Assembly: GCF_003058365.1 (NCBI RefSeq)
Contig: NZ_CP028858.1
Coordinates: forward strand, 1 to 64,000
Source: Halococcoides cellulosivorans
GTDB taxonomy: Archaea; Halobacteriota; Halobacteria; Halobacteriales; Haloarculaceae
DNA: 64,000 nucleotides
Reading direction: 5' to 3'
Within the stretch, counting starts at the first letter, position 1; every line of letters begins with the position of its first letter. The notes under the pieces were generated by a model that had not been told where the DNA came from, searched no databases, and worked only from the letters and a program-made list of their open reading frames with translations. A program made the position numbers and the translations under genes. Positions 1 through 64,000 of the stretch are shown piece after piece.

Positions 1-282
1 GGCCAGTCCGGATCGAACGATTGGATTCGGATGGCAGTTGGAATTAGCCCACAGGTGGAATTAGCCCACAGATCGGCCAGAGACGAGACACCATGACGTC
101 TGCGAGACGAGATTCCGCGACGAATGACTGGGCGGGATGTCGAGAGAAACAAATTGTTAAATTGAGAGGTGATTCTCGAATCGCGACGACTGCAGTGTCT
201 CGGATTCACATCGACGAGAGGAGGTGACACTGGAGCACTCGCCACGACAGAGTGGTGAGTGTGACACATGGTCACGGTAGAA

Positions 283-311
283 ATCCCCAACCCCCGCATT
301 TCGGGTCGAAC
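283..311 (-). promoter_or_regulatory. ORB-like element, divergent, reverse
   Basis: Read on the minus strand this matches the ORB layout: a GTTCGACCCGAAATG core followed by a G-rich tract. It departs from the best copies at several core positions, so it may be a weak or decayed site. Confidence 0.5.
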
Positions 312-326
312 TCGACCCGCCGTGAC

Positions 327-356
327 CACCCCCACCCCTTTGTTTCGAGTGGAACG
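327..356 (-). promoter_or_regulatory. Origin recognition box (ORB), reverse
   Basis: The minus strand reads CGTTCCACTCGAAACAAAGG followed by a G-rich tail. It matches the forward copy at 711-741 at all but two of about 30 positions. With that copy it forms the strongest inverted ORB pair, the expected binding site for Orc1/Cdc6. Confidence 0.85.
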
Positions 357-420
357 GCGAAAACCCCGTGTCCACGCGATCGGCCGAACGTCTAGTGTGA
401 CCCGCCGATTTAGCCGATTT

Positions 421-480
421 CGCGGGGAATAAACGGATGAGGATAAAGATATAGGCAATTCAGCTATCGAAGTCAATGAT
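421..480. other. AT-richer segment, candidate duplex-unwinding element
   Basis: GC is 43% by direct count (26 of 60) in a chromosome of roughly two-thirds GC. It lies between the inverted ORBs, where the unwinding element is found in other haloarchaeal origins. The unwinding role is inferred from position and composition only. Confidence 0.5.
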
Positions 481-670
481 CGGTCAGCCGCGGTCGATCA
501 TCCTGGAACCTCTCACGAAACCAGCGCTAGAATCCTGGTCTTCTAGAGTCTAGATCCGATCGACTAGCGTGCTCTAGATAACAGTCCGCTGTCCGGGAGT
601 AGCTCTGCAACTACTCCCCATTACGGGTTTGGTCTGAGTTGTGTCTGTATAAACCCATCGCTCTAAAAAA

Positions 671-692
671 CCACCTTCGCTTCGAGTGGATG
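671..692 (-). promoter_or_regulatory. Partial ORB-like element, reverse
   Basis: The minus strand reads CATCCACTCGAAGCGAAGG, keeping the CCACTCGAA core and an A/G tract but not the long G tail. It lies about 20 bp from the strong forward copy, in the opposite orientation. Confidence 0.5.
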
Positions 693-710
693 CGCGACCA
701 CGCCGAATAC

Positions 711-741
711 ACGTTCCACTCGAAATGAAGGGGTGGGGGTG
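711..741 (+). promoter_or_regulatory. Origin recognition box (ORB), forward
   Basis: Reads ACGTTCCACTCGAAATGAAG followed by GGGTGGGGGTG, nearly identical to the inverted copy at 327-356. The conserved core plus G-rich string is the standard haloarchaeal ORB structure. Confidence 0.85.
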
Positions 742-917
742 TTGGCGGGTTCGTCGACAGTCGGGGTCCCCGCCGGTGAGTCTCGATCGAGCCGACGCTA
801 GCGATGGACGGCCGATTCGACTTGTATCCATCTCCTCGCGACTATTCCACTGTGCGAGGGTCTCTCAGACATCGCCTACCGAACAGAAATCATCATCCGG
901 ACCTGACGGTGACGATC

Positions 918-947
918 GTTCCAGTTGAAACAGGGGGGTTCGGGGTT
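918..947 (+). promoter_or_regulatory. ORB-like element, forward
   Basis: Reads GTTCCAGTTGAAACAGGGGG followed by TTCGGGGTT. The core differs from the consensus at two positions and the G-rich tail is kept, so this is a probable lower-affinity site. Confidence 0.6.
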
Positions 948-1410
948 GTGAGGCCCTCTCCAATTATATTTTTCGATCGTTTCTATGGAATTATCTCGTC
1001 TCCCTGTGGCGGGCGGACCTCGTCGAGACACACACTGCGTCGTCACCCCTGTGGGAGCGGTCGGAGCATCTATCCCGACCCGAACAGGGAGCGACGAAAT
1101 AGCGTGATATGGTGGAGTAGTAGCCTCGAACCGATCGATCTCTCCGGTGGGTCGGCGTCGGTCGACCGAATCTGTCGCCGTGTGGGTGACAATTCGTCGT
1201 GTCGGTGACGAACGTCGGATTCATCTCCACGATATAATGTTGACACTACATTTCGGTTTGACCGGTGGTGGGGTGGCAGTCGCTGACCGCAACTATTAAG
1301 TGATTCACACGCCCCGTTTCGGGTGCTTCAACTGGAATCGGTCACGACCACTTTCCGCCCATATCCGCCTCTCTGAGGCTCAATACGGCAGGAAATTAGT
1401 TGTGGTGGCC

Positions 1411-1434
1411 CGATTCCACTCGAAAATGAGGGGT
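1411..1434 (+). promoter_or_regulatory. ORB-like element just upstream of orc1
   Basis: Reads CGATTCCACTCGAAAATGAG then GGGT, ending six bases before the orc1 start codon. Bound Orc1 would cover the orc1 translation start and possibly its promoter, which suggests autoregulation (inference from position). Confidence 0.7.
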
Positions 1435-1439
1435 AATCT

Positions 1440-2942
1440 ATGGACAGGGACGACCACACTTCAATCGACGAAACGGACCAGAGCGCGAGCGACGAGCCGT
1501 CCGATCCGGTCCGGCCCGGAGGGATGACAGTCATCGAAAGCGTTGGCGACGCCGAGGACGAGTCCGACGGGTTGTTCGACGATCTGATCAGCGGCGAGCC
1601 GATCTTCGACACGAAAGACGTCCTGCAACCATCCTACACGCCGAAGACGTTGCCCCATCGCGAAGAACAGATCAACACCATGGCGACCATCCTGGTGACG
1701 GCGCTCCGGGGGGATACGCCGTCGAACATATTGATCTACGGGAAGACGGGCACGGGCAAGACCGCGAGCGCGAAGTTCGTCAGCGACGAACTGGAGACGA
1801 CCTCCCAGAAGTACGAGGTGCCGTGTGAGGTCGAGTACATCAACTGCGAGGTGACCGACACGCAGTACCGCGTTCTCGCCCAGCTCGCGAACAAGTTCAT
1901 CCGGAAAAACCAGGCCGTCGTTGCCGACCGGATCGACCGACTCGACGCTCATCGCGACGCCGTCGCTGCTGGAGAGGATGTTCCCGAGGACGTCCCACAG
2001 ACGATGTCGGAGTTCGAGGCCAAGATCGACCGTCTCGAAGCCGATCAGGAGCGCTTCGAGGAAGTGCCGATGACCGGGTGGCCGACCGATCGGGTGTACG
2101 ACGCCTTCTTCGAGGCCGTCGACTACACCGAACGCGTCGTCATCATCATGCTCGACGAGATCGACAAACTCGTCGAGAAGTCGGGCGACGACACGCTGTA
2201 CAATCTCTCGCGGATGAACTCCGAACTCGAACGCTCCCGGGTGTCGATCATGGGCATCTCGAACGATCTAAAGTTCACCGACTTCCTCGACCCCCGCGTG
2301 AAATCCAGTCTCGGTGAAGAAGAGATCGTCTTTCCACCGTACGACGCCACCCAACTCCGGGACATCCTCGAAGCGCGCGCCCGCGAAGCGTTCGTCGAGA
2401 GCGCGCTGAGCGACGACGTGATCCCGTTGTGTGCGGCGTTCGCTGCCCAGGAACACGGCGACGCCCGGCGGGCGCTCGACCTCCTCCGGACGGCGGGCGA
2501 ACTCGCAGAACGAGACAAGACCGATCGCGTCACCGAAGACCACGTCCGTCAGGCCCAGGAGAAGATCGAACTCGATCGCGTCATCGAGGTGGTCCGAACG
2601 CTCCCCACACAGTCGAAGATCGTGCTCTTTGCGATCACCCTCCTCGATCGGAACAACGTCAACAACATCAACACCGGCGAGGTCTACAACATCTACAAGC
2701 GGTTGTGCGAGGAGATCGACGCCGACATTCTCACACAGCGACGCGTCACCGATCTCATCAGCGAACTCGATATGCTCGGTATCGTCAACGCCGTCGTCGT
2801 CTCGAAGGGTCGGTACGGTCGCACCAAGGAGATCAACCTCTCGGTCCCGCGTGAAGAGACCGAGGCCGTCCTGCAGTCCGACTCTCGACTGGGCGACATC
2901 GAAGACGCCCAACCGTTCGTGCAGGCGCGATTCGATCAGTAG
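1440..2942 (+). CDS. orc1: Orc1/Cdc6 origin-binding initiator ATPase
   Basis: Replication initiator (500 aa) that binds ORB elements and loads the MCM helicase. An acidic N-terminal tail of about 50 residues precedes an AAA+ domain with Walker A GKTGTGKT (101-108), Walker B MLDEIDKL (about 237-244), sensor 1 near GISND (272-276) and a sensor 2 segment around GDARRALDLLR (340-350). A C-terminal winged-helix domain (about 385-500) should make DNA contact. Length and domain order are normal for haloarchaeal Orc1. The ATG lies immediately after an ORB and beside the origin. Orc1 followed by a Sec11-type signal peptidase is an arrangement I know from other haloarchaeal origins. Confidence 0.97.
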   Translation: MDRDDHTSIDETDQSASDEPSDPVRPGGMTVIESVGDAEDESDGLFDDLISGEPIFDTKDVLQPSYTPKTLPHREEQINTMATILVTALRGDTPSNILIYGKTGTGKTASAKFVSDELETTSQKYEVPCEVEYINCEVTDTQYRVLAQLANKFIRKNQAVVADRIDRLDAHRDAVAAGEDVPEDVPQTMSEFEAKIDRLEADQERFEEVPMTGWPTDRVYDAFFEAVDYTERVVIIMLDEIDKLVEKSGDDTLYNLSRMNSELERSRVSIMGISNDLKFTDFLDPRVKSSLGEEEIVFPPYDATQLRDILEARAREAFVESALSDDVIPLCAAFAAQEHGDARRALDLLRTAGELAERDKTDRVTEDHVRQAQEKIELDRVIEVVRTLPTQSKIVLFAITLLDRNNVNNINTGEVYNIYKRLCEEIDADILTQRRVTDLISELDMLGIVNAVVVSKGRYGRTKEINLSVPREETEAVLQSDSRLGDIEDAQPFVQARFDQ

Positions 2943-3017
2943 ACCGTGCACTGCGGCACTGAGCGAACGACCACGAGTCTCCGCGCCGGTCCACACACGG
3001 CTCCCCGCCAGTCTACG

Positions 3018-3662
3018 CTACGCTCCAACGAACTCGCGTCCGAGGGCGTTCGCGCGAAGTCGAATCTTTCCGAGGTGTGGAATTTTCCCCATCGCACGGC
3101 CGACGACCCATTCGGGCTTGACGACCGTACTGAGGCTGCTCGGTGATTTCTGATCGTAATACCCGTTGCTGTCGCCCCCCGTGATGAATCCGTCGTGCGG
3201 TGCCGGACAGGTCGAGAGGTCTTCACACCCGTCGGCGCCTCCAATCCAGGATCCGTTGGCCCGGTCGTACCAGTTCTCACCCTCCTCGACATACATCATC
3301 GCTCGGTGGATGATCGGTGTCTTCTCGGCGTTGCCGTTGGGCTGGTAGACGATCACGTCTCCCGATCGCTGGAACGACCGGTAGTCGCCCTCCTGGCCGG
3401 TCTCGTGGGTGACGACGCCGGTCCCGGCGACGGCGTTCTCACCGGGGAAGCGACTCTCTTCCATGACGAAAGCGAGATCACCTTTCTGAATGTGTGGGCT
3501 CATGCTCCCGCTCTCGATGGCCACCAACGGTGGCCAGATGCCGCTGATCGCGAGCAAAAAGGCCACGACGAACACGACGATCCCGACTGCACTGAAGAGA
3601 TCGTAAACCAAGAGTGCCGTTTCCTTCAACAGACTATGATCGTCGGAGTCGCCCTCTGTCAT
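3018..3662 (-). CDS. Signal peptidase I (archaeal Sec11 type)
   Basis: Membrane serine protease (214 aa) that removes Sec signal peptides outside the membrane. A transmembrane helix (about 20-42) precedes the active-site motif SGSMSPH, with Ser53 as nucleophile. His119 in IIHR takes the place of the bacterial lysine, and Asp164 lies in GGDSN; this Ser-His-Asp set marks the Sec11 type. A conserved C-terminal block has KPEWVVGRAMGKIPHLGKI. I chose the ATG at 3662 over a TTG two codons upstream because a TATA-like box lies about 30 bp before it. The gene converges on orc1. Confidence 0.93.
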   Translation of the reverse strand: MTEGDSDDHSLLKETALLVYDLFSAVGIVVFVVAFLLAISGIWPPLVAIESGSMSPHIQKGDLAFVMEESRFPGENAVAGTGVVTHETGQEGDYRSFQRSGDVIVYQPNGNAEKTPIIHRAMMYVEEGENWYDRANGSWIGGADGCEDLSTCPAPHDGFITGGDSNGYYDQKSPSSLSTVVKPEWVVGRAMGKIPHLGKIRLRANALGREFVGA

Positions 3663-3686
3663 CGACAAAGTAGTTGGGGGCGGGTG

Positions 3687-3696
3687 GATTTAATAG
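3687..3696 (-). promoter_or_regulatory. TATA box of the signal peptidase gene
   Basis: The minus strand reads CTATTAAATC, centred about 30 bp before the ATG at 3662, the spacing of a leaderless haloarchaeal promoter. Confidence 0.65.
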
Positions 3697-3704
3697 ATTC
3701 GCCC

Positions 3705-3916
3705 CGGCGCTCGATCGGGTTCGAATCCAAAATACCACAGAGCACAGTGGAACCGCCCGGATTCGAACCGGAGGAAACCTCGCGCTGCTCGGTTTCCAGG
3801 GCTCGAATCCGACAACCGCACAACACAGTGGGGCCGCCCGGATTCGAACCGTAATCGACCGTGCTCGCGATGCTGCGCGCTCGATAGGGTTCGAATCCGA
3901 CAACCGCACAACACAG
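3705..3916 (-). repeat. Tandem remnants of the tRNA-Pro 3' end
   Basis: Downstream of tRNA-Pro(TGG) on its own strand, the T-arm plus acceptor 3' strand recurs twice: once at about 3829-3851, perfect over GGTTCGAATCCGGGCGGCCC, and once at about 3748-3770, with the last bases changed to GGTTCC. All three copies are followed by ACTGTG and a related spacer ending in GGATTCGA plus a CCC-type end. The units are about 80 bp apart and have no tRNA 5' halves. Such repeats are expected from repeated integration and excision at a tRNA attachment site, or from slippage duplication. No integrase gene lies nearby. Confidence 0.8.
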
Positions 3917-3989
3917 TGGGGCCGCCCGGATTCGAACCGGGGTTACGGCCACCCAAAGGCCGAAGGATACCAGGCTACCCCACGGCCCC
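3917..3989 (-). tRNA. tRNA-Pro (anticodon TGG)
   Basis: Folds as a complete 73-nt cloverleaf. The acceptor pairs GGGGCCG with CGGCCCC, with discriminator A. The anticodon stem CGGCC/GGCCG encloses loop TTTGGGT, giving anticodon TGG. The T-arm contains GGTTCGAATCC. CCA is not encoded. The 3' end is followed directly by the tandem copies described at 3705-3916. Confidence 0.95.
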
Positions 3990-4084
3990 ACAGGACTCGC
4001 TTCGAGAGGGCTTGGTGAAACTCTTTCGGGACGACCGGACCGATCGGCCCACTTTTCCTGATGGGTCTCCCAGTTCGGCACACG

Positions 4085-5335
4085 ATGACGCTCGCACTCG
4101 AATCCGACGCGCCCGGGGTCGCCACCCGTGGCGTGTGGCTCACCTGTATCGACTGTGGGGAACAGTTCGCCCCGTTCGAAGCCGTGCGGTACACCTGTGA
4201 CGACTGTGGGAGCCTGCTCGAAGTCCGCTACGACGAGTATCCGACGTTCGATGCCTTCGAGGGATCGGGCGTCTGGCGCTATTCCGCGGCGCTGCCTTTC
4301 GAGGAAGGCGTCACGCTCCCCGAGGGGTCGACGCCGCTGCACGCAGTCCCGCGTCTCGAAGCGGAGATCGGGGTGAACAACCTCCGAGTGAAACACGAGG
4401 GCATGAATCCGACGGGCAGTTTCAAGGATCGCGGCATGACCGTCGGCGTGCGGGTCGCCCAGGAGATCGGCGTCGACCGCCTGGCGTGTGCCTCGACGGG
4501 CAACACCTCGGCGGCGCTGTCGGCGTACGGCGCGCGCGCAGACATGGAGACGCTCGTGCTCCTCCCCGCGGGGAAGGTCGCGGCGGGGAAAGTCGCCCAG
4601 GCGAGTCTCCACGGCGCGCGCATCCTCGAAGTCGACGGCAACTTCGATCGCTGTCTCGACATCGTCCAGGACCTGACCGATCGCGGCGAGGCGTACCTGC
4701 TCAACTCGCTCAATCCGTTCCGTCTGGAGGGCCAGAAGACGATCGGCCTGGAGATGTTCGAGCAGTTCGAACGCGAAGAGGGGACGCTGCCCGATCGGAT
4801 CGTCCTCCCGGTCGGCAACGCGGGCAACACCGCGGCGCTGTACAAGTGCGTCCGGGAGTTGCGCCGGAGCGGCGCGATCGCAGAGCACGAGGTCCCGAAA
4901 CTCACGGGCGTCCAGGCCGAAGGCTCCGCGCCAATGGTCGAGGCCATCGAGAACGGCTGGGACCACATCGAGCGCTGGGACGACGTCGAGACGATCGCGA
5001 CCGCGATCCGCATCGGCAATCCCGTCAACGCCCCGAAGGCGTTGCCGGGGATTCGCGAGACCGGCGGGACGGCGGTCGCGGTCTCGGACGAACAGATCAC
5101 GACCGCCCAGCGCGATCTCGCGGAGGAGGGCATCGGCGTCGAACCCGCTTCGGCGGCGTCGATCGCGGGCCTGCGAAAACTCCGCCGCGAGGGCGTCGTG
5201 AGCGACGACGAGGACGTGGCCTGCCTGACGACCGGCCACCTGCTCAAAGACCCGGATGCGGCCGCCGCGGCGGGCAGCGACCCCGAACCGGTCCCCGCCG
5301 ACACCGAGGCCGTGCTGGATCATCTCGGGGCCTGA
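4085..5335 (+). CDS. thrC: Threonine synthase
   Basis: Pyridoxal-phosphate enzyme (416 aa) that converts O-phosphohomoserine to threonine. A small N-terminal zinc-ribbon-like segment has two Cys-x2-Cys pairs (CIDC and CDDC), common in archaeal threonine synthases. The PLP lysine lies in NPTGSFKDRG (about residue 114), and a phosphate-binding loop is at PVGNAGNTAAL. An in-frame ATG lies at 4061, but the ATG at 4085 starts at the conserved N-terminus and is preferred. The C-terminus is acidic and Ala-rich. It stands alone, with no other threonine pathway gene beside it. Confidence 0.93.
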   Translation: MTLALESDAPGVATRGVWLTCIDCGEQFAPFEAVRYTCDDCGSLLEVRYDEYPTFDAFEGSGVWRYSAALPFEEGVTLPEGSTPLHAVPRLEAEIGVNNLRVKHEGMNPTGSFKDRGMTVGVRVAQEIGVDRLACASTGNTSAALSAYGARADMETLVLLPAGKVAAGKVAQASLHGARILEVDGNFDRCLDIVQDLTDRGEAYLLNSLNPFRLEGQKTIGLEMFEQFEREEGTLPDRIVLPVGNAGNTAALYKCVRELRRSGAIAEHEVPKLTGVQAEGSAPMVEAIENGWDHIERWDDVETIATAIRIGNPVNAPKALPGIRETGGTAVAVSDEQITTAQRDLAEEGIGVEPASAASIAGLRKLRREGVVSDDEDVACLTTGHLLKDPDAAAAAGSDPEPVPADTEAVLDHLGA

Positions 5336-5411
5336 TCAGGGCCTGCCAGAAAATCACGGCTGATAGTGCCCCGTCACGTTGATTTTCTCTCCGGGCCTAT
5401 CTCGACGTCCG

Positions 5412-5837
5412 ATGTATCGCGAGGATTTCTCGGTCCGAACGCGGACGGGCGACCGGGGCCGACCCGTCGTCGCGATCGAGTACGACGGCCCCCGCGAGCG
5501 ACTGCTCGCCCGCGTCGAGGGCGTGACCGCCACGCCGATCGGGCCGGACGACCTCGAAGTTGCGATCCGGCCCGCGCCCGCGACGAAAGGCGCTGCCGTC
5601 CTCGCGATCACAGGCACCACGACCGGGGCCTACCTGCTCGAAACGCCGGTCGATCTCGACGCGATCGTGGCCGTGACGACGTCCGCGCGCGAGCGCGGAG
5701 TCGAGACCGTCGCGGTCGTCGTCAGGCCGATCGAGGGAGATCCGATCGAGTTCGACACCCGGACGATCCTGTTGTACGACGAATCGGGCCAGATTCGACG
5801 CGATCGGAGCCTCGTCCCCGGTGGCGTCCAGCCCTGA
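5412..5837 (+). CDS. Haloarchaeal conserved protein, DUF5793-like
   Basis: A 141-aa soluble protein with no recognised catalytic motif. It resembles the haloarchaeal DUF5793 family as I remember it: an N-terminal region around VVAIEYDGP, a central segment around GAYLLETPVDLDAIVAV, and a C-terminal block FDTRTILLYDESGQIRRDRS ending in LVPGGV. The family function is unknown. The ATG at 5412 is taken as the start, because an upstream TTG-initiated extension is poorly coding. The stop lies 79 bp before sucC on the same strand. Its role is not inferable from the neighbours. Confidence 0.75.
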   Translation: MYREDFSVRTRTGDRGRPVVAIEYDGPRERLLARVEGVTATPIGPDDLEVAIRPAPATKGAAVLAITGTTTGAYLLETPVDLDAIVAVTTSARERGVETVAVVVRPIEGDPIEFDTRTILLYDESGQIRRDRSLVPGGVQP

Positions 5838-5883
5838 ACCCGTCCGGCGAGCGCTCGCCCCGGCGGTGGTCGCCGCGGGCGGG

Positions 5884-5892
5884 GATTTTATG
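5884..5892 (+). promoter_or_regulatory. TATA box of sucCD
   Basis: GATTTTATG is centred 29 bp before the sucC ATG at 5917, consistent with a leaderless sucCD transcript, and supports that start over upstream in-frame codons. Confidence 0.6.
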
Positions 5893-5916
5893 CGCGCGGC
5901 CGGCGACCCAGGCGGT

Positions 5917-7053
5917 ATGCGACTGCACGAGTACCAGGCCAAAGACCAGTTCGCGGACGCCGGCATTCCCGTCCCGGACGGTCGACTGGCCGAGACACCG
6001 GCGGCGGCGCGCGAGGCCGCCGAATCGATCGGCGGGCGCGTCGCCGTCAAAGCACAGGTCCACGTCGGGGGGCGCGGGAAAGCGGGCGGGATCGAGGTCG
6101 TCGACGACCCTGCGGCCGCCGAAGACGCCGCCGAGACCATCCTCGGCATGGATCTCAAGGGCCACCACGTCGAGAGCGTCCTCGTCGAGGCCGCCGTCGA
6201 CTTCACGAACGAACTGTACGTCGGCGTGACGATGGATCGCTCCCGGAAGCGCCCGGTGATCATGGTCTCGACGCGCGGCGGTGTCGACATCGAGGCTGTC
6301 GCCGCCGAGGAGCCCGACGCGATCGCGCGCGAACACGTCGACCCGCATCTCGGCGTCTACCCCTACCAGGCCCGCCGCGTCGTCGAGCGCGCGGGCGTCG
6401 ACCCCGCGGTCGCGGGCGAGGTCGCGAGCGTCGTCGCCACGCTGTACGATCTGTGGGCCGACAGCGACGCCAGCGAGGTCGAGATCAACCCGCTGATGGT
6501 CACCGAGTCGGGTGTCGTCGCCGCCGACGCGGTGTTCAACGTCGAGGACGACGCCCTGTTCCGCCAGGACGCGCTGGCCGCCCTCGACACCGAGGAGAGC
6601 GACGATTCGCTGGAATCGCAGGCGGACGCGGCGGGACTTGACTACGTCCGCCTGGAGGGGTCGGTCGGCATCATCGGCAACGGCGCGGGCCTGGTGATGG
6701 CGACACTGGATCTGGTCGATCACTTCGGGGGCGCGCCCGCGAACTTCCTCGACATCGGTGGTGGGGCCGACGCCGAGCGCGTCCGGGCCGCTCTGGAACT
6801 GCTCTTTGCCGACGACAACGTCGAAGCGGTCGTGTTCAACGTCTTCGGCGGGATCACCCGCGGTGACGAAGTCGCCCAGGGGATCGTCGACGCGCTGGAC
6901 GCGCTGGGCGAGGTGCCCAAACCCGTCGTCGTCCGACTCGCGGGCACGAACGCGAGCGAGGGGATGGCGATTCTGGGTGATCGCGTCGAGACCCAGTCCA
7001 CGCTCGAAGACGCCGTGCGTCGTGGGGTCGAGTTCGCGGAGGGGTCGGCATGA
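5917..7053 (+). CDS. sucC: Succinyl-CoA synthetase, beta subunit
   Basis: Beta subunit (378 aa) of the TCA-cycle enzyme that interconverts succinyl-CoA and succinate with nucleotide triphosphate formation. It starts [20 protein letters not shown], the typical start of the ATP-grasp nucleotide-binding domain. A Gly-rich [14 protein letters not shown] segment lies near residue 45, and the C-terminal ligase domain has the phosphate-binding [16 protein letters not shown] and VRLAGTN segments. sucD follows with an ATGA overlap, so the two are translationally coupled. The region upstream of the ATG is GC-rich shadow. Confidence 0.96.
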
Positions 7054-7919
7054 GTGTCCTCGTCGATGCGGACACGCGCGTGCTCGTCCAGGGCCTGACC
7101 GGCGACGAGGGCCGGTTCCACGCCAGACTCATGGACGAATACGGGACTCGCGTCGTCGGTGGCGTCGTCCCCGGCCGCGGCGGCGAATCGGTCGAGGGCC
7201 TGCCCGTCTACGGCACGGTCGACCGCGCGGTCGCAGAGACCGGTGCCGACGCCTCGGTCGTGTTCGTCCCGCCAGCCTTTGCCGAGGACGCGCTGATGGA
7301 GGCGCTCGATTCCGATCTCGACCTCGTCGTCGCGATCACCGAGGGGATCCCCGTCCAGGACATGAGTCGGGTGTACGCCCGCGCGCGACGCGTCGACACC
7401 ACGCTCGTCGGGCCGAACTGCCCCGGCGTGATCACGCCGGGCGAAGCGAAACTCGGCATCCTCCCGGGAGACATCTTCGCGGCCGGATCGGTCGGCCTGG
7501 TCTCCCGATCCGGAACGCTGACCTACCAGATCGTCGATTCGCTCACCGAGCGCGGTCTGGGCCAGTCGACGGCGATCGGCATCGGTGGCGATCCGATCGT
7601 CGGCACCTCGTTCGTCGACGCGCTCGACGCGTTCGAACGCGATCCCGACACGGAGATCGCCGTCCTGACCGGTGAGATCGGTGGCGAAGACGAACAGCGC
7701 GCCGCCGAGTTCGTCGCCAGCGAGATGGACACGCCCGTCGTCGCCTTCATCGCGGGGCGGACCGCGCCCGAGGGAACCCGGATGGGCCACGCGGGCGCGA
7801 TCGTCTCGGGTGACGGTGCGGGCACCGCGAGCGCGAAGATCGCGGCGTTCGAGGACCGGGGCGTCCCGGTCGGGGAGACCCCTGGTGAGGTCGCCCGCCT
7901 CGTCGACGAGCAGCTCTGA
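7050..7919 (+). CDS. sucD: Succinyl-CoA synthetase, alpha subunit
   Basis: Alpha subunit (289 aa) with an N-terminal CoA-binding Rossmann domain ([10 protein letters not shown] near residue 15) and a ligase domain. The phosphohistidine is predicted as His247 in [11 protein letters not shown]. Also present are the conserved [17 protein letters not shown] (about 121-137) and [10 protein letters not shown] segments. It overlaps the sucC stop by four bases. The two subunits would act together in the cytoplasmic TCA cycle. Confidence 0.96.
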
Positions 7920-7973
7920 TCGGCCCACGACGCTCTCCCGCCGGTCGTGTGAGACTGCGTCAAACGTGATACC

Positions 7974-7987
7974 GAATAAATAGCTAT
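7974..7987 (+). promoter_or_regulatory. TATA-like element before the histidine kinase gene
   Basis: The AT-rich run GAATAAATAGCTAT is centred about 33 bp upstream of the GTG start at 8014 and is the only such run in the 94-bp gap. Confidence 0.5.
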
Positions 7988-8013
7988 TTGGTGATCCACG
8001 GTGATGGTGAGCC

Positions 8014-8910
8014 GTGAGCGATCGAATCGACGGGGTGCCTATCGGGCACCTCGACATCGACGGGGGGATCGTCCAGTCGGCGGACGATCGGGCGACTGCG
8101 TTGTTGGGGACGGAGCCGACAGGGACGGCGTTCGCGGCGACGATTCACGAGACTGACCGTGGGGCGATCGACGCCCTGCTCGACGCCGAGTTGGCGCGCG
8201 CGGTCGCCGTGGACTGTCGACCTGCCGCCGACGACGGTGTCGAGTGGATGCGGTGCTGGCTCGCGCCCGCGGCGGCGGGCGTCGAGGCCGTGATCGTCGA
8301 CCGGACTCGCGACCACCGGGCCGACGTGCTGGCCGAGTACGACAGCGCGATGGCCCACGACCTCCGCAACCCGCTGAACGTCATCGACGGGCGACTCGAA
8401 CTGCTCGACGCGTCGGGTGAACACCGCGACGCGATCGAACGGTCGACGACCGGGATTGCCGACCGCATCACGGCGTTGCGCGAACTCGCGGCGGCGGCCC
8501 GGCCGGTCGTCGGGCCCGACCTCCTCGCCGTCTCGGACCTGATCGCTGAGGCGGCGGCGCGCGGGCCGATTACCGTCGATATACCCGACACCGACCGTCA
8601 CGTCGTCGGAGATGCCGATCGGCTGACAGCAGCGCTACTCGAACTGTTCGAGAACGCGGCCACCCACGGCGACGCCGACTGCGTCGTCGTCACGGTCGAG
8701 GGGTCGACGCTGCGCGTCGAAGACGACGGATCGGGCGCGTTCGACCCGGATCGCGTGCTCGACGCGGGCTACACGACCGACCCCGACCGGCCGGGCTATG
8801 GGCTGACGGCGGTCGACTGGACGGCGCGCGCCCACGGCTGGTCGGTCGACGTCGCGGAGAATGCGGGGTTGGCGGTCGACATCTCGATCGGTGCGCCACT
8901 GCTCGCGTGA
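8014..8910 (+). CDS. PAS-type sensor histidine kinase
   Basis: A soluble 298-aa two-component kinase. The N-terminal ~100 residues look like a PAS fold. The dimerisation and phosphoacceptor helix contains AHDLRNPLNVI, with His115 predicted as the phosphorylated residue. The ATPase domain shows the N-box ELFENAATHGDA (about 210-221), a DDGSGAF G1 box and a G-Y-G-L-T G2-like turn near the C-terminus. There are no membrane helices, so the signal is probably internal. The start is GTG. No response regulator is adjacent, as is usual in haloarchaea. Confidence 0.88.
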   Translation: MSDRIDGVPIGHLDIDGGIVQSADDRATALLGTEPTGTAFAATIHETDRGAIDALLDAELARAVAVDCRPAADDGVEWMRCWLAPAAAGVEAVIVDRTRDHRADVLAEYDSAMAHDLRNPLNVIDGRLELLDASGEHRDAIERSTTGIADRITALRELAAAARPVVGPDLLAVSDLIAEAAARGPITVDIPDTDRHVVGDADRLTAALLELFENAATHGDADCVVVTVEGSTLRVEDDGSGAFDPDRVLDAGYTTDPDRPGYGLTAVDWTARAHGWSVDVAENAGLAVDISIGAPLLA

Positions 8911-8935
8911 GTGACGCGTCGGTGACGCGGCCGAC

Positions 8936-9913
8936 CTACATGTAGCCCAGATCGCGCAGGCGCTCCATCAGGTCCTCTTTGTCCTGGGCGCGGCCCGCGC
9001 GCTCGGTCGTGTTCGCCATGTCCTGCAGCCAGGCGGGTTCGTCGGCCGATTTGTCGGTCGAGACCTGGCTGCCGAGCGAACGGAATCCCGCGAAGTACTT
9101 CGGTGAGACCGGAACGTCCTCCATGTCGAGGCCCTCGGGCAGGTCCTCGGTGCTCTCGGGGACGTAGCCCTCGTCGGGATAGGCCTCGACCGTGTCCGGC
9201 ACCGCGAAGTTCCAGTAGGCGTCCCAGACGGCGGCCTCCTCGAACTGCAGAATCGGCTGGACGCGGTCGTGGGGCGGGTAGATGTCGGGATCGTGCCGCG
9301 GCGAGAAGAAGGTCTCGTCCGCGCGAGCCTCCTGTTCGTCCCACCGCACGCCACTGATTACGCCGTCGATGTCGTGTGCTTCGAGGGCGTCGTTGAGCGC
9401 GACGGTCTTCAGCAGGTGGTTGCCCACGTAGGTATCCAGCAGGAACGGGAACGTGTCCTCCTCGTATTCGAGGATCTCTCGAATGTGGTGTTGGTTGTGC
9501 TCGGAGAGTGCGTCGACGGGGATGTCGTCGCCGGGTTCGAGGCCCTCGCGGTCGACGTAGTCGCCCACGTCCGTGTTGCGCGCCCAGATGACCTCCAGGT
9601 CCCACTCGTCGGCCCAGTGCTCGACGAACTCGATCAGTTCGTCGAAGTGCTGGTAGTGGTCGATAAAGACGACCGGGGGCACCTCCAGGTCGAACTGCTC
9701 TGCGACCTGCTTGACGACATAGAGCGTGAGCGTCGAGTCTTTCCCGCCGGTCCACATCACCGCGGGCGTGTCGTACTGTTCGAGACCCTCGCGGGTGACC
9801 TCGATGGCCTTTTCGAGTTTCTGGTCGACACTCGGGTAGTCGGCGGGGTCCTCACCCGATCCGTCGTCGTAGTCCACCGCAACGTACTCGGGGAAGTTCT
9901 CTGTCGCTGGCAT
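8936..9913 (-). CDS. Phosphoadenosine phosphosulfate reductase family protein
   Basis: PP-loop ATPase-fold protein (325 aa) of the PAPS reductase/CysD class. The loop is WTGGKDS (about 54-60), followed by VVFIDHYQHFDELIEF. The later GVRWDEQEAR and SPRHDPDIYPPHDRVQPI segments match the family. It could act in assimilatory sulfate reduction or thiolation, but no other sulfate genes are adjacent, so the substrate is not fixed. The upstream sequence (9914-9940) has an AT-rich stretch too close to the ATG to serve as its TATA box. Confidence 0.85.
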   Translation of the reverse strand: MPATENFPEYVAVDYDDGSGEDPADYPSVDQKLEKAIEVTREGLEQYDTPAVMWTGGKDSTLTLYVVKQVAEQFDLEVPPVVFIDHYQHFDELIEFVEHWADEWDLEVIWARNTDVGDYVDREGLEPGDDIPVDALSEHNQHHIREILEYEEDTFPFLLDTYVGNHLLKTVALNDALEAHDIDGVISGVRWDEQEARADETFFSPRHDPDIYPPHDRVQPILQFEEAAVWDAYWNFAVPDTVEAYPDEGYVPESTEDLPEGLDMEDVPVSPKYFAGFRSLGSQVSTDKSADEPAWLQDMANTTERAGRAQDKEDLMERLRDLGYM

Positions 9914-10009
9914 GGTAATGAGATATAATTACCCCTCGGTCCGAAAGCGTTTCGGTGCCGGCCAGTCCCATCCGGGGCGGAGCGTGGGCCGGTCGGTGTC
10001 GACGAGCGA

Positions 10010-10591
10010 TTAGATGAACTCGTTGTTCCGCCAGTTCACCCCGTCTTCGTCGTCGTGGTCGGGCGGGTCCTCGTCGACGCTGATCGAGGCGGGTTTGCGC
10101 TCGCTGTCCTCGACGCGGATGGCCTGGAGGTCGCCGTCGCTCGCGATGATCGCGGTCAACTGGCCTTTCTCGGCTTCCAGTGCGATGTCGACGAGCACCT
10201 CGAACATCGGGAACTGCAGCGCGGAGTTCTGGAGGACGGTCTCCCGATCCCCCTTGAAGCAGGCGTACTCGACGAGTTCGGACTCGATCTCCTCTTCTTC
10301 GTCTTCGAGGGCCCCCCACTGTGGGCCGCCCCCCATGCGATTCGGTGGGTGCTCGTCGGGGTCTTCCTCGTACACCCGATTTTCGGTGACGCTGGCTTTC
10401 AGTTGTGCCGTCGGGGTGTACTTGCTGATGCTGTCGGTCGCCGGTTCCGCGCTCAAAATGAGCGTGTTGTTCCGGCGTGTGATGTCCACGGCAGCGATGT
10501 CCTCGGGGAGGTCCGGATCGTCGAAGTGATCGTACACGTCCTCGAGGGGCAGTTCGAGCGTCGAGTGGAGTCTGTATACACGGCGTGACAT
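10010..10591 (-). CDS. Conserved haloarchaeal protein, possibly DUF7110
   Basis: A 193-aa acidic soluble protein starting MSRRVYRLHSTLELPLEDVY. I recognise the N-terminus as a conserved haloarchaeal family, possibly DUF7110, of unknown function. It has an Asp/Glu-rich patch in the middle (EDEEEEIESE) and an acidic C-terminus rich in Asp. The internal ATG at 10591 is preferred over the upstream codon at 10648 because the sequence between has no coding character. It follows the metalloprotease gene on the same strand, separated by 151 bp that include an inverted repeat. Confidence 0.7.
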   Translation of the reverse strand: MSRRVYRLHSTLELPLEDVYDHFDDPDLPEDIAAVDITRRNNTLILSAEPATDSISKYTPTAQLKASVTENRVYEEDPDEHPPNRMGGGPQWGALEDEEEEIESELVEYACFKGDRETVLQNSALQFPMFEVLVDIALEAEKGQLTAIIASDGDLQAIRVEDSERKPASISVDEDPPDHDDEDGVNWRNNEFI

Positions 10592-10630
10592 GGTTCGGAG
10601 ATGGCCGGCGGACCGGCGGGCGTACGGCAA

Positions 10631-10660
10631 AGTAGGGCCCCCACTCATTTAGGGCCTACT
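10631..10660. repeat. Inverted repeat between two minus-strand genes
   Basis: AGTAGGGCCC and AGGGCCTACT form imperfect inverted arms around a 10-bp centre. It lies 40-69 bp upstream of the 10591 start and after the metalloprotease stop, so it could be an operator or an RNA hairpin ending the upstream transcript. It has no T-tract on the minus strand. Confidence 0.4.
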
Positions 10661-10742
10661 TTTCGTGCACCTGTGTCACGAACGATGTCCTGACGACGAC
10701 GGTGGCCGCCGCTCGGACGGGATGAGCGTCGCTGCTCCCCGA

Positions 10743-11717
10743 TCACCCGGTCGCGTTCTCGGTCAGACAGGACCCTTCGGGGATCGGTCGCTCGTGGGCG
10801 ATCCGGTGCCACTCGTCGCGGTCGAGGGCCCCCGACCCGTCGGAGTAGTTCGTCGTCTCGTAGAGGCCGTTGTAGTTCATCACGCTGGGATACTCGTCGA
10901 TCGCGAAGGTGTGATCGTCGACGCCGGGTTCGTCCTCGTCGATGCCGAACATGTGCCCGAGTTCGTGGGCGATCAGCGACGCGGTCTCGTTGGGGTCGTC
11001 GTAGGCTTCGACCGCGCCCACGCCGGACCGGGCCACCCCCGAGAAGTACGGATCGCCCCGGGCCTGCACCTCGTCGGTCACCACCAGGTAGTAGTACCGA
11101 TCGTCGTCGTGATCCATGAACTGCCGGCGGTAGTCGTGAACGTCGTTCAACTCGCCCGGTCGCGAATCGCCAGAGATCGGGCCCTCGACCGGCAGGGCCG
11201 CGTCGCTGCGCCGGAGGTGCAGATCGATCCCGCGGTAGCCGACGGGGTCTCGGATCTCCGCCGACGCGTACGTCGACTCGACGGCCCGGAGCGCCTCCTC
11301 GCTGACGGTGACGCCCTCGACCGAATCGACCTCGACGTAGATGTCGTGTTCGAGGAGGTCCGCCTCGGGATAGGTCTCCGAACAGACCAACTCTTCGACG
11401 TCTCCGAGGCCGTCACCGTCGATGTCGCTCGTCGAGGCCTGCCACTCGACCGACTGGACGGTCGGATCCCTCCCGGGGTCGCTCGGTGCTCGAATCCGCT
11501 CGGTCGGATCGAACACGTGAATCGACCCCGGGCCGACGTCGGCCTCCATCCCCACCCGCCGATCGGGTGTCGTCTGCTGGCCCGTCGGCAGGGGAACGTA
11601 CTCCACGGCGATCGGCGCGAGCGCGACCGTGATCACGACGGCGACGATCACCAGCACGCGTCGCCGGCGCGTCCGTCTCGGTGGCCCGGATCGATCCCCA
11701 GTGGGGGATGTTCCCAT
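10743..11717 (-). CDS. Membrane-anchored metzincin-like zinc protease
   Basis: A 324-aa protein with a very basic N-terminus, one transmembrane helix (about 21-40) and an extracellular domain. The helix lacks a clear signal peptidase site, so it is probably anchored. A DIDGDGLGD element (about 98-106) resembles thrombospondin type 3 calcium-binding repeats. The zinc site is HELGHMFGIDE (251-261), with His251, Glu252 and His255. A Met-turn-like PSVMNYN (about 278-284) supports the metzincin group. The usual third histidine position (HExxHxxGxxH) carries Glu261, preceded by Asp260. Substrate unknown. Confidence 0.8.
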   Translation of the reverse strand: MGTSPTGDRSGPPRRTRRRRVLVIVAVVITVALAPIAVEYVPLPTGQQTTPDRRVGMEADVGPGSIHVFDPTERIRAPSDPGRDPTVQSVEWQASTSDIDGDGLGDVEELVCSETYPEADLLEHDIYVEVDSVEGVTVSEEALRAVESTYASAEIRDPVGYRGIDLHLRRSDAALPVEGPISGDSRPGELNDVHDYRRQFMDHDDDRYYYLVVTDEVQARGDPYFSGVARSGVGAVEAYDDPNETASLIAHELGHMFGIDEDEPGVDDHTFAIDEYPSVMNYNGLYETTNYSDGSGALDRDEWHRIAHERPIPEGSCLTENATG

Positions 11718-11742
11718 CGAGCAGTCTCTACCGAGGCCGACA

Positions 11743-11754
11743 CCATAATTTTAC
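11743..11754 (-). promoter_or_regulatory. TATA box of the metzincin gene
   Basis: The minus strand reads GTAAAATTATGG, centred 31 bp before the ATG at 11717. Confidence 0.65.
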
Positions 11755-11789
11755 TCACTTCGATCGCGAATCGCCCGACGGGAACGCGA

Positions 11790-12110
11790 TCAGTCGTCCG
11801 CCGCGGCGACCGTCTCGGTCGCGTCCCCTTCGATACTCGGGGGGTATTTCCCGCGGTCGAGGACGAGATCCGAGGCGGGGCGGGCCATACAGGTAAGCGC
11901 GTACTCCCCGCGCTCCTCGTCGGTGAGCCCACGGGCGGCCGGCTGTTCGACCTCGCCCTCGACGATCTTGGCGGTACAGGCCAGGCACATCCCCACCCGA
12001 CAGGAGTACTCCTGGGCGATGCCCTCGTCGATACAGCGCTGGAGGATGGTGTCTGTGTCCTCGACTTCGATCGTCTCACCGCTGGCGAACTCGACGGTGT
12101 AAGTGGCCAT
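11790..12110 (-). CDS. Plant-type [2Fe-2S] ferredoxin
   Basis: A 106-aa electron carrier. The cluster ligands are visible as Cys37, Cys42, Cys45 and Cys74 in the pattern C-x4-C-x2-C...C. The fold starts MATYTVEFASGETIEV, typical of the family. It is shorter than the classic haloarchaeal ferredoxin, which has an acidic insertion near its N-terminus. The ATG at 12110 is chosen because the upstream extension is not coding-like. It is divergent from the geranylgeranyl-reductase-type gene at 12223, 112 bp apart. A redox partnership is possible but inferred only from position. Confidence 0.92.
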   Translation of the reverse strand: MATYTVEFASGETIEVEDTDTILQRCIDEGIAQEYSCRVGMCLACTAKIVEGEVEQPAARGLTDEERGEYALTCMARPASDLVLDRGKYPPSIEGDATETVAAADD

Positions 12111-12222
12111 AGCACGCGTTCGAGCGGTCTCCCCAAAGGTCTTTCCGAGTGCGAACCCCGGTGTCAGTCCGTCCGTCGCCCCGTTCGGAACTCCTAACAG
12201 CGACGCCCTCACACGAACGATA

Positions 12223-13596
12223 ATGAGTGACCGATCGACGGCACGTGAGGTCGTCGTCGTGGGGGCCGGCACCGCCGGCTGTTACGCCGCGGCGACACTC
12301 GCCCGCGAGGGCGTCGACGTGGTCGTCCTCGATCGCAAGTCCGCCGAGGAGGCGGGCCACATCGCCTGTGGCGACGCGATCAAGGGCGCGGCCGAACTGC
12401 CCGACGCGATCCCGAAATCCGACCTCGAAGGAGCGATCACCAACCAGACCGTCGACCACGGGCGCTTCGAGATCCCGACCGAGGACACCGTCCTCGACAT
12501 CCCCGTCCCGGGCGAACTCGGCGTGCTCGACCGGTTCGCGTACGGCCGACGACTGATCGAGGCCGCCGAGAACGCCGGCGTGGCGTTCCACTACGACACC
12601 GTCGTCCAGGACGTCGTCCAGGACGGATCGCGCGTCACGGGCGTCCGGGCGATCAGTTCGGGCGAGCCAGTCACCTACGAGGCCGAGGTCGTCGTCGACG
12701 CCGCGGGCGCACTGTCGATCCTCCAGCAGGAGGCCGACCTCACCGAGACGAGTTTCGACACGTCGGTCCGATACTCGCAGTTCTGCTCGGCGTATCGCGA
12801 GATCATCACCGTCGACGAACCGGTCGAGTGGTCCGACGCGCTGGTCTTCAAGCCGACCGAGCGCGCGGCGGGCTATCTGTGGTATTTCCCCCGCACCCCG
12901 ACCGAGATCAACGCCGGCGTCGGCTTCCAGATGACCGAAGAACCGATGCAACTCGTCGACGCGCTGAAACGCGATCTGCGATCCCGACCGGAGTTCGAGG
13001 GGGCGACCGTCGAGGACAAACTCGGCGCGGCGCTGCCCACCCGGCGACCCTACGACTCGGCGGTCGCGCCGGGCTTCGTCGCCGTCGGTGACGCCGCCGG
13101 TCACGTCAACCCGACCACGGGCGGCGGCATCGCGGGCGCCGCCTACGGCGGGGCGTACGCCGCCGAGTCGGTCCTGGAGGCCCTCGACACGGGCCGAGTC
13201 GACGAGTCGACGCTCTGGGAATACAATCGGCAGGTGATGGATCACTTCGGCGCGCGCTACGCCGCCCTCGACGTGTACAACATCTTCACGACCGGTGCGG
13301 ACGTCGACGATCTGATGGCGCTGCTGGCGCGCCTGCCGGTCGAACCGGTCTCGGAGGCACTCTACTCGGGGTCGGCGGACCTGGGCTGGGGGCTGAAAGC
13401 CAAGATGGCTCTCAAGAGCGTCGGCCACTGGCGGACGGTGCTCGACGCCTACCGGACGAAAGGCTGTGCGGAAGACCTCCTCGACCACTACGAGACGTAT
13501 CCCGAAACTCCGGACGGCCTCGCGGCCTGGCAGACCGAGCGCGATCGGATCCTCGACCGCGTCTATCAGGTCACCGGCGCGGACCCGAAATACTAG
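12223..13596 (+). CDS. Geranylgeranyl reductase family FAD-dependent oxidoreductase
   Basis: A 457-aa flavoprotein. The FAD-binding VVGAGTAGCYAA lies at about 12-23, a second nucleotide motif at GDAAGHVNPTTGGGIAGA (about 289-306), and the Cys of AGHIACGDA (about residue 48) sits where geranylgeranyl reductases have a conserved cysteine. This family saturates isoprenoid chains of archaeal lipids or quinones; the exact substrate cannot be read here. The start is the ATG at 12223, with no coding character upstream. The stop overlaps the convergent amidotransferase stop in the palindrome CTAG. Confidence 0.88.
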   Translation: MSDRSTAREVVVVGAGTAGCYAAATLAREGVDVVVLDRKSAEEAGHIACGDAIKGAAELPDAIPKSDLEGAITNQTVDHGRFEIPTEDTVLDIPVPGELGVLDRFAYGRRLIEAAENAGVAFHYDTVVQDVVQDGSRVTGVRAISSGEPVTYEAEVVVDAAGALSILQQEADLTETSFDTSVRYSQFCSAYREIITVDEPVEWSDALVFKPTERAAGYLWYFPRTPTEINAGVGFQMTEEPMQLVDALKRDLRSRPEFEGATVEDKLGAALPTRRPYDSAVAPGFVAVGDAAGHVNPTTGGGIAGAAYGGAYAAESVLEALDTGRVDESTLWEYNRQVMDHFGARYAALDVYNIFTTGADVDDLMALLARLPVEPVSEALYSGSADLGWGLKAKMALKSVGHWRTVLDAYRTKGCAEDLLDHYETYPETPDGLAAWQTERDRILDRVYQVTGADPKY

Positions 13597-14324
13597 TCCG
13601 CCGGCGACCACTCGTCGTCGACGGTGCCACAGGTCGTCCCCGCCGTGGGCCCGCCGACCACGCGGTCGGTGAAGTTCTCGAAGATCCGGGTCGCCCGCTG
13701 GGCGCGCTCGTAGTTCGATCGCGTGATCGAGTCGAGCGCGGCCTGGCGCTTTGCGGCTGGCAACTCGTCTTTCTGTCGGGTGACGAGCGCGGCGGTCCGT
13801 GGGTCGTACTCGGGGTGGAACTGCACCGTCCGGGCCGACCCGCACGCGAACCCGTGGTTGCCGTAGTCGTTTTCGGCGATCGGGTGTGCGCCAGGGGGGA
13901 GTTCGGTCACGCGATCGCTGTGGGTCGTAAAGACCAGGAACTCGCTGTCGAGGCCCGCGAGCAGGTCCGACTCCTCGATACGCTCGACCGTCCGGTAGCC
14001 GATCTCGTACTCGCCGATCGGTTCGACCCGACCGCCGAGAGCGTCCGCGACGATCTGGTGGCCGAAACAGACGCCGAGCGTCGGGAGGCCGCTCGCGACG
14101 GCGTCGGCGATCCAGTCGGCCAGCGGGTCGATCCAGGGCTCGTCCCAGTACACCGAGGCGCGCGATCCCGTGACGACACAGCCGTCGATCCCGTCGGTCG
14201 CAGGCAACTCCTGATCGGTGACCTGGTACTCCAGGATCTCACCGGGCAGTTCACGTCGGAAGTTCCGACTCGTGTGCGTGCCGGTGTCGGCAGCGTTGAG
14301 CACGGCGATGCGCGGCGCGGTCAT
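13593..14324 (-). CDS. Class I glutamine amidotransferase domain protein
   Basis: A 243-aa stand-alone glutaminase-type domain. Nucleophile Cys86 sits in GVCFGHQ, with the His170-Pro-Glu172 pair in QFHPEYD completing the triad. It lacks an attached synthetase domain, as in GMP-synthase-subunit-like proteins. A paralogue of the same layout lies at 62814-63503; both begin with a predicted beta strand and an NFRRE segment. Amide acceptor unknown. Confidence 0.88.
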   Translation of the reverse strand: MTAPRIAVLNAADTGTHTSRNFRRELPGEILEYQVTDQELPATDGIDGCVVTGSRASVYWDEPWIDPLADWIADAVASGLPTLGVCFGHQIVADALGGRVEPIGEYEIGYRTVERIEESDLLAGLDSEFLVFTTHSDRVTELPPGAHPIAENDYGNHGFACGSARTVQFHPEYDPRTAALVTRQKDELPAAKRQAALDSITRSNYERAQRATRIFENFTDRVVGGPTAGTTCGTVDDEWSPAD

Positions 14325-14369
14325 GACTAATTTTCAGGCGGTCGAGGGCCTTAAGTCTGGCAGTCCACC

Positions 14370-15146
14370 TCAGAAATCGCCCGAACGACGGTCGGACTCG
14401 CGATCGCTGTGTGCGGTCAGCCAGTCGACCGCGACGTCAGCCACCGCCCGCCCGCGGGCGACCGGAAACAGGTGGCCACCGGCGAATTCGCGGTACTCGC
14501 CACGCGGCAGATCCGCCGCGAGATCGCCGACGGCGTCGGCGGGGGCGACCCGATCGGCCACCGCACCGCCGAGCAGCGCCGGCGTCGTGATCTCGTAGGG
14601 ATCGGCGAGTGTCGCCGCCTCCCAGGCCTCGCGATACTGGTCGGCGGCCCCTTCCTCGGCGTCGTCCGCGGCCCGCCACGCGACGATGCGGTCGAGCCAG
14701 TCTGCGGGTGGGTCGGTCCCGAGGTGCGCCCGCGTCGCCGCCGCGAGCGCCTCGGGGTCGTCCGGCGGGGCCCAGAGGTCGTCGAGGTTCGGATCGAGTG
14801 CCGTCCCGAGCGCGATCACCGACTGGACGCGATCCTCTCGCCGGGCGGCCTCCAGGGCGACGACACCGCCGAGGCCAGCGCCGATCAGGTGGGCCTGCTC
14901 GGCCCCGCTCTCGCGCAGCACGGTCGCGAGGTCCTTTCGCAACGTCGCGATCGAGATCGGGCCCACGTCGCTCTCTCCGACGCCCGGCCCGTCCCAGACG
15001 ACGGTCTGGTAGGGCCCGGTCAGTTTCCCCTGGACCGCACTCCAGAGCCACGCACCCAGCCCCGCATCACCGACGAACGCGACCGTCGGCCCCGCTCCCG
15101 CGGTGGCGAAGCGGATCGTGCGTCCGTCGCGTGTCGTCGTCGGCAC
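14370..15146 (-). CDS. Alpha/beta hydrolase-fold protein lacking the nucleophile serine
   Basis: A 258-aa protein with the alpha/beta hydrolase fold: strand-turn segments around TVAFVGDAGL, VVWDGPGVGESD (the oxyanion and cap side) and the nucleophile elbow. The elbow reads G89-A-G91-L-G93 where active members have G-x-S-x-G, so the catalytic Ser is Gly; the DNA codon is GGC. A candidate acid (Asp198) and His225 (FAGGHLFPV) remain. It may be a non-enzymatic binding protein or have changed chemistry. The TATA-like ATAACGC lies about 32 bp upstream. Confidence 0.85.
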   Translation of the reverse strand: MPTTTRDGRTIRFATAGAGPTVAFVGDAGLGAWLWSAVQGKLTGPYQTVVWDGPGVGESDVGPISIATLRKDLATVLRESGAEQAHLIGAGLGGVVALEAARREDRVQSVIALGTALDPNLDDLWAPPDDPEALAAATRAHLGTDPPADWLDRIVAWRAADDAEEGAADQYREAWEAATLADPYEITTPALLGGAVADRVAPADAVGDLAADLPRGEYREFAGGHLFPVARGRAVADVAVDWLTAHSDRESDRRSGDF

Positions 15147-15225
15147 AGTCGAATTAGGAGAGACAGTCTCAAGCGCGTTATGGTCGAATCGTGAGTCGTG
15201 GTGTCAAATTCCACTCGCGGTCCGT

Positions 15226-15254
15226 CGCCTGCCGACAGCCGTCGCTGGCAGGCG
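15226..15254. repeat. Perfect 8-bp hairpin downstream of alaS
   Basis: CGCCTGCC and GGCAGGCG form a stem with a 13-base loop, 32 bp past the alaS stop. A structured 3' end of the alaS mRNA is possible. Downstream on the minus strand there is no long T-run, only a short AATTT. Confidence 0.4.
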
Positions 15255-15285
15255 ATCGAATCCTGTCGAGCGAGACGCTGGGTGG

Positions 15286-18090
15286 TCAGTCCGGTGACTG
15301 GGCAGCGATCTGCTCGTCGAGAATGTCGGGCACCGAATCCAGCGCGTCGTCCAGCGCGTCGGCGTCGGGGCCGCCGCCCTGTGCGAACGCGGGCGGGCCA
15401 CCGCCACCGCCGCCGACGCGGTCGGCCAGCGCGCCGACGACGCTGCCCGCGTCGATCGCACTCCCCTCGGGCCGCGCGACGACGAACTGTGCGCCGTCGG
15501 CCCCGGAGCCCACCACCGCCACGTCGCCGTCGTCGACGATGGCGTTCGCCGTCGCGCGGAGTGCGTCCATGTCGGCGTCCATCCGCCGGACGACCGCGCG
15601 TTCGTCACCGACCTCGACGATATCGCCCTCCGATCCGCCGCTCGCTCGTGCGGTCGCGAGGTCTTCTTTCAGGCGGTCGATCTCCTTGCCGCGCTGTTTC
15701 CACTCCTCGAAGAACCGTTCGGCCGTCTCGGGAACGCTCTCGGGGGCGACGTCGAACGTGTCGGCGGCGTCCCGCAGCGCCCGATCTGCGTCCTGGTGCG
15801 CGTCGATCGCCGCCCGGCCGGCCGAGAACGTCACCCGGACGACGCCGTCCTGGACGCGCTCGGTCGACCGGATGACGATCGCGCCGACGTCGCCGGTGCG
15901 GGCGACGTGCGTGCCGCCACACGCCTGGACGTCCTCACAGACCTGGACGGTCCGGATCTCCTCGCCCGCGGGGATCCCGCCCTGGTAGAGGTCGAACCCG
16001 TGTTCGTCCTCGGCGGCGTGGCGGTCGACCCAGTTGATCTCGACGATCGCGTTCTCCCGGACGATCTCGTTGGCGCGGTGTTCGATCGCGCGCCGATCGT
16101 CGGCGTCGACGGCCTCGTAGTGCCGCAGGTCGATCCGCGAGGATTCGACGCCTTTCTGGGCGCCGGCCTGGCGGACGTGTTCGCCCAGCACGTCACGCGC
16201 GGCGTGGATGATCGCGTGGGTCGCGGTGTGATGGGCCATCAGCGCCTCGCGGCGGTCGCGTTCGACCTGCCCGCGGACGAACTCACCCGTCCCGGGGTCG
16301 GCGTCGCAGGTGTGCACGACGACGCCGTCCTGGATCTGGACGTCGGTGACCGAGACGGTCCGGTCGTCGGTCGCGAGCGTGCCGTGATCGGCGGGCTGGC
16401 CACCGCCCTCGGGGTAAAACCGGGTCTGATCGAGGACGACGTCGAACCGATCTTCGTCTGCGTCGTCCTCGTGTTCGAAGACTTCCAGGACGACCGCCTC
16501 GAACTCCAGGCGCTGCTGGTCCTCGTAGTACAGCCGATCGGTGTCGGGCAGTTCCCCGAGTCGGTCGGCGTACGGCAGGCCCGACTCCTGGCGGTCGGCG
16601 GTGGCCTGTTCGTGCCGATCCGCGACGCGCGCGTAGAAGTCCTCGGGCACGTCGACGGCGACATCCAGCTCGGCGGCGATCGCCTCGACGGTGTCGGGCT
16701 GGATGCCGTGGCTGTCGTACAACTCGATCAGTTCGCCGGCGGGGATCGGCTCGTCGCGGTCGGCGTACTCCTCGGCAATCTGGCGCACCCGTCGGCCGCC
16801 ACGGTCGAGTGTCTCGCGATACTTCCCGACCTCGCTGGTCACCATCTCACGGATGGTCTCGCGATCGCTGTAGCCCAGGCGGCGGGCCTGCTGAGCCACG
16901 AGATCGTCCAGATCCGCCGCGAGGTCGATCTCGTCGGCCAGGCGGACGGTGCGCCGGAGCACCATCCGCGCGAGATAGCCCGTCCCGACGTTCGAGGGGA
17001 CGATTCCGTCACCGAACATGTAGGCGAGCGTCCGGCAGTGGTCGGCGATGGCGTACGCCGCCTCCAGGGGTTCGAGCAGGTCACGCAGACGCTCGACGTC
17101 GACGCCGATCTCCGCGGCGATGTCCGCCCGCGCCGCTTCGATGTCTTCGGCCTCGTCGATGTCCATCTCGCCCGCGAGCGCCGCCGCCCGGTGGACGATC
17201 CGTTCCTCGTCGTCGCTCATCTCGATCGCCGCCGCGTCGCGAATCGTCGCGATGGCGTCGGGGTAGATCGCTTCGTAGACGGTCGGTGTGCCCTGGCTCA
17301 TCCAGGTCCACCGTTCGAGCCCGTAGCCCGTGTCGACGACGTAGGTGTCCATCGGGCTGTAGGAGTTCCCGTCTTTCATCTCGACATCGCCGTCGGGGTC
17401 TTGCTCGAACTGCATGAAGACGAGCGTCGCCAGCTCCGCGCCCTGGTAGATCACCTCGAAGGCGGGCCCGGCGTTGCCCCCGCCGACCCAGGGGTCCTCG
17501 ATGAGCGTGACCTCGTCCATGTCTGCGCCCAACTCCTCCAGCAACTCCACGCAGTACCGGACGGTGTCCTCTTTCCAGTAGACTTCGCCCGAATAGGCGT
17601 ACTGCTCGCCGACCTCCTCGCGAGCGTTGAACGCGTGGTGGGCCATCATCTCGAAGGCCATCGTGTGCCGGCCCGTCACGCCGACGTTGTCGATGTCCTG
17701 CATCCGAATGCAGGGCTGGGAGATCGTCAGCGGGTTCGCCGGCGGCGGCGTCTCACCCGACGTGACCAGCGGCTGGAAGTCGTAGATCGACGCCTGGGTG
17801 AGCAGGACGTCGTCGCGCCAGCGATTCGCCGCGACGGGATACGGGTCGATGCGATCGTGATCGCGCTCTTCGAAAAAGGCGAGGAAGCGCTCGCGCATCT
17901 CGTTCAGTTCGAACGATTCGTCGAATCCGGGGTCGTCGATGAAGCTGTAGGCGTCACACGGCGGCTCCCCACAGGTCTCGCGGTCGTCGTCGAGCGTCCA
18001 GAAGTGGGCCCCACACTCCGTACACTCCCGCCGGACGAACCCCCGATCCTCGAAGTACGACAGTCGATACTCTTCTTCGAGGTCACTCAT
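15286..18090 (-). CDS. alaS: Alanyl-tRNA synthetase
   Basis: A 934-aa enzyme that charges tRNA-Ala and edits Ser and Gly. The N-terminus starts [18 protein letters not shown], with an archaeal N-terminal Cys-rich segment (CTEC ... CGEPPC, about 20-47) before the class II catalytic core. The editing domain shows HHTATH (about 618-623) and CGGTH (about 723-727). A coiled segment follows, with a C-Ala domain containing Gly-rich [15 protein letters not shown] near the C-terminus. The start could also be ATG 18096, two codons earlier. The opposite strand has an 828-codon open frame, which is a shadow. Confidence 0.96.
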
Positions 18091-18221
18091 TGCCATGACG
18101 TGGCCGAGGATCGACCAAAACAGTTCCGAAGGGGGGATCGACGGTGCGCAGGCGTCCAACAGCGTCTCTCCGGCCCGCTGGGCCGATCTGGGCGGTCAGC
18201 CGGCGGCGGCCGGCCCACCCA

Positions 18222-18581
18222 TCACTCCCGATCGAGCCACCGGTCGAGTGTTACCCCGACGACCGACCCGACGAGGACCTGACCGAGCACGTAGATCGCG
18301 ATCGTCAGGAGCATCTCGGGCGGAACGGCCGCGATCGGCCCCTGGAAGACGACGATCATGGCGATCCAGGCCAGGACCGTGGCGATTCCGCCCCCGAGAA
18401 CTCCGATTCCGACCGCATAGCCGTACGATCCCGAGCGCCAGCCACCGACGAGGCCGCCGACGACCGGCCCACCCGGGGCCACGGAGAGCACCGTCGTGAT
18501 CAGGGCGACCAGCGCCGTCGGCCCCGCGATACGCGGCGGTGAGGACGGTCGACGCTCGTCGGTGGCCGCTCGCTCGCTCAT
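18222..18581 (-). CDS. Small multi-spanning membrane protein, DUF5518-like
   Basis: A 119-aa protein with an Asp/Arg-rich N-terminal tail of about 20 residues, then three or four hydrophobic segments (about 28-50, 57-80, 95-115) rich in Gly, with GGLVGGW and GVLGGGIATVLAW. This resembles haloarchaeal DUF5518 membrane proteins, unknown function. It sits between alaS and an MFS gene on the same strand, 60 bp after the MFS stop. The start at 18581 is favoured over 18608 because the extra codons are not coding-like. Confidence 0.6.
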   Translation of the reverse strand: MSERAATDERRPSSPPRIAGPTALVALITTVLSVAPGGPVVGGLVGGWRSGSYGYAVGIGVLGGGIATVLAWIAMIVVFQGPIAAVPPEMLLTIAIYVLGQVLVGSVVGVTLDRWLDRE

Positions 18582-18641
18582 ATGGCCGGTCTCGATCGTG
18601 TCGAACAACTGTATTCTGGTTCGCTCGCGGTCGAGGGCCCG

Positions 18642-19826
18642 TCAGTCCGCGCCGCTCGCCGTGATCGATCGCACCGCTCGCGCGGCGACCAGCGCGATCA
18701 GGACTTCCAGGCCGCCCGCGACGAGGAAGGCCGGGACGTAACCCGCTGCGGCGGTGACGACCCCACCGATCAGAAAGCCCGCGAGCATGCCCAGACTGCC
18801 GAAGACGTTGAACCCGCCCATCGCCGCGCCGCGCTCGCTCGCGGGCACGACGTCGGTGACGAGCGCCATCGTCGTCGGCGCGACGAGCGCGCCACACCCG
18901 CCGACGAGCACGAGCGCGAGCACGGCGATCGGGAACGTGGGGGCGAGCAACACGCCCACGATCGCGACCCCATAGAGGAGCGATCCGCCGACGACCGGGC
19001 GATACCGGCCGATCCGATCGGAGAGTGCTCCGACGGGGTACTGGAAGACGGCGAAGGGGACGAAAAACGCCGCGAGCGCGAGGCCAGCGGTGCCGGCGTC
19101 GACCTCGAAGGTGTCCCGGAGGTAGGCGACGCCGGTGAGCGCGAAAAAGCCCGCCGTCAGGCGGTCGACGAAGCCGAAGGCGTACGGCGCGAGCAGTTGC
19201 GGACGCGTGCGGACGCCCGCGAGGACGTCTCCGGCAGGAAGCCCGCCCGCGCTCCGATCGGGGACCGTCGCGGCGAGTACGCCGGCGGCGGTGAGGAGGG
19301 CGGCCCCGCCGACCAGCGGCGCGAGGGGGTCGACGGTCGCGAGGCGGCCGCCGACGACCGCGCCGAGCGCCGCGCCCAGGCCGATCGCCGTCCCCGCCGC
19401 GCCCATGTTCGTGCCGTGGCCGCCCGCGAGGTCCATGAGTTGCGTGATCGCCAGCGAAAAGGCGCCGATCGTCGCCGCGCCGCCGAGGACGCGGATCGCG
19501 AGGACGGCCCCGAACGGGAGGCCGAGCGTGGGCGCGGCCGCGACGAGTCCGTAGGTCGCCGCGCCGCCGAGCGCGCCGGCGACGACCAAGGGGGTGCGCC
19601 GCCCGAGCGCGTCGCTCGCGACGCCCCACGCGACGGCAAAGGTGACGAACGCGCCGAACTCCGCGACCAGAAACCACATCCCGTCGAGGACGCCGCTGCC
19701 ACCGAGCGCCGTGACGGTCTCCGCGAGGCCGGGATACAGAAACACCTGCGAGACGAGGACGCTCCAGACGACGAGCGCCAACCGGGCCCGCTCACCGGGG
19801 ATCACCGATCGATACGCTGTGGCCAC
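18642..19826 (-). CDS. Major facilitator superfamily transporter
   Basis: A 394-aa transporter with about 12 hydrophobic segments. The loop between helices 2 and 3 contains SDALGRRTPL, the G-x-x-x-D-R-x-G-R-R/K signature region, and a second copy in the middle reads SDRIGRYRPVV, dividing the two halves. Substrate unknown; the pattern suggests drug or metabolite efflux. A GTG start at 19826 is preferred because TATA-like TGGGTATACG sits 29 bp upstream. Confidence 0.85.
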   Translation of the reverse strand: MATAYRSVIPGERARLALVVWSVLVSQVFLYPGLAETVTALGGSGVLDGMWFLVAEFGAFVTFAVAWGVASDALGRRTPLVVAGALGGAATYGLVAAAPTLGLPFGAVLAIRVLGGAATIGAFSLAITQLMDLAGGHGTNMGAAGTAIGLGAALGAVVGGRLATVDPLAPLVGGAALLTAAGVLAATVPDRSAGGLPAGDVLAGVRTRPQLLAPYAFGFVDRLTAGFFALTGVAYLRDTFEVDAGTAGLALAAFFVPFAVFQYPVGALSDRIGRYRPVVGGSLLYGVAIVGVLLAPTFPIAVLALVLVGGCGALVAPTTMALVTDVVPASERGAAMGGFNVFGSLGMLAGFLIGGVVTAAAGYVPAFLVAGGLEVLIALVAARAVRSITASGAD

Positions 19827-19850
19827 ACCCGATCGCTGGGGGCCCGCGCC

Positions 19851-19860
19851 CGTATACCCA
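19851..19860 (-). promoter_or_regulatory. TATA box of the MFS transporter gene
   Basis: The minus strand reads TGGGTATACG, centred 29 bp upstream of the GTG start at 19826, and decides that start. Confidence 0.65.
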
Positions 19861-19900
19861 CCGCCCGCGTCACCGTCCGATCGACCTTCGCCGCTCGCGA

Positions 19901-20215
19901 TCAGTGGTCGTCCTCGCGCCACTTGTGCCCACACTCGGTGCAGGTGAAAAATCGCGTCTCGCTCTCGTCGGCCGCACGGATCTGTTTCAACTCCCAGCGC
20001 GCGCGATCGTTGTCACACTCGGGACACTGAGCGTCGGTCGTCGGGCCGACTTCCTCGTCGATCTCGCTGGTGTCGACGATCTCGCTGTCCTCCTGGTCGG
20101 TAGTCGTGACCATCCCCTCGTCGTCACCCCGGGCCTGTTCGGCCCCGCAACTCGAACAGACCCAGACACCGTCCTCGGATTTCATCATCGACCCGCAATC
20201 GTCACAGAACTGCAT
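19901..20215 (-). CDS. tfs: Transcription elongation factor TFS (TFIIS-like)
   Basis: A 104-aa factor that rescues backtracked RNA polymerase by stimulating transcript cleavage. Two zinc ribbons are visible: N-terminal Cys4-Cys7-Cys20-Cys23 and C-terminal Cys64-Cys67-Cys92-Cys95. The catalytic acidic pair of the C-ribbon is Asp83-Glu84 in RAADESETRF, the expected TFIIS loop. An acidic linker (about 35-58) joins them. Length is normal for archaea. It is transcribed towards the MFS gene. Confidence 0.94.
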   Translation of the reverse strand: MQFCDDCGSMMKSEDGVWVCSSCGAEQARGDDEGMVTTTDQEDSEIVDTSEIDEEVGPTTDAQCPECDNDRARWELKQIRAADESETRFFTCTECGHKWREDDH

Positions 20216-20268
20216 GTCCGCGGGTGAGTCGATCCCGAAACTTAAGTCTCTGGGTCGGGCGGGCGGTA

Positions 20269-20477
20269 GTGTTCAGATAAGGGTTCGAATTTGCTGGATC
20301 TTCTCTGAAAGCCCTCGCCAGTTCCGGTCCCGCGACTCGCTGCGCGCTTCGGGCGCCATGCGCCCTGCAGTGCTTACTTCGTCGGGGTTCCCGGAACTGG
20401 CTCGCCCTTTCGATCCACCAGGATTTGGCCTATTTGCGGCGTGAAACAAGCCCTTTGGACGGTGCTTATCTGAACAC
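20269..20477. mobile_element. MITE-like element with terminal inverted repeats
   Basis: A 209-bp segment bounded by a perfect 13-bp inverted repeat: GTGTTCAGATAAG on the left and CTTATCTGAACAC on the right. The flanks extend it as GGCGGTA against CCGCC, without a clear target duplication. Inside, CCAGTTCCGG and CCGGAACTGG form an internal inverted repeat around 20309-20400. There is no transposase ORF. The terminal repeats look like those of haloarchaeal insertion sequences as I remember them, but I cannot name the parent. It lies between tfs and a 57-aa gene. Confidence 0.7.
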
Positions 20478-20617
20478 CGCCGGGCGGGCCGAGTCGACCG
20501 CTCCGACGCCGGACTCCGACCGCGAACGAGCGCGGTGGGGCCCCAACGGTCGGACCGCCGGGAATATTTCGCCCTCGAATCCCACGAATAATACGGCTGG
20601 AGAGCGTACTGCGGGTC

Positions 20618-20791
20618 ATGCAGGTGGACTCTCTCGCCGTGGGAACGCTCCTGATCACGCTGGGGGCGGTGGGATCGGTCGCCCGGGCCGTCGAGGCCGT
20701 GGGCCCGGTCACACTCGCGGTCGGGACCGCGGCGCTGACGGTGGGGATCCTCCTCGTCGCGCTCTCGGATCGCGGGGCTCAGTCGGTCTGA
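20618..20791 (+). CDS. Small hydrophobic membrane protein (57 aa)
   Basis: A short gene found by direct reading. It starts MQVDSLAVGTLLITLGAVGS and ends VALSDRGAQSV. Two hydrophobic segments (about 5-25 and 28-48) are separated by a short polar turn, RAVEA, typical of a two-helix haloarchaeal membrane peptide. It overlaps by 13 bp the end of the convergent PhoU/TrkA_C gene. An AT-rich AATATTT at about 20566-20572 lies some 50 bp upstream. Family unknown. Third-position GC bias and hydrophobic periodicity support coding. Confidence 0.6.
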   Translation: MQVDSLAVGTLLITLGAVGSVARAVEAVGPVTLAVGTAALTVGILLVALSDRGAQSV

Positions 20792-21993
20792 CCGGCGAGG
20801 TCGCGGAGTCGATCGGCGCCCGATCGCGTTCCTTTCGCGAGGAGGACGTCGCCGGCGACAAGCGGCGTGTCCGCGTCCGGTGAGACGACCCAGTCCGGTT
20901 CGTCGTCGGTCCCCCGAGCGCCGGCCGTCCGGACCGCGATGACGCGCATGCCGGTCTCGGTTTTCACCTCGCGGTCTCCGAGTGTCGTCCCGTCGAGTGC
21001 GCTGTCGGGGCCGACGACGACGCGCGCGATCACCTCGTCGGAATCCTCGACCGCGGCGGCGACGACCGGGTGGGCGTCGATCCCACGCAGGACGCCCTCG
21101 CTGATCTGGAGGGCGGCGTCGCTGATCGCCTCGCTCGAATTGGCGATCTGGACCAACCCCCGGAGTTCGATCGGATTCTCGACCCGGGCGGCGGCCCGGA
21201 GCGTCCAGGCCACCAGGCGGGACTGTAGCGCGTCCACCTCGGCTTCGAGTTCGAGCACCTCGCGGGCGACTTCCTCGTCGTCGAAGAGGACGGCGCCGTA
21301 CGCCAGGTCGACGGCGAGTTCGCTGACGTTTTTCATGAGGACGAGCGTGTCCATCGCCCGCTGGAGGTCCTCGGTCGTCTGGTCGTCGACGACGGGCGGG
21401 GCGTAGGCCTCGCCGGTCGCCTCGGGGTAGACCGCGTCGAGTCCGTCTTCGGGCCCGCGGAAGAGGACGGCGTCGCCCGGCCGCAGTCGGGTCTCGGCAC
21501 CGGGGTCGAGATGCCAGGAGCCGTCGCGTTCGAGCGCAATCACGCGAACGCCCGCGTCTGTTTCGAGGTTGCGCTCACCGAGTGTCGGCCCGACGAGCGC
21601 GGCCCCGGGCGCGATCTCGGCGCGGACGATCGACTCGACGGCCTCGGGGAGTGATCCGCGCATGCCCGGCGGGAGGCCCACCTCTTCGAGGACGACGCTC
21701 GCGATGTCGCCCGCGGCGTTCGCGATGGTCTCGGTCGCGCCGACGACGCCGAGCACGGGCGCGAGTTGCCGGGCGTCCTCGGGGTTGCGCGCCGCGACGA
21801 GCAGGCTCATCCGGGCTTGCATCCCGAGCACGTCGAGTTCGTCTTCCAGATCGAGGACGACGCCTGCGATCGCCTCGCTGTCCAGCAAGACTGCCGAGTA
21901 GGACAGATCGATCAGTAGCTCCGCGGTGTCTTTGAGCTCCGTGAGCACCTCCCGGACGCTGATCGGTTCGTAGGCGACGCCCTCGTCGGCCAT
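20779..21993 (-). CDS. PhoU plus TrkA_C domain regulator of potassium transport (tandem)
   Basis: A 404-aa protein with two repeats of a PhoU-like helical domain (about 12-95 and 212-295) each followed by an RCK/TrkA C-terminal beta domain (about 120-195 and 310-390). The second reads around VVVGPDSALDGTTLGDREVK, the first around LVGPTLGERNLETDAG. TrkA_C domains bind ligands such as c-di-AMP or nucleotides to control K+ channels; no channel gene is adjacent here. The ATG at 21993 is taken because the long upstream frame is Arg- and Pro-rich shadow. dacZ further down (55942) could supply c-di-AMP, an inference only. Confidence 0.82.
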   Translation of the reverse strand: MADEGVAYEPISVREVLTELKDTAELLIDLSYSAVLLDSEAIAGVVLDLEDELDVLGMQARMSLLVAARNPEDARQLAPVLGVVGATETIANAAGDIASVVLEEVGLPPGMRGSLPEAVESIVRAEIAPGAALVGPTLGERNLETDAGVRVIALERDGSWHLDPGAETRLRPGDAVLFRGPEDGLDAVYPEATGEAYAPPVVDDQTTEDLQRAMDTLVLMKNVSELAVDLAYGAVLFDDEEVAREVLELEAEVDALQSRLVAWTLRAAARVENPIELRGLVQIANSSEAISDAALQISEGVLRGIDAHPVVAAAVEDSDEVIARVVVGPDSALDGTTLGDREVKTETGMRVIAVRTAGARGTDDEPDWVVSPDADTPLVAGDVLLAKGTRSGADRLRDLAGQTD

Positions 21994-22127
21994 GACCGGG
22001 GTTCGCTGGCCCGCCTCAAAAGCGTTCGGCAGAGCGCCCCGGGGCGCAGGTCGCGACGCGGGCGACCGTCCGACGGGCGTCGGACACGGCGGGTGGCTTT
22101 TTGAGTGTCCCGGGCGTAGGCCCACAT

Positions 22128-22298
22128 ATGAAATCCGTCCGGAAGGGCCTGCGGGCCGGCGAAATCGAGAAAGACACCTACGAGCGCCTGACCTGTACGG
22201 CCTGTGAGGAACAACTCGCGACCGAGAACGACCCCGACGAGGTCGGTGCCGTCCGGGTCTGTCCCGAGTGTGGCCGGAAGTGGAAGAAAGTCGGCTAG
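22128..22298 (+). CDS. Small zinc finger protein, HVO_0758 type
   Basis: A 56-aa protein with two Cys pairs (CTACEEQ and CPECGRKW) spaced for one zinc finger, after a basic start MKSVRKGLRAGEIEKDTYER. It is the haloarchaeal HVO_0758-type family of very small zinc finger proteins. I know no defined function. Its end is 16 bp from the convergent lrp stop. The start ATG follows a CACATATG region. Confidence 0.85.
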   Translation: MKSVRKGLRAGEIEKDTYERLTCTACEEQLATENDPDEVGAVRVCPECGRKWKKVG

Positions 22299-22314
22299 CG
22301 GGGGCGGGCGGCAC

Positions 22315-22770
22315 TCACTCCACGTCGAGTTCGAACTGATCGTGTTCTTTGACGGGGTTGAGCACCACACTGGTATTCGACTCCACGATGGCGGGGTCGG
22401 TCAACAGCCCCTTGATCTGCTCGTTCATGTCGTCGGTGTCTTCGAACTTCCCGATCGCGATCACGTCGTAGTCGCCGGTCACCTCGTAGACGCTGATGAC
22501 CTGTTCGAGATCCGAGAGCGTCTCGGTCACCTCGGGGATGGCCGACCCCTCGGTTTTCAACTGCAAGATTGCGGTCACGTCGTACCCCAGTTCGTCGTAG
22601 TCGAGTTTCGGGGTGTATCGGCGGACGACGCCGCGGTCTTCGAGTTCCGAGAGGTGATTCGAGACCGTCGTCACCGACACGTCGAGGTCTTCGGCCAGGC
22701 TTCGGAGGGAGGCCCGCCCGTCACCGAGCAGGGCGTTGATCAGTTTTTCGTCCAGATGTTCGTACGTCAT
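22315..22770 (-). CDS. Lrp/AsnC family transcriptional regulator
   Basis: A 151-aa regulator: helix-turn-helix at about 12-52 ([20 protein letters not shown]) and an alpha/beta ligand-binding RAM domain (about 65-140) with [17 protein letters not shown]. The gene is divergent from glnA (start 22896), an arrangement I know from other haloarchaea, and suggests that it controls glutamine synthetase by responding to glutamine or another amino acid (inference). Confidence 0.9.
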
Positions 22771-22895
22771 TGCGGATCGGTTTGGGTCCCTCAAATTAGT
22801 GCTTTACGAATATCCAATTCCGACCCCGATCGGTACAATTGCGTATAGCGGCAAGGTTTTTGTACCCCAGTTCCACGCTTTGGCTGTCGAAGAAT
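22771..22895. promoter_or_regulatory. Divergent lrp / glnA promoter region
   Basis: The 125-bp gap must hold both promoters. On the minus strand GCACTAATTT (22793-22802) lies about 27 bp before the lrp ATG and fits a TATA box. On the plus strand the AT-rich CAAGGTTTTTGTAC (about 22852-22865) precedes the glnA ATG by about 38 bp. Sites for Lrp are likely here, but I see no clear palindrome. Confidence 0.55.
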
Positions 22896-24266
22896 ATGAC
22901 AAACTCAAACGCTACAGACGGCGGCCTGTCGGCGGAGGCACAGGACGTGCTGGACGAAATCGACGCGAAGAACGTCGATTTCCTCCGACTCCAGTTCACT
23001 GACATTCTCGGGACAGTCAAGAACGTCTCCATCACGGCCGATCAGGCCGAGAAGGCCTTCACCGAGGGCATCTATTTCGACGGGTCCTCGATCGACGGGT
23101 TCGTGCGCATCCAGGAATCGGACATGCGCCTCGATCCGGACCCCTCGACGTTCGCAGTCCTCCCCTGGCGGAACAGCGACGAGAGCGCCGCCGCTCGCCT
23201 CATCTGTGACGTGATCAACACCTCGACCGGCGAACCGTTCGAGGGCGACCCGCGCGGCATTCTGAAAGACGCCATCGACCGCGCCAACGATCTGGGCTAC
23301 GAGGTCAACGTCGCGCCCGAACCCGAGTTCTTCCTGTTCGAGGAAGACGAGGACGGCCGCGCGACGACGACGACCAACGACGTCGGCGGGTACTTCGATC
23401 TCGCGCCGAAAGACCTCGCGAGCGACGTGCGTCGTGACATCATCTTTGGCCTCGAAGACATGGGCTTCGACATCGAGGCCTCCCACCACGAGGTCGCAGA
23501 GGGCCAACACGAGATCAACTTCACGTACGACGACGCGCTGTCGACGGCCGACAACGTCGCGACCTTCCGGTCGGTCGTCCGTGCGATCGCGGCCGAACAC
23601 GACCTGCACGCGACGTTCATGCCCAAGCCCATCCCGAAGATCAACGGGTCGGGCATGCACACCCACATCTCGCTGTTCACCGAGGGCGGCGAGAACGCGT
23701 TCCACGACGGCGACGACGAGTTCGACCTCTCGGAGACGGCCAAGCAGTTCCTCGCGGGCGTTCTGGAGCACGCCCCGGCGATCACGGCCATCACGAACCC
23801 GACCGTCAACAGCTACAAGCGCCTGGTCCCCGGCTACGAGGCGCCCGTCTACGTCGCCTGGTCGGACCGCAACCGCTCGGCGCTGATCCGCAAGCCCGCC
23901 GCGCGCGTGCCCGCCGCGAGTCGGATCGAAGCGCGGTTCCCCGACCCGTCGTGTAACCCGTATCTCGCCTTCGCGGCCCTCTTGCACGCCGGTCTGGAGG
24001 GCGTCGAGAAGGGCCTCGACAGCCCCGATCCCGTCCGGGAGAACATCTACGAGTTCGACGAACAGAAGCGCGAGGAGTACGGCATCGACACGCTCCCCGA
24101 GAACCTCGGCCAGGCACTCGACGCGCTGGAAGACGACGACGTCGTCCTCGACGCGCTGGGTCCCCACACCGGCGAGAAGTTCCTCGAAGCGAAACGCCAG
24201 GAACACAAAGAGTACCTGGTCGACGTCTCCCAGTGGGAACTCGACCGCTACCTCGAAACGTTCTAA
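22896..24266 (+). CDS. glnA: Glutamine synthetase
   Basis: A 456-aa type I glutamine synthetase, making glutamine from glutamate and ammonia with ATP. The beta-grasp N-terminus reads [16 protein letters not shown]; active-site blocks follow: [33 protein letters not shown] (catalytic), [19 protein letters not shown] and the [18 protein letters not shown] segment. The 456-aa length and content match the short type. The ATG at 22896 is chosen over an upstream in-frame codon because it begins the family-like sequence. Divergent Lrp probably regulates it. Confidence 0.97.
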
Positions 24267-24305
24267 CCCGCTTCGAGAGCGTCTTCGACGGCTTCGACCC
24301 GCCCC

Positions 24306-24323
24306 CCACCGGCCGCACGGTGG
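24306..24323. terminator. Possible hairpin after glnA
   Basis: CCACCG and CGGTGG form a 6-bp stem around a 6-base loop, 40 bp after the glnA stop and before the convergent PHP gene. A T-rich CCCTTTTCG run follows at about 24347. Weak evidence. Confidence 0.3.
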
Positions 24324-24395
24324 CCGCCGTCCTGATCGTCGCGGCCCTTTTCGAGCGTCGATCTGGTTTCTCGCGCCGTCCAGCCCCAGGGTCGA

Positions 24396-25154
24396 TCAGT
24401 AGACGCTCAACTTCCGGTAGTGGTCGTCGTAGCGATCGTTCTCGGGGTGGGTGTCCTCGCGGCCCCCCAGGAGAATGCGATCGGCCTTTTTCACGCTGTT
24501 CTCCCAGCCCAGATGGGCGAACTCCAGCCGTCGACGGCCCCAGGCTCGCGCGCCCGTCCGGTGGCCGATCGACGACGGGCCCTCCTCGATCGCGGCGCGC
24601 AACTCCGCTGCGGAGTCGATCGATCGCTCGAATTCGACCCAGGCGGCCCCGATCGTCCCGGGAAGGTGGGCGTACGAACTCGCGACCGTCGGCAGGTCCA
24701 CGTCGGCGGCGATCGCCCGGGCCCGGCGGCGATCCCAGGGCCAGAGCTTCGGATTCCGCACCTCGACGGCGTCGATGACGTCGTCGTAGGCGGCGATTTC
24801 GGCCCCCGAGAGGCTAACCGTCAGGAACTCGGGATGGGGGGCGATCACGGTCGCATTGCGATCCCGGAGTTCGGTCATCGTCGAATGGAGCGGGAGGAAA
24901 TCGGGCAACGGCTCCTCGGGGTCGACGGCGAGGACGTGCGTCCGATTCGACCAGTGGCCCGTGAAGTACTCGCGGCCGGGCACGACGAGTAGTTCGTCGG
25001 TCGAAAACCGGGCGGCCCGCTCGCGGGCGTCGTCGATGTGCGTGAAATGCGGGGCATAGACCAGCACGTCGAGGCCGGCGTCGATCGCGTGGGAGACGAC
25101 CTGTTCGTCGAGCACCTTCACGTGAGGGTCGACGCGCGTGCGGTCGCCGGTCAT
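24396..25154 (-). CDS. PHP domain phosphoesterase family protein
   Basis: A 252-aa protein of the PHP superfamily, metal-dependent phosphoesterases. Recognisable: RVDPHVKVLDEQ (with His11), YAPHFTHIDDAR, GREYF, HSTMTELRDRNATVIAPHPEF and VEVRNPKLW, which place metal-binding His and Asp residues in the PHP order. Substrate not readable; members include histidinol phosphatase and tRNA-processing-like proteins. It follows the membrane protein gene at 25193 by 38 bp on the same strand, so they may be co-transcribed. Confidence 0.82.
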   Translation of the reverse strand: MTGDRTRVDPHVKVLDEQVVSHAIDAGLDVLVYAPHFTHIDDARERAARFSTDELLVVPGREYFTGHWSNRTHVLAVDPEEPLPDFLPLHSTMTELRDRNATVIAPHPEFLTVSLSGAEIAAYDDVIDAVEVRNPKLWPWDRRRARAIAADVDLPTVASSYAHLPGTIGAAWVEFERSIDSAAELRAAIEEGPSSIGHRTGARAWGRRRLEFAHLGWENSVKKADRILLGGREDTHPENDRYDDHYRKLSVY

Positions 25155-25192
25155 CGTCTGAACCAGTGTGAGCGCGATGGAAGGCGTTTCGA

Positions 25193-25864
25193 TTAGCGAG
25201 TCCGTTCGATGGCGCTGCGGGCGGCCCCGAGCCACGCGGTCGTCGTCAGGCCCCACCCGACGATCAACATGAGCGCGTACAGGCCGAGGGTCGACAGCCA
25301 GACGACGATCATCGCGAGGATCGTCCAGCCGTTGTACAGATGTGGCGTCTGAAACGCGGCGAGCGTCAGGATCATGCCGTAGAGCAGCACCAGATACGGC
25401 CCCCAGTTGCGGGCGTACCCGCGGCGCTGGCGCCAGCGGACGTATCGCTCCAGGCGCCCCTCCAGATCCTCTCGGTCGACGCTCTTGCGGTCGACCCGAT
25501 CTTCGAGGTCCCGGAGCTGTTCGCGCAGGCGGTGAATCTCCTCGCGCTGATCGCGGATCACCGACTGCCGATCGACGGGCTCGTCGGCTCGGTCGGACCC
25601 TGGAGGCGTGTCCGGCTGTTCCGAGTGGTCGTTCGGCCCGTCGTCGGGCGATCCCGTTCCGGTCGATCCGTCGGCGTCTGACTCCTCGCCGGGGCGGTCT
25701 CCGGCCGGTTCGTCGTCGGGCCCGTCGCCGTCCGAGGTGGGGTCGCGGTCGCCGTTCTCCGGCGGTGGGTCGTCCTCGGGGTCCCCGCCGTCGGTTCTGA
25801 TCGGCCACGGGGGCGATCGACCGATGGCGGACGGCCCACTGTGGGACTGACGACCTCCGTTCAC
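25193..25864 (-). CDS. Membrane protein with acidic low-complexity head and coiled coil
   Basis: About 223 aa. A long Asp/Gly/Pro-rich hydrophilic N-terminus (about 20-95) is followed by a coiled-coil-like segment rich in Arg, Glu, Leu and Asp (about 100-145). Two transmembrane helices lie at about 160-180 and 185-215. I do not recognise the family. The start is uncertain: GTG 25864 has an AGTTACAAC TATA-like element about 30 bp upstream; ATG 25939 and 25987 are in frame but the extra sequence reads as non-coding. It may be transcribed with the PHP gene. Confidence 0.6.
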   Translation of the reverse strand: MNGGRQSHSGPSAIGRSPPWPIRTDGGDPEDDPPPENGDRDPTSDGDGPDDEPAGDRPGEESDADGSTGTGSPDDGPNDHSEQPDTPPGSDRADEPVDRQSVIRDQREEIHRLREQLRDLEDRVDRKSVDREDLEGRLERYVRWRQRRGYARNWGPYLVLLYGMILTLAAFQTPHLYNGWTILAMIVVWLSTLGLYALMLIVGWGLTTTAWLGAARSAIERTR

Positions 25865-25944
25865 GGGCGATCGAACGACGGGGTCCGTGTTGTAACTGCC
25901 GATTACGACCGACCGACCGCTCCATGCCCCTTCCCCCATTTTCA

Positions 25945-25962
25945 CGATAGATATTTCTATCG
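25945..25962. promoter_or_regulatory. Perfect palindrome, candidate operator
   Basis: CGATAGA and TCTATCG form perfect 7-bp arms around TATT. It lies about 80 bp upstream of the 25864 gene start on one side and 177 bp upstream of the giant pilin-like gene on the other. A dimeric regulator could bind it. Confidence 0.45.
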
Positions 25963-26138
25963 GGTGGGAACGCTGCTCGATCCCCATCGCTGTCAGGCGG
26001 TTACAACGGTTCTAGCTCGGATAATAGCGGCGCTGGCGTTTCAGGCCGTGATAGGCGGGGCCAACACGTTATCGCTATCGGTAATTCAAATCCTGAAAGA
26101 GCCCGACAAACGCTTTCGGGTCATTCCCGTAGAACACG

Positions 26139-28763
26139 ATGGTACGAATGCACTCCCTCCTCGACGCTGGAGCCGACGACAGCGCTTCCCGCCGTGAGTC
26201 GGCGCGTCGAGCACTTTCGCCCGTCATGGGGACGGTGATGATCTTCGCGTTCGTGCTGGTGGCCGTGATGGTGGTGGCGGGGCTGGGGACCAACGCTATG
26301 GAGCTGTCCCGTGATGAGGCCGAGACCCAGCAGGTCAGGCTGTCGTTGCAGGAACTGGCCGACAGGAGTGCGTCGGTCGCGGGTGACCCCGGCCGAAGCG
26401 CGCAGGTCGCACTGTCGGCGGAGGGCCGTACCGTCGACCCGGAGGCCGGCACCGTTCGGGTGGACGTCAGATCGTCGAGCGGGAACTCCCAGACCGAGCG
26501 GACACTCGGGGCGGTGCGGTACGATCGCGACGGTGCAATCGTCGCCTACCAGGGTGGCGGCGTCTGGCAGTCCGAGACCGGGAGCGACAGCGTGAGCGTC
26601 GTCTCGGCCCCGCCGGTCGAGTACCGCAATCGGACCGCGCCCACGCTGACGATACCGATCCTCCGGATCGCGGGTGACTCGGGCGTCGGTGACTCGCTGA
26701 CCGTCGCGTCGTCGGGGTCGGCCACGTCGCTGATCCCGGCGTCGATGGTGCCGCTCCCCCCGGATTCGTCGGTGAACATCACCGTCGAGAGCGAGTTCTA
26801 TCGCGGCTGGGGGCAGGTGTTCGAAGACCAGCTGCCCAGCGCCTCTGTCTCGTACGATCACACCGCAAACGCAGTGACGATCCGGCTGCTCGGGCCCGAG
26901 AGCGCCCCCGCGGCGACGAACGCCGCCCGTGTCGACGGGGCCGTGGTCTCGACCACCGGTGGCCACTTCTCGAACAACGCGACGGTGAACAGCTACAACC
27001 CCGCCGGGGTGAGTGGCGGTCCGCTCGGGACGGTCCGGGTCTCAGACGCGATGAACTCCACGCAGTGGACGAGGATCAACGGGCCGCTGCACGTGGACAA
27101 CGACCTCCGGAGCGACCTGCACTTCTCCGTCGCGGGCGAGACCCGGGTCGCGGGCGATGCGAACTTCACGAACAACAACAGCTACCGCGGCCCGGTTTCA
27201 GTCGGTGGAAACCTCGGGAGTGACGCTTCTGACGGCGCAGAGCACATTTCCCTGCACTCGGATTTGCGCGTCGGCGGGTTCGCGGGCTACGAACCGGACG
27301 GGCTTCGCCACCTCCAGGTCGACGGCGATTTCGATGTCGGGACCGACGCCGATCTGGGCAGCGAGACGATCGTCGGTGGCACGCTCACGGCGGGCGATTC
27401 GGTCCGACTCCAGCACGACAGCACGACCGTCCACGGCGACATCGTCGCCGGTGAGACGGTCAGGGTGGTGAAAGGGCACGTCGAGGGCGACATCGTCGCC
27501 GGCGGTGACGTGATCGTCTTCCACAGCGCGACGGTCGAGGGGACGATCGAGGCCGACGGCGACGTGATCGTCCGCCACCGTGATGGGTACACCGCGTCGG
27601 CGGTCACGCCCGAGCGCGTCGTGGCCGGCGGCGACATTCGCGTCGAAGACGGCACCTCCCTGCGCCCCGCGGACAACACGCCCGGCGTGAACGAGCGGAT
27701 GGCGATCGCCGGCGACGACGTGATCGTCGAGGAGGACGGCCTCCTGCAGGCCGCGACGTACGCGAGCAACGGCGACGGCGGCGACGCGGTCGTCCTGCAG
27801 GGAAACACCTCGAAACTCGACGGCCACGTCGTCGTGCCGTCGGCGGATCGGGTCGTCGTCGAGAACACTGCCGCCGAGTACACGTGCTCGGACCGCGGCG
27901 GCCCGAGCGATCCGACGGATCAGCCGACGGGCGATTCCGGCCGGATCACCGGCTGTGTCGAGGAACAGTCCCCGCCGAGTGAACAGCCGACGATCCCCGA
28001 GCCGTCGGCCCCCGCGACGCCGCTCGCCCCGATCATGAACGACGACCGGCCTGCCGCCGCCGACATCGTCGAAGACCACCGTCATCTGCAGGACGATCCC
28101 GACAGCTCGCCGCTGATCTCCGACGGCGGGAAGATGCCTGCCTGGGGGACCTGTGACCCCTCGTGTACGCTCGGGGCCGGTAACTACTCGATGAGTCAGA
28201 TCAGCGTCGGGCCCGACACCGAACTGACATTCGACACCTCCGAGGGCGACATCAACGTCTTCCTGACCGGGTCGTTCGACGTGCTGGACTGGGGTGGATC
28301 GATGGCAGATGCCGGTGAGGTCCACGTCGCCGGCGACGGCCGCGTCTCGATCTACCAGACCGGCCGTCCGGCGACCATCCAGATGGGCGGGACGCTCACC
28401 ACCGAGACCGGCAGTGCCGACCAGTTCTGGCTCTACCAGAAACCCGATCCGTCCGCGTTGGGCCCAGGGTTCACCGTCGGGTCGGGGTCCTCCGAGCAGT
28501 ACCCTTCGACGTTCACGGGCGTGTTCTACGGCTACGACTCCGACGGGCCGGGTGTCTCCTACCGGGTCGACTCTCACTCCGAGGTCAACGGCGCGCTGGT
28601 CGGATCGGTCGACGGCGTCACGAACCACGCGGTGATCTCGTACGACGAGTCGCTGACGAGAGACCCACCCGCCGACGATGAGGACGACGACTCTGGCCCC
28701 GGTCTGGCACACGTCGTCTACGTTCAGACCGAAGATCGGTCCGTGACGGTCGGGGCCGGATGA
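26139..28763 (+). CDS. Giant pilin-like protein 1 (DUF7289-like head, beta-helix middle, DUF7305-like tail)
   Basis: An 874-aa exported surface protein. A short basic leader with RRALSPV (about 23-29) precedes one hydrophobic helix (about 30-52), the archaeal type IV pilin class III signal type. A region like DUF7289 spans about 30-265. The middle (about 265-600) shows short repeats such as GDIVAGETVRVV and GDVIVFHSATVEGTIEADG, which read as a bactofilin-like beta-helix. A cysteine-containing linker, then a C-terminal domain with FTGVFYGYDSDGP and NGALVGSVDG (DUF7305-like). It is the first of three tandem paralogues. Alternative start ATG 26148. Confidence 0.8.
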   Translation: MVRMHSLLDAGADDSASRRESARRALSPVMGTVMIFAFVLVAVMVVAGLGTNAMELSRDEAETQQVRLSLQELADRSASVAGDPGRSAQVALSAEGRTVDPEAGTVRVDVRSSSGNSQTERTLGAVRYDRDGAIVAYQGGGVWQSETGSDSVSVVSAPPVEYRNRTAPTLTIPILRIAGDSGVGDSLTVASSGSATSLIPASMVPLPPDSSVNITVESEFYRGWGQVFEDQLPSASVSYDHTANAVTIRLLGPESAPAATNAARVDGAVVSTTGGHFSNNATVNSYNPAGVSGGPLGTVRVSDAMNSTQWTRINGPLHVDNDLRSDLHFSVAGETRVAGDANFTNNNSYRGPVSVGGNLGSDASDGAEHISLHSDLRVGGFAGYEPDGLRHLQVDGDFDVGTDADLGSETIVGGTLTAGDSVRLQHDSTTVHGDIVAGETVRVVKGHVEGDIVAGGDVIVFHSATVEGTIEADGDVIVRHRDGYTASAVTPERVVAGGDIRVEDGTSLRPADNTPGVNERMAIAGDDVIVEEDGLLQAATYASNGDGGDAVVLQGNTSKLDGHVVVPSADRVVVENTAAEYTCSDRGGPSDPTDQPTGDSGRITGCVEEQSPPSEQPTIPEPSAPATPLAPIMNDDRPAAADIVEDHRHLQDDPDSSPLISDGGKMPAWGTCDPSCTLGAGNYSMSQISVGPDTELTFDTSEGDINVFLTGSFDVLDWGGSMADAGEVHVAGDGRVSIYQTGRPATIQMGGTLTTETGSADQFWLYQKPDPSALGPGFTVGSGSSEQYPSTFTGVFYGYDSDGPGVSYRVDSHSEVNGALVGSVDGVTNHAVISYDESLTRDPPADDEDDDSGPGLAHVVYVQTEDRSVTVGAG

Positions 28764-29050
28764 GACGGACGGATCCAGTGGGTCCGGGCGATCGACCACG
28801 CGGGGACAGTCGGTTGACTGGCCCCTTTCGCAGCGTTATTAGAACCAAAATCTAGAATACATCGCGGTATACCGTCCATACCCCCTCCTCGATCAGACAC
28901 GAAGATGGCTTAATTCAACTATATTGCCGATCTAGCGGCGTTTCTCCCCGGTTCAATCGGTGATAACTATATTATTTCGTTATTGATCGTGGGAATACCG
29001 GCGGCGAACTTATTCGCTCTGGCCCCCTAGATTTGATCACGCGTGGGGAC
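28764..29050. other. AT-rich intergenic region before giant pilin-like gene 2
   Basis: A 287-bp gap clearly AT-richer than its surroundings, with GGTATACC palindromic bases near 28869, AACTATATTG and AACTATATTATTTCG runs. Candidate TATA CTTATTCG (about 29010-29017) lies 35-40 bp before the ATG at 29051. No ORF with coding character was seen. Confidence 0.5.
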
Positions 29051-31642
29051 ATGAATAACCATTATAAATTCGCGAGCGGGGACCGCGCCGTTTCGCCAGT
29101 TCTCGGCACGGTGTTCGTCTTCGCGTTCGTCGTTCTCGTCGCGGGTGGGATCGTGCTGGCGGGGGCGAGTGCGGTGGACCTCTCGAAAGAGCAGGCCGAG
29201 ACCAAGCAGGTCCGCCTCTCGATGCAGGAACTCGCGGATTCGGCTTCCTCGGTGGCGGGTGAAGACGGCCGGAGCAGACAGATCGACCTCTCGCGCGCGG
29301 GGAGTCGCATCGACGCCACGGACGGGGCGATCCGGATCGCGATCGACAACGGGACCGAAACCTGGTCGGCCGAGCGCACGCTCGGATCGGTCGGCTACGA
29401 GCGTTCCGAGACGACGATCGCCTACCAGGGCGGTGGCGTCTGGGAGAAAGCGCCAGACAGCGATAGCGTGAGTGTGGTCTCGCCGCCGCCGATCGACTAC
29501 CGGACGCGTGGCGAACCGACGCTCTCGGTCCCGGTAATCCGTGTCGTCGGCGGGTCACAGGCCGGCGACTCGCTGACGGTCGAATCCGCGGGGTCGGCGG
29601 CCGCGCTGATTCCGTCCTCGAAAGTGCCCCTCGAACCCGGCTCGACGGTGAATTTGACCGTCGAAAGTGCATACTACCGCGGCTGGGGGCAGGTCTTCGA
29701 ACGCCAACTCGGCAGCGCGCCGGTCAGCTACAACGCGACCGCGAAGACGGTCACGGTCTCGCTCGTCCGCGGTGACGACGTGGCCGATTCCACGATCCGG
29801 AGTAGCGTGTACTCCCAGAACGTCACCTCGCTCGGCGGCGTCTCGAATCACGGGGCGGTCGGGAGTTACGACTCTACGGGCGCCACCGGTTCGAACGGCG
29901 CAGCCCGCTTCGAGGACGACATCAGCCTGACGAACAACGCACGGATCGGCGGTGAACTCCACATCGACGGCAATCTGACCACCGACAAGGAGTTCTCGGT
30001 GACCGGGCCGGCCCGCGTCGGCGGGACCGCACACGTGCAAAACGAGAACACCTTCGAGGACTCGCTGTCGGTCGGTGAGGATCTGATCGTCAGCGGCGGT
30101 GGCGCGAACGATCCCCGTGAGTTCCAGGGCCCCGTTCGCGTCGGTGGGACGTTCACCGGCCTGAGCGGTCGGCCGATCACGGACACGCACGCCCACGACG
30201 ACGTTTCGGTCGCCGCCGGGATGGAGGTCGGCAGTAGCGCCCGGATCGGGGGCACGCTCACCGCCGACGGGACGGTCAGGCTGCTGGCCACCCCGACCTT
30301 TGCGGGCGAGACGGTCGGCGGCGACGTGATCGGCGGCAGTGAGGTGTACGTCGACGGCGGGTCGGTCGGCGGGAGCGTCTTCACCGACGGCGACGCCCAC
30401 GTCGTCGACGGCACCGTCAAGGGAAGCGTCGAGGCGGGCGGTACCGTCCACCTCCACAAGTCCGGGACGGTCGACGGCCCGATCCGGGCCGCTGGCGACG
30501 TGATCGTCTACGGTGGCCAGCACAGCACGCTCGACCGGATCGAGGCCGGCGGTGACGTCGTCCTCCACCCGGGCGCGAGCGTGACGCCCAAGGGTGACGA
30601 AGTCGGTGTCGAGCGCATCGTCGTGGCCGACAAGGACGTCGTGTTGAAAGAGTCGAGCTCGTACTACGGGACGCGATCCGCGTCGCTGCAAGCCGACGTC
30701 TACGCTGCCAACGCCGACGGCTCCTACGCCGTCCACCTCGAAGGGTCGAAGACCCAGATCAAGGGTGACGTCTACGTCCACGACGCCACCAACGTGAAGG
30801 TCGGCTACAGCTACGACGACTACCGGTGTACGTCGACGGAGACCACCGACAAGCGGATCACCGGCTGTATTGCCGAGGAAGAGCCCCTGGGCGAGCAGGT
30901 CAGCCCCCCGCCGAGTCTGCCCGCCGAGGCGCCCGCCGCGCCCCAGTCACCGACGATCTACTCCGAGAAGCGCTCGGTGAACGACATCGTCGCGGCCCAC
31001 GAACACCTCCAGACCAACCCCGACACCTCCCCGATCATCCAGGACGGCGAGATCGCGAGCACGAACGGCTGTTCGGGGACCTGTACGCTCACTGCGGGCC
31101 AGTACGCCCTGGACCGGATCGACATCGCTGAGGGTGACGAACTCGTGATGGACACGTCCGGGGGCCCGATCGAGATCTACGTCACCGAGGAGATCCAGGT
31201 CGGGGCCGGCGACCCCGGTCGCATCCACGTCGCGGGGAACGATCGCGTCACGATCTACCACGAGGGCCACGAGACCCGCCTCCAGGCCAACTCGCGCGTG
31301 ACGACCGAGTCCGGGAGCGCCCGACAGCTCTGGATCTACCAGACGCCCGATCCCATCGACAACGATCCCGACTTCATGGTCGGCAGTGAGGGCACGAACG
31401 CACCCAGTTTCACGGGGGTGTTCTACGGCTACAACCCCGACGGGCCCGACACGCGCTTCCGTCTCGACGACGATGGGACGGTCTACGGCGCGGTGCTCGG
31501 AGAGATGGCCGGTATCGTCGAACACGGCGCCGTGTACTACGACGAGACGCTCGCGAGTGCGACCGTCGAGGACGACAGCGACTCCACCAGCGCGGAGGTC
31601 GTCTACCTCCAGAGCGAGGACCGGTCGGTCACCGTCGGCTGA
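29051..31642 (+). CDS. Giant pilin-like protein 2 (paralogue of 26139 gene)
   Basis: An 863-aa paralogue of protein 1 with the same parts in the same order: DRAVSPVLGTVF at 11-22 and a hydrophobic helix (about 16-40); shared landmarks QAETKQVRLSMQELADSASS, AYQGGGVW, DSDSVSVVSPPP, YYRGWGQVFE; beta-helix repeats (about 270-560, for example GSVFTDGDAHVVDGTVKG); a Cys-bearing region around CTSTETTDKRITGC; and the C-terminal FTGVFYGYNPDGP and YGAVLGEMAG. The ATG at 29051 is preferred; a TTG six codons earlier is in frame. Surface filament or matrix role inferred from family resemblance. Confidence 0.8.
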   Translation: MNNHYKFASGDRAVSPVLGTVFVFAFVVLVAGGIVLAGASAVDLSKEQAETKQVRLSMQELADSASSVAGEDGRSRQIDLSRAGSRIDATDGAIRIAIDNGTETWSAERTLGSVGYERSETTIAYQGGGVWEKAPDSDSVSVVSPPPIDYRTRGEPTLSVPVIRVVGGSQAGDSLTVESAGSAAALIPSSKVPLEPGSTVNLTVESAYYRGWGQVFERQLGSAPVSYNATAKTVTVSLVRGDDVADSTIRSSVYSQNVTSLGGVSNHGAVGSYDSTGATGSNGAARFEDDISLTNNARIGGELHIDGNLTTDKEFSVTGPARVGGTAHVQNENTFEDSLSVGEDLIVSGGGANDPREFQGPVRVGGTFTGLSGRPITDTHAHDDVSVAAGMEVGSSARIGGTLTADGTVRLLATPTFAGETVGGDVIGGSEVYVDGGSVGGSVFTDGDAHVVDGTVKGSVEAGGTVHLHKSGTVDGPIRAAGDVIVYGGQHSTLDRIEAGGDVVLHPGASVTPKGDEVGVERIVVADKDVVLKESSSYYGTRSASLQADVYAANADGSYAVHLEGSKTQIKGDVYVHDATNVKVGYSYDDYRCTSTETTDKRITGCIAEEEPLGEQVSPPPSLPAEAPAAPQSPTIYSEKRSVNDIVAAHEHLQTNPDTSPIIQDGEIASTNGCSGTCTLTAGQYALDRIDIAEGDELVMDTSGGPIEIYVTEEIQVGAGDPGRIHVAGNDRVTIYHEGHETRLQANSRVTTESGSARQLWIYQTPDPIDNDPDFMVGSEGTNAPSFTGVFYGYNPDGPDTRFRLDDDGTVYGAVLGEMAGIVEHGAVYYDETLASATVEDDSDSTSAEVVYLQSEDRSVTVG

Positions 31643-31693
31643 CGCTCGCGACGAGAGTTTCGACCCCACCGCTGGCGAGAATTCAGGGGTCGA

Positions 31694-31777
31694 CTACAGC
31701 AACACGGCGCCGTAGATGATTCCCGACCCGATCATCAAGGCCACGAAAAACAGCGCGATGATCTGTTGACGGTCCAT
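31694..31777 (-). CDS. 27-aa hydrophobic microprotein, candidate
   Basis: A short frame reading MDRQQIIALFFVALMIGSGI then IYGAVLL and stop. A charged start, a single hydrophobic helix and no polar tail resemble very small haloarchaeal membrane peptides I have seen starting MDR. It lies on the minus strand between two giant pilin-like genes. A GGTACAGTC element lies about 35 bp upstream. Too short for codon statistics; the hydrophobic pattern is the main support. Confidence 0.45.
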   Translation of the reverse strand: MDRQQIIALFFVALMIGSGIIYGAVLL

Positions 31778-31998
31778 ACCGATTCTTCGGGGTCCATTCG
31801 GAAGACTGTACCGCCTCGGAGTGCGCCCGTCCCCCGTCCTGCGTTTCGACTGCAGACAGCCACGCAGAACGGCGCCAACCGTAGATTCATCGTTCGTTTT
31901 CAGAAAACAATCGGGGTGTGTCGCGCCCTTCGTTTCACCTGGACACCCACTATCTTTATGCACGCGCGGGCGTTAGTTGTCCATAATTAGTTCCTACC

Positions 31999-33975
31999 AT
32001 GTACACCCTATTCCGTGATACAATCGGTGGTGATCGCCGCGGGGTCTCTCACGTCCTGGGAGTCGTGCTCCTCGTCGGTATCGTGATGGCCGCAGTGGGG
32101 ATGATCGCGATGGTGGGGGCGAGTACGATCAACAGCTCCCAGGATCAAGTCGAGTACGAGCGGGCGAAACTCGCGATGGGCGAACTCGCCGACTCGGCCA
32201 AAGCCACCGGTGGCGGCGTCAACGGCAGCGTGGACTTCGGGCCACAGGCCGCGAGCAAACTCTCTATCGACGAGTCCGCGGGCACGTTCAACGTCACGAA
32301 CGTCTACGAGAACGGGTCGGTCAACGAGGCGACGACGAACGGCAAGACCACCCGGACGCTCGGGAAGGTCGTCTACCAGCAGGGGAATCGCGAGGTCGCG
32401 ATGCAGGGTGGCGGCGTCTTCGTGAAGAGTAGCGATTCGGACGCGTCGGTGTTCGATCAGCGCCCGGCGGTGTCCTACCGATCGAACGTGGGCCAGTACC
32501 CCACGCTGTCGATGTCCGTGATTCAGGTCCGGGGTGAGACCCGCAGTGGGAACGTCCGGCTCTCGGGCGGGACCAACATGAGCAACATGCTCGAAGACGC
32601 CGAACTGCCCGGTGGGTCGACGCTCAAGATCAACGTCACCAGCGAGTACTACCAGGCGTGGGGCGCGGTGTTCAACGAATCGGCGGGGATTCCCGAGGAC
32701 CACATCACCTACCACGACGCTGCAAAGACCGTCGAGATCGACCTGACGATTCAGCGGCCCCAGTACACGCCTGTGAGTGGGGCGATCGTTTCCCCGACGG
32801 GCGGACTGAATGGCAATTTTGATGGGGATAATATTGTTGGTGCGTATCCCGACGACATGGATGGCAACCCGACGGTTGTGATTGGGCCAGACCCGACCAA
32901 AGGCCACGGTTACATATCCTCTGGAGTGATAAAGGGGAACCTTCGGGTCAATGGATCCCTCCAAATTGGTAATCCCTTTGAGGTCAAAAATGAAACTTAC
33001 GTCGATGGTTATTTGAGCGATGGGGGTGGCGCAACGTTCAATGAGACGGTATACGTATCTGGAAATATATCTGAAATTCAATCAGATTCCACCATGTTCG
33101 AGCAGGACTTAGTAGTCGGTGGAGATTTATCGATGGGTGATGACATTACCGAATCGGAGCTGAAAGGAGATCTATATGTACATGGTGATACGAATGGGAA
33201 TCTTGGTCCTAATGTAACGAATTTAGGAGATGCTAAGGGGGTCAAAACTCCACCTACCGACCCGGAAGATGCGAATTCTGGTCGCCATTTCGTAGAAAAA
33301 TACTCTCACATCAAAGACCCGGCGAACAACAACAATTCTGACAATTGTCTGGACGCAAGTGGCGAATGGGTTGCTTCTTCAAGTTGCACCTTGGATGCTG
33401 GGGACTACTATATGCATGAATCTAATATGATCGATGACGACATTTTGCTCAACACGAGCAATGGCAGCATAAATATCTACATAGAAAATAAAGATTCAAA
33501 GACCATTAAGTTCAAAAATAATATCAAACATATAGATGGTGACTCCCCGGTGCACATTTATTACGATGCCTCAACTGCTACCGGAAATAAAGGGATCAAT
33601 TTCATGAAGCCGACCCACCACCCCGAATCGTTCGTAGGGACTATATCACGAGATGCCCGGTTATTCAAGTTGTATGTTAATGGTTCTGGCGAGTCCAACG
33701 CTGATATTCGGTTCAACAATCACAATAACTTCACTGGCCTACTCTATGGCCTTGGTGGGGGTGATGCCAATCCAGCCAATGTCGAAATCGGGGATGATAC
33801 CGTGATCAACGGAGCAGTATTGGGTAAAGTGACTAAGTATGATTCTGATACTGAACTCCACTACGACCGCCGCCTCGGTGATCTCGGGTTCGGCACACGA
33901 GACGCGAGTAGCGGGTCGATCCCGAAGGGCGAAGTGCGGTACGTGTACATCTCCGACGTGCAAGCGTCGGCCTGA
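31999..33975 (+). CDS. Giant pilin-like protein 3, mosaic composition
   Basis: A 658-aa relative of the two upstream proteins, with DRRGVSHVLGVVLLVGIVM at about 12-30 as a pilin-type export segment, then QVEYERAKLAMGELADSAKA and AMQGGGVFVKSSDSD landmarks. The middle (about 268-615) is shorter, Asn-rich, with many N-x-S/T sites, and still holds beta-helix-like blocks (YVDGYLSDGG, VGGDLSMGDD). The C-terminal region has FTGLLYGLGGGD and NGAVLGKVT. DNA of the first 800 bp and last 125 bp is normal GC; the middle is strongly AT-rich (bases 33481-33540 have 13 G+C of 60). A likely replaced or acquired middle. CTTTATGC (31955-31962) may be its TATA box. Confidence 0.8.
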   Translation: MYTLFRDTIGGDRRGVSHVLGVVLLVGIVMAAVGMIAMVGASTINSSQDQVEYERAKLAMGELADSAKATGGGVNGSVDFGPQAASKLSIDESAGTFNVTNVYENGSVNEATTNGKTTRTLGKVVYQQGNREVAMQGGGVFVKSSDSDASVFDQRPAVSYRSNVGQYPTLSMSVIQVRGETRSGNVRLSGGTNMSNMLEDAELPGGSTLKINVTSEYYQAWGAVFNESAGIPEDHITYHDAAKTVEIDLTIQRPQYTPVSGAIVSPTGGLNGNFDGDNIVGAYPDDMDGNPTVVIGPDPTKGHGYISSGVIKGNLRVNGSLQIGNPFEVKNETYVDGYLSDGGGATFNETVYVSGNISEIQSDSTMFEQDLVVGGDLSMGDDITESELKGDLYVHGDTNGNLGPNVTNLGDAKGVKTPPTDPEDANSGRHFVEKYSHIKDPANNNNSDNCLDASGEWVASSSCTLDAGDYYMHESNMIDDDILLNTSNGSINIYIENKDSKTIKFKNNIKHIDGDSPVHIYYDASTATGNKGINFMKPTHHPESFVGTISRDARLFKLYVNGSGESNADIRFNNHNNFTGLLYGLGGGDANPANVEIGDDTVINGAVLGKVTKYDSDTELHYDRRLGDLGFGTRDASSGSIPKGEVRYVYISDVQASA

Positions 33976-34453
33976 GCACTGGGGGCTGTCGAAGCACCAC
34001 ACTCCAGCGCAGATCACGAACCATCGACCCGCTCTGCTGGACGCTCTCGCTTTCGGTCGGGCCAGGAACCGCACCCGAACCGGATCTCCCTTCTGTCGCG
34101 AACTGAACTCACGATCCATCGCTTCGGATCGCCTCGGTGACATGGGGCCAGCAGCGGCCCAACAGATTGTGTGCCGGCCCCACCTCGATTCGTCTGGCGA
34201 CCGACGCTCGTTCGCTGGGTGACGATCACCGCGTCGAACAGCCGACCCTCCACTCGCTGACGATGGCCGACTCCGCGGCGGTCTCCACACCTGGTCATCG
34301 TCACCAAAATCGACCCCGGTCGGTGGGCGACACCGAGTGACGAGGCCAGACTCGGTACGAGTGGCTACTGGCCTGGTGGCGTGAATGGCTCTCGATCGGC
34401 GGTCATCACGACGTGGCGAAGGAGGTCATCTGAGTACGCGCAACGACGACCGA
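33976..34453. other. Convergent intergenic region, no gene seen
   Basis: 478 bp between giant pilin-like gene 3 and the minus-strand pilin-like operon. Frames here are Arg- and Ser-rich with no family resemblance and no coding third-position bias I can see. No tRNA-like fold or inverted terminal repeat was found. An unannotated small RNA cannot be excluded. Confidence 0.5.
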
Positions 34454-35176
34454 TCACACCGACAGCGAGATGTCGAGCACCACTTCACGGACGATAGCAT
34501 TCGATGTGCTGATCGTACAATCGACGGTCTCGCCACTCACCGAACAGGAGGCGTCTTCATTGAGCATGCGCCGCCACGCCTCAGCCCGCGCCTCACTCAC
34601 GGTGTCGATCTCTACCGTGACGCTGCTGGCCGACCCGTTGTGCAGGACCTGGCTGTTCGTCCGGTACAGTTCCACGATGGCCGAGGAGCCACTCACCGAA
34701 CTCGACCCCGAGGCCGTGGTTTGGACGATCGGGAGGATTACCGGCCCGTCGAGTTTCCACCCGGGCCCACGGAGCATCGACGCGCCGCCGCCACCCTCGT
34801 ACAGTAGCGCCCCGCCGACGTAGACGTACGTCGCGCCGTTGCCCTCGTAGACTAGCGGCGTCGTCGATGCGTTGATGACCTCGTCGTCCGGATCGGTTCC
34901 GTCCACGCTGACTGTGAACGTCACTTCCTCACCGCTCCGCAACGTCCCACCCGCCGTCGAGAGCGGGACGGTCCGCCCTGGGGCCTGGCCCTGGTGGACC
35001 TGCTCGCCGGCGTTGGCGACCAGTTCCATGCTCGTCCGGGCGTTGGCCGCGCTGGCCGAGTCCCGCGAGGCTTCGAGACTCCCGACGCCGGCGATCGCGA
35101 CCGTGCTGATCGTGACGATCACGATCGCGAAGACCAGGATGTACCCCAGCGTCTCGCTGACGGCGCGGTTATCCAT
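34454..35176 (-). CDS. Pilin-like protein, DUF7289-like
   Basis: A 240-aa protein starting MDNRAVSETLGYILVFAIVI, an archaeal pilin-type signal with one hydrophobic helix (about 8-31). It is related to the N-terminal third of the giant proteins: shared order of a helix, an A-R-x-S-M-E-L heptad-like region, an acid-rich strand, YEGNGATYVYVGGALLYEGGG and the ILPIVQ block. So the giant proteins look like this small one with added modules. It has the pair Cys217/Cys224-like (CSVSGETVDC) near the C-terminus. Last gene of the minus-strand operon, overlapping its upstream neighbour by 8 bp. Confidence 0.75.
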   Translation of the reverse strand: MDNRAVSETLGYILVFAIVIVTISTVAIAGVGSLEASRDSASAANARTSMELVANAGEQVHQGQAPGRTVPLSTAGGTLRSGEEVTFTVSVDGTDPDDEVINASTTPLVYEGNGATYVYVGGALLYEGGGGASMLRGPGWKLDGPVILPIVQTTASGSSSVSGSSAIVELYRTNSQVLHNGSASSVTVEIDTVSEARAEAWRRMLNEDASCSVSGETVDCTISTSNAIVREVVLDISLSV

Positions 35177-35606
35177 TGGTCACCTCCAGGTCGCCACCGC
35201 TGTTACTGACCGTGATCGGCCCGCCGGGCAGTTCGTACTCGGCGGCGAGCGAGACGGTCGGTCCGAGGTCGATCGTCGGTGAACGGGGGACTCGGTCCGA
35301 GCGGAGGGTGATACTTGCGGGTGAGGTCTCGATATCGATCGTGTAGCTCGTCCCCGCGATGCGGCGGGGCAGGTCACAGGTCTTCTCGTAGGTGGGAGCA
35401 CTTGCCGAGTCGACCGTCCGCTGGGCGGACTGGAGACAGCCGGCGACTCGCTCGTTGACGACCTCCAGTTGCGTGTTGACCACGCGGTCGCGCTCGTTGT
35501 CGAGATACGTCGTCGCGGCGGTAAAGGCCACGACGAGGAGGATCAGCGCGATGGCGATGACCAACGCGTGGGCGAACACCGTCGAGGCCGCACGGTCGTC
35601 CATCAT
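35169..35606 (-). CDS. Pilin-like secreted protein, DUF7266-like
   Basis: A 145-aa protein with a short charged start (MMDDRAAST), a hydrophobic helix (about 10-33) and an exported domain with two Cys (CLQSAQ and TCDLP) that could pair. Fits a haloarchaeal family I recall as DUF7266, always found in clusters of this kind. Overlaps its upstream and downstream genes by 4 and 8 bp, consistent with translational coupling. Function unknown; probably a minor pilin-like component. Confidence 0.65.
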   Translation of the reverse strand: MMDDRAASTVFAHALVIAIALILLVVAFTAATTYLDNERDRVVNTQLEVVNERVAGCLQSAQRTVDSASAPTYEKTCDLPRRIAGTSYTIDIETSPASITLRSDRVPRSPTIDLGPTVSLAAEYELPGGPITVSNSGGDLEVTNG

Positions 35607-36007
35607 GGTTCCTCCACGTTAATCGTGGCCTCGTAGTGGGTCTGTGGGGAGTCGTAGGTGAGTGTTATATCTGCTTCAGAGGGGGTGGCTGTGAAATCGA
35701 CAGAATCGACATCAAGCCGAATGAATCGGTCACCATGGGCGTACTGCGTCCGGAGTGACGATTCGAGGTCGCCCATTATACTCCCGAACTCTCCTGGAGT
35801 TCCTGCCTCCACGATCGCTTCCTGAACCCCGTGCCGGACCTCCTGTTGAATCTGCAAAGCGTCGTCGTCCCGCACGTCGTCGATCCCGTCGATGGAGACG
35901 GTATCGGTCGAAATCGCGGCGTTGACGACGAACGCCAGCGAGACGAAGATCACCGCGACGAGCACGGCCGCGAGCAGGATGACCTGCCCGCGCGAATCAC
36001 TCACCAT
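35603..36007 (-). CDS. Pilin-like secreted protein, DUF7261-like
   Basis: A 134-aa protein starting MVSDSRGQVILLAAVLVAVI, with SRGQ before a hydrophobic helix (about 8-30) as in minor pilin-like proteins of haloarchaea (family recalled as DUF7261). A soluble domain follows without cysteines. ATGA-type overlap with its neighbour. Probably exported and processed by a prepilin peptidase; no such peptidase is in the window. Confidence 0.65.
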   Translation of the reverse strand: MVSDSRGQVILLAAVLVAVIFVSLAFVVNAAISTDTVSIDGIDDVRDDDALQIQQEVRHGVQEAIVEAGTPGEFGSIMGDLESSLRTQYAHGDRFIRLDVDSVDFTATPSEADITLTYDSPQTHYEATINVEEP

Positions 36008-36621
36008 AGCGTCACCTCCACGGTCACCGTGTTGTAGAAGGCACTTGATCCTGCGCCCGACGCCGCGTCCGGTGCGTAAAACGAGTCGTCGACGCTTTTG
36101 ACGGTCATGGCACCGGCGCTTCCGTTCGCGTGGATGATCTCGTCGTTGTCCATCAACGCGACGGTCGTGCTCGCGCTCACCGCGCCGGAGGCCGGGGCGC
36201 CCTGGTAGACCATGCGCTGGAGTTCGCGCTCACCACCCTCCATGTAGTAGAGGTTGACGTTCACCCGGGCGTTGCCGCTATACTCGTCCAGTATCTCGCC
36301 GAGGGCGATTTCCGGAGGCGAGATGTCCTCGTTCGGGTGTGTGTTTCGCCCACCGGCGTAGAAATCTTCGTTCGGCGGGACATAGGGGAAGTTCTCGTCG
36401 CTCTCGTTCCAGAACAGCGTCGCCTCTTTCAGCGCGCCCTCTTCTTGAGCGACGTCGAGGATGCCCTCGGCGGTCGCGCGCCGGTCCTCTGCGACCTGTT
36501 GGCTACCGAGCGATCCCGACTGGGGCGACACCGAGACGGCCTGCATCGCGAAGATGATCGCGAGGACGATCAGCGCCGCGCCGAACACGCCTTCGAGCGT
36601 GTACGTCTGGGCTCGATCCAT
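36001..36621 (-). CDS. Pilin-like secreted protein, DUF7288-like
   Basis: A 206-aa protein starting MDRAQTYTLEGVFGAALIVL, with one N-terminal hydrophobic helix (about 9-30) and an exported domain rich in Ser, Glu and Asn. Family recalled as DUF7288. The stop overlaps the next gene by 7 bp and its start is one base after the stop of the first gene of the operon, so the five genes form one transcription unit. Function unknown. Confidence 0.65.
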   Translation of the reverse strand: MDRAQTYTLEGVFGAALIVLAIIFAMQAVSVSPQSGSLGSQQVAEDRRATAEGILDVAQEEGALKEATLFWNESDENFPYVPPNEDFYAGGRNTHPNEDISPPEIALGEILDEYSGNARVNVNLYYMEGGERELQRMVYQGAPASGAVSASTTVALMDNDEIIHANGSAGAMTVKSVDDSFYAPDAASGAGSSAFYNTVTVEVTLW

Positions 36622-36622
36622 C

Positions 36623-37117
36623 TCAGTAGACCTCCACGACGAGGGTGAGTCGTTCGAACGTCGATGAGCCGGTCTGCAGTCGAACCGGTCGCGAGGCGTA
36701 GCCTGATCCGGAGACGCTCGCGTCGGGGCCGACGGCGTTCCCGTCGTAGATACTTCCGTCAGGTGACCGAAGTGTGACGTTTACCCGGGTGTTCGGGCCC
36801 TCGGTGATGATCTCGTCCCAACTTGGGTCTGCTACGTTTTTCGTGGTGTAACAACTGTCTGTAATGTCTCCACTGCCACTGAAGAATTGATTTGTGCAGT
36901 CCTCGTTCAGCGCCGAGACGTGTTCACTATCCTCTTGCAGTTGCCAGGCGAGATTGCTCGCGATGCGTTCGGCGGCGATGTCGTTGGCCTGTCCGCCGCC
37001 GGCGATGAAGGGGCTGATCAGCGTCGGGATGAAGATGGCCGCGAAGACGAGCGCCAACAGGAACAGACTCGCGCCGATGGCGAAATCCAGCGCGATCTGC
37101 CCGCGCTCGTCGCTCAC
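36623..37117 (-). CDS. Pilin-like secreted protein, DUF7287-like; first gene of operon
   Basis: A 164-aa protein with MSDERGQIALDFAIGASLFL at the N-terminus, one hydrophobic helix (about 10-34) and an exported domain containing two cysteines (CTNQF and CYTTK) likely to pair. Family recalled as DUF7287. The start codon is GTG. It is the promoter-proximal gene of the minus-strand cluster 37117 to 34454. No ATPase or membrane platform for pilus assembly is encoded here, so the machinery must be elsewhere. Confidence 0.65.
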   Translation of the reverse strand: MSDERGQIALDFAIGASLFLLALVFAAIFIPTLISPFIAGGGQANDIAAERIASNLAWQLQEDSEHVSALNEDCTNQFFSGSGDITDSCYTTKNVADPSWDEIITEGPNTRVNVTLRSPDGSIYDGNAVGPDASVSGSGYASRPVRLQTGSSTFERLTLVVEVY

Positions 37118-37231
37118 GGGCGATCACCGTGGAACGTGGCCCCTTCCCATCGCGTCGGTGACTCGATCATGACTGTGTGAGCCCCACTCACTGTCCCCTA
37201 CGTTGGTGCGGGGCCCCTATGAGTCCACCGC

Positions 37232-39064
37232 TCAGGACGCGACCGCGCTTTCGAGGTTCAGGCGTGGCGCGATGCCGAGGGCTTTCATCTCGTCGAGCAG
37301 GAGTTTGAACGCGTAACTCATCTCGATTTCGTGGACGTCGGTCTCTTCGCCGCAGTTCGGGCAGTAAACCCGATTCTGGTTGATGTCCTCGACGGCGGTC
37401 ATGCCACACTCCTCGCAGACGTAGAGGAACTCCCGGTCGGACTCGTCGAGCAGGCGCTCTTTGAGCGCGAGCGCCGCGCCGTGCCCGATGAGCACGTCGC
37501 GTTCCATCTCGCCCAGGCGCAGGCCACCCTCGCGGGCGCGCCCCTCGGTGGGCTGGCGGGTCAGCACCTGGACGGGGCCGCGCGAGCGCGCGTGAAGTTT
37601 GTTCGAGACCATGTGGTACAGCTTGTTGTAGAAGATGTCTCCGACGAAGATCTCGGCCTCGATCTTCTCGCCGCTGACGCCCGAGTACATGACCTCCTTG
37701 CCCGAGGACTTGAAGCCGTGCTCTTCGAGGCCCTCGCGCAGACGCTCCTCGTCCTCGCCCGTGAACGGCGTCCCGTCGACGCGTCGTCCTTCGAGAGCGC
37801 CGACCTTCCCGCCGAGCATCTCCAGGATGTGCCCGACGGTCATCCGTGAGGGGAGGGCGTGGGGGTTGAGCACCAGGTCCGCGGTGACGCCTTCCTGGGT
37901 GAACGGCATGTCTTCCTGGGGGGCGATGTGGCCCAGGATTCCTTTCTGGCCGTGCCGGGAGGCGAACTTGTCGCCGAGTTCGGGTTGGCGCTCGTCGCGC
38001 ACTTTGACTTTCGCGAGTTTCGAGCCGTCCTCGCTTTCCATCAGCATGACCGTGTCGACGATGCCGTCCTCGCCCGAGCGCATCGTCACGCTGGTCTCGC
38101 GGCGCTTCTGGGGGCTGAGCCCGCCCATGTCGTCGGGCTCTTCGAGGAAGCGCGGCGGGGAGGTCTTCCCGAGCAACACGGCGTTGTCGCCGACGCGCTC
38201 TTCGGGGTTGATCAGGCCGTCCTCGTCGAGGTGGGTGTAGGCGTCTTCACCGCGCGCGCCACGCACCTCGTCGTCGGGGATCTCGAAGCGGTCCTCCTGT
38301 CCACCGGGATAGCGTCGCTCCTCGCCCTCGTAGGTCCGGAAGAAATGCGAGCGGGCGAGCGCGCGCTCGACCGACCCCTGGTTCATGACGAGCGCGTCCT
38401 CGATGTTGAACCCCTCGTAGCTCATCACCGCGACGGTGAAGTTCTGGCCCGCGGGGCGCTCGTCGTACCCGATCTGGGTGGTCGATTGGGTCGTGACCAT
38501 CGACAACTGCGGGTAGTGAAACAGGTGCTGGCGCGTGTCCGGCCGGACGCGGTAGTTCGCGGCGGGCAGGCCCAGCGACTGGCGGAGCATGCGCGACCCC
38601 ATCGTAATCCGGGGGCTCGCGTTGTGCTCGGGGTAGGGGACCATCCCCGCGCTGATCCCGAAGATCAACTGCGGGTCGATCTCCATGTGGGTGTGATCCT
38701 CGGTCAGATCCTCTGGCTCGACGGCGACGAGGATGTCCTCTTCCTCTTCGGCGTCGATGAACTCGACGTAGCCCTGGTCGACGAGGTCCTCGAAATCGAC
38801 CTCGCCCTCGTGGAGCGCCTCGATCGCTTCCTCGGGGAGCAGCACCTCGCCGTCCTCGACGATCAGCAGGGGTCGCCGCGCCCGACCGGCGTCGGCGTTG
38901 ATGATCACCTCGTCCGTGCGCTGATCCACGGAGACGTTGACCATCTCGCTGATCTCGCCGGTACGGCGGGAATCGCGGATCTGGTCGGCGAGTTGTTCGG
39001 GGTCGGGATGGGTCCCGACCAGGCTACCGTTGACGTACACTTTGGCGTCGCGTCCTTGACTCAT
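37232..39064 (-). CDS. rpoB1: DNA-directed RNA polymerase subunit B' (separate from the rpo operon)
   Basis: A 610-aa C-terminal half of the split archaeal second-largest RNA polymerase subunit. Landmarks: [51 protein letters not shown] (active-centre side), [17 protein letters not shown], and a C-terminal zinc ribbon (CEECG about 556-560, CPNCG about 574-578). Length is normal and no frame breaks are seen. Odd is the location: rpoB'' is not upstream and rpoA' is not downstream; a pilin-like operon follows and a secreted-protein gene precedes. It may be a relocated single gene or a second copy. Confidence 0.95.
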
Positions 39065-39334
39065 TGTTGAAAGGCGGGGGTCCGTCCGAAATCGGCCGGA
39101 CGGTCAGAGACCGGTGATTCGCGGTCGATGTCAGGGCAACGCGGGCGAGCACCAAATGACTGTCGGGATCGGTCGAACGGGATTCTGTCGCCCCGAACCT
39201 CGTCGATCGGAGCGCCGGACCAACATTCACAGTTCAGCACGTTCAACGCGAAACGAAATGCGTCACGCGCCAGTGCAGTGCTCGGGCGACCGCGGACCGA
39301 GACCCCTCGCCAATCTTCACCCCCGTGAGCACCG

Positions 39335-40186
39335 ATGAGTGCCGATCGACACGCGCGGTGGCTGATCACCGCGCTCGTCGTGATCGTCACTGTCGGTGCG
39401 AGCGGTGCGGTCGCAACGACGGCGACGACAGGGGACGGTCCCGACGCGAACCTCACCTCGGGAGCCACGTACGCGTCGGACACCACGCTGGCCATCACGA
39501 CCAACGCCTCGGAGACCACCTGGGGAATCTATCGGCTCCCCGAGGGCGAGTCGATCCTGACGCCCGTCGGGGAGGTCTCTATCGGGGCCGACGGGACGGC
39601 GGTGATCGATCTCGGGGCGCTCGATTGCCCACCGGGGTCGTACGTCGTCGGCCCGTCGGTGTACCACCACCGGCACTTCGAGGACGGCGTCGCGCGCCCG
39701 CTGGGAGGTAACCAGCGCGCGGCCTTCGGGGTCGTCGACCAGTCACTCGACGCCCAGATCGAGACCCAGCGCGTCGACGGGGCGGAGCGCCGCGTTCTGA
39801 CGGTGCGCTCGAACGTGGCGACGTCAGACATCGTCCTCGCGTCCGAGACGCTGTCGCCCGCACAACTCCACGCGGCGTTCGGTGGGGCCCGGACGGAGGA
39901 GGGCGTGGTGCTCGGCGGTGAGCCCAATCGGTCGGTCGTGGCGGATCTCGCGGGGCTCGAACCGGGGCGACACACGATTCGGGTGACGTCGACGGTCGGG
40001 CCGGCGACCGACACCGCCGTCCTCGTGATGGACCCGTCGGCGGGTGTCGCGACGTATCGCGCCATCGATCCTCCCACCGACGCGCTCTCGCCCTCGGAAG
40101 TCATGGCGGCCCAGGGCGACTATCTCGCCGACGAGATCGATCTCGCGACGGTCGTCGCCGTCCTCCGGACGTACGTTTTCGGATGA
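39335..40186 (+). CDS. Secreted protein with dockerin-like C-terminus
   Basis: A 283-aa protein with a Sec-type signal peptide (about 1-30; RWLITALVVIVTVGASGAVA) and two or more beta-rich exported domains with N-x-T sites. The C-terminus, [20 protein letters not shown] then TVVAVLRTYVF, resembles half of a dockerin-type repeat. Such domains bind cohesins in some bacteria; in haloarchaea they occur on surface proteins of unknown role. I do not recognise a catalytic motif. Divergent from rpoB'. Confidence 0.65.
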   Translation: MSADRHARWLITALVVIVTVGASGAVATTATTGDGPDANLTSGATYASDTTLAITTNASETTWGIYRLPEGESILTPVGEVSIGADGTAVIDLGALDCPPGSYVVGPSVYHHRHFEDGVARPLGGNQRAAFGVVDQSLDAQIETQRVDGAERRVLTVRSNVATSDIVLASETLSPAQLHAAFGGARTEEGVVLGGEPNRSVVADLAGLEPGRHTIRVTSTVGPATDTAVLVMDPSAGVATYRAIDPPTDALSPSEVMAAQGDYLADEIDLATVVAVLRTYVFG

Positions 40187-40435
40187 GCCGATCAGCTGGT
40201 GACCGGTGGTCGGACTCCCGCCCAATGGCGACGTTCGCGCCAGTTGGCAAAAACATCATATAAAGTTTGTGCCGAACAGGCAAGACTCCCTACTTTCACG
40301 ATTCCGTGATAGGCCACGAAAACGCGTATAGCGGGCGTGATACGCCTGTCTGACTTCCCGGTCGCTGAGAATGCGGTGATCGTTTAGGTCAAACCCGATC
40401 GTTTTTTCACTGGGAGGACGGAGACCTCAGACATC

Positions 40436-41227
40436 ATGGACGAGAACGGAACGGACGGCTGGAATATCGTCGTCTGCGTGAAGCAGGTCCCCGACGCGGC
40501 CGACGTGTCGATCGACCCCGACACGGGGCGGTTGAATCGCTCGGACGCCGAGGCGGTCATGAACGATCCCGACTACAACTCCGTCGAGGCGGCCCTGGAG
40601 TTGCGTGAACAGGTCGGCGGCACCGTGACGGCGCTCTGTATGGGCCCGCCGAACGCCGAGGAGGTGCTCGCGGAGGCGGTCGCGATGGGTGCTGACGACG
40701 GCGTCCTCATGACCGACCGGGCCTTTGGCGGATCGGACACCTGGCCGACGAGTCTCGCGCTGGCGAGCGGGGCCGCCGAACTCGACGCCGACGTCGTGCT
40801 CGCGGGCGAGGAGACGACCGACTCATCGACGGGGCAGGTCCCGCCCGGGATCGCCGCCCACAACGAGTGGGCCCAACTCACCTACGTCGAGGAGCTGGAG
40901 CCCGACCCCGAGAACGACCGCCTGATCGCCCGGCGCGACATCGAGGGCGGGTACGAACGCGTCGCTGCCGACCTGCCGGTGTCGGTCGCGATGAGCTACG
41001 GCGAGAACGTGCCCCGGACGGCGGGGCTCCACCGCAAGATCTACGCCGAGACGGAGTTCGACCCCGAGGAGTGGTCGGCCGAAAAGCTGGGCATCGAAGA
41101 CGAGGTCGGCCTGGCGGTCTCGCCCACGCAGGTCGGCGGGATGGACACCGCCGAGCCCGTGCCACGCGAACAGGAGACCGTCGACAGTGCCGACGAACTC
41201 GCCGATCGGATCGCGGAGGTGCTCTAG
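40436..41227 (+). CDS. fixA: FixA, electron transfer flavoprotein beta-type subunit
   Basis: A 263-aa EtfB-family subunit, first gene of a complete fixABCX operon. ETF beta landmarks: VVCVKQVPDAADVSIDPDTG at the start, GPPNAEEVLAEAVAMGADDGVL, and DVVLAGEETTDSSTGQVPPG (FAD/AMP site). In FixABCX this subunit with FixB bifurcates electrons from NADH to a quinone and to ferredoxin. Upstream, a T-rich CGTTTTTTCAC about 30 bp before the ATG could be the TATA element, and GGGAGG lies 18 bp before it. Confidence 0.93.
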   Translation: MDENGTDGWNIVVCVKQVPDAADVSIDPDTGRLNRSDAEAVMNDPDYNSVEAALELREQVGGTVTALCMGPPNAEEVLAEAVAMGADDGVLMTDRAFGGSDTWPTSLALASGAAELDADVVLAGEETTDSSTGQVPPGIAAHNEWAQLTYVEELEPDPENDRLIARRDIEGGYERVAADLPVSVAMSYGENVPRTAGLHRKIYAETEFDPEEWSAEKLGIEDEVGLAVSPTQVGGMDTAEPVPREQETVDSADELADRIAEVL

Positions 41228-42247
41228 ATGGCCGCCGTTGGCGAGCCAGACGTCGATCTCGACGCCCACACCGACGTCTGGGTCTTCATCGAACAGCACG
41301 ACGGCGAGGTCGCGGCGGTCTCCTGGGAACTGCTCGGGAAGGGCCGTGACCTGGCCGATCAGAAAGGCGAGGATCTGGTCGCGCTCGTCCTCGGCGAGGA
41401 CCTCGAGGAGTCGGGCATTCCCGACGAGGCGATCGACCGCGGGGCCGACCGCGTGCTCGTCGCCGACGATCCGGTGTTCGCGCCGTATCGTGCGGACGCC
41501 TACGGCCAGCAGTTCCGCCACCTCGTCGAGCAGCGAAAACCCGACATCGTCCTGATCGGCGGGACCCACACCGGGCGGGACTTCGCCGGGCGCGTCGCGG
41601 TGCCGACCCACGCGGGTCTGACCGCCGACACGACCGAACTGGAGATCACGCCCGACCAGTACGAGATGCGCCGGCCCGCGTTCGGCGGGGACGCACTCGC
41701 GACGATCATCTGTCCGAACCACCGCCCGCAGATGTCGACCGTCCGGCCGGGCGTGTTCGACGAGCCATCGCGTGGTGACGGCGACGGTGCGATCGAGCAG
41801 GTCGAGGTCGTCGTCGAGGAGAACGATACGAAAAGCGAGGTGCTCGAACGCGAAGTGGGCGACGTCGCGGACATCACCGACGCCGAAGTGATCGTCGCGG
41901 GCGGCATGGGCGTCGAGGGCGAGTTCGGCCCGCTCGAACGCCTCGCAGAGTTGCTCGACGCCGAACTCGCGGGCACGCGCGACGCCGTCGAGGCGGGCTG
42001 GATCGATCCGGCCCGGCAGGTCGGCCAGACCGGCAAGACCGTCCGTCCGAAACTGTACGTCGCGGTCGGGATTTCGGGCGCGATCCAGCACGTCGAGGGC
42101 ATGGACGATAGCGAAACGGTCATCGCGATCAACAACGATCCGAACGCACCGATCTTCGAGAACGCGGACTACGGCATCGTCGGCGACTGTGACGAGGTCC
42201 TGCCGCAGTTGATCGAAGCGCTCGAACGACAGGAGGTGGCGGCATGA
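41228..42247 (+). CDS. fixB: FixB, electron transfer flavoprotein alpha-type subunit
   Basis: A 339-aa EtfA-family subunit. The start codon abuts the fixA stop. The C-terminal FAD-binding half has VIVAGGMGVEGEFGPLERLA, RQVGQTGKTVRPKLYVAVGI, SGAIQHVEGM and INNDPNAPIFENADYGIVGD, the standard ETF alpha motifs. The N-terminal half reads WVFIEQHDGEVAAVSWELLG. With FixA it should hold the bifurcating flavin. The gene overlaps fixC by 4 bp. Confidence 0.93.
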   Translation: MAAVGEPDVDLDAHTDVWVFIEQHDGEVAAVSWELLGKGRDLADQKGEDLVALVLGEDLEESGIPDEAIDRGADRVLVADDPVFAPYRADAYGQQFRHLVEQRKPDIVLIGGTHTGRDFAGRVAVPTHAGLTADTTELEITPDQYEMRRPAFGGDALATIICPNHRPQMSTVRPGVFDEPSRGDGDGAIEQVEVVVEENDTKSEVLEREVGDVADITDAEVIVAGGMGVEGEFGPLERLAELLDAELAGTRDAVEAGWIDPARQVGQTGKTVRPKLYVAVGISGAIQHVEGMDDSETVIAINNDPNAPIFENADYGIVGDCDEVLPQLIEALERQEVAA

Positions 42248-43572
42248 CCGAGACGCCGAACTACGACGACTCGTTCGACGCCATCGTCGTCGGCGGCGGG
42301 CTCGCGGGCTCGTCCGCGGCGATCACGCTCGCTCAGCGGGGCTACGACCCGATCGTGATCGAGCGCGGCGACACCCCCGGTGCGAAAAACGTCTTCGGCG
42401 GCGTGATGTACACGCCGACGATCCGCGATCTCGTGGACATCGACGACGCGCCCAAAGAGCGCTACGTCGCCCAGAAGGCCTACAGCCTGCTCAGCGAGGA
42501 AGGCGACGAGACCCGCCTCACGATGCAACCCCACGACTGGCGCGAGCCACCGCACAACGACTCGTGGATGGTGCTCCGCCGGGATTTCGACGAGTGGTTC
42601 GCCCAGCAGGCCGTCGAGGCGGGCGCGACGCTGATCACCGACACGACCGTCACCGACCTGATCGTCGAGGGCGGACAGATCGTCGGCGTCGAGACCGACC
42701 GGCCGGACGGCGACCTGCGCGCGCCCGCGGTCGTCCTTGCGGAGGGGGCGAATTCGCTGGTCAGCGAGGCTGCCGGCCTGAAAGAGCCGGATGCACGCGA
42801 CGACGTCGCCGTCTCCGTCAAGGAGGTTCGCACGTACGACCGCGAGACGATCGAGGAACGCTTCAACCTCGACGGTGAGGCCGGCGCGGCCTACCACTAC
42901 TTCGGTGACGGCGCGTGTGGCGACACCGTCGGCGGCGGCTTCCTCTACACCAACAAGCGTACGATCGCACTCGGTGTGGTCTACCGGATCGCCGACGCCA
43001 ACGACGACGAAACCGGGCCCGAGGCCGTCCTCAACCGGTTCAAGTCCCACCCCGCGGTCGCGCCGCTGATCGAGGGCGGCCGGATGGTCGAGTACGCCGC
43101 TCACGCCGTCCCCGAGGGCGGGCCCGACGCGGTCCCGGATCTCGTCCACGACGGCGCGGTGATCGCGGGCGACGCCGCGAGCCTCGTCCTCAATTCGGGA
43201 CTGCACCTCGAAGGGACGAACATGGCGACCGAGAGCGGCCACCTCGCGGGCCGGGCGATCGCCGACGCGCTGGATCAGGGCCGGACCGACGCCGCCGCGC
43301 TCCAGCCGTATGCCGACGCGCTCGCCGAGTCGTACGTCATGGAGAACCTCGAAGAGTACGGCTGGGCGATGGAGGCCGCCGCCGACGAACGCGAGTTCGT
43401 CTTCGACGACCTGCCGCGAGCGGTCGCCTCGGCCAGCGCCGAGTACTTCCGTGTCGACCGCGTACCGAAAGCCGACCACCTCAAGGCCGCCAAGCAACGG
43501 ATCCTGCACGCCACCGGTGGCTACACCGGTGCGATCCGGAAGGCCTGGAAGTTCCGTAAAATGTTCTACTAA
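42244..43572 (+). CDS. fixC: FixC, flavoprotein quinone oxidoreductase
   Basis: A 442-aa FAD enzyme of the FixC/ETF-QO family. Dinucleotide-binding VVGGGLAGSSAAIT lies at 15-28, and the family motif GVMYTPTI (about 55) follows. Later GAAYHYFGDGACGDTVGGGF and AGDAASLVLNSGLHLEGTNM segments place quinone and FAD regions. It passes electrons to quinone. ETF-QO proteins carry their own 4Fe-4S domain; FixC lacks it and uses FixX, the next gene, as seen here. Confidence 0.93.
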   Translation: MTETPNYDDSFDAIVVGGGLAGSSAAITLAQRGYDPIVIERGDTPGAKNVFGGVMYTPTIRDLVDIDDAPKERYVAQKAYSLLSEEGDETRLTMQPHDWREPPHNDSWMVLRRDFDEWFAQQAVEAGATLITDTTVTDLIVEGGQIVGVETDRPDGDLRAPAVVLAEGANSLVSEAAGLKEPDARDDVAVSVKEVRTYDRETIEERFNLDGEAGAAYHYFGDGACGDTVGGGFLYTNKRTIALGVVYRIADANDDETGPEAVLNRFKSHPAVAPLIEGGRMVEYAAHAVPEGGPDAVPDLVHDGAVIAGDAASLVLNSGLHLEGTNMATESGHLAGRAIADALDQGRTDAAALQPYADALAESYVMENLEEYGWAMEAAADEREFVFDDLPRAVASASAEYFRVDRVPKADHLKAAKQRILHATGGYTGAIRKAWKFRKMFY

Positions 43573-43574
43573 CC

Positions 43575-43901
43575 ATGTCAGCAACCCCTGACGTTCCCGA
43601 CAGTCCAGATGTCGAGACTCCCTCGATGGAGGACCGCCTGTACACGATCAAATACGAGGACGCGGGCGAATCCCACCTCGACGTGAAGCGGGCGGGCGTC
43701 TGCGAGGAGCAATGCACCACCTACGACTGCATCTCGGTCTGTCCCGCCGACGTCTGGCGGACCGAGGGTGACGCCGCGATCCCGTCGATCGCCTACGAGA
43801 ACTGCCTCGAATGCGGCAGTTGTCGCTGGGCGTGTACGTACGACAACGTCATCTGGGAGTACCCCGAGACCGGCGCGGGCGTCTCGTATAAGTTCGGGTG
43901 A
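43575..43901 (+). CDS. fixX: FixX, ferredoxin-like protein
   Basis: A 108-aa iron-sulfur partner of FixC. Cys43, Cys47, Cys52, Cys56 and Cys77, Cys80, Cys83, Cys87 form two Cys groups (CEEQCTTYDCISVCP and CLECGSCRWAC), as in FixX and the C-terminal domain of ETF-QO. It completes the operon with 2 bp between fixC and fixX. No nitrogenase genes are nearby, so the reduced ferredoxin presumably serves other biosynthesis (inference). Confidence 0.92.
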   Translation: MSATPDVPDSPDVETPSMEDRLYTIKYEDAGESHLDVKRAGVCEEQCTTYDCISVCPADVWRTEGDAAIPSIAYENCLECGSCRWACTYDNVIWEYPETGAGVSYKFG

Positions 43902-43925
43902 CGCCACCGCGCGGTGCGACCGTTC

Positions 43926-44645
43926 TCAGGCCGGACCGAGCAGGCCCGGAAACTCCGCGTCGAGAATCATCACGATCGAATCGACGACCCGTTGGTCGAA
44001 ACTGATCAGCACCTCGTAGTCGTCGCCGTCGGGGCGGGCGAGAAAGACCGCCCCGGCCGCCCGGGACCCACCGTCGAAACAGACGAAGGCGATGTCGTCG
44101 AACGCGCCGTCCGTGTCGACGTACCGGTGTCCGGCCGGGACCGACGTGTCCCGACGCTCGACGACGGTCGTGACGGTGAGTCCGTCCGCGACGAGGCGGT
44201 CGGTGGCGCGCCCGATAGCGGCCTCGAACGCGCCCATCTCGGGGAGCAGGGCCGCACAGACCCGCCCGTCGCCCGTGTGGGACGCCCGCCGTCCCACCTC
44301 CATCGTCAGCGTGACGAGATCCTCTGGCGATCGGTGGCGGATCAGGCTCACCGGGGCATCGAGCAGTTTTGCGACCTGGGCGTCGGCCGCGGATTCCACC
44401 GCCGGCCGGTCGGCCCCCTGGATCCAGGCGTCGTTCAGGCGCTCGACGATCAGTTCGATCGGGATCGTCTCCTCCCGATCGGGCCCCTCCAGTCGACCGA
44501 CGCCCTCGGCCACCGACCGATCGGTCTCGACGACGACGTGGTGGGCGAGCAGGGTCCCGACGACGGGGTCGATCCGCGATCGATCTGCCGGGCGGATCGT
44601 GAGGGACCGACGCGTGCGCTGGAGACATTGGAGGAGGGCATTCAT
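43926..44645 (-). CDS. DICT-like sensory domain protein, candidate
   Basis: A 239-aa soluble protein. The central and C-terminal part (about 98-230), with SLIRHRSPEDLVTLTMEVGR, FEAAIGRATDRLVADGLTV and DIAFVCFDGGSRAAGAVFLA, reads like the DICT sensory domain of diguanylate-cyclase and two-component-associated proteins. The N-terminal ~90 residues have a helix and acidic strands. The start ATG 44645 overlaps the stop of the RecA-like gene (ATGA). Confidence in DICT is moderate; the pair is probably signalling. Confidence 0.6.
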   Translation of the reverse strand: MNALLQCLQRTRRSLTIRPADRSRIDPVVGTLLAHHVVVETDRSVAEGVGRLEGPDREETIPIELIVERLNDAWIQGADRPAVESAADAQVAKLLDAPVSLIRHRSPEDLVTLTMEVGRRASHTGDGRVCAALLPEMGAFEAAIGRATDRLVADGLTVTTVVERRDTSVPAGHRYVDTDGAFDDIAFVCFDGGSRAAGAVFLARPDGDDYEVLISFDQRVVDSIVMILDAEFPGLLGPA

Positions 44646-45304
44646 GTGCCGGTCCGGGAGTGCCACTCGCCGGTCCGTTCGTCGTCACGAACCTGAAACT
44701 CGCGGCGACCGTCCTCGGTGATACGCGTCTCGACGACGACCGAGGCCAGGCCCAGCAGGCGATTCCGGTCCGGATCGTCCAGGGCGTCGGTGTTCAGCGT
44801 CGAAATCGTCACGCCCGCGCCGCCCCGGGTCTGGGTCCGAACGCTCTCCGCGAACTGATAGACCGTCTCGGCGTCGTTGTACATCAACAGGGCCGAGAGG
44901 CTGTCGATCAGGACTGGTGGGGCCGGATCCTCGACCGCATCGGTCGCCTGCGCGATGGCGATGCCGATGCCGGTCAGATCGCCCGGCGTCGAGACCGAGT
45001 ACACCTCCTCAGATCGGTTCGTGACGCCCGCAGTCGCGTCGACGACGCTCAACGCGTCGACCGCGCCGCCCGCCGCGTCGTACTCGGCCTGGACCTGGTC
45101 GGCGGGGTCGGTCGTCGAGACAGAGATCGCGTCGCCGTCCTGGGCGACGGCCGCGAGCAGTTCGAGGCCGACATCGAGTTTTCCCGACAACGCCGGGCCG
45201 ACGATCAGGACGTGCGATCGCTTCTCGCGAAGCGTCGCCGGAGAGAGAAGCGTCTCCAGGCGAACCCCGGATTCGGCCGTCTGCTGTCCTGGTTCAACTG
45301 ACAC
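44642..45304 (-). CDS. RecA/KaiC-like ATPase with degenerate Walker A
   Basis: A 220-aa RecA-fold protein. The P-loop reads G36-P-A-L-S-G41-K42-L43, so the final Ser/Thr that coordinates magnesium is Leu. The Walker B-like strand is PPVLIDSLSALLMY. ATP hydrolysis is therefore doubtful, while nucleotide binding may persist. It resembles haloarchaeal KaiC/RadA-like small ATPases (DUF7504 or RecA-superfamily signal proteins). Stop and start overlap with the DICT-like gene by 4 bp, so both probably work in one complex. Confidence 0.75.
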   Translation of the reverse strand: MSVEPGQQTAESGVRLETLLSPATLREKRSHVLIVGPALSGKLDVGLELLAAVAQDGDAISVSTTDPADQVQAEYDAAGGAVDALSVVDATAGVTNRSEEVYSVSTPGDLTGIGIAIAQATDAVEDPAPPVLIDSLSALLMYNDAETVYQFAESVRTQTRGGAGVTISTLNTDALDDPDRNRLLGLASVVVETRITEDGRREFQVRDDERTGEWHSRTGT

Positions 45305-45394
45305 GATCGCTCACGACGCAGTGTTCGGCGCGGTCTCATAAGTACCTTCTCGCAGATACACTCGGGACGGACGACGCTCCGGGGGCCGGACGCC

Positions 45395-45553
45395 CTACAG
45401 GCGGTCCTCACCCTCGCGGGTCCACTCCCGTTCGACCGTCCGGTTGTCGGTCCGGACCCGGTCACCGATCCCGACGGCCGCGACCGCGTCGATCGTCGAT
45501 TCGTCGTCCAGACGGTGCCGGTGACCATGCCCGAGTCCGCGCCCACCAGTCAC
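45395..45553 (-). CDS. Possible 52-aa acidic protein
   Basis: A short GTG-initiated frame with the ending TIDAVAAVGIGDRVRTDNR then TVEREWTREGEDRL. The acidic C-terminal half looks like haloarchaeal coding sequence, but the N-terminal His/Arg-rich part does not, and other frames overlap. A TATA-like CATAAACGC is about 45 bp upstream. Reported as a candidate only. Confidence 0.3.
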   Translation of the reverse strand: MTGGRGLGHGHRHRLDDESTIDAVAAVGIGDRVRTDNRTVEREWTREGEDRL

Positions 45554-45592
45554 AAAGCGATTGTGCCGTCCGCGACCGACCGAGCGGCCCGG

Positions 45593-45602
45593 GCGTTTAT
45601 GG
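45593..45602 (+). promoter_or_regulatory. TATA box of the PfkB kinase gene
   Basis: GCGTTTATGG is centred 27 bp before the ATG at 45625, consistent with a leaderless transcript. Confidence 0.6.
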
Positions 45603-45624
45603 CGATTTCCGTCCAAGGCCCGAC

Positions 45625-46560
45625 ATGGTTCGCGTGCTCGTGGCTGGCGAGGCCCTGATCGACATGTACCCGGCCGAGGAGGCCGACCGCCTCGCTGACG
45701 TGGAGCGCTACGCTCGCCGCGCAGGTGGCGCGCCCGCGAACGTCGCCGTCGGACTCGCCGCGCTCGACGAACGCCCCTGGCTCTGGACCCGCGTCGGTGC
45801 GGATCCGTTCGGTGAGCACCTCCGTGAGACGCTCGCCGCGTTCGACGTGCCCGACCGGTTCGTGTCGGTCGATCCCGATCGGTCGACCGCCCACACCATC
45901 GTCGGCACCGACGAGTCCGGCGATCCGGTCTTCCAGTTCTATCAGGCCGAGACGGCGACGATGTGCCCCGATCCGGCGACCGTCACCGACGCGGCGCTCG
46001 CAGAAATCGAGTGGCTCCACGTCGGTGGCGTCTGGCTGGCCGACGAGACGGCGCGAGCGGCACTCCTGGACGTCATCGACCGGGCCGACTGCCCGATCTC
46101 GTTCGATCCCAACACGCGGCCGGACCTCTGGGATTCGGAGGCCGAGATCGAACCGACGGTCTCGGCGGCCCTCGAAGCCGTCGACGTGGTGAAAATCGGC
46201 GCGGGCGATCTGCCCTGGCTGGCCGCCGAGGACCCGATCCGGGTGGCCGAGCGCGTCCGTGGGTACGGCCCACACACGGTGTTCGTCACCCGCGGGGCCG
46301 AGGAGGCGATCGCCGCGAGCGACGGCCGTGCGCCCTGGGGGCCCGCCGAGCACCGCGTGACGCCACCGACCGTCGAGGCCGTCGATCCGACGGGCGCGGG
46401 CGACGCGTTCACGGCGGGCGCGATCGCCCATCTCGTCGCCGGAGACGACCTGGCGAGCGCACTCCAATACGGCGCGACCGTCGGCGCGCTCGCGACGACC
46501 GAACAGGGCGCGATGGCCGCCATTCCCGACCGCGAGACCGTCGCACAGTATCTGGAGTGA
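45625..46560 (+). CDS. PfkB family carbohydrate kinase
   Basis: A 311-aa ribokinase-fold enzyme. Signature 1 region GGAPANVAVGLAALDE (about 34-49) and signature 2 DPTGAGDAFTAG (about 254-265), with Asp260 as catalytic base, are complete. The N-terminus MVRVLVAGEALIDMYP is typical for fructokinase or 2-keto-3-deoxygluconate kinase types. The sugar substrate cannot be fixed from sequence. The gene converges on the DUF2298 gene. Confidence 0.9.
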   Translation: MVRVLVAGEALIDMYPAEEADRLADVERYARRAGGAPANVAVGLAALDERPWLWTRVGADPFGEHLRETLAAFDVPDRFVSVDPDRSTAHTIVGTDESGDPVFQFYQAETATMCPDPATVTDAALAEIEWLHVGGVWLADETARAALLDVIDRADCPISFDPNTRPDLWDSEAEIEPTVSAALEAVDVVKIGAGDLPWLAAEDPIRVAERVRGYGPHTVFVTRGAEEAIAASDGRAPWGPAEHRVTPPTVEAVDPTGAGDAFTAGAIAHLVAGDDLASALQYGATVGALATTEQGAMAAIPDRETVAQYLE

Positions 46561-46579
46561 GGCGACGGCGCGCGTCGAT

Positions 46580-48898
46580 TCAGAGTGCGCCCTGGTCGAC
46601 CCGATAGATCGTCACCGCGTCGAACTGCCCGACCGGTTCCACCGCGTCGAGGCGCTGAATCGTGATCTGTGAGTACTGCTCGCGTTCTTTCGGGCCGACG
46701 TAGACGTATTCGACGTCGTACTGCCGGAGGAGTTCGCGCTGGCGGTCCACACCGCCGGTGAACATCACATCGACGTGGCCGGCACGCTCGTAGTAGGCGT
46801 CCGGGCCGTGATACCCCGTCTCGTGGACCCAGCCCGCGACCGTCGGGATCCCGGTCAGACTCGACGGGGCGTTGCGCCACTGATAGGGGTCGCGTCCGGG
46901 CCGACTCAGCAGTGTCGGCTGGCCCTCGCGCCGATCGAGCCAGGCGATCGCCCTCGCCTCGTCGGGGTGGTCGGTCTCGACGAACGCGAGCGCGTCGAGA
47001 GAGGGGTCGTCCGTGCGGTGAGTGGGCGACCCGAAGTGCGCGGGCACCGCGAGCGCGGCGTAGATCGACGTCGAGACCACCAACAGCGCCGCGAGGATTT
47101 TGAACCGGCGTCGCCAGGCTGGCCCCGAGAGGCCGAGTCCGGGGCGCTGCTCCGCGATCAGGACGGCGAGCGCGGTGCCCGCGCCGGTCGCGAACAGCAC
47201 CCAGATCTGCATGTACAGTTTGAACACGGTGTTGTACCGCCCGCCGCCGGCGTTCTCTTCGAGGAAGACGAACTCCGCGAGGACGATCAGGCCCGCGCTC
47301 GCGACGACCAACACCGATTCGAACCCCGGGCTGGGCCGGTCGCGAACACTGCCGTCGCGGGCGAGCAGCCAGCCTGCCCCGACCAGCGGCGCGACCACCA
47401 GGAGTGCGGACACCCGGAACCGAATCGCCAGGAACCCCGCGACGGCGAGCGCGAGGGCCGCGATCACGGCGTCGGTCGCGCCGATCCGATCGGTGGTTGT
47501 CCCGAGTCGACCGACGGCGTATCGCGAATAGTGGAGCCCTGCGATCACCAAAAACGCGCCGTGGACGAGGACGAGCGGCACGATCGGGCTCCGATCGGGG
47601 AGGAACCCCATTCCTTCCGAACCGCTCGACACCACCAGCCAGTACGGGAGGACGATCACGACCGAGAGCAGTGCGATCAGCGTCGCACTCCCGAGTGCGA
47701 CGCCCAACCGCCCGAGTTCGCGATCGATCCAGCCTTGCTGCGGCGGGCGGACCCGATCGGGCAACAGCTCTATCGGGTCGGCCGGCGCGAGCACGATCGT
47801 CACGGCGGCGAGGCCGGCGATCGTCGGCATCGACCAGGTGTTGGTCACCGAGACGATCGCTCCGACCGCGGGGAGGCCCACGAACAGGAGTGCGCGCCGC
47901 CGCCAGCGCTGGGCGGCGGGCGTCCGATAGTACCCGAAGAGCACGGTCGCGCCCAGCAGGAGAAACGGCGTGCTCATCATGTGGGCGTGAAGGTCGCCGT
48001 TGAGCCACGCGAACAGCGGGAACTCGTTGATCGTCCCCCCGATCACTCGGCTCGCCGACCAGTAGCCGAAGCTGCCGATCCCGGTCGCGAGCCCGTCGAG
48101 CGGGACGCCGAGGTCGCTCGCGATCGTCTCGACTGTCACCCCGAAGAACGGCACGCGCGCCCCGGTGATCGCGCCGGGTGTCACCAGCCAGAGCAACTGG
48201 GCGGCGGGCATGAGGTTGCTCGCGAGGCCGACGAAAAACGCCGCGAACGCCCCCGCGAGCCGGTCGTCGTGGCCGTGAGCCGTCGCGATGTTCCGCGCGA
48301 GGCCGACCGCGGCCGTGACGACCATCGCATAAAAGCCCGCGAGCGCGAGATTGTAGGCATATCGCGGGGCCGTCCCCGTCAGCCGGGCGAACAGCGCGGC
48401 CAGGAGGTGGCCGCCGTAGTAGTACCGGACGGTCTCGCCCGCGAACCAGACGTCCTGGGGCGGGAGGACCCCACTCCGCAGGAGCGATCGCAACAGTCCG
48501 AAATCGAGGAACTTCTCGCCACCGCCGGGGTGGACGGCGGGGTCGACCGCACGGATCGCGATCAGAAATAGGAACGCGGCGGTGAACACCGCGGCGGTCT
48601 CCGCGAATGCCCGGCGATCGATCGGGCCCGTTCGGCGGTGAGCGAGCAGCGCCGCGGCGACGACGACGCCGACGCCCAGCCACAGCCCCGCGGTGATCGA
48701 GACGCGCCCGACCCAGTAGACGACCAGCCAGATCACCCCCGCCGCGATCGGGAGGCCGACGCCAGCGCCCTCGTCGGAAAGCTGGGGGAGGAGGCTCTTG
48801 GCGATCGCCTGTCCGGCCGCCAGGAGTGCGAGGTAGGTCACCAGCCAGACGGCGACGAGACCGAACTCCATTCGGCGCAACGAACGGGACACGCCCAT
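46580..48898 (-). CDS. DUF2298 polytopic membrane protein
   Basis: A 772-aa protein with about 14-16 hydrophobic segments and the motif TVRYYYGGHLLAAL (about residue 157), the mark of the DUF2298 (YYY) family. A later soluble loop ends with a region like VMFTGGVDRQRELLRQYDVE. These resemble glycosyltransferase-type membrane enzymes, but no activity is established. The start at 48898 directly follows the TAA of the DedA gene (TAAATG), so the two are coupled; the ATG at 48871 is an alternative. Confidence 0.88.
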   Translation of the reverse strand: MGVSRSLRRMEFGLVAVWLVTYLALLAAGQAIAKSLLPQLSDEGAGVGLPIAAGVIWLVVYWVGRVSITAGLWLGVGVVVAAALLAHRRTGPIDRRAFAETAAVFTAAFLFLIAIRAVDPAVHPGGGEKFLDFGLLRSLLRSGVLPPQDVWFAGETVRYYYGGHLLAALFARLTGTAPRYAYNLALAGFYAMVVTAAVGLARNIATAHGHDDRLAGAFAAFFVGLASNLMPAAQLLWLVTPGAITGARVPFFGVTVETIASDLGVPLDGLATGIGSFGYWSASRVIGGTINEFPLFAWLNGDLHAHMMSTPFLLLGATVLFGYYRTPAAQRWRRRALLFVGLPAVGAIVSVTNTWSMPTIAGLAAVTIVLAPADPIELLPDRVRPPQQGWIDRELGRLGVALGSATLIALLSVVIVLPYWLVVSSGSEGMGFLPDRSPIVPLVLVHGAFLVIAGLHYSRYAVGRLGTTTDRIGATDAVIAALALAVAGFLAIRFRVSALLVVAPLVGAGWLLARDGSVRDRPSPGFESVLVVASAGLIVLAEFVFLEENAGGGRYNTVFKLYMQIWVLFATGAGTALAVLIAEQRPGLGLSGPAWRRRFKILAALLVVSTSIYAALAVPAHFGSPTHRTDDPSLDALAFVETDHPDEARAIAWLDRREGQPTLLSRPGRDPYQWRNAPSSLTGIPTVAGWVHETGYHGPDAYYERAGHVDVMFTGGVDRQRELLRQYDVEYVYVGPKEREQYSQITIQRLDAVEPVGQFDAVTIYRVDQGAL

Positions 48899-49597
48899 TT
48901 AGACCCGTTGGACTGGATCACCGGACAGCCACGCGAGGATCGCCCGTCGCCGCCACGCGACGAGCACTGCACCGACGGCGAGCACGCCCGCGAGCACCGC
49001 TGCGCCGCCGTAGTCGGCCCGCGCGGCCCGCGACCCCGCGATCGCGAGCAGGAGATAGCCGGGGAGTCGCCCGACGACGGCGATCGCGACGATGTGGCTG
49101 ACCGGAATCCGCGTCAGGCCGGCGAGCAGACAGAGCACGTCGTCGGGCAGGCCCGGCAGGACGAACAGAACAAAGAGCGTCACCCGTCCGCGTCGGTCGA
49201 GAAGCGAGTCGTACCGGTCGAGCGTCGCTGTAGGGACCGACCGCTCGACGAACGGCCGGCCGACCTGACGGACGATCCCCACCGCGAGCGCCGTTCCGAT
49301 CGCCCCGCCGAGCAGGCTGAGCGCCGTCCCCCAGACCGGCCCGAACAGATAGCCGCCGACGAACGCGACGACCTGGCCCGGGATCGGCGCGATCAGGACC
49401 TGGGTGGCCTGGACGCCGACGTACGCGACTGGAGCGAGCGGGCCGAGGCCAGCGAGCCACTCGCGTAGCGCGGTCGGGTCGATCGCCGCGGGGACCGGGA
49501 CCAGCACCGCCGCGCTCACGAGCACGCCGACGAGCGCGACCAGCGCGACGATCTGGACGGTCCGCGTCGTCGTCACCGCACGCGCGTTCCGCTTCAC
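48899..49597 (-). CDS. DedA/VTT domain membrane protein
   Basis: A 232-aa SNARE-associated (VTT) family protein. Hydrophobic helices: about 12-40, 52-75, 80-105, 135-160, 165-185 and 195-215. Conserved parts: IAPIPGQVVAFVGGYLFGPV and LFVLPGLPDDVLCLLAGL, with the Pro/Gly-rich re-entrant loops of DedA proteins that move lipids across membranes. The GTG at 49597 is favoured because a TATA-like CGTTTTTGAG lies 28 bp upstream. First gene of a pair with DUF2298. Confidence 0.85.
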   Translation of the reverse strand: MKRNARAVTTTRTVQIVALVALVGVLVSAAVLVPVPAAIDPTALREWLAGLGPLAPVAYVGVQATQVLIAPIPGQVVAFVGGYLFGPVWGTALSLLGGAIGTALAVGIVRQVGRPFVERSVPTATLDRYDSLLDRRGRVTLFVLFVLPGLPDDVLCLLAGLTRIPVSHIVAIAVVGRLPGYLLLAIAGSRAARADYGGAAVLAGVLAVGAVLVAWRRRAILAWLSGDPVQRV

Positions 49598-49619
49598 GAT
49601 CGGGCGATCGGTGCGCGCG

Positions 49620-49629
49620 CTCAAAAACG
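49620..49629 (-). promoter_or_regulatory. TATA box of the DedA-DUF2298 operon
   Basis: The minus strand reads CGTTTTTGAG, centred 28 bp upstream of the GTG at 49597. Confidence 0.55.
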
Positions 49630-49674
49630 TTTCACGGCCGGGCGCTGCTTGGAGCAGCGCGCCCACCCCGTCGA

Positions 49675-50436
49675 TCACTCGGCGTCCAACTCGAACTCGT
49701 GGCCACACTCGGGACAACTCGCCCGGTCGTGCCGGAGCGCGGTCGAGGACTCGCGGACGTCGCGCATCACCGAGGAGATCCGCTCTTCGGTGTCGAGTTC
49801 GTCCTCGACCGAGAGTTCGACGCCCTCGACTTCGAGGAGGAACTTCGCGACCTCGGTCGATTCGTACATCAGATCGTCGAGTTCGTCGGCCGTGAAGAAC
49901 CCGCTCATCGCGCCGTAGAGGAAGGTCGCACCCGCCGTGCGGACTTTCTTCTCGAAGGAGGCCCGCGCTTCGTTGACCGCCTGCGGGCTGTAGGTGTCGG
50001 TCATGAAGGGGACCAACTCGGGCAGGTGCTCACCGATCTTGGTCATCTCGACGCCGGTCTCGGTCCGGAAGTCCGCACAGAGACGGGCGAGCGCCCACTC
50101 GCGAGCGGTGATGTACGTTCGATCGCGGAGGAACTCGTTGGCGCGCTCGTAGGTCCCGCCGTCGATCTTCTCGAAGCGGTCGTATTCGGCGACGTCCTCG
50201 GGGACGAATTCGGTGGGCTGGTCGGGAGCGTCGACCGACTGGGCGGGCGGGTCCGGGGCCGCACCAGCGTCGTTGGCGTCGTCGCTCTCCTCTGCAGCGG
50301 CGTCGCTGGACGGATCGGACGCTGTATCGTCGGAGCGGTCGTCGGACGCGTCCGTGCCGACCCGGTCGAGGTCGACCTGCTCGTGGGGCGAACGCACCGT
50401 CTCGCTATCCTCGGACTCGTCGCGATCCTCGGTCAT
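49675..50436 (-). CDS. DUF5806 family protein
   Basis: A 253-aa haloarchaeal protein. A disordered acidic, Asp/Ser-rich N-terminus (about 1-75) precedes a conserved helical domain starting at EYDRFEKIDGGTYERANEFL, with WALARLCADFRTETGVEMTK and YSPQAVNEARASFEKKVR; this is the DUF5806 family. A C-terminal CPEC zinc-hook-like tail follows (CPECGHEFE). Function unknown. The start ATG at 50436 is preferred because the 30 upstream codons are not coding-like. Confidence 0.85.
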   Translation of the reverse strand: MTEDRDESEDSETVRSPHEQVDLDRVGTDASDDRSDDTASDPSSDAAAEESDDANDAGAAPDPPAQSVDAPDQPTEFVPEDVAEYDRFEKIDGGTYERANEFLRDRTYITAREWALARLCADFRTETGVEMTKIGEHLPELVPFMTDTYSPQAVNEARASFEKKVRTAGATFLYGAMSGFFTADELDDLMYESTEVAKFLLEVEGVELSVEDELDTEERISSVMRDVRESSTALRHDRASCPECGHEFELDAE

Positions 50437-50631
50437 GTCTTCGGGTGCGGTCGGACCGCGAAAAAGCGTGTCGTCGGCCGGGCAGCCCCTCAGGACACGC
50501 ATGGTTGTCGAACGACCAGCGCTCAAAGCCCCGATCGACCGCCTGCGGATGCCCGGAGACCGACCGCAGGGGGATACCCGGGCATCACCCGTTCCTGGCC
50601 GGGTGCTGATCGGTCGTAACGACCGGATCGA

Positions 50632-51555
50632 TTAGTCGTAGAACTCGTCGGTGGCCGCCCGGTCGGCAATGCCGGTGGCACTCACCACCCGCCCGTCGAC
50701 CGAGACGGAGACGTCGGCCATGCGAGCGAGTTTGGGCCATTTCGTGGCCCAGGCCTCGGCCGTCGACTCTGAGATCGACGCGTCCGACTCGAGGATCCGC
50801 AGGAAGGTGGCGGTCGTCTCCTCCCCCGTGAGATCCAGCGCCCGGGCCCGGGCGATCTGGCCGTCGAAGCGCCCCTTCGCCGGCGCGGTCTCTAAATGGG
50901 AGGAGTGTTCGCGGCCCGCGATGAACGTCTGCTTGCCGAGCCGTTCGGTGATCAGGGCCACCGGGTCGCTGACCTCGGGGTAGTGCTTCCCGGACCCGGT
51001 TTTCGCATCGATAACTCCTTTAAGGCGGTTCCGGGGGTTGCTCCAGCCGTACATCCCGCTTTGGCCGTAGGCCACGGCGCCGTCCCGCACGCCGAATGCA
51101 ACCTCCTGCTCGTCCTCCAGGTAGACGGTGAACCCGCCGTACTCGCTGGCCTCCTCGAAGTCGCCTTCTTCCTCCAGGGCCCCGGTCAGGTACTCGGCGT
51201 CGAGGTCGGTCTCCGCGACGCCTGCCATGTTCATGTCGACGAACGCCTGTACGTCGTCGAAGTCCACGTCCGGCTCGGAGAACGTACCCTCGATGTCGTC
51301 TTTAACGTACAGGTAGAAGTACTCCTCGAGGCGGTCCTTGTTGTTGGAAAACGTTTCTCCGTCGATGTAGGCGAAGGGATAGAACTCTCCTACTCCGATG
51401 GCCGAGGGTGTCGGCATCCAGTTCGTGTACCCCGGTCTCCCGATACCGCCACCGGGAATGGCGTTCGTGAGGCTCGAACAGCCCGCCAGCGCGGACGCAC
51501 CGAGCGCGCTTGCCCCGATCAATACCTTACGCCGCGAAATGGATGGTTGAGCCAT
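50632..51555 (-). CDS. Tat-exported lipoprotein of unknown function
   Basis: A 307-aa protein with a twin-arginine signal (SRRKVLIGASALGASALAGC): Arg8-Arg9, hydrophobic core, lipobox LAGC with Cys26. The mature part is acidic, with YPFAYIDGETF and a region GAVAYGQSGMYGW; no known domain was recognised. It will be anchored outside the membrane. The ATG at 51555 is favoured since the upstream extension would separate the twin arginines from the N-terminus. Confidence 0.8.
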   Translation of the reverse strand: MAQPSISRRKVLIGASALGASALAGCSSLTNAIPGGGIGRPGYTNWMPTPSAIGVGEFYPFAYIDGETFSNNKDRLEEYFYLYVKDDIEGTFSEPDVDFDDVQAFVDMNMAGVAETDLDAEYLTGALEEEGDFEEASEYGGFTVYLEDEQEVAFGVRDGAVAYGQSGMYGWSNPRNRLKGVIDAKTGSGKHYPEVSDPVALITERLGKQTFIAGREHSSHLETAPAKGRFDGQIARARALDLTGEETTATFLRILESDASISESTAEAWATKWPKLARMADVSVSVDGRVVSATGIADRAATDEFYD

Positions 51556-51676
51556 ATGTTCTGTCCCCCGGACGCTCTCGCGTCTTGGGTAGAACACCCC
51601 TGGCTGCTGGAAAAAGCGTTACCATATTCGCGAACTGGCCCCAATCGGTCACCCTTGTCGGTGCGGTGTGGGAAAA

Positions 51677-51760
51677 GTGGGCCGGCGCATATTCGAACCT
51701 GACCGAGACTCGCGTCGCTCGCGAGGACGCGGTTACGGCCACCCGAAGGCCGAAGATACA
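51677..51760 (-). repeat. Broken copy of tRNA-Pro(CGG)
   Basis: A degenerate duplicate beside the intact tRNA. It keeps the D-arm end and anticodon arm (GTATCTTCGGCCTTCGGGTG then GCCGTAACCGCG, minus strand) and, after about 30 unrelated bases, the T-arm/acceptor end GGTTCGAATATGCGCCGGCC. It lacks the 5' acceptor strand. It sits directly downstream of the intact gene on the same strand. Confidence 0.75.
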
Positions 51761-51790
51761 GCTCACCGTCGTTGCGAAGTGGGGTGAAAA

Positions 51791-51863
51791 TGGGCCGGCG
51801 CGAATTCGAATCGCGGTTACGGCCACCCGAAGGCCGAAGGATACCAAGCTACCCCACCGGCCC
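51791..51863 (-). tRNA. tRNA-Pro (anticodon CGG)
   Basis: Complete 73-nt cloverleaf on the minus strand. Acceptor GGGCCGG pairs with CCGGCCC, discriminator A. Anticodon stem CGGCC/GGCCG with loop TTCGGGT gives anticodon CGG. T-arm CGCGA-TTCGAAT-TCGCG. No encoded CCA. The anticodon arm is shared with tRNA-Pro(TGG) at 3917-3989 apart from the anticodon base. Confidence 0.95.
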
Positions 51864-51911
51864 GCGTGTGAACGATAGCGGGCAAGCGAATTTAACCGTT
51901 CCGGATGGCGA

Positions 51912-52499
51912 TCAGTAGCGCTCGTAGCCCTCGGTGTCGCCGTAGTTGTGGGCGATCGTGATCGCCTGATCGGCGTGGAGCGCGCGTGGCCCGACGCTCA
52001 CTCGGGGCGCGTCACCGATCGCGTCGAGATCCGCCTCGGTGAACGAGCGGTGGTCCGAACAGACGATCACGGGGTCGGCGGGCCACTCCACGTCGACGAT
52101 CGGATCGCCCGATTCGTGACAGACGAGCAGCGTCCCCGCCGCACGGGCGTGATCGAGCGCCGTCGCGCGACCGCCGCGTTCGAGCGTCAGGCCGGGTGCT
52201 GGCTCGACCGGGCGCTGGCCGATCAACTGGTCGCGCTCCGCCAGGGCGGTCCGGATCAACGCCGCCGTCGAGCGCTCGTCCGGCCGGAGGTTCCGGACTG
52301 CCGATCCGTCGACGGTCAGACAGAGGTCGTCCGCGAGGCTGACCCAGACGGTCGCGTCCTCGCGGATGTCGTGTGAGAGGAGCAACGACGCCGTGATCGC
52401 CCGACAGACCAGGTCGAGTCGGCCCGTCCCGGGCAGATCGTCGAGCGCGAAGTCGGGATCGGTCGGGGCGTCGTGAGCGAGCAGGCAGACACCGCGCAT
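51912..52499 (-). CDS. trmY: tRNA (pseudouridine-54 N1) methyltransferase TrmY
   Basis: A 195-aa SPOUT-class methyltransferase that makes N1-methylpseudouridine at tRNA position 54. Starts MRGVCLLAHDAPTDPDFALD; the knot region has PVIVCSDHRSFTEADLDAIG and VSVGPRALHADQAITIAHN, the S-adenosylmethionine site of the family. Length is normal. It lies 48 bp from the tRNA-Pro gene, a possible functional neighbour but not proof. Confidence 0.9.
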   Translation of the reverse strand: MRGVCLLAHDAPTDPDFALDDLPGTGRLDLVCRAITASLLLSHDIREDATVWVSLADDLCLTVDGSAVRNLRPDERSTAALIRTALAERDQLIGQRPVEPAPGLTLERGGRATALDHARAAGTLLVCHESGDPIVDVEWPADPVIVCSDHRSFTEADLDAIGDAPRVSVGPRALHADQAITIAHNYGDTEGYERY

Positions 52500-52657
52500 G
52501 GCCGTCGGTCGGCCGGGCGGGACAAGGCGGCGTCGGTTTGGAGCGCTCGATCGGGGCCCGAACGCGGGGGCACGATCGACTGCACTCGTCCCTCGACCGA
52601 TCCCGCCGCATCCGCGCGACCACAACCCACTTCGCCGGGGCCACCCGACCGCCGGAC

Positions 52658-53065
52658 GTGGACCCTGGGACCTACACGCTGATCGTCGAACTGGCCCGCG
52701 ATCGCACGATCACGGTCGGTGCACTCGGTGAGCGACCGTTCCCGGCCGGCGCGTACGCCTACACCGGGAGCGCGTTCGGCCCCGGCGGGTTGGCCCGCGT
52801 CGATCGCCACCGTGAGATCGCCAGCGGCGAGCGCGAGACCCGCCACTGGCACGTCGACTACCTGCTGGGCGATGCCGCTGCGACCATCGAGAGCGTCGTC
52901 ACGGCCCCCGAGGCGGACATCGAGTGTGCGGTCGCACGGTCGATCGACGCCGGCGTCCAGGGGTTCGGCGCGAGTGACTGTGACTGTGAGAGCCACCTCG
53001 CGCACGCGGGCGACGTGAGCGCCCTCCGGCGGACGGTCGACGACGCCCACGCCGCTCACCGCTGA
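52658..53065 (+). CDS. GIY-YIG-like DUF123 family protein
   Basis: A 135-aa protein with GTYTLIVELARDRTITVGAL, FPAGAYAYTGSAFGPGGLAR, HWHVDYLLGD and GASDCDCESHLAHA, typical of the archaeal DUF123 family, which resembles GIY-YIG nucleases. The GTG at 52658 is preferred because the upstream frame is Arg-rich. The role may be in DNA repair, but no activity is shown. Divergent from trmY. Confidence 0.82.
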   Translation: MDPGTYTLIVELARDRTITVGALGERPFPAGAYAYTGSAFGPGGLARVDRHREIASGERETRHWHVDYLLGDAAATIESVVTAPEADIECAVARSIDAGVQGFGASDCDCESHLAHAGDVSALRRTVDDAHAAHR

Positions 53066-53122
53066 TATGGCGGCGTTCTCGTCCCGGAAGCGGCGTTTTT
53101 ATCCGGTGGGAACGCTCCGCCC

Positions 53123-53157
53123 GGTTAAGTCCCGCTGTGTGTAACGTCCACTGGAGG
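53123..53157 (+). promoter_or_regulatory. Promoter and ribosome-binding site of the small ferredoxin
   Basis: GGTTAAGT (53123-53130) may be a TATA box, and CTGGAGGATT holds a Shine-Dalgarno-like GGAGG about 8 bases before the ATG at 53165. A leader with a binding site contrasts with the leaderless genes nearby. Confidence 0.5.
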
Positions 53158-53164
53158 ATTCAGA

Positions 53165-53335
53165 ATGCCCGAAGTCGATCAAAACATCTGCACTGGCTGT
53201 CAGATCTGTGCGCAAACTGCCCCCGAAGTCTTCGAGATGAAAGACGACGGTCTCGCTCACGCGATCAGCGACGAGTCCACGCCGGAGGCCGAGCAGGCGG
53301 CTCAGCAGTGTCCGGTCGACGCCATCTCGCTGTAG
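53165..53335 (+). CDS. Single-cluster [4Fe-4S] ferredoxin (56 aa)
   Basis: A short gene found by direct reading. It starts MPEVDQNICTGCQICAQTAP and ends QQCPVDAISL. Cluster ligands Cys9, Cys12, Cys15 and Cys48 follow the C-x2-C-x2-C...C-P pattern. The cysteine that in related ferredoxins follows three residues later (CxxxCP) is Ala here, so the extra disulfide is missing. The length is normal for monocluster ferredoxins. Well-placed ribosome-binding site. Partner unknown. Confidence 0.88.
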   Translation: MPEVDQNICTGCQICAQTAPEVFEMKDDGLAHAISDESTPEAEQAAQQCPVDAISL

Positions 53336-53372
53336 GCGTCTCGCGGTTTCCGATGGGCTCCGGACAGTTCGC

Positions 53373-53483
53373 TCAGCGGCGCGTCCGTCCCGAGCGGACG
53401 TATTCGAGCGCCGTCGAGAGCTGTCCGGGGTCGACGTTCTCGCCCACGACGTGCGCGAAACGGGGGTGGGGCTGGTCGTCCAT
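53373..53483 (-). CDS. 36-aa protein, candidate
   Basis: A short frame reading MDDQPHPRFAHVVGENVDPG then QLSTALEYVRSGRTRR and stop. It has strong G/C third-position bias, a clear charged pattern and a TATA box (CATAATAC) exactly 28-29 bp before its ATG, so a leaderless gene is likely. I do not recognise the family. It lies between the small ferredoxin and a zinc-ribbon protein gene. Confidence 0.65.
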   Translation of the reverse strand: MDDQPHPRFAHVVGENVDPGQLSTALEYVRSGRTRR

Positions 53484-53507
53484 ACAGTTCTACATTGTTT
53501 TTCGTGT

Positions 53508-53515
53508 GTATTATG
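53508..53515 (-). promoter_or_regulatory. TATA box of the 36-aa gene
   Basis: The minus strand reads CATAATAC, centred 28-29 bp before the ATG at 53483. Confidence 0.6.
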
Positions 53516-53616
53516 TGTGGTGGTCGGTACCACGGGCGGGGGGAGGGGAACGTCAGCCGGCACGCTGACGACACCACGATCGCAGCCTCCAAGGTGGCTC
53601 CCGCCCGCCCACCGGT

Positions 53617-54129
53617 ATGTACGCCGTCGTCGGCTGTCGGGACTGTGGGGCGTTCTGGGTGATCGAGGAGCGCCCCGAGAGCACCGAGTGCCCCCGGTGT
53701 GGGACACGGCACCCGACCGATCGGCTGAAGCGGTTCGTCGAGACCACCGACGCCGACGCCGCCCGGGAGGCCCGCGGCGCGATGCTCGCCGCCGACGCGG
53801 GCTTCGAGGAACTGTACGACCGCCTGGCGTCGTTCGACCGCCTCGACGCGGCCGCCGACGCGGCGGGGCCCGACCCGGACGAACTCCTCGCGGCCGCGGG
53901 GATCGACCCCGCGACCGCTGCCGACGCCGCGTCGCGCGATCGCTCCTCGCTGGGCCGCCTGGAAGTCGTACAGCGGGCGATCGAGCGGGCCGACCCCGCG
54001 ACGGAGGCGGCGATCGTCGAGCGCGCGACCGATCACGGCCTCGACGCCGAGACGGTCCACGAGGCGCTGGCGGCGCTGCGCGAACAGGGGACGGTCGTCG
54101 TCGCGGACGGTAGCTATCGACTGGTCTGA
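53617..54129 (+). CDS. DUF5817-type zinc-ribbon protein with winged-helix tail
   Basis: A 170-aa protein. The N-terminus MYAVVGCRDCGAFWVIEERP with Cys7-Cys10 and Cys25-Cys28 forms a zinc ribbon as in haloarchaeal DUF5817. The C-terminal half (about 100-168) has LGRLEVVQRAIERADPATEA, then HGLDAETVHEALAALREQGT, a winged-helix-like segment ending in a YRLV strand. A DNA- or RNA-binding role is likely. It follows the 36-aa gene divergently by 133 bp. Confidence 0.75.
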   Translation: MYAVVGCRDCGAFWVIEERPESTECPRCGTRHPTDRLKRFVETTDADAAREARGAMLAADAGFEELYDRLASFDRLDAAADAAGPDPDELLAAAGIDPATAADAASRDRSSLGRLEVVQRAIERADPATEAAIVERATDHGLDAETVHEALAALREQGTVVVADGSYRLV

Positions 54130-54213
54130 TGGCGGGGCCAGGTCTCTGTGGTCGGGGTCCGACCGGTCGATCGGCCGTGAACCTTGAAATGGGTGCCCGT
54201 CGAACGTAGTGCC

Positions 54214-54603
54214 ATGCCAGCGGATCCCGCGGACGAACACCTCGACAAGGTACTCGGCGTCGGCCTGGGCGTGGTCGCGATCGTCTCCGCGTTCCTCGCG
54301 CTCGGCTTCGCGATCTGGGGCCTGCCCTCCGGTGATGGCCTGTCGGTCGTGTTGGTCACGACGGGCCTCCTCTCGATCGCGTATCTCGTCGCCGGCGTCT
54401 ACGATACGGCGTACGCCAAACCCCGACGGGGTGTCTCGAATCTCACCGCGTCCGCGGGGATGGTGTTATCGTTCCTCGCGACGTTTGCGGCCGCTCCACA
54501 GCAGTTCATGGCCGCCGGCTTCGTGTTCATGATCGTCGCTGGCGGCGCGCTGATGATCTGTGGATTCCGTCTGAACGTCCTCGACCGTCTCCCGCAGGCG
54601 TGA
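54214..54603 (+). CDS. Four-helix membrane protein
   Basis: A 129-aa protein with four hydrophobic helices (about 13-36, 43-63, 76-95, 97-118) and short loops, N-terminus MPADPADEHLDKVLGVG. No recognised family. ATG 54214 has CCTTGAAATGG about 30 bp upstream. It ends 41 bp before the prenyltransferase-like gene on the same strand. Confidence 0.65.
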   Translation: MPADPADEHLDKVLGVGLGVVAIVSAFLALGFAIWGLPSGDGLSVVLVTTGLLSIAYLVAGVYDTAYAKPRRGVSNLTASAGMVLSFLATFAAAPQQFMAAGFVFMIVAGGALMICGFRLNVLDRLPQA

Positions 54604-54610
54604 GTCTGCA

Positions 54611-54620
54611 CGTTTATATG
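54611..54620 (+). promoter_or_regulatory. TATA box of the GGGP-synthase-like gene
   Basis: CGTTTATATG is centred 28 bp before the ATG at 54644. Confidence 0.65.
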
Positions 54621-54643
54621 TCGACCTCGCCTTTGGGCGAGCG

Positions 54644-55900
54644 ATGACGCTGTCAGTTCGTCGCGGCCTCGCCACGCTCGGGCGGACGGCGACGATCGTC
54701 GGCCGGCTCCTCGGGATTCGAGACTCGCCAGTGCCCGACGAGTGGACCCACGTGACGAAGATCGACCCAGAGCGCGGCAAGGACCTCCCGCTGTGCTTTC
54801 CGCTGTATCTCCAGCACACCAGTGCCGTCGAGGTCGGCGGGTCGACCGACGTCACCGACGCCAATACCGAGGAGACGCTGGAACTGGTCGCGAACCGTCC
54901 GCGTCCGGCGATCCAGGAGCCCTCGGGGGTCAAACAGATCACCGAGCGCACGCGCAGTCTCGCCTCGTTCATGGCGATCCCGGAGGTGCTCAACGGCGAC
55001 GTCGAGAGTTTGATCGGCACGCTCGGGGCCGGCGTCGAGTACCTCGACGAGGAACTCGCGCCCGAGGCCGTCGAGTCGGCCGCGGGGTGGCTCCCGCCCT
55101 GGCTCGCCGATCCCCTCACCGAGGCCGCGGTCGACTGGATCCTCGCGAGTGCGGCCTTCGAGGCGTATATCGTGATGAACCCCGACAGCGCCGCCGCGCG
55201 GGAGTCCGGGGTCACCGCCGACGACCTGCTCGACCCCCGGACGGCCAAACGACGTGCGATGGCCGCCGAGCGACACCTCGACAGCGAGATCGTCTATCTC
55301 GAATACTCGGGGACGTTCGGTGGGACCGAAGCGACGGCGATCCTCGAAGCCATCTCCGAGGGTGTGAGTCGCCCCCAGATCTGGTACGGTGGCGGCCTGG
55401 GCAACCGGGAGGATGCCCGCGCGGTCCTCGATGCGGGGGCGGACGCCGTCGTCGTCGGCAACGTCTTCCACGAGATCGCTGACGAACAGCGCTCGACCGT
55501 CCGGCGCGCGCTCACCGCGCTGGATCACGACGCCGACCGCGCGGCGATCGCGTCCTGGATCGACGACGCCGTCGACGTCTCCGCATCGAGTGCCGCGAGC
55601 TACCTCTCGACGAATCTGGACGTCGCCCGCCCCACCGAGCGCGCTCGTGAGTACCTGATCACGACGATCGCGACCGCGCTGGCGCTGGAGGCGGTCCGGG
55701 CGGAGTTGCCCGCCGATCCGGATCTGGCGGCCGTTGCCGACGCGGTCGCGCGGGCGGACCCGCCGGTACTGGACGAACTCGACGGGGTGGTGGATCGCGA
55801 CTGGGCCCGCGGCCTGCTGGTCGCGGCGCTGGCCGACAGCCTCGGCATCGAGACCGACCGCCCGGTCCAGCACCTCGCGGCGCCGATCGCGCACTCCTGA
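54644..55900 (+). CDS. PcrB/GGGP synthase-like prenyltransferase with C-terminal extension
   Basis: A 418-aa protein. The first ~285 residues match the TIM-barrel family of geranylgeranylglyceryl and heptaprenylglyceryl phosphate synthases: EWTHVTKIDPERGKDLP, YIVMNPDSAA, IVYLEYSGTFGGTEATA, WYGGGLGNREDARAVLDAGA then DAVVVGNVFHE. These make the first ether bond of archaeal lipids. It is longer than the usual ~250 aa because of about 130 extra residues at the C-terminus, mostly helical and acidic. It may be a diverged paralogue with a different prenyl chain. Confidence 0.82.
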   Translation: MTLSVRRGLATLGRTATIVGRLLGIRDSPVPDEWTHVTKIDPERGKDLPLCFPLYLQHTSAVEVGGSTDVTDANTEETLELVANRPRPAIQEPSGVKQITERTRSLASFMAIPEVLNGDVESLIGTLGAGVEYLDEELAPEAVESAAGWLPPWLADPLTEAAVDWILASAAFEAYIVMNPDSAAARESGVTADDLLDPRTAKRRAMAAERHLDSEIVYLEYSGTFGGTEATAILEAISEGVSRPQIWYGGGLGNREDARAVLDAGADAVVVGNVFHEIADEQRSTVRRALTALDHDADRAAIASWIDDAVDVSASSAASYLSTNLDVARPTERAREYLITTIATALALEAVRAELPADPDLAAVADAVARADPPVLDELDGVVDRDWARGLLVAALADSLGIETDRPVQHLAAPIAHS

Positions 55901-55910
55901 CGGGGAGAAC

Positions 55911-55920
55911 CCTTTTTGCC
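55911..55920 (+). promoter_or_regulatory. TATA-like element of dacZ
   Basis: CCTTTTTGCC is centred about 26 bp before the ATG at 55942. The T-run could also end the upstream transcript. Confidence 0.5.
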
Positions 55921-55941
55921 CGACCGCGCGAATCTATCCCA

Positions 55942-56754
55942 ATGAGTTCCCTCCGGTCGATTTTCGAGTCGATCACCGCCGACGTCGACGGGGTCTTGCT
56001 TTTCTCACCGAGTCAGGATCAGTACGAGGAGGTGACCGCCGATGGAGACGACCCGCCGATCGTCGTCGGCCCCTCCAACGAGGTCGACGCCGCAACCTTT
56101 GTCGAACTCCCGCTGGATTTCTCCGATCCGACCGAGCGGATCCGCTTCGGCCTCGAGGGCGCGATCGCGACCGATCTGCTCGCCGGCGACGCCGTGGTGG
56201 TCTGTGTCATGGGGATGTTCACCGCCGCTCCGGACACCATCGTGCGCGTGCGCGCCGACGAGTTCAGCCGCTCGGGGGTGTACGACCTGTTCGCGAACTC
56301 CCGGGCCGACCCGAGCGTGATTCGCGACGTCTTCGAGGTCGCCGTCGAACTCGGGCGGAAAGGCCAGAAAGGCAAGCCCGTCGGGGCCCTGTTCGTCGTC
56401 GGCGACGCCGGCACGGTGATGAACAAGTCTCGCCCACTCTCCTACAACCCCTTCGAGAAGTCCCACGTCCACGTCGGTGACCCCATCGTGAACGTCATGC
56501 TCAAGGAGTTCTCCCGCCTGGACGGGGCCTTTGTCATCTCGGATTCGGGCAAAATCGTCTCCGCGTACCGGTATCTCGAACCCGCCGCCGAGGGCGTCGA
56601 CATCCCGAAAGGATTGGGTGCGCGTCACATGGCCGCGGGCGCGATCACGCGCGACACGGGGTCGATCGCGGTCGTGTTGAGCGAGAGCGACGGCATGGTT
56701 CGGGCGTTCAAGGCGGGTGAACTCGTCCTCGAACTGGATCCGGAGGCATACTGA
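55942..56754 (+). CDS. dacZ: Diadenylate cyclase DacZ
   Basis: A 270-aa enzyme that makes c-di-AMP from two ATP. The DisA-type nucleotide-binding domain has the DGA motif in LDGAFVISDSG (about 192-202) and the RHM variant in GLGARHMAAGAITRDTGSIA (about 223-242). An N-terminal domain (about 1-110) precedes it. In Haloferax, DacZ is the c-di-AMP synthase and is linked to osmotic control. Its stop overlaps the start of the MscS-like gene, supporting that link. Confidence 0.9.
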   Translation: MSSLRSIFESITADVDGVLLFSPSQDQYEEVTADGDDPPIVVGPSNEVDAATFVELPLDFSDPTERIRFGLEGAIATDLLAGDAVVVCVMGMFTAAPDTIVRVRADEFSRSGVYDLFANSRADPSVIRDVFEVAVELGRKGQKGKPVGALFVVGDAGTVMNKSRPLSYNPFEKSHVHVGDPIVNVMLKEFSRLDGAFVISDSGKIVSAYRYLEPAAEGVDIPKGLGARHMAAGAITRDTGSIAVVLSESDGMVRAFKAGELVLELDPEAY

Positions 56755-57539
56755 TGGCCGCCGTCGGTGTCGCCCTCCCCGACCTGGCGCCGATCGGCGC
56801 GGACCTGCTGGTGGTCGCGGTCGCCGCCGCGATCGTCGGGCCGGCGGCGGCGCTGATCGTCCGCTACGTCGCCCGGCGGATCCTGGAGGAGGCGGGGATC
56901 GAACAGAGCGTCGAGGGGACGGTCTTCGACCGGTCGATCCGTCGCCTGGGGCTGTCGACGATCGGCTTTTTCGCGCTCCTGCCCGCCCTGTTCATCTACG
57001 CGCTGACGGTGCTGGTCGCGTTGAACACCACCCAACTCCTCCGGACGGAACTGTCCGCGAGCGCGACCGCCCTGTTCCCGAACGTCTTCGTCGCCATCGT
57101 GTTCGTCGTCGTCGGCCTGATCGCCGGTGACAAGGCCGGGTTGATGCTCGAAGAACGTCTGAAGGGCGTCAAACTCCCGCAGGTTCGGATCGTCGCTGAC
57201 GGCGTCAAGTGGTCGATTTTCTTCCTCGCGGCACTGCTCGGGTTGACCCAGATCGGTATCGCGACGCTCCCGCTGGTGGTCGTCCTCGCGGGCTATCTGT
57301 TCGCCCTCGTCGTCTTCGGCGCGGTCGCCTTTCGCGTGCCGCTGTCGGCGGCCGCCGCCGGCGCGTACCTCCTCTTGAGCGAACCGTACAGTATCGGGGA
57401 CGAGGTCGTCGTCGACGACCACCGCGGGATCGTCCAGGAGGTCGACCTGTTCGTCACGCACATCGAACGGGACACCGAGGAGTACATCGTCCCGAACCAC
57501 CGCGTCCTCCGGTCTGGCATCGTTCGCGTTCGGGAGTGA
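56754..57539 (+). CDS. MscS-like mechanosensitive channel family protein
   Basis: A 261-aa protein with four or five hydrophobic helices (about 14-38, 62-90, 97-122, 155-180, 185-208) followed by a soluble beta domain with YSIGDEVVVDDHRGIVQEVD, the MscS core sequence. The C-terminal part is short. It shares one base with the dacZ stop (TGATG). It would release osmolytes under hypo-osmotic stress, and c-di-AMP could gate or adjust it (inference from the operon). Confidence 0.85.
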   Translation: MAAVGVALPDLAPIGADLLVVAVAAAIVGPAAALIVRYVARRILEEAGIEQSVEGTVFDRSIRRLGLSTIGFFALLPALFIYALTVLVALNTTQLLRTELSASATALFPNVFVAIVFVVVGLIAGDKAGLMLEERLKGVKLPQVRIVADGVKWSIFFLAALLGLTQIGIATLPLVVVLAGYLFALVVFGAVAFRVPLSAAAAGAYLLLSEPYSIGDEVVVDDHRGIVQEVDLFVTHIERDTEEYIVPNHRVLRSGIVRVRE

Positions 57540-57657
57540 GTCGCCGCGGGGACGCTGAGGGACTCGACCGGCCAGCGCCGGCGACGTCTCGTTCCCGGTG
57601 GCGGAACCGAACGCTTATCATTTGTCGTGTGCAGAATTGGGTATACCAAACACAACT

Positions 57658-58782
57658 ATGTCGACACAGACTGGATCCATCTGGAAGGGCTCTCCGAGGC
57701 TGGAACGGGTCGTCGAACAGTTCGGTCCGCAGTGGTTCGGATCGACGATGGGGACGGGCGCGCTCGGCGTCGCGCTCTCGATGGTGGCCGCGGCGACCGG
57801 CGTGGGGGCCGTGCAGGTCGTCGCCCGGGCGTTCGTCGTGCTGACGGCGCTGTTGACGGTCGCGTTCACGATCCCCTGGCTCGTCCGGACGGTCACGCAT
57901 CCCGAGCAGGTTCGGGCGGACCTCGCGCATCCGATCCGGAGTCAGTTCTTCCCGACGATGCCGATCACGCTGATCGTCCTGGGACTGGGTATCGCGCGCA
58001 CGATGGGCGGCGTCCTCTCTCAGGCGATCTTGCGCCCGGCGCTGACACTACTATTCGTGCTGGGGAGCGCCGGGATCGTGGCCTTCGGCTTTCTGTTGGT
58101 CGTCTTGCTCTTCACCAACGACGACATCGCGATCGATCACGGCGTGTTCGCGTGGTACATCCCGCCGGTGAGCCACCTCGTCATCCCGCTGTTGGGCTTC
58201 TGGCTGGTCGAACAGTATTACGCCGGGACGGCGACCGGGGCGCTCTTTTTCGCCGTCTCGACGATGGCGATCGGGGTGGGAACGTTCATGTTCCTGTTCG
58301 TCGGGTCGATCGTCTTCCACCGGTACGCCTACGGGAGTCTCCCGCCGGAGAAACTCGCCCCAACCTTTGTGATCGGCCTCGCGCCGACCGCGATCCTGGT
58401 CGTCGCGATCGGTCGCCTGATCGGCGCGCTGGAGGCGGGGGTCGGTCTCTCGATCGCCGTCGAGCCACTCGTCCCCTTCCTGAAACTGCTCGCACTCGGA
58501 CTCTGGGGGTTCACCGCGTGGTGGTTCGTGTTGACGCTGTCGCTGGTCGCCCACTACGTCGCCCGGCGTGACCACCCGTTCTTTTTCACGTGGTGGGCGT
58601 ACACGTTCCCCACGGCGGCGGTCGCCATCGCCTCGGGCGTGATGGCCCACCTGTTCGGGACGGTGGTCTTCGAGGCCGCGCTGATCGCGATCACCACGCT
58701 GTTGACGGCCGTCTGGATCGTCACCGCGACGCTCACGGGTCGGATGATCCTCCGCGGGCAGGCGTTCCGCCCCGAGGATTAG
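57658..58782 (+). CDS. TDT family transporter (tellurite-resistance/dicarboxylate type)
   Basis: A 374-aa protein with about ten hydrophobic helices, starting QFGPQWFGSTMGTGALGVAL, the TehA/Mae1-like TDT family N-terminus. Members move C4-dicarboxylates, sulfite or act as anion channels. The stop overlaps the convergent DtxR-like gene by 4 bp. An ACGCTTATCATTTG element about 40 bp upstream could be the promoter. Substrate unknown. Confidence 0.85.
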   Translation: MSTQTGSIWKGSPRLERVVEQFGPQWFGSTMGTGALGVALSMVAAATGVGAVQVVARAFVVLTALLTVAFTIPWLVRTVTHPEQVRADLAHPIRSQFFPTMPITLIVLGLGIARTMGGVLSQAILRPALTLLFVLGSAGIVAFGFLLVVLLFTNDDIAIDHGVFAWYIPPVSHLVIPLLGFWLVEQYYAGTATGALFFAVSTMAIGVGTFMFLFVGSIVFHRYAYGSLPPEKLAPTFVIGLAPTAILVVAIGRLIGALEAGVGLSIAVEPLVPFLKLLALGLWGFTAWWFVLTLSLVAHYVARRDHPFFFTWWAYTFPTAAVAIASGVMAHLFGTVVFEAALIAITTLLTAVWIVTATLTGRMILRGQAFRPED

Positions 58783-59228
58783 GGAGCGAGCGTCGGGCAG
58801 TCGCTCGCCGTGGTCGCCTCACAGGCTGTCTGGCAGGTCCGGTCGATCTCTCCGTGCATCGCCTCGATCGCCGCGGCGGGCAGCGACCGCCCGACGCGAT
58901 AGGCCCGCTGGACCGCCATCTCGACGTCGAGGTGGCGCTCGAAATACTGTTCGACGGTACAGCGCCGCCAGAGGATCTCCCGGGCGATTCGCTCGCCGCG
59001 ATCGGTGAGTTCGACGCCCTCGTAGGGGGTGTACGCGACGAAGCCGCGATCCGCGAACGCCTCGACCATCTCGGTGACGCTCGCCGCACTCACGCCGAGA
59101 GAGTCCGCGAGCGCGCCGTTGCTGATCGGCGGGTCGGACCGCAACTGGCGGTCGAGAATCCCGCAGAGGTACCGTCCTTCCCCCGGACTGACGGGCCGAT
59201 CGTCTGCGTCGAGTGTGGACTTACTCAT
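58779..59228 (-). CDS. DtxR-like metal-dependent regulator
   Basis: A 149-aa protein. Winged helix (about 15-75: SNGALADSLGVSAASVTEMV then EAFADRGFV) and a helical dimerisation domain (about 80-130) as in DtxR/SirR regulators. The C-terminus has CQTACEATTASDC, cysteines that may hold metal, while the family's usual His-rich metal site is not obvious. Overlaps the upstream winged-helix gene by 8 bp. It may control metal uptake; no transporter is next to it except the TDT gene. Confidence 0.8.
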   Translation of the reverse strand: MSKSTLDADDRPVSPGEGRYLCGILDRQLRSDPPISNGALADSLGVSAASVTEMVEAFADRGFVAYTPYEGVELTDRGERIAREILWRRCTVEQYFERHLDVEMAVQRAYRVGRSLPAAAIEAMHGEIDRTCQTACEATTASDCPTLAP

Positions 59229-59637
59229 CGGTGCGCCAGTAGACGATCGTCCGGCCGGTCTTGCGACACTCGCAGTCACCCCGATCGACCAGCGCGTCGA
59301 GTTTACTCCGGGCCGACTGGGTGGTGACATCCAGTCGCTGAGCGACGTCGCTGGTCGTCACGGCCGGGCCGTCCACGGCGTCGAACACCGCTCGCACTGC
59401 GTCGAGGGTGAGTTCCTCGGTGTATCGGCCCTTTCCGTCGCGCGAGCGCCGACCGCCCCCGCCTCGGTCACCGTGGGGGCCCGTCCCGTCGCAGTTGCCG
59501 TCCCGTGGTCCGCCGCGCTTTCGACCGGCAGGCCCCCGGTTCGACGATGGCGATCCGTGGGCGGGTCCACTGGCCACCTTTCCGCCACGCGACTTGCCGG
59601 TCCGCGCGCTCGATCGGCCGGTGTCGTGATCGGACAT
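59221..59637 (-). CDS. Winged-helix protein with long Gly/Arg-rich tail
   Basis: A 138-aa protein. A disordered N-terminus (about 1-68) rich in Gly, Arg, Ser and Lys precedes a winged-helix domain (about 72-138: VRAVFDAVDGPAVTTSDVAQ then RLDVTTQSARSKLDALVDRG). Basic tail plus DNA-binding domain suggests a chromatin-like or regulatory protein. Translationally coupled to the DtxR-like gene. Confidence 0.65.
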   Translation of the reverse strand: MSDHDTGRSSARTGKSRGGKVASGPAHGSPSSNRGPAGRKRGGPRDGNCDGTGPHGDRGGGGRRSRDGKGRYTEELTLDAVRAVFDAVDGPAVTTSDVAQRLDVTTQSARSKLDALVDRGDCECRKTGRTIVYWRTDE

Positions 59638-59723
59638 GCCCGATCGTTCACGCCCGACCAGCAAAATCCTTCTGGTGGTGCGGTATTGGTACTGCCAACT
59701 GGCTCGGTCGCGTCGAGCGCCCC

Positions 59724-60503
59724 TCAGAGGTCGATTCGCGATCCCGCACCGACCCGGACGAAGGCCTCCCCGAACCGATCGTCGAGGGCGCGCCGGGCGA
59801 CCTGCCCGGTGCAGTGGGTCGGCGCGATCCGTTCGATCCGGCCGTCGAGCCAGTCGACGATCGGCGCGATCGCCTCGCGGGAGTCTGCTCGAAGGTGGGT
59901 CCCGCCGACGACGGTCCGGACGGGCCGATCGAAGACCGATTCGGCGTACGCGATCGTGTTCCGCAGACCGGCGTGACAGCAGCCCAGTACGAGGCTGACG
60001 CCATCGGAACTCTCGACGGCGAGCGACTGGTCGTCACGCACGGGATCGTCGACCAGTTCGCCGTCCTCGCGGATCTCGCCCGTCCGACTGTCGGGGTACT
60101 CGCGGGGAATCTCCCCGAGTGCGTGGATTCCGGGCCGGAGTTCGACGGGGTCGGTGTGGGTCTTCACGTCGATCCGCGATTCGAGCCACTCGCGGTCGTA
60201 GCGCATCCCGATCGGCTCGTCGCCGTGATATTTACCCTCGAACGCAGCCGGGTGACAGTAGAGGTCGTCGGCGTCGTCGAGGAAGTCGGGCAGTGCGGTC
60301 GTGTGGTCGTAGTGCCCGTGGCTCAAGACGATCGTCTCGAACGGGCCCTCGTCGAGCAGTGCGGCGTTGTGGGCCGCGACGCCGGTCTGGCCCGTATCAT
60401 AGAGGAGGTCGTCGATCGCCGCGGAAAAGCCCCACTCGGCGCGCAGGCCTTTCGGTCGAGAGCCTTTCACTTCGTTGTCCGCGAGGATGGTGACGGTGGG
60501 CAT
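59724..60503 (-). CDS. Metallo-beta-lactamase fold hydrolase
   Basis: A 259-aa MBL-fold protein with the metal motif S-H62-G-H64-Y-D66-H67 and later His residues in CCHAGLRNTI, VVGGTHLRADSRE and PTHCTGQ. It matches a family related to dihydropterin phosphate synthase and to proteins found with NifX-like partners. It follows the NifX-like gene on the same strand by 16 bp, so they form an operon. Substrate unknown. Confidence 0.85.
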   Translation of the reverse strand: MPTVTILADNEVKGSRPKGLRAEWGFSAAIDDLLYDTGQTGVAAHNAALLDEGPFETIVLSHGHYDHTTALPDFLDDADDLYCHPAAFEGKYHGDEPIGMRYDREWLESRIDVKTHTDPVELRPGIHALGEIPREYPDSRTGEIREDGELVDDPVRDDQSLAVESSDGVSLVLGCCHAGLRNTIAYAESVFDRPVRTVVGGTHLRADSREAIAPIVDWLDGRIERIAPTHCTGQVARRALDDRFGEAFVRVGAGSRIDL

Positions 60504-60519
60504 GGTGGTGACTTATCTC

Positions 60520-60945
60520 TCAGTGGGAGTGTCCGTCGCCGTGGTCGTGGTCGTGATCGTGACCGCCGCCGTCGCCATGACCACCGTCGCCGTGGCCCGA
60601 ACAGTGCGACCCGTCGGGGGTCGCCCGGTCGAGATCGTCGTCCTCGAACGCCTCTACCGCGTCGCGGACGCTTCCCTCGGCTCCACAGTAGACCTCGATG
60701 TCGAGCGCGTCGAATCGCTCGACGGCTTTCTGGCCGAGATTCCCACAGACGAGTGCGTCTGCGCCCGTATCGGCCACGATCTGGGGCGGTGAGCCACTCC
60801 CGCCGTGGTGGCGCCCGTCGTTGTCGATCACCTCGACGCTGTCGCTGTCGGTGTCGACCAGCGAGTAGTTCGGGGCCCGCCCGAAGTGGCCCGAGACTGG
60901 CGCGTCGAGTCCGCCGTCGTCGAGACTCGGCACACAGATCAGCAT
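60520..60945 (-). CDS. NifX/NafY-like dinitrogenase cofactor domain protein
   Basis: A 141-aa protein with the NifX-like domain (FGRAPNYSLVDTDSDSVEVI, HHGGSGSPPQIVADTGADAL, VCGNLGQKAV) and a histidine-rich tail with alternating His, Asp and Gly (HGDGGHGDGGGHDHDHDHGD) that likely binds metal. There is no nitrogenase gene here; the family also occurs in archaea without nitrogen fixation, where it may bind iron-sulfur or metal cofactors. Start ATG 60945. Operon with the MBL gene. Confidence 0.85.
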   Translation of the reverse strand: MLICVPSLDDGGLDAPVSGHFGRAPNYSLVDTDSDSVEVIDNDGRHHGGSGSPPQIVADTGADALVCGNLGQKAVERFDALDIEVYCGAEGSVRDAVEAFEDDDLDRATPDGSHCSGHGDGGHGDGGGHDHDHDHGDGHSH

Positions 60946-61073
60946 GGATCGCAACAATCTCCGCTTCCCAGTCGCTTGATGGTTCCGGTCGTCGGGAGTG
61001 GACGGCCGGTGAGACGTGATTGATCGGACACTGTGGACAAATCGCTGACTCGGTGTTCGGATCGACCCAACGC

Positions 61074-61700
61074 TCACCGCTGCGCTGCGAGTGCGACGAA
61101 CGACCCCTCTCCGTGGCCCGCCTCGACCGGGTCTGGGCCGTCAGCGTCGGCGTCCTCGAACAGCGTCTGCGCGGTCGCCTGCTCGGTGAAGCCAGCATCT
61201 TCGAGCGCGTCCAGAATATTTGCCGTCGAGTGAAAAATAGCCTCGCGATAGAACGAGTCGGCCGCCGCTCGCTCTCGATAGCGCCGTCCGAGCGGGCTCT
61301 CGCGGTCGATATGGCCGACGAGGATCGTCGCGCCGGGCCGGAGCACCCGGCCGGCTTCGGCGAGCGCCCGATCGAGGTCGTCCAGAAAACAGACCGTCGT
61401 CACTACGAGCGCGGTGTCGAACCGATCGCTGGCGACCGGTAGCGACTCGGCGACGCCGACGAGGGGCCGAACGCCGCGCTCGCGGGCCCTCGCGAGCATC
61501 GCGACGGACGGATCGACGCCGACGCTCACGCGAAGCGGCGCGGCGAATCGCCCGGTCCCGACGCCGATCGCGAGTCCACGACCGATCGTCGAGGGCGCGA
61601 CGCGACGGAGCGCGGCGAGTTCGGACCGGTAGACGGCCGCGTGTGTGTCGAACCACGCGTCGTACTCGGCCGCCCGCCGATCGAACGGGTTCTTCGACAC
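61074..61700 (-). CDS. SAM-dependent methyltransferase
   Basis: A 208-aa class I methyltransferase. The AdoMet motif I reads RGLAIGVGTGRFAAPL; motif II VGVDPSVAMLARARE; then SLPVASDRFDTALVVTTVCF and VLRPGATILVGHIDRES. A cytoplasmic small-molecule methyltransferase is likely, substrate unknown. The start is GTG at 61700, because the sequence before is not coding-like and begins the family-like SKNPFDRRAAEYDAWF. Confidence 0.85.
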   Translation of the reverse strand: MSKNPFDRRAAEYDAWFDTHAAVYRSELAALRRVAPSTIGRGLAIGVGTGRFAAPLRVSVGVDPSVAMLARARERGVRPLVGVAESLPVASDRFDTALVVTTVCFLDDLDRALAEAGRVLRPGATILVGHIDRESPLGRRYRERAAADSFYREAIFHSTANILDALEDAGFTEQATAQTLFEDADADGPDPVEAGHGEGSFVALAAQR

Positions 61701-61799
61701 GATCGTCCGTTCGGCGTGGGGAACCACCAGCCTTCTGCCGGGGGCACCGACAGCCGAGACGACCGATCGATTGAGGGCGATCCCGCCCCGAGGGTGGGC

Positions 61800-62744
61800 A
61801 TGGACCTCGCGTACGGCCCTGTGCCGTCGCGTCGCCTGCACAAGAGTCTCGGGATCAACACGATTCCGCCGACGACCTGTCCGTACGCCTGCGTGTACTG
61901 CCAACTCGGACCGACGACGACCAGCGGGACCGACCGGCGGGAGTTCCACTCGCCCGACGAGATCGCGGCGGCGGTCCGCGAGCGCCTCGACGCGGTCCGG
62001 TCGGCCGGCGAGTCAGTCGACTACCTCTCGATCGTCCCCGACGGCGAACCGACGCTCGACGCGAACCTCGGCGGGACGATCGACCGCCTGCAGGACTTCG
62101 ACGTGGACGTGGCGGTCATCTCGAACGGATCTCTGCTCGCGGATCCGGAGGTGCGGGCCGACCTGGCACGCGCGGACTGGGTGTCGATCAAAGTCGACGC
62201 GGGCACGGCGACGACCTGGCGACAGGTCGACCGGCCGAACGGCCGGCTGGATTTCGAGGCGATCCAGCGCGGCAAAGAGGCGTTCGCGGCCGATTTCGAC
62301 GGGACGCTCACGACCGAGACGATGCTCGTCGACGGCGTCAACGACGAGGCCCACCACCTCGATGCGACCGTCGATCGCGTCGCGGCGATCGACCCCGACA
62401 CGGCCTACATCGCCGTTCCGACGCGTCCACCCGACGAGGACTGGGTTGACCCCGCAACGGAGGCGGCACTCGCCCGTGCGTATTCGATCTTCGACGAGCG
62501 GTTGGACACCGTCGAGTACCTCATCGGGGCTGAAGGGCCGGCGTTTGCAGCGACCGGCGATATCCGAGCCGACCTGCTCGGCGTGACGGCGGTCCACCCG
62601 ATGCGCGAAGCAGATGTCCGGGAGATGCTCGACCGGGACGACGCCGATTGGGCGGTCGTCGAGGACCTCATCGCATCGGGCGCATTGCTCGAACGGGAGT
62701 ACGGCGGGACGACCTACTATCTCCGCGCGATCCAGACGGAGTGA
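61800..62744 (+). CDS. Radical SAM protein (COG0731-like)
   Basis: A 314-aa enzyme. The iron-sulfur motif is C27-P-Y-A-C31-V-Y-C34 after YGPVPSRRLHKSLGINTIPP; later YLSIVPDGEPTLDANLG and ISNGSLL are typical of COG0731-like radical SAM proteins, related to wyosine synthase. A winged-helix-like C-terminal region (about 265-312) follows. The reaction is unknown. It is divergent from the methyltransferase gene by 99 bp. Confidence 0.85.
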   Translation: MDLAYGPVPSRRLHKSLGINTIPPTTCPYACVYCQLGPTTTSGTDRREFHSPDEIAAAVRERLDAVRSAGESVDYLSIVPDGEPTLDANLGGTIDRLQDFDVDVAVISNGSLLADPEVRADLARADWVSIKVDAGTATTWRQVDRPNGRLDFEAIQRGKEAFAADFDGTLTTETMLVDGVNDEAHHLDATVDRVAAIDPDTAYIAVPTRPPDEDWVDPATEAALARAYSIFDERLDTVEYLIGAEGPAFAATGDIRADLLGVTAVHPMREADVREMLDRDDADWAVVEDLIASGALLEREYGGTTYYLRAIQTE

Positions 62745-62813
62745 CCGAGGCCAGTCTCACCGATCGCACACGATCGCCGGGCGCTTTTCGCGGTCCTGCC
62801 CCTATCACCGCCG

Positions 62814-63503
62814 ATGACCACACCGCGTGTCGCGCTGGTCGACGCCTCGCTTGGCTCGACGCCCGCCGAGCGGAATTTCCGCCGCGAGATCGATCTGCCG
62901 ATCCGGGTCTGGCCGGTCAGCGAGGGCGATCTCCCGCCGCCGGTCGAGGACTGGGACGGCGACGCCGTGGTCGTGTCTGGCTCCCAGACGGCGGTCGACG
63001 ACGATCGCGCGTGGATCGATCGCACGGCCGCGTGGGTGGCCGACGCGGTCGCCCGCGACGTGCCCGTTCTGGGCGTCTGCTGGGGCCACCAACTGCTCGC
63101 TCGCGCGCTCGGCGGGCGGGTCGAACCGATGGGCGAGTACGAACTCGGGTATACGACGATCGACCGCGTGGCCACGGATCCAGTCCTCGACCTGCCCGAC
63201 GAGTTCTGTGCGTTCGAGAGTCACAGCGATCGGGTGGTCGATCTCCCGCCGGACGCGGCCGTCGTCGCGACGTCCGACCGCTCGATCCAGGCGTTTCGTG
63301 CCGGGTCGGCGCTCGGCGTGCAGTTCCACCCCGAGTACGATATCGAGACGGCCCGCTGGGTCGTCGAGAACAAACGCGAGGAGTTGTCCGACGAGCGCGT
63401 GGACGCGCTTCTCGCCGGGATCACGCCCGAGCGTCACGCCGAGACCCAGGCCGCGAAGCAGGTCTTCGAGGGGTTCGAGGAACTCGTTTCCCGCCGCGCT
63501 TGA
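62814..63503 (+). CDS. Class I glutamine amidotransferase domain protein (paralogue)
   Basis: A 229-aa protein with the GVCWGHQ nucleophile site and QFHPEYD triad region, same layout as the gene at 13593-14324. Both start with a strand, an NFRRE segment, and share GGRVEP-GEYE. Two copies of this stand-alone amidotransferase may serve different partners. The start ATG follows a CCGCCG sequence 69 bp after the radical SAM stop. Confidence 0.88.
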   Translation: MTTPRVALVDASLGSTPAERNFRREIDLPIRVWPVSEGDLPPPVEDWDGDAVVVSGSQTAVDDDRAWIDRTAAWVADAVARDVPVLGVCWGHQLLARALGGRVEPMGEYELGYTTIDRVATDPVLDLPDEFCAFESHSDRVVDLPPDAAVVATSDRSIQAFRAGSALGVQFHPEYDIETARWVVENKREELSDERVDALLAGITPERHAETQAAKQVFEGFEELVSRRA

Positions 63504-63635
63504 ATCAAACGGCCCGCGCCAGCGGATCCGGTCGACGGTTTCGTCGGTCGAGTCGGTCCCCCTGCGGCGGTCCTCGAATACGACAGACTGGGGCAAAATA
63601 ATAACAATTTTAACGATTCCTTCGAACGATGATGT

Positions 63636-64000
63636 ATGCGACGACGAAGGCTGCTAAAAGGAACGGCGATCGCTGCGACAGGGTCTATTGGCGCTCTCGC
63701 CGGGTGTTCCACCGGCACGAGCGGTGAGGTTGTGACGAACGAGTTTGACAACCTCGACGTGAAATCGCACCGCCTCGAAAACACGACTATTCTCGGAACT
63801 GAGGCCGTCAACTGCATCGTGACCGCAGAGAACACCGGGAATGAACCCATTGCTCTCGCGCTGAACGTGACGTTGTACGATGGTGATACGATCGTGGCAT
63901 CCGACGAACCCACCGTTGACGAGACGGTCAGGCCCGGCAATTCCAAGGAAATCTCGGAGGCTCACGAGGGCCGGAAAGAAAACGTGACGCGGTACGAGAT
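63636..64000 (+). CDS. Tat lipoprotein, cut by the window end
   Basis: At least 121 codons, still open at the window end. It starts MRRRRLLKGTAIAATGSIGA: arginine-rich Tat-type signal, hydrophobic core and lipobox LAGC with Cys24. The mature part has KSHRLENTTILGTEAVNCIV and later N-x-T sites, as in haloarchaeal FxLYD-like or DUF-type lipoproteins. The DNA is less GC-rich than its neighbours, and AATAATAACAATTTTAACG upstream (63597-63615) holds the promoter. Confidence 0.75.
   Translation, partial: MRRRRLLKGTAIAATGSIGALAGCSTGTSGEVVTNEFDNLDVKSHRLENTTILGTEAVNCIVTAENTGNEPIALALNVTLYDGDTIVASDEPTVDETVRPGNSKEISEAHEGRKENVTRYE

Follow-up and report, generated by a model that had tools for sequence, protein, structure and literature searches.

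Among the described systems, the PilB4-type pilus of Euryarchaeota comprises PilB, TadC and several small pilins (Makarova, Koonin and Albers 2016, PMC4858521). According to the same survey, the PilB4 systems share a minor pilin, arCOG02911, which is duplication-prone, about 250–550 aa in length, all beta and usually FlaFind-positive (PMC4858521). According to a review, two relatively large pilins may make up a structure that PilB4/PilC4 serves (PMC4371748). In bacteria, ComZ of Thermus thermophilus carries a DNA-binding solenoid of about 380 residues inserted in a pilin; its nearest fold is an ice-binding protein, and a tip position has been proposed for it (PMC6561018). PilB of Streptococcus sanguinis consists of a pilin carrier and an exchangeable binding module located C-terminal to the pilin module (PMC8179133). 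A location at the tip of the pilus has been argued for minor pilins with bulky modules, which would act there as adhesins (PMC8179133) or receptors (PMC6561018). The word archaea is absent from the account of modular pilins in PMC8179133, and no literature naming DUF7289 or DUF7305 was found in the library searched.

Three tandem open reading frames on the forward strand of the window (the whole stretch of 64,000 nucleotides that was analysed) encode large pilin-like proteins, here called giants 1–3. Giant 1 (26139..28763, 874 aa) comprises a class III leader up to A25, helix alpha1, a DUF7289 head, a solenoid stalk, DUF7305 and a C-terminal strand. Giant 2 (29051..31642, 863 aa) would start at 29033 if an upstream TTG is used, and giant 3 (31999..33975, 658 aa) adjoins a small-pilin operon. 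The domain order in each was prepilin-type leader, DUF7289, hexad-repeat middle and DUF7305. The class III (prepilin-type) leaders were RR-A|LSPV in giant 1, DR-A|VSPV in giant 2 and RR-G|VSHV in giant 3, and both AlphaFold2 models (giants 2 and 3) placed a helix of about 54 residues after the leader. Pfam Pilin_N matched the giants only below its threshold. In giants 1–3, DUF7289 scored 57–77 bits and DUF7305 61–83 bits, all above the Pfam cut-off of 27. An earlier note on this DNA had described three tandem proteins, each with a pilin-type export signal, DUF7289 and DUF7305, and this was confirmed. Its word giant suited giants 1 and 2 best, whose middles of 397 and 415 aa were the longest among 74 aligned homologues, against 194 aa in giant 3 and a median of 137 aa.

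The DUF7289 pilin head (PF23960) was located at 26208..26870 in giant 1 (residues 24–244, 57.5 bits), at 29084..29743 in giant 2 (residues 12–231, 59.8 bits, with a long helix at 16–69 in the model) and at 32038..32754 in giant 3 (residues 14–252, 76.8 bits, pLDDT mostly 60–96). DUF7305 (PF23981) occupied 28152..28658 in giant 1 (residues 672–840, 67.9 bits), 31049..31555 in giant 2 (residues 667–835, 83.3 bits, pLDDT about 90) and 33319..33882 in giant 3 (residues 441–628, 61.4 bits). Giants 1 and 2 shared 41.5% identity over the full length, and giant 3 was about 30% identical to giant 1 in the N-terminal half. No informative family was obtained for the giants from NCBIfam, the single-sequence search of the PDB yielded nothing useful, and no carbohydrate-binding family was matched in the Pfam search. 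Giant 3 had a GC3 of 0.64, below that of every other gene called in the window (0.69 to 0.91), which possibly reflects a more recent acquisition. A foreign composition shared by giant 3 and the small-pilin operon was also considered and was dropped on the GC3 values of the window genes. The same genome encodes a fourth giant-like DUF7289 protein of 501 aa near a ribosomal protein S15-like gene (L070 9529–11034), in which the genome search gave no Pfam match to DUF7305.

A hydrophobic repeat with a period of 6 was found in all three middles. The lag-6 z-scores against shuffled sequences were +3.4 in giant 1 (26904..27938), +3.6 in giant 2 (29798..30784, residues 250–578) and +3.8 in giant 3 (32794..33273), with lag-3 z-scores from −3.0 to −3.9, and the pilin heads showed no such lag-6 signal in the same test. 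Global Fourier analysis mostly did not recover this period, probably as a result of insertions and deletions that break the phase, and the lag test was used instead. The AlphaFold2 model of giant 2, built on the alignment of 74 sequences, had a mean pLDDT of 81.4 and comprised a helix (16–69), a beta head (75–239), a ladder of short strands (about 285–577) and a well-predicted DUF7305. Over much of 285–577 the strands of the ladder were 3 residues long and many of them 6 residues apart, with pLDDT mostly 80–90. The segment that follows (30785..30970, about residues 579–640; pLDDT about 40) is probably a disordered linker. In the model of giant 3 (pLDDT 71.7), the head and DUF7305 were good and the middle reached only about 31–60. 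Thus the short beta-helix repeats claimed earlier held in part: the period was present in all three, and a beta-solenoid middle is well supported by the model of giant 2, likely in giant 1 by homology, and suggested in giant 3 by the periodicity, its middle being modelled at low confidence.

Bactofilins are cytoplasmic polymer-forming proteins built as a hexad beta-helix. The Pfam family Bactofilin (PF04519, cut-off 27.9) was matched above its cut-off in giant 2 (residues 395–488, 32.4 bits), below it in giant 1 (residues 394–473, 23.8 bits) and not at all in giant 3. By the Pfam cut-off, the bactofilin-like character that had been assigned to all three middles held for giant 2 only. The hexad beta-helix is what the giants and bactofilins share; they differ in that the giants, as the leader suggests, would be exported pilins with a head and a cap, and the leader argues against a cytoplasmic location.

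When the DUF7305 sequence profile was compared with the PDB, a bactofilin ranked first (E 0.09), followed by an ice-binding protein (E 0.14), both non-significant. Aligned with DUF3494 domains by hhalign, DUF7305 gave E-values of 2e-5 to 5e-5 as single pairwise comparisons, with 67–78% probability and the same order of motifs, while shuffled or reversed controls gave 0.11–0.55. The top five PDB matches of the whole giant 3 model in Foldseek were ice-binding proteins (E 0.012–0.061). The model of giant 2 retrieved generic beta-helices, ice-binding proteins and tapirins, the tapirin domains ranking 5 and 8 (E 0.026 and 0.12). All Foldseek matches of the giants had E-values above 0.008 and low TM-scores, and the DUF7305 parts did not match Pfam Ice_binding (PF11999). 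Taken jointly, these three weak tests favour an ice-binding-like solenoid for DUF7305. The likeness to DUF3494 proteins consists of the motif order and a solenoid-like model; it concerns the fold and does not imply ice binding.

The relation between the module and the pilin head was examined at the C-terminus. The small DUF7289 pilins end in a terminal strand (for example RTYVVYHDIAVEI), and so do the giants (for example RLTYLHVSENRINVTS). The final 14 alignment columns of 64 small DUF7289 pilins were made into a profile and scanned over about 600 windows per giant, and the C-terminus of the giant was the best window in 29/106 and among the top three in 61/106, with a median rank of 2. Control profiles from other blocks of the same alignment were best in 0–9 giants, with median ranks of 12–168. 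In addition, the DUF7289 match ended at profile position 214–225 of 238 in giants 1–3 and at 235 in the small pilin of this locus. In giant 2, residues 852–862 (31604..31636), which would supply the last strand of the head, formed a strand at high pLDDT in the model. Since the C-termini of the giants match the last strand of a small DUF7289 pilin, the solenoid seems to lie inside the pilin fold, and the simplest reading is that the stalk and DUF7305 were inserted before the last strand.

A solenoid placed before the last pilin strand is the plan of ComZ, and both the tail profile and the truncated DUF7289 match pointed to it in the giants. However, the PDB profile search detected no sequence match between ComZ and the giants, and the fold match in Foldseek had an E-value of only 0.99. 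The giants would thus work like ComZ in plan, and they were not classified as ComZ because no sequence homology was detectable. As in PilB of S. sanguinis, a pilin serves as carrier for an exchangeable module that would bind a ligand, and a vWA domain also occurs in one homologue (see below), but the module of that protein is C-terminal whereas that of the giants is apparently inserted. Neither the apparent insertion architecture nor the likeness of DUF7305 to ice-binding solenoids was found in the literature compared.

Downstream of the giants and convergent with them, a reverse-strand operon (37117–34454) encodes five small pilin-like proteins in the order DUF7287-DUF7288-DUF7261-DUF7266-DUF7289. 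The first gene encodes the DUF7287 protein (36623..37117; PF23958, 111.7 bits), followed by the DUF7288 protein (36001..36621; PF23959, 165.6 bits), the DUF7261 protein (35603..36007; PF23922, 31.5 bits) and the DUF7266 protein (35169..35606; PF23928, 67.9 bits). The last is a small DUF7289 pilin of 240 aa (34454..35176), convergent with giant 3, which matched PF23960 over profile positions 1–235 of 238 with 128.5 bits. According to estimates from a simple heuristic gene caller, in a sample that favours giant 2-like proteins and holds some genomes under two locus ids, a giant and the small-pilin operon were convergent in 69/74 loci having both (median gap 24 bp), three or more of the five small pilins were nearby in 73/107 giant loci, fewer than three lay within the stretch examined in 34/107, and PilB or TadC was present in 41/107. 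Genes for PilB and TadC often stood at the head of the five-pilin operon. There was no PilB in the window. The best PilB/TadC pair of this genome against profiles from giant loci (L177 8054–12576; 1243 and 1041 bits, other pairs tested being lower) was located at about 1.434–1.439 Mb, apart from the giant locus.

The giant locus is a widespread haloarchaeal pilus locus and resembles the PilB4-type system, which is known in outline (PMC4858521). Several small pilins occur in both, and we infer that the DUF7289 proteins may belong to arCOG02911. The giant locus differs in its three copies of up to 874 aa, in having no PilB/TadC at the locus, and in the solenoid insertion, which is not described in the parts of PMC4858521 compared. 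DUF7305 was present in 152/243 genomes sampled from the same order. In the sample of the phylum it hardly occurred beyond this order, where a single strong match and a few that were weak and partial were obtained, and in the profile scan of genome contigs the best 80 of 158 relatives of the query were all haloarchaeal. The earlier note had regarded the three proteins as the best candidate for an undescribed system in the window and knew of no described haloarchaeal structure of this kind. The first view was not sustained, given this distribution and the PilB4-like character, and the second was too strong. DUF7305 proteins thus exist in over half of the sampled haloarchaeal genomes, yet in the library searched neither this domain nor DUF7289 is named by any paper. 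The model organism Haloferax volcanii, one of the search controls, had no DUF7305 match, and this may be the reason why the family was missed.

The module was variable on a constant carrier. Like the three giants, 74/74 aligned homologues had a prepilin-type leader, DUF7289 and DUF7305 (both domains at E ≤ 0.001). In two other loci, the same syntenic slot was occupied by a protein with DUF7289 and DUF7308, not DUF7305 (L107 7956–9257 and L125 7977–9536). A homologue of 1347 aa (L040 7312–11352, reverse strand) carried thrombospondin type 3 repeats and vWA after DUF7305. Such an exchange of modules on a constant DUF7289 carrier would be expected of an adhesin. Proteins of more than 1000 aa with DUF7289 and CARDB were also observed just past the small-pilin operon in two loci (L123 15759–19496 and L149 15721–18789).

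The best explanation is that the giants serve as modular minor pilins in a type IV (Tad-like) pilus of haloarchaea, with an apparently inserted solenoid that is probably exposed at the tip as an adhesin or receptor, and we estimate the probability of this reading at roughly three in four. The prepilin peptidase would cut the leader of each giant, and the helix of each would pack into the pilus. The hexad-repeat stalk and the ice-binding-protein-like DUF7305 cap would form one module that precedes the last strand of the head. A module of this bulk would fit best at the filament tip, placed there alongside the five small pilins that the convergent operon encodes, and assembly would depend on a PilB4/TadC-type motor encoded elsewhere, presumably the pair at about 1.434–1.439 Mb. 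The exposed solenoid would then serve as an adhesin or receptor, with the three copies and the long stalks varying its reach and specificity. The surface location is predicted from the leaders, and the tip position and adhesion are probable by likeness to ComZ and to PilB of S. sanguinis (PMC6561018, PMC8179133). Exchangeable beta-solenoid modules in a minor pilin would give DUF7289 and DUF7305 a testable role and extend the modular-pilin idea to archaea.

Other explanations were weighed against the modular minor pilin. The earlier note had proposed that pilin-anchored, self-assembling bactofilin-like beta-helices form a surface polymer of their own. The Bactofilin match and the long regular solenoid in the model of giant 2 agree with this, but Bactofilin was matched in only 8/74 homologues (E ≤ 0.001), the median middle is short, the genes that constantly lie nearby encode pilins and pilus motors, and the solenoid apparently lies within the pilin fold and bears a DUF7305 cap. 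The polymer was not supported and is very improbable. It is somewhat less improbable that the giants serve as subunits of the body or base, or as wall proteins linked to the S-layer in which the pilin leader is a mere membrane anchor; the tandem copies (three here and five in locus L077) and the 34/107 loci lacking three or more small pilins in the stretch examined are in keeping with that, while their conserved convergent arrangement relative to the small-pilin operon and the preserved last strand of the pilin fold speak against it. A role as DNA-uptake receptors, as proposed for ComZ, has in its favour the apparent insertion topology and the ice-binding-like solenoid (PMC6561018). However, the locus offers no sign of DNA uptake, and modules swapped between loci fit varied ligands better than DNA. 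This reading, too, is very improbable.

The binding of insoluble polysaccharide such as cellulose by a tapirin-like device on the pilus would be a specific version of the modular minor pilin, not an alternative to it. Tapirins have an attachment role in Caldicellulosiruptor, and they ranked 5 and 8 among the matches of giant 2. This genome (G000) had 23 GH5 and 3 GH9 matches, and none of 38 relatives had as many. Two of the 243 genomes had at least two GH9 matches, and both had several DUF7305 matches: G000 (3 GH9, 3 DUF7305) and G336 (4 GH9, 5 DUF7305). The latter was taken to be the same species as the host of L077, Natronobiforma cellulositropha, whose cluster of five tandem giants includes the nearest long-stalk homologue. 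However, the link was drawn post hoc from two genomes, the Foldseek E-values were 0.03–0.12, most DUF7305 carriers had no GH9 match, and no carbohydrate-binding family was matched. Polysaccharide binding is possible and yet doubtful. If it were correct, inserted-solenoid pilins may help explain the hold of haloarchaea on insoluble polysaccharides. A bolder form is similarly doubtful: a cellulose- or mannan-gripping archaeal pilus tip, in which ice-binding-like solenoid pilins were multiplied and lengthened in polysaccharide degraders for a tapirin-like role, the ComZ-like plan either having arisen independently or being shared across domains.

The GH5 and GH9 matches make it very likely that G000 is a cellulose- or mannan-degrading haloarchaeon, and its 23 GH5 matches fall within the published range of 5 to 25 per genome in cellulose-using haloarchaea (PMC10267330). 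The PilB4-like gene lies near GH9 and GH5 matches (1.428–1.434 Mb); this proximity was discounted as compatible with chance, there being 26 such matches genome-wide. The only PF00562 (rpoB′) match of the genome stands alone beside the pilin operon (37232–39064 of the window, reverse strand), whereas PF04561 (rpoB″) was matched only at 1.87 Mb, so that the genes for RNA polymerase B lie in separate places. Further along the window, a gene on the reverse strand (46580–48898) encodes a membrane protein of 772 aa that matched DUF2298 (451 bits).
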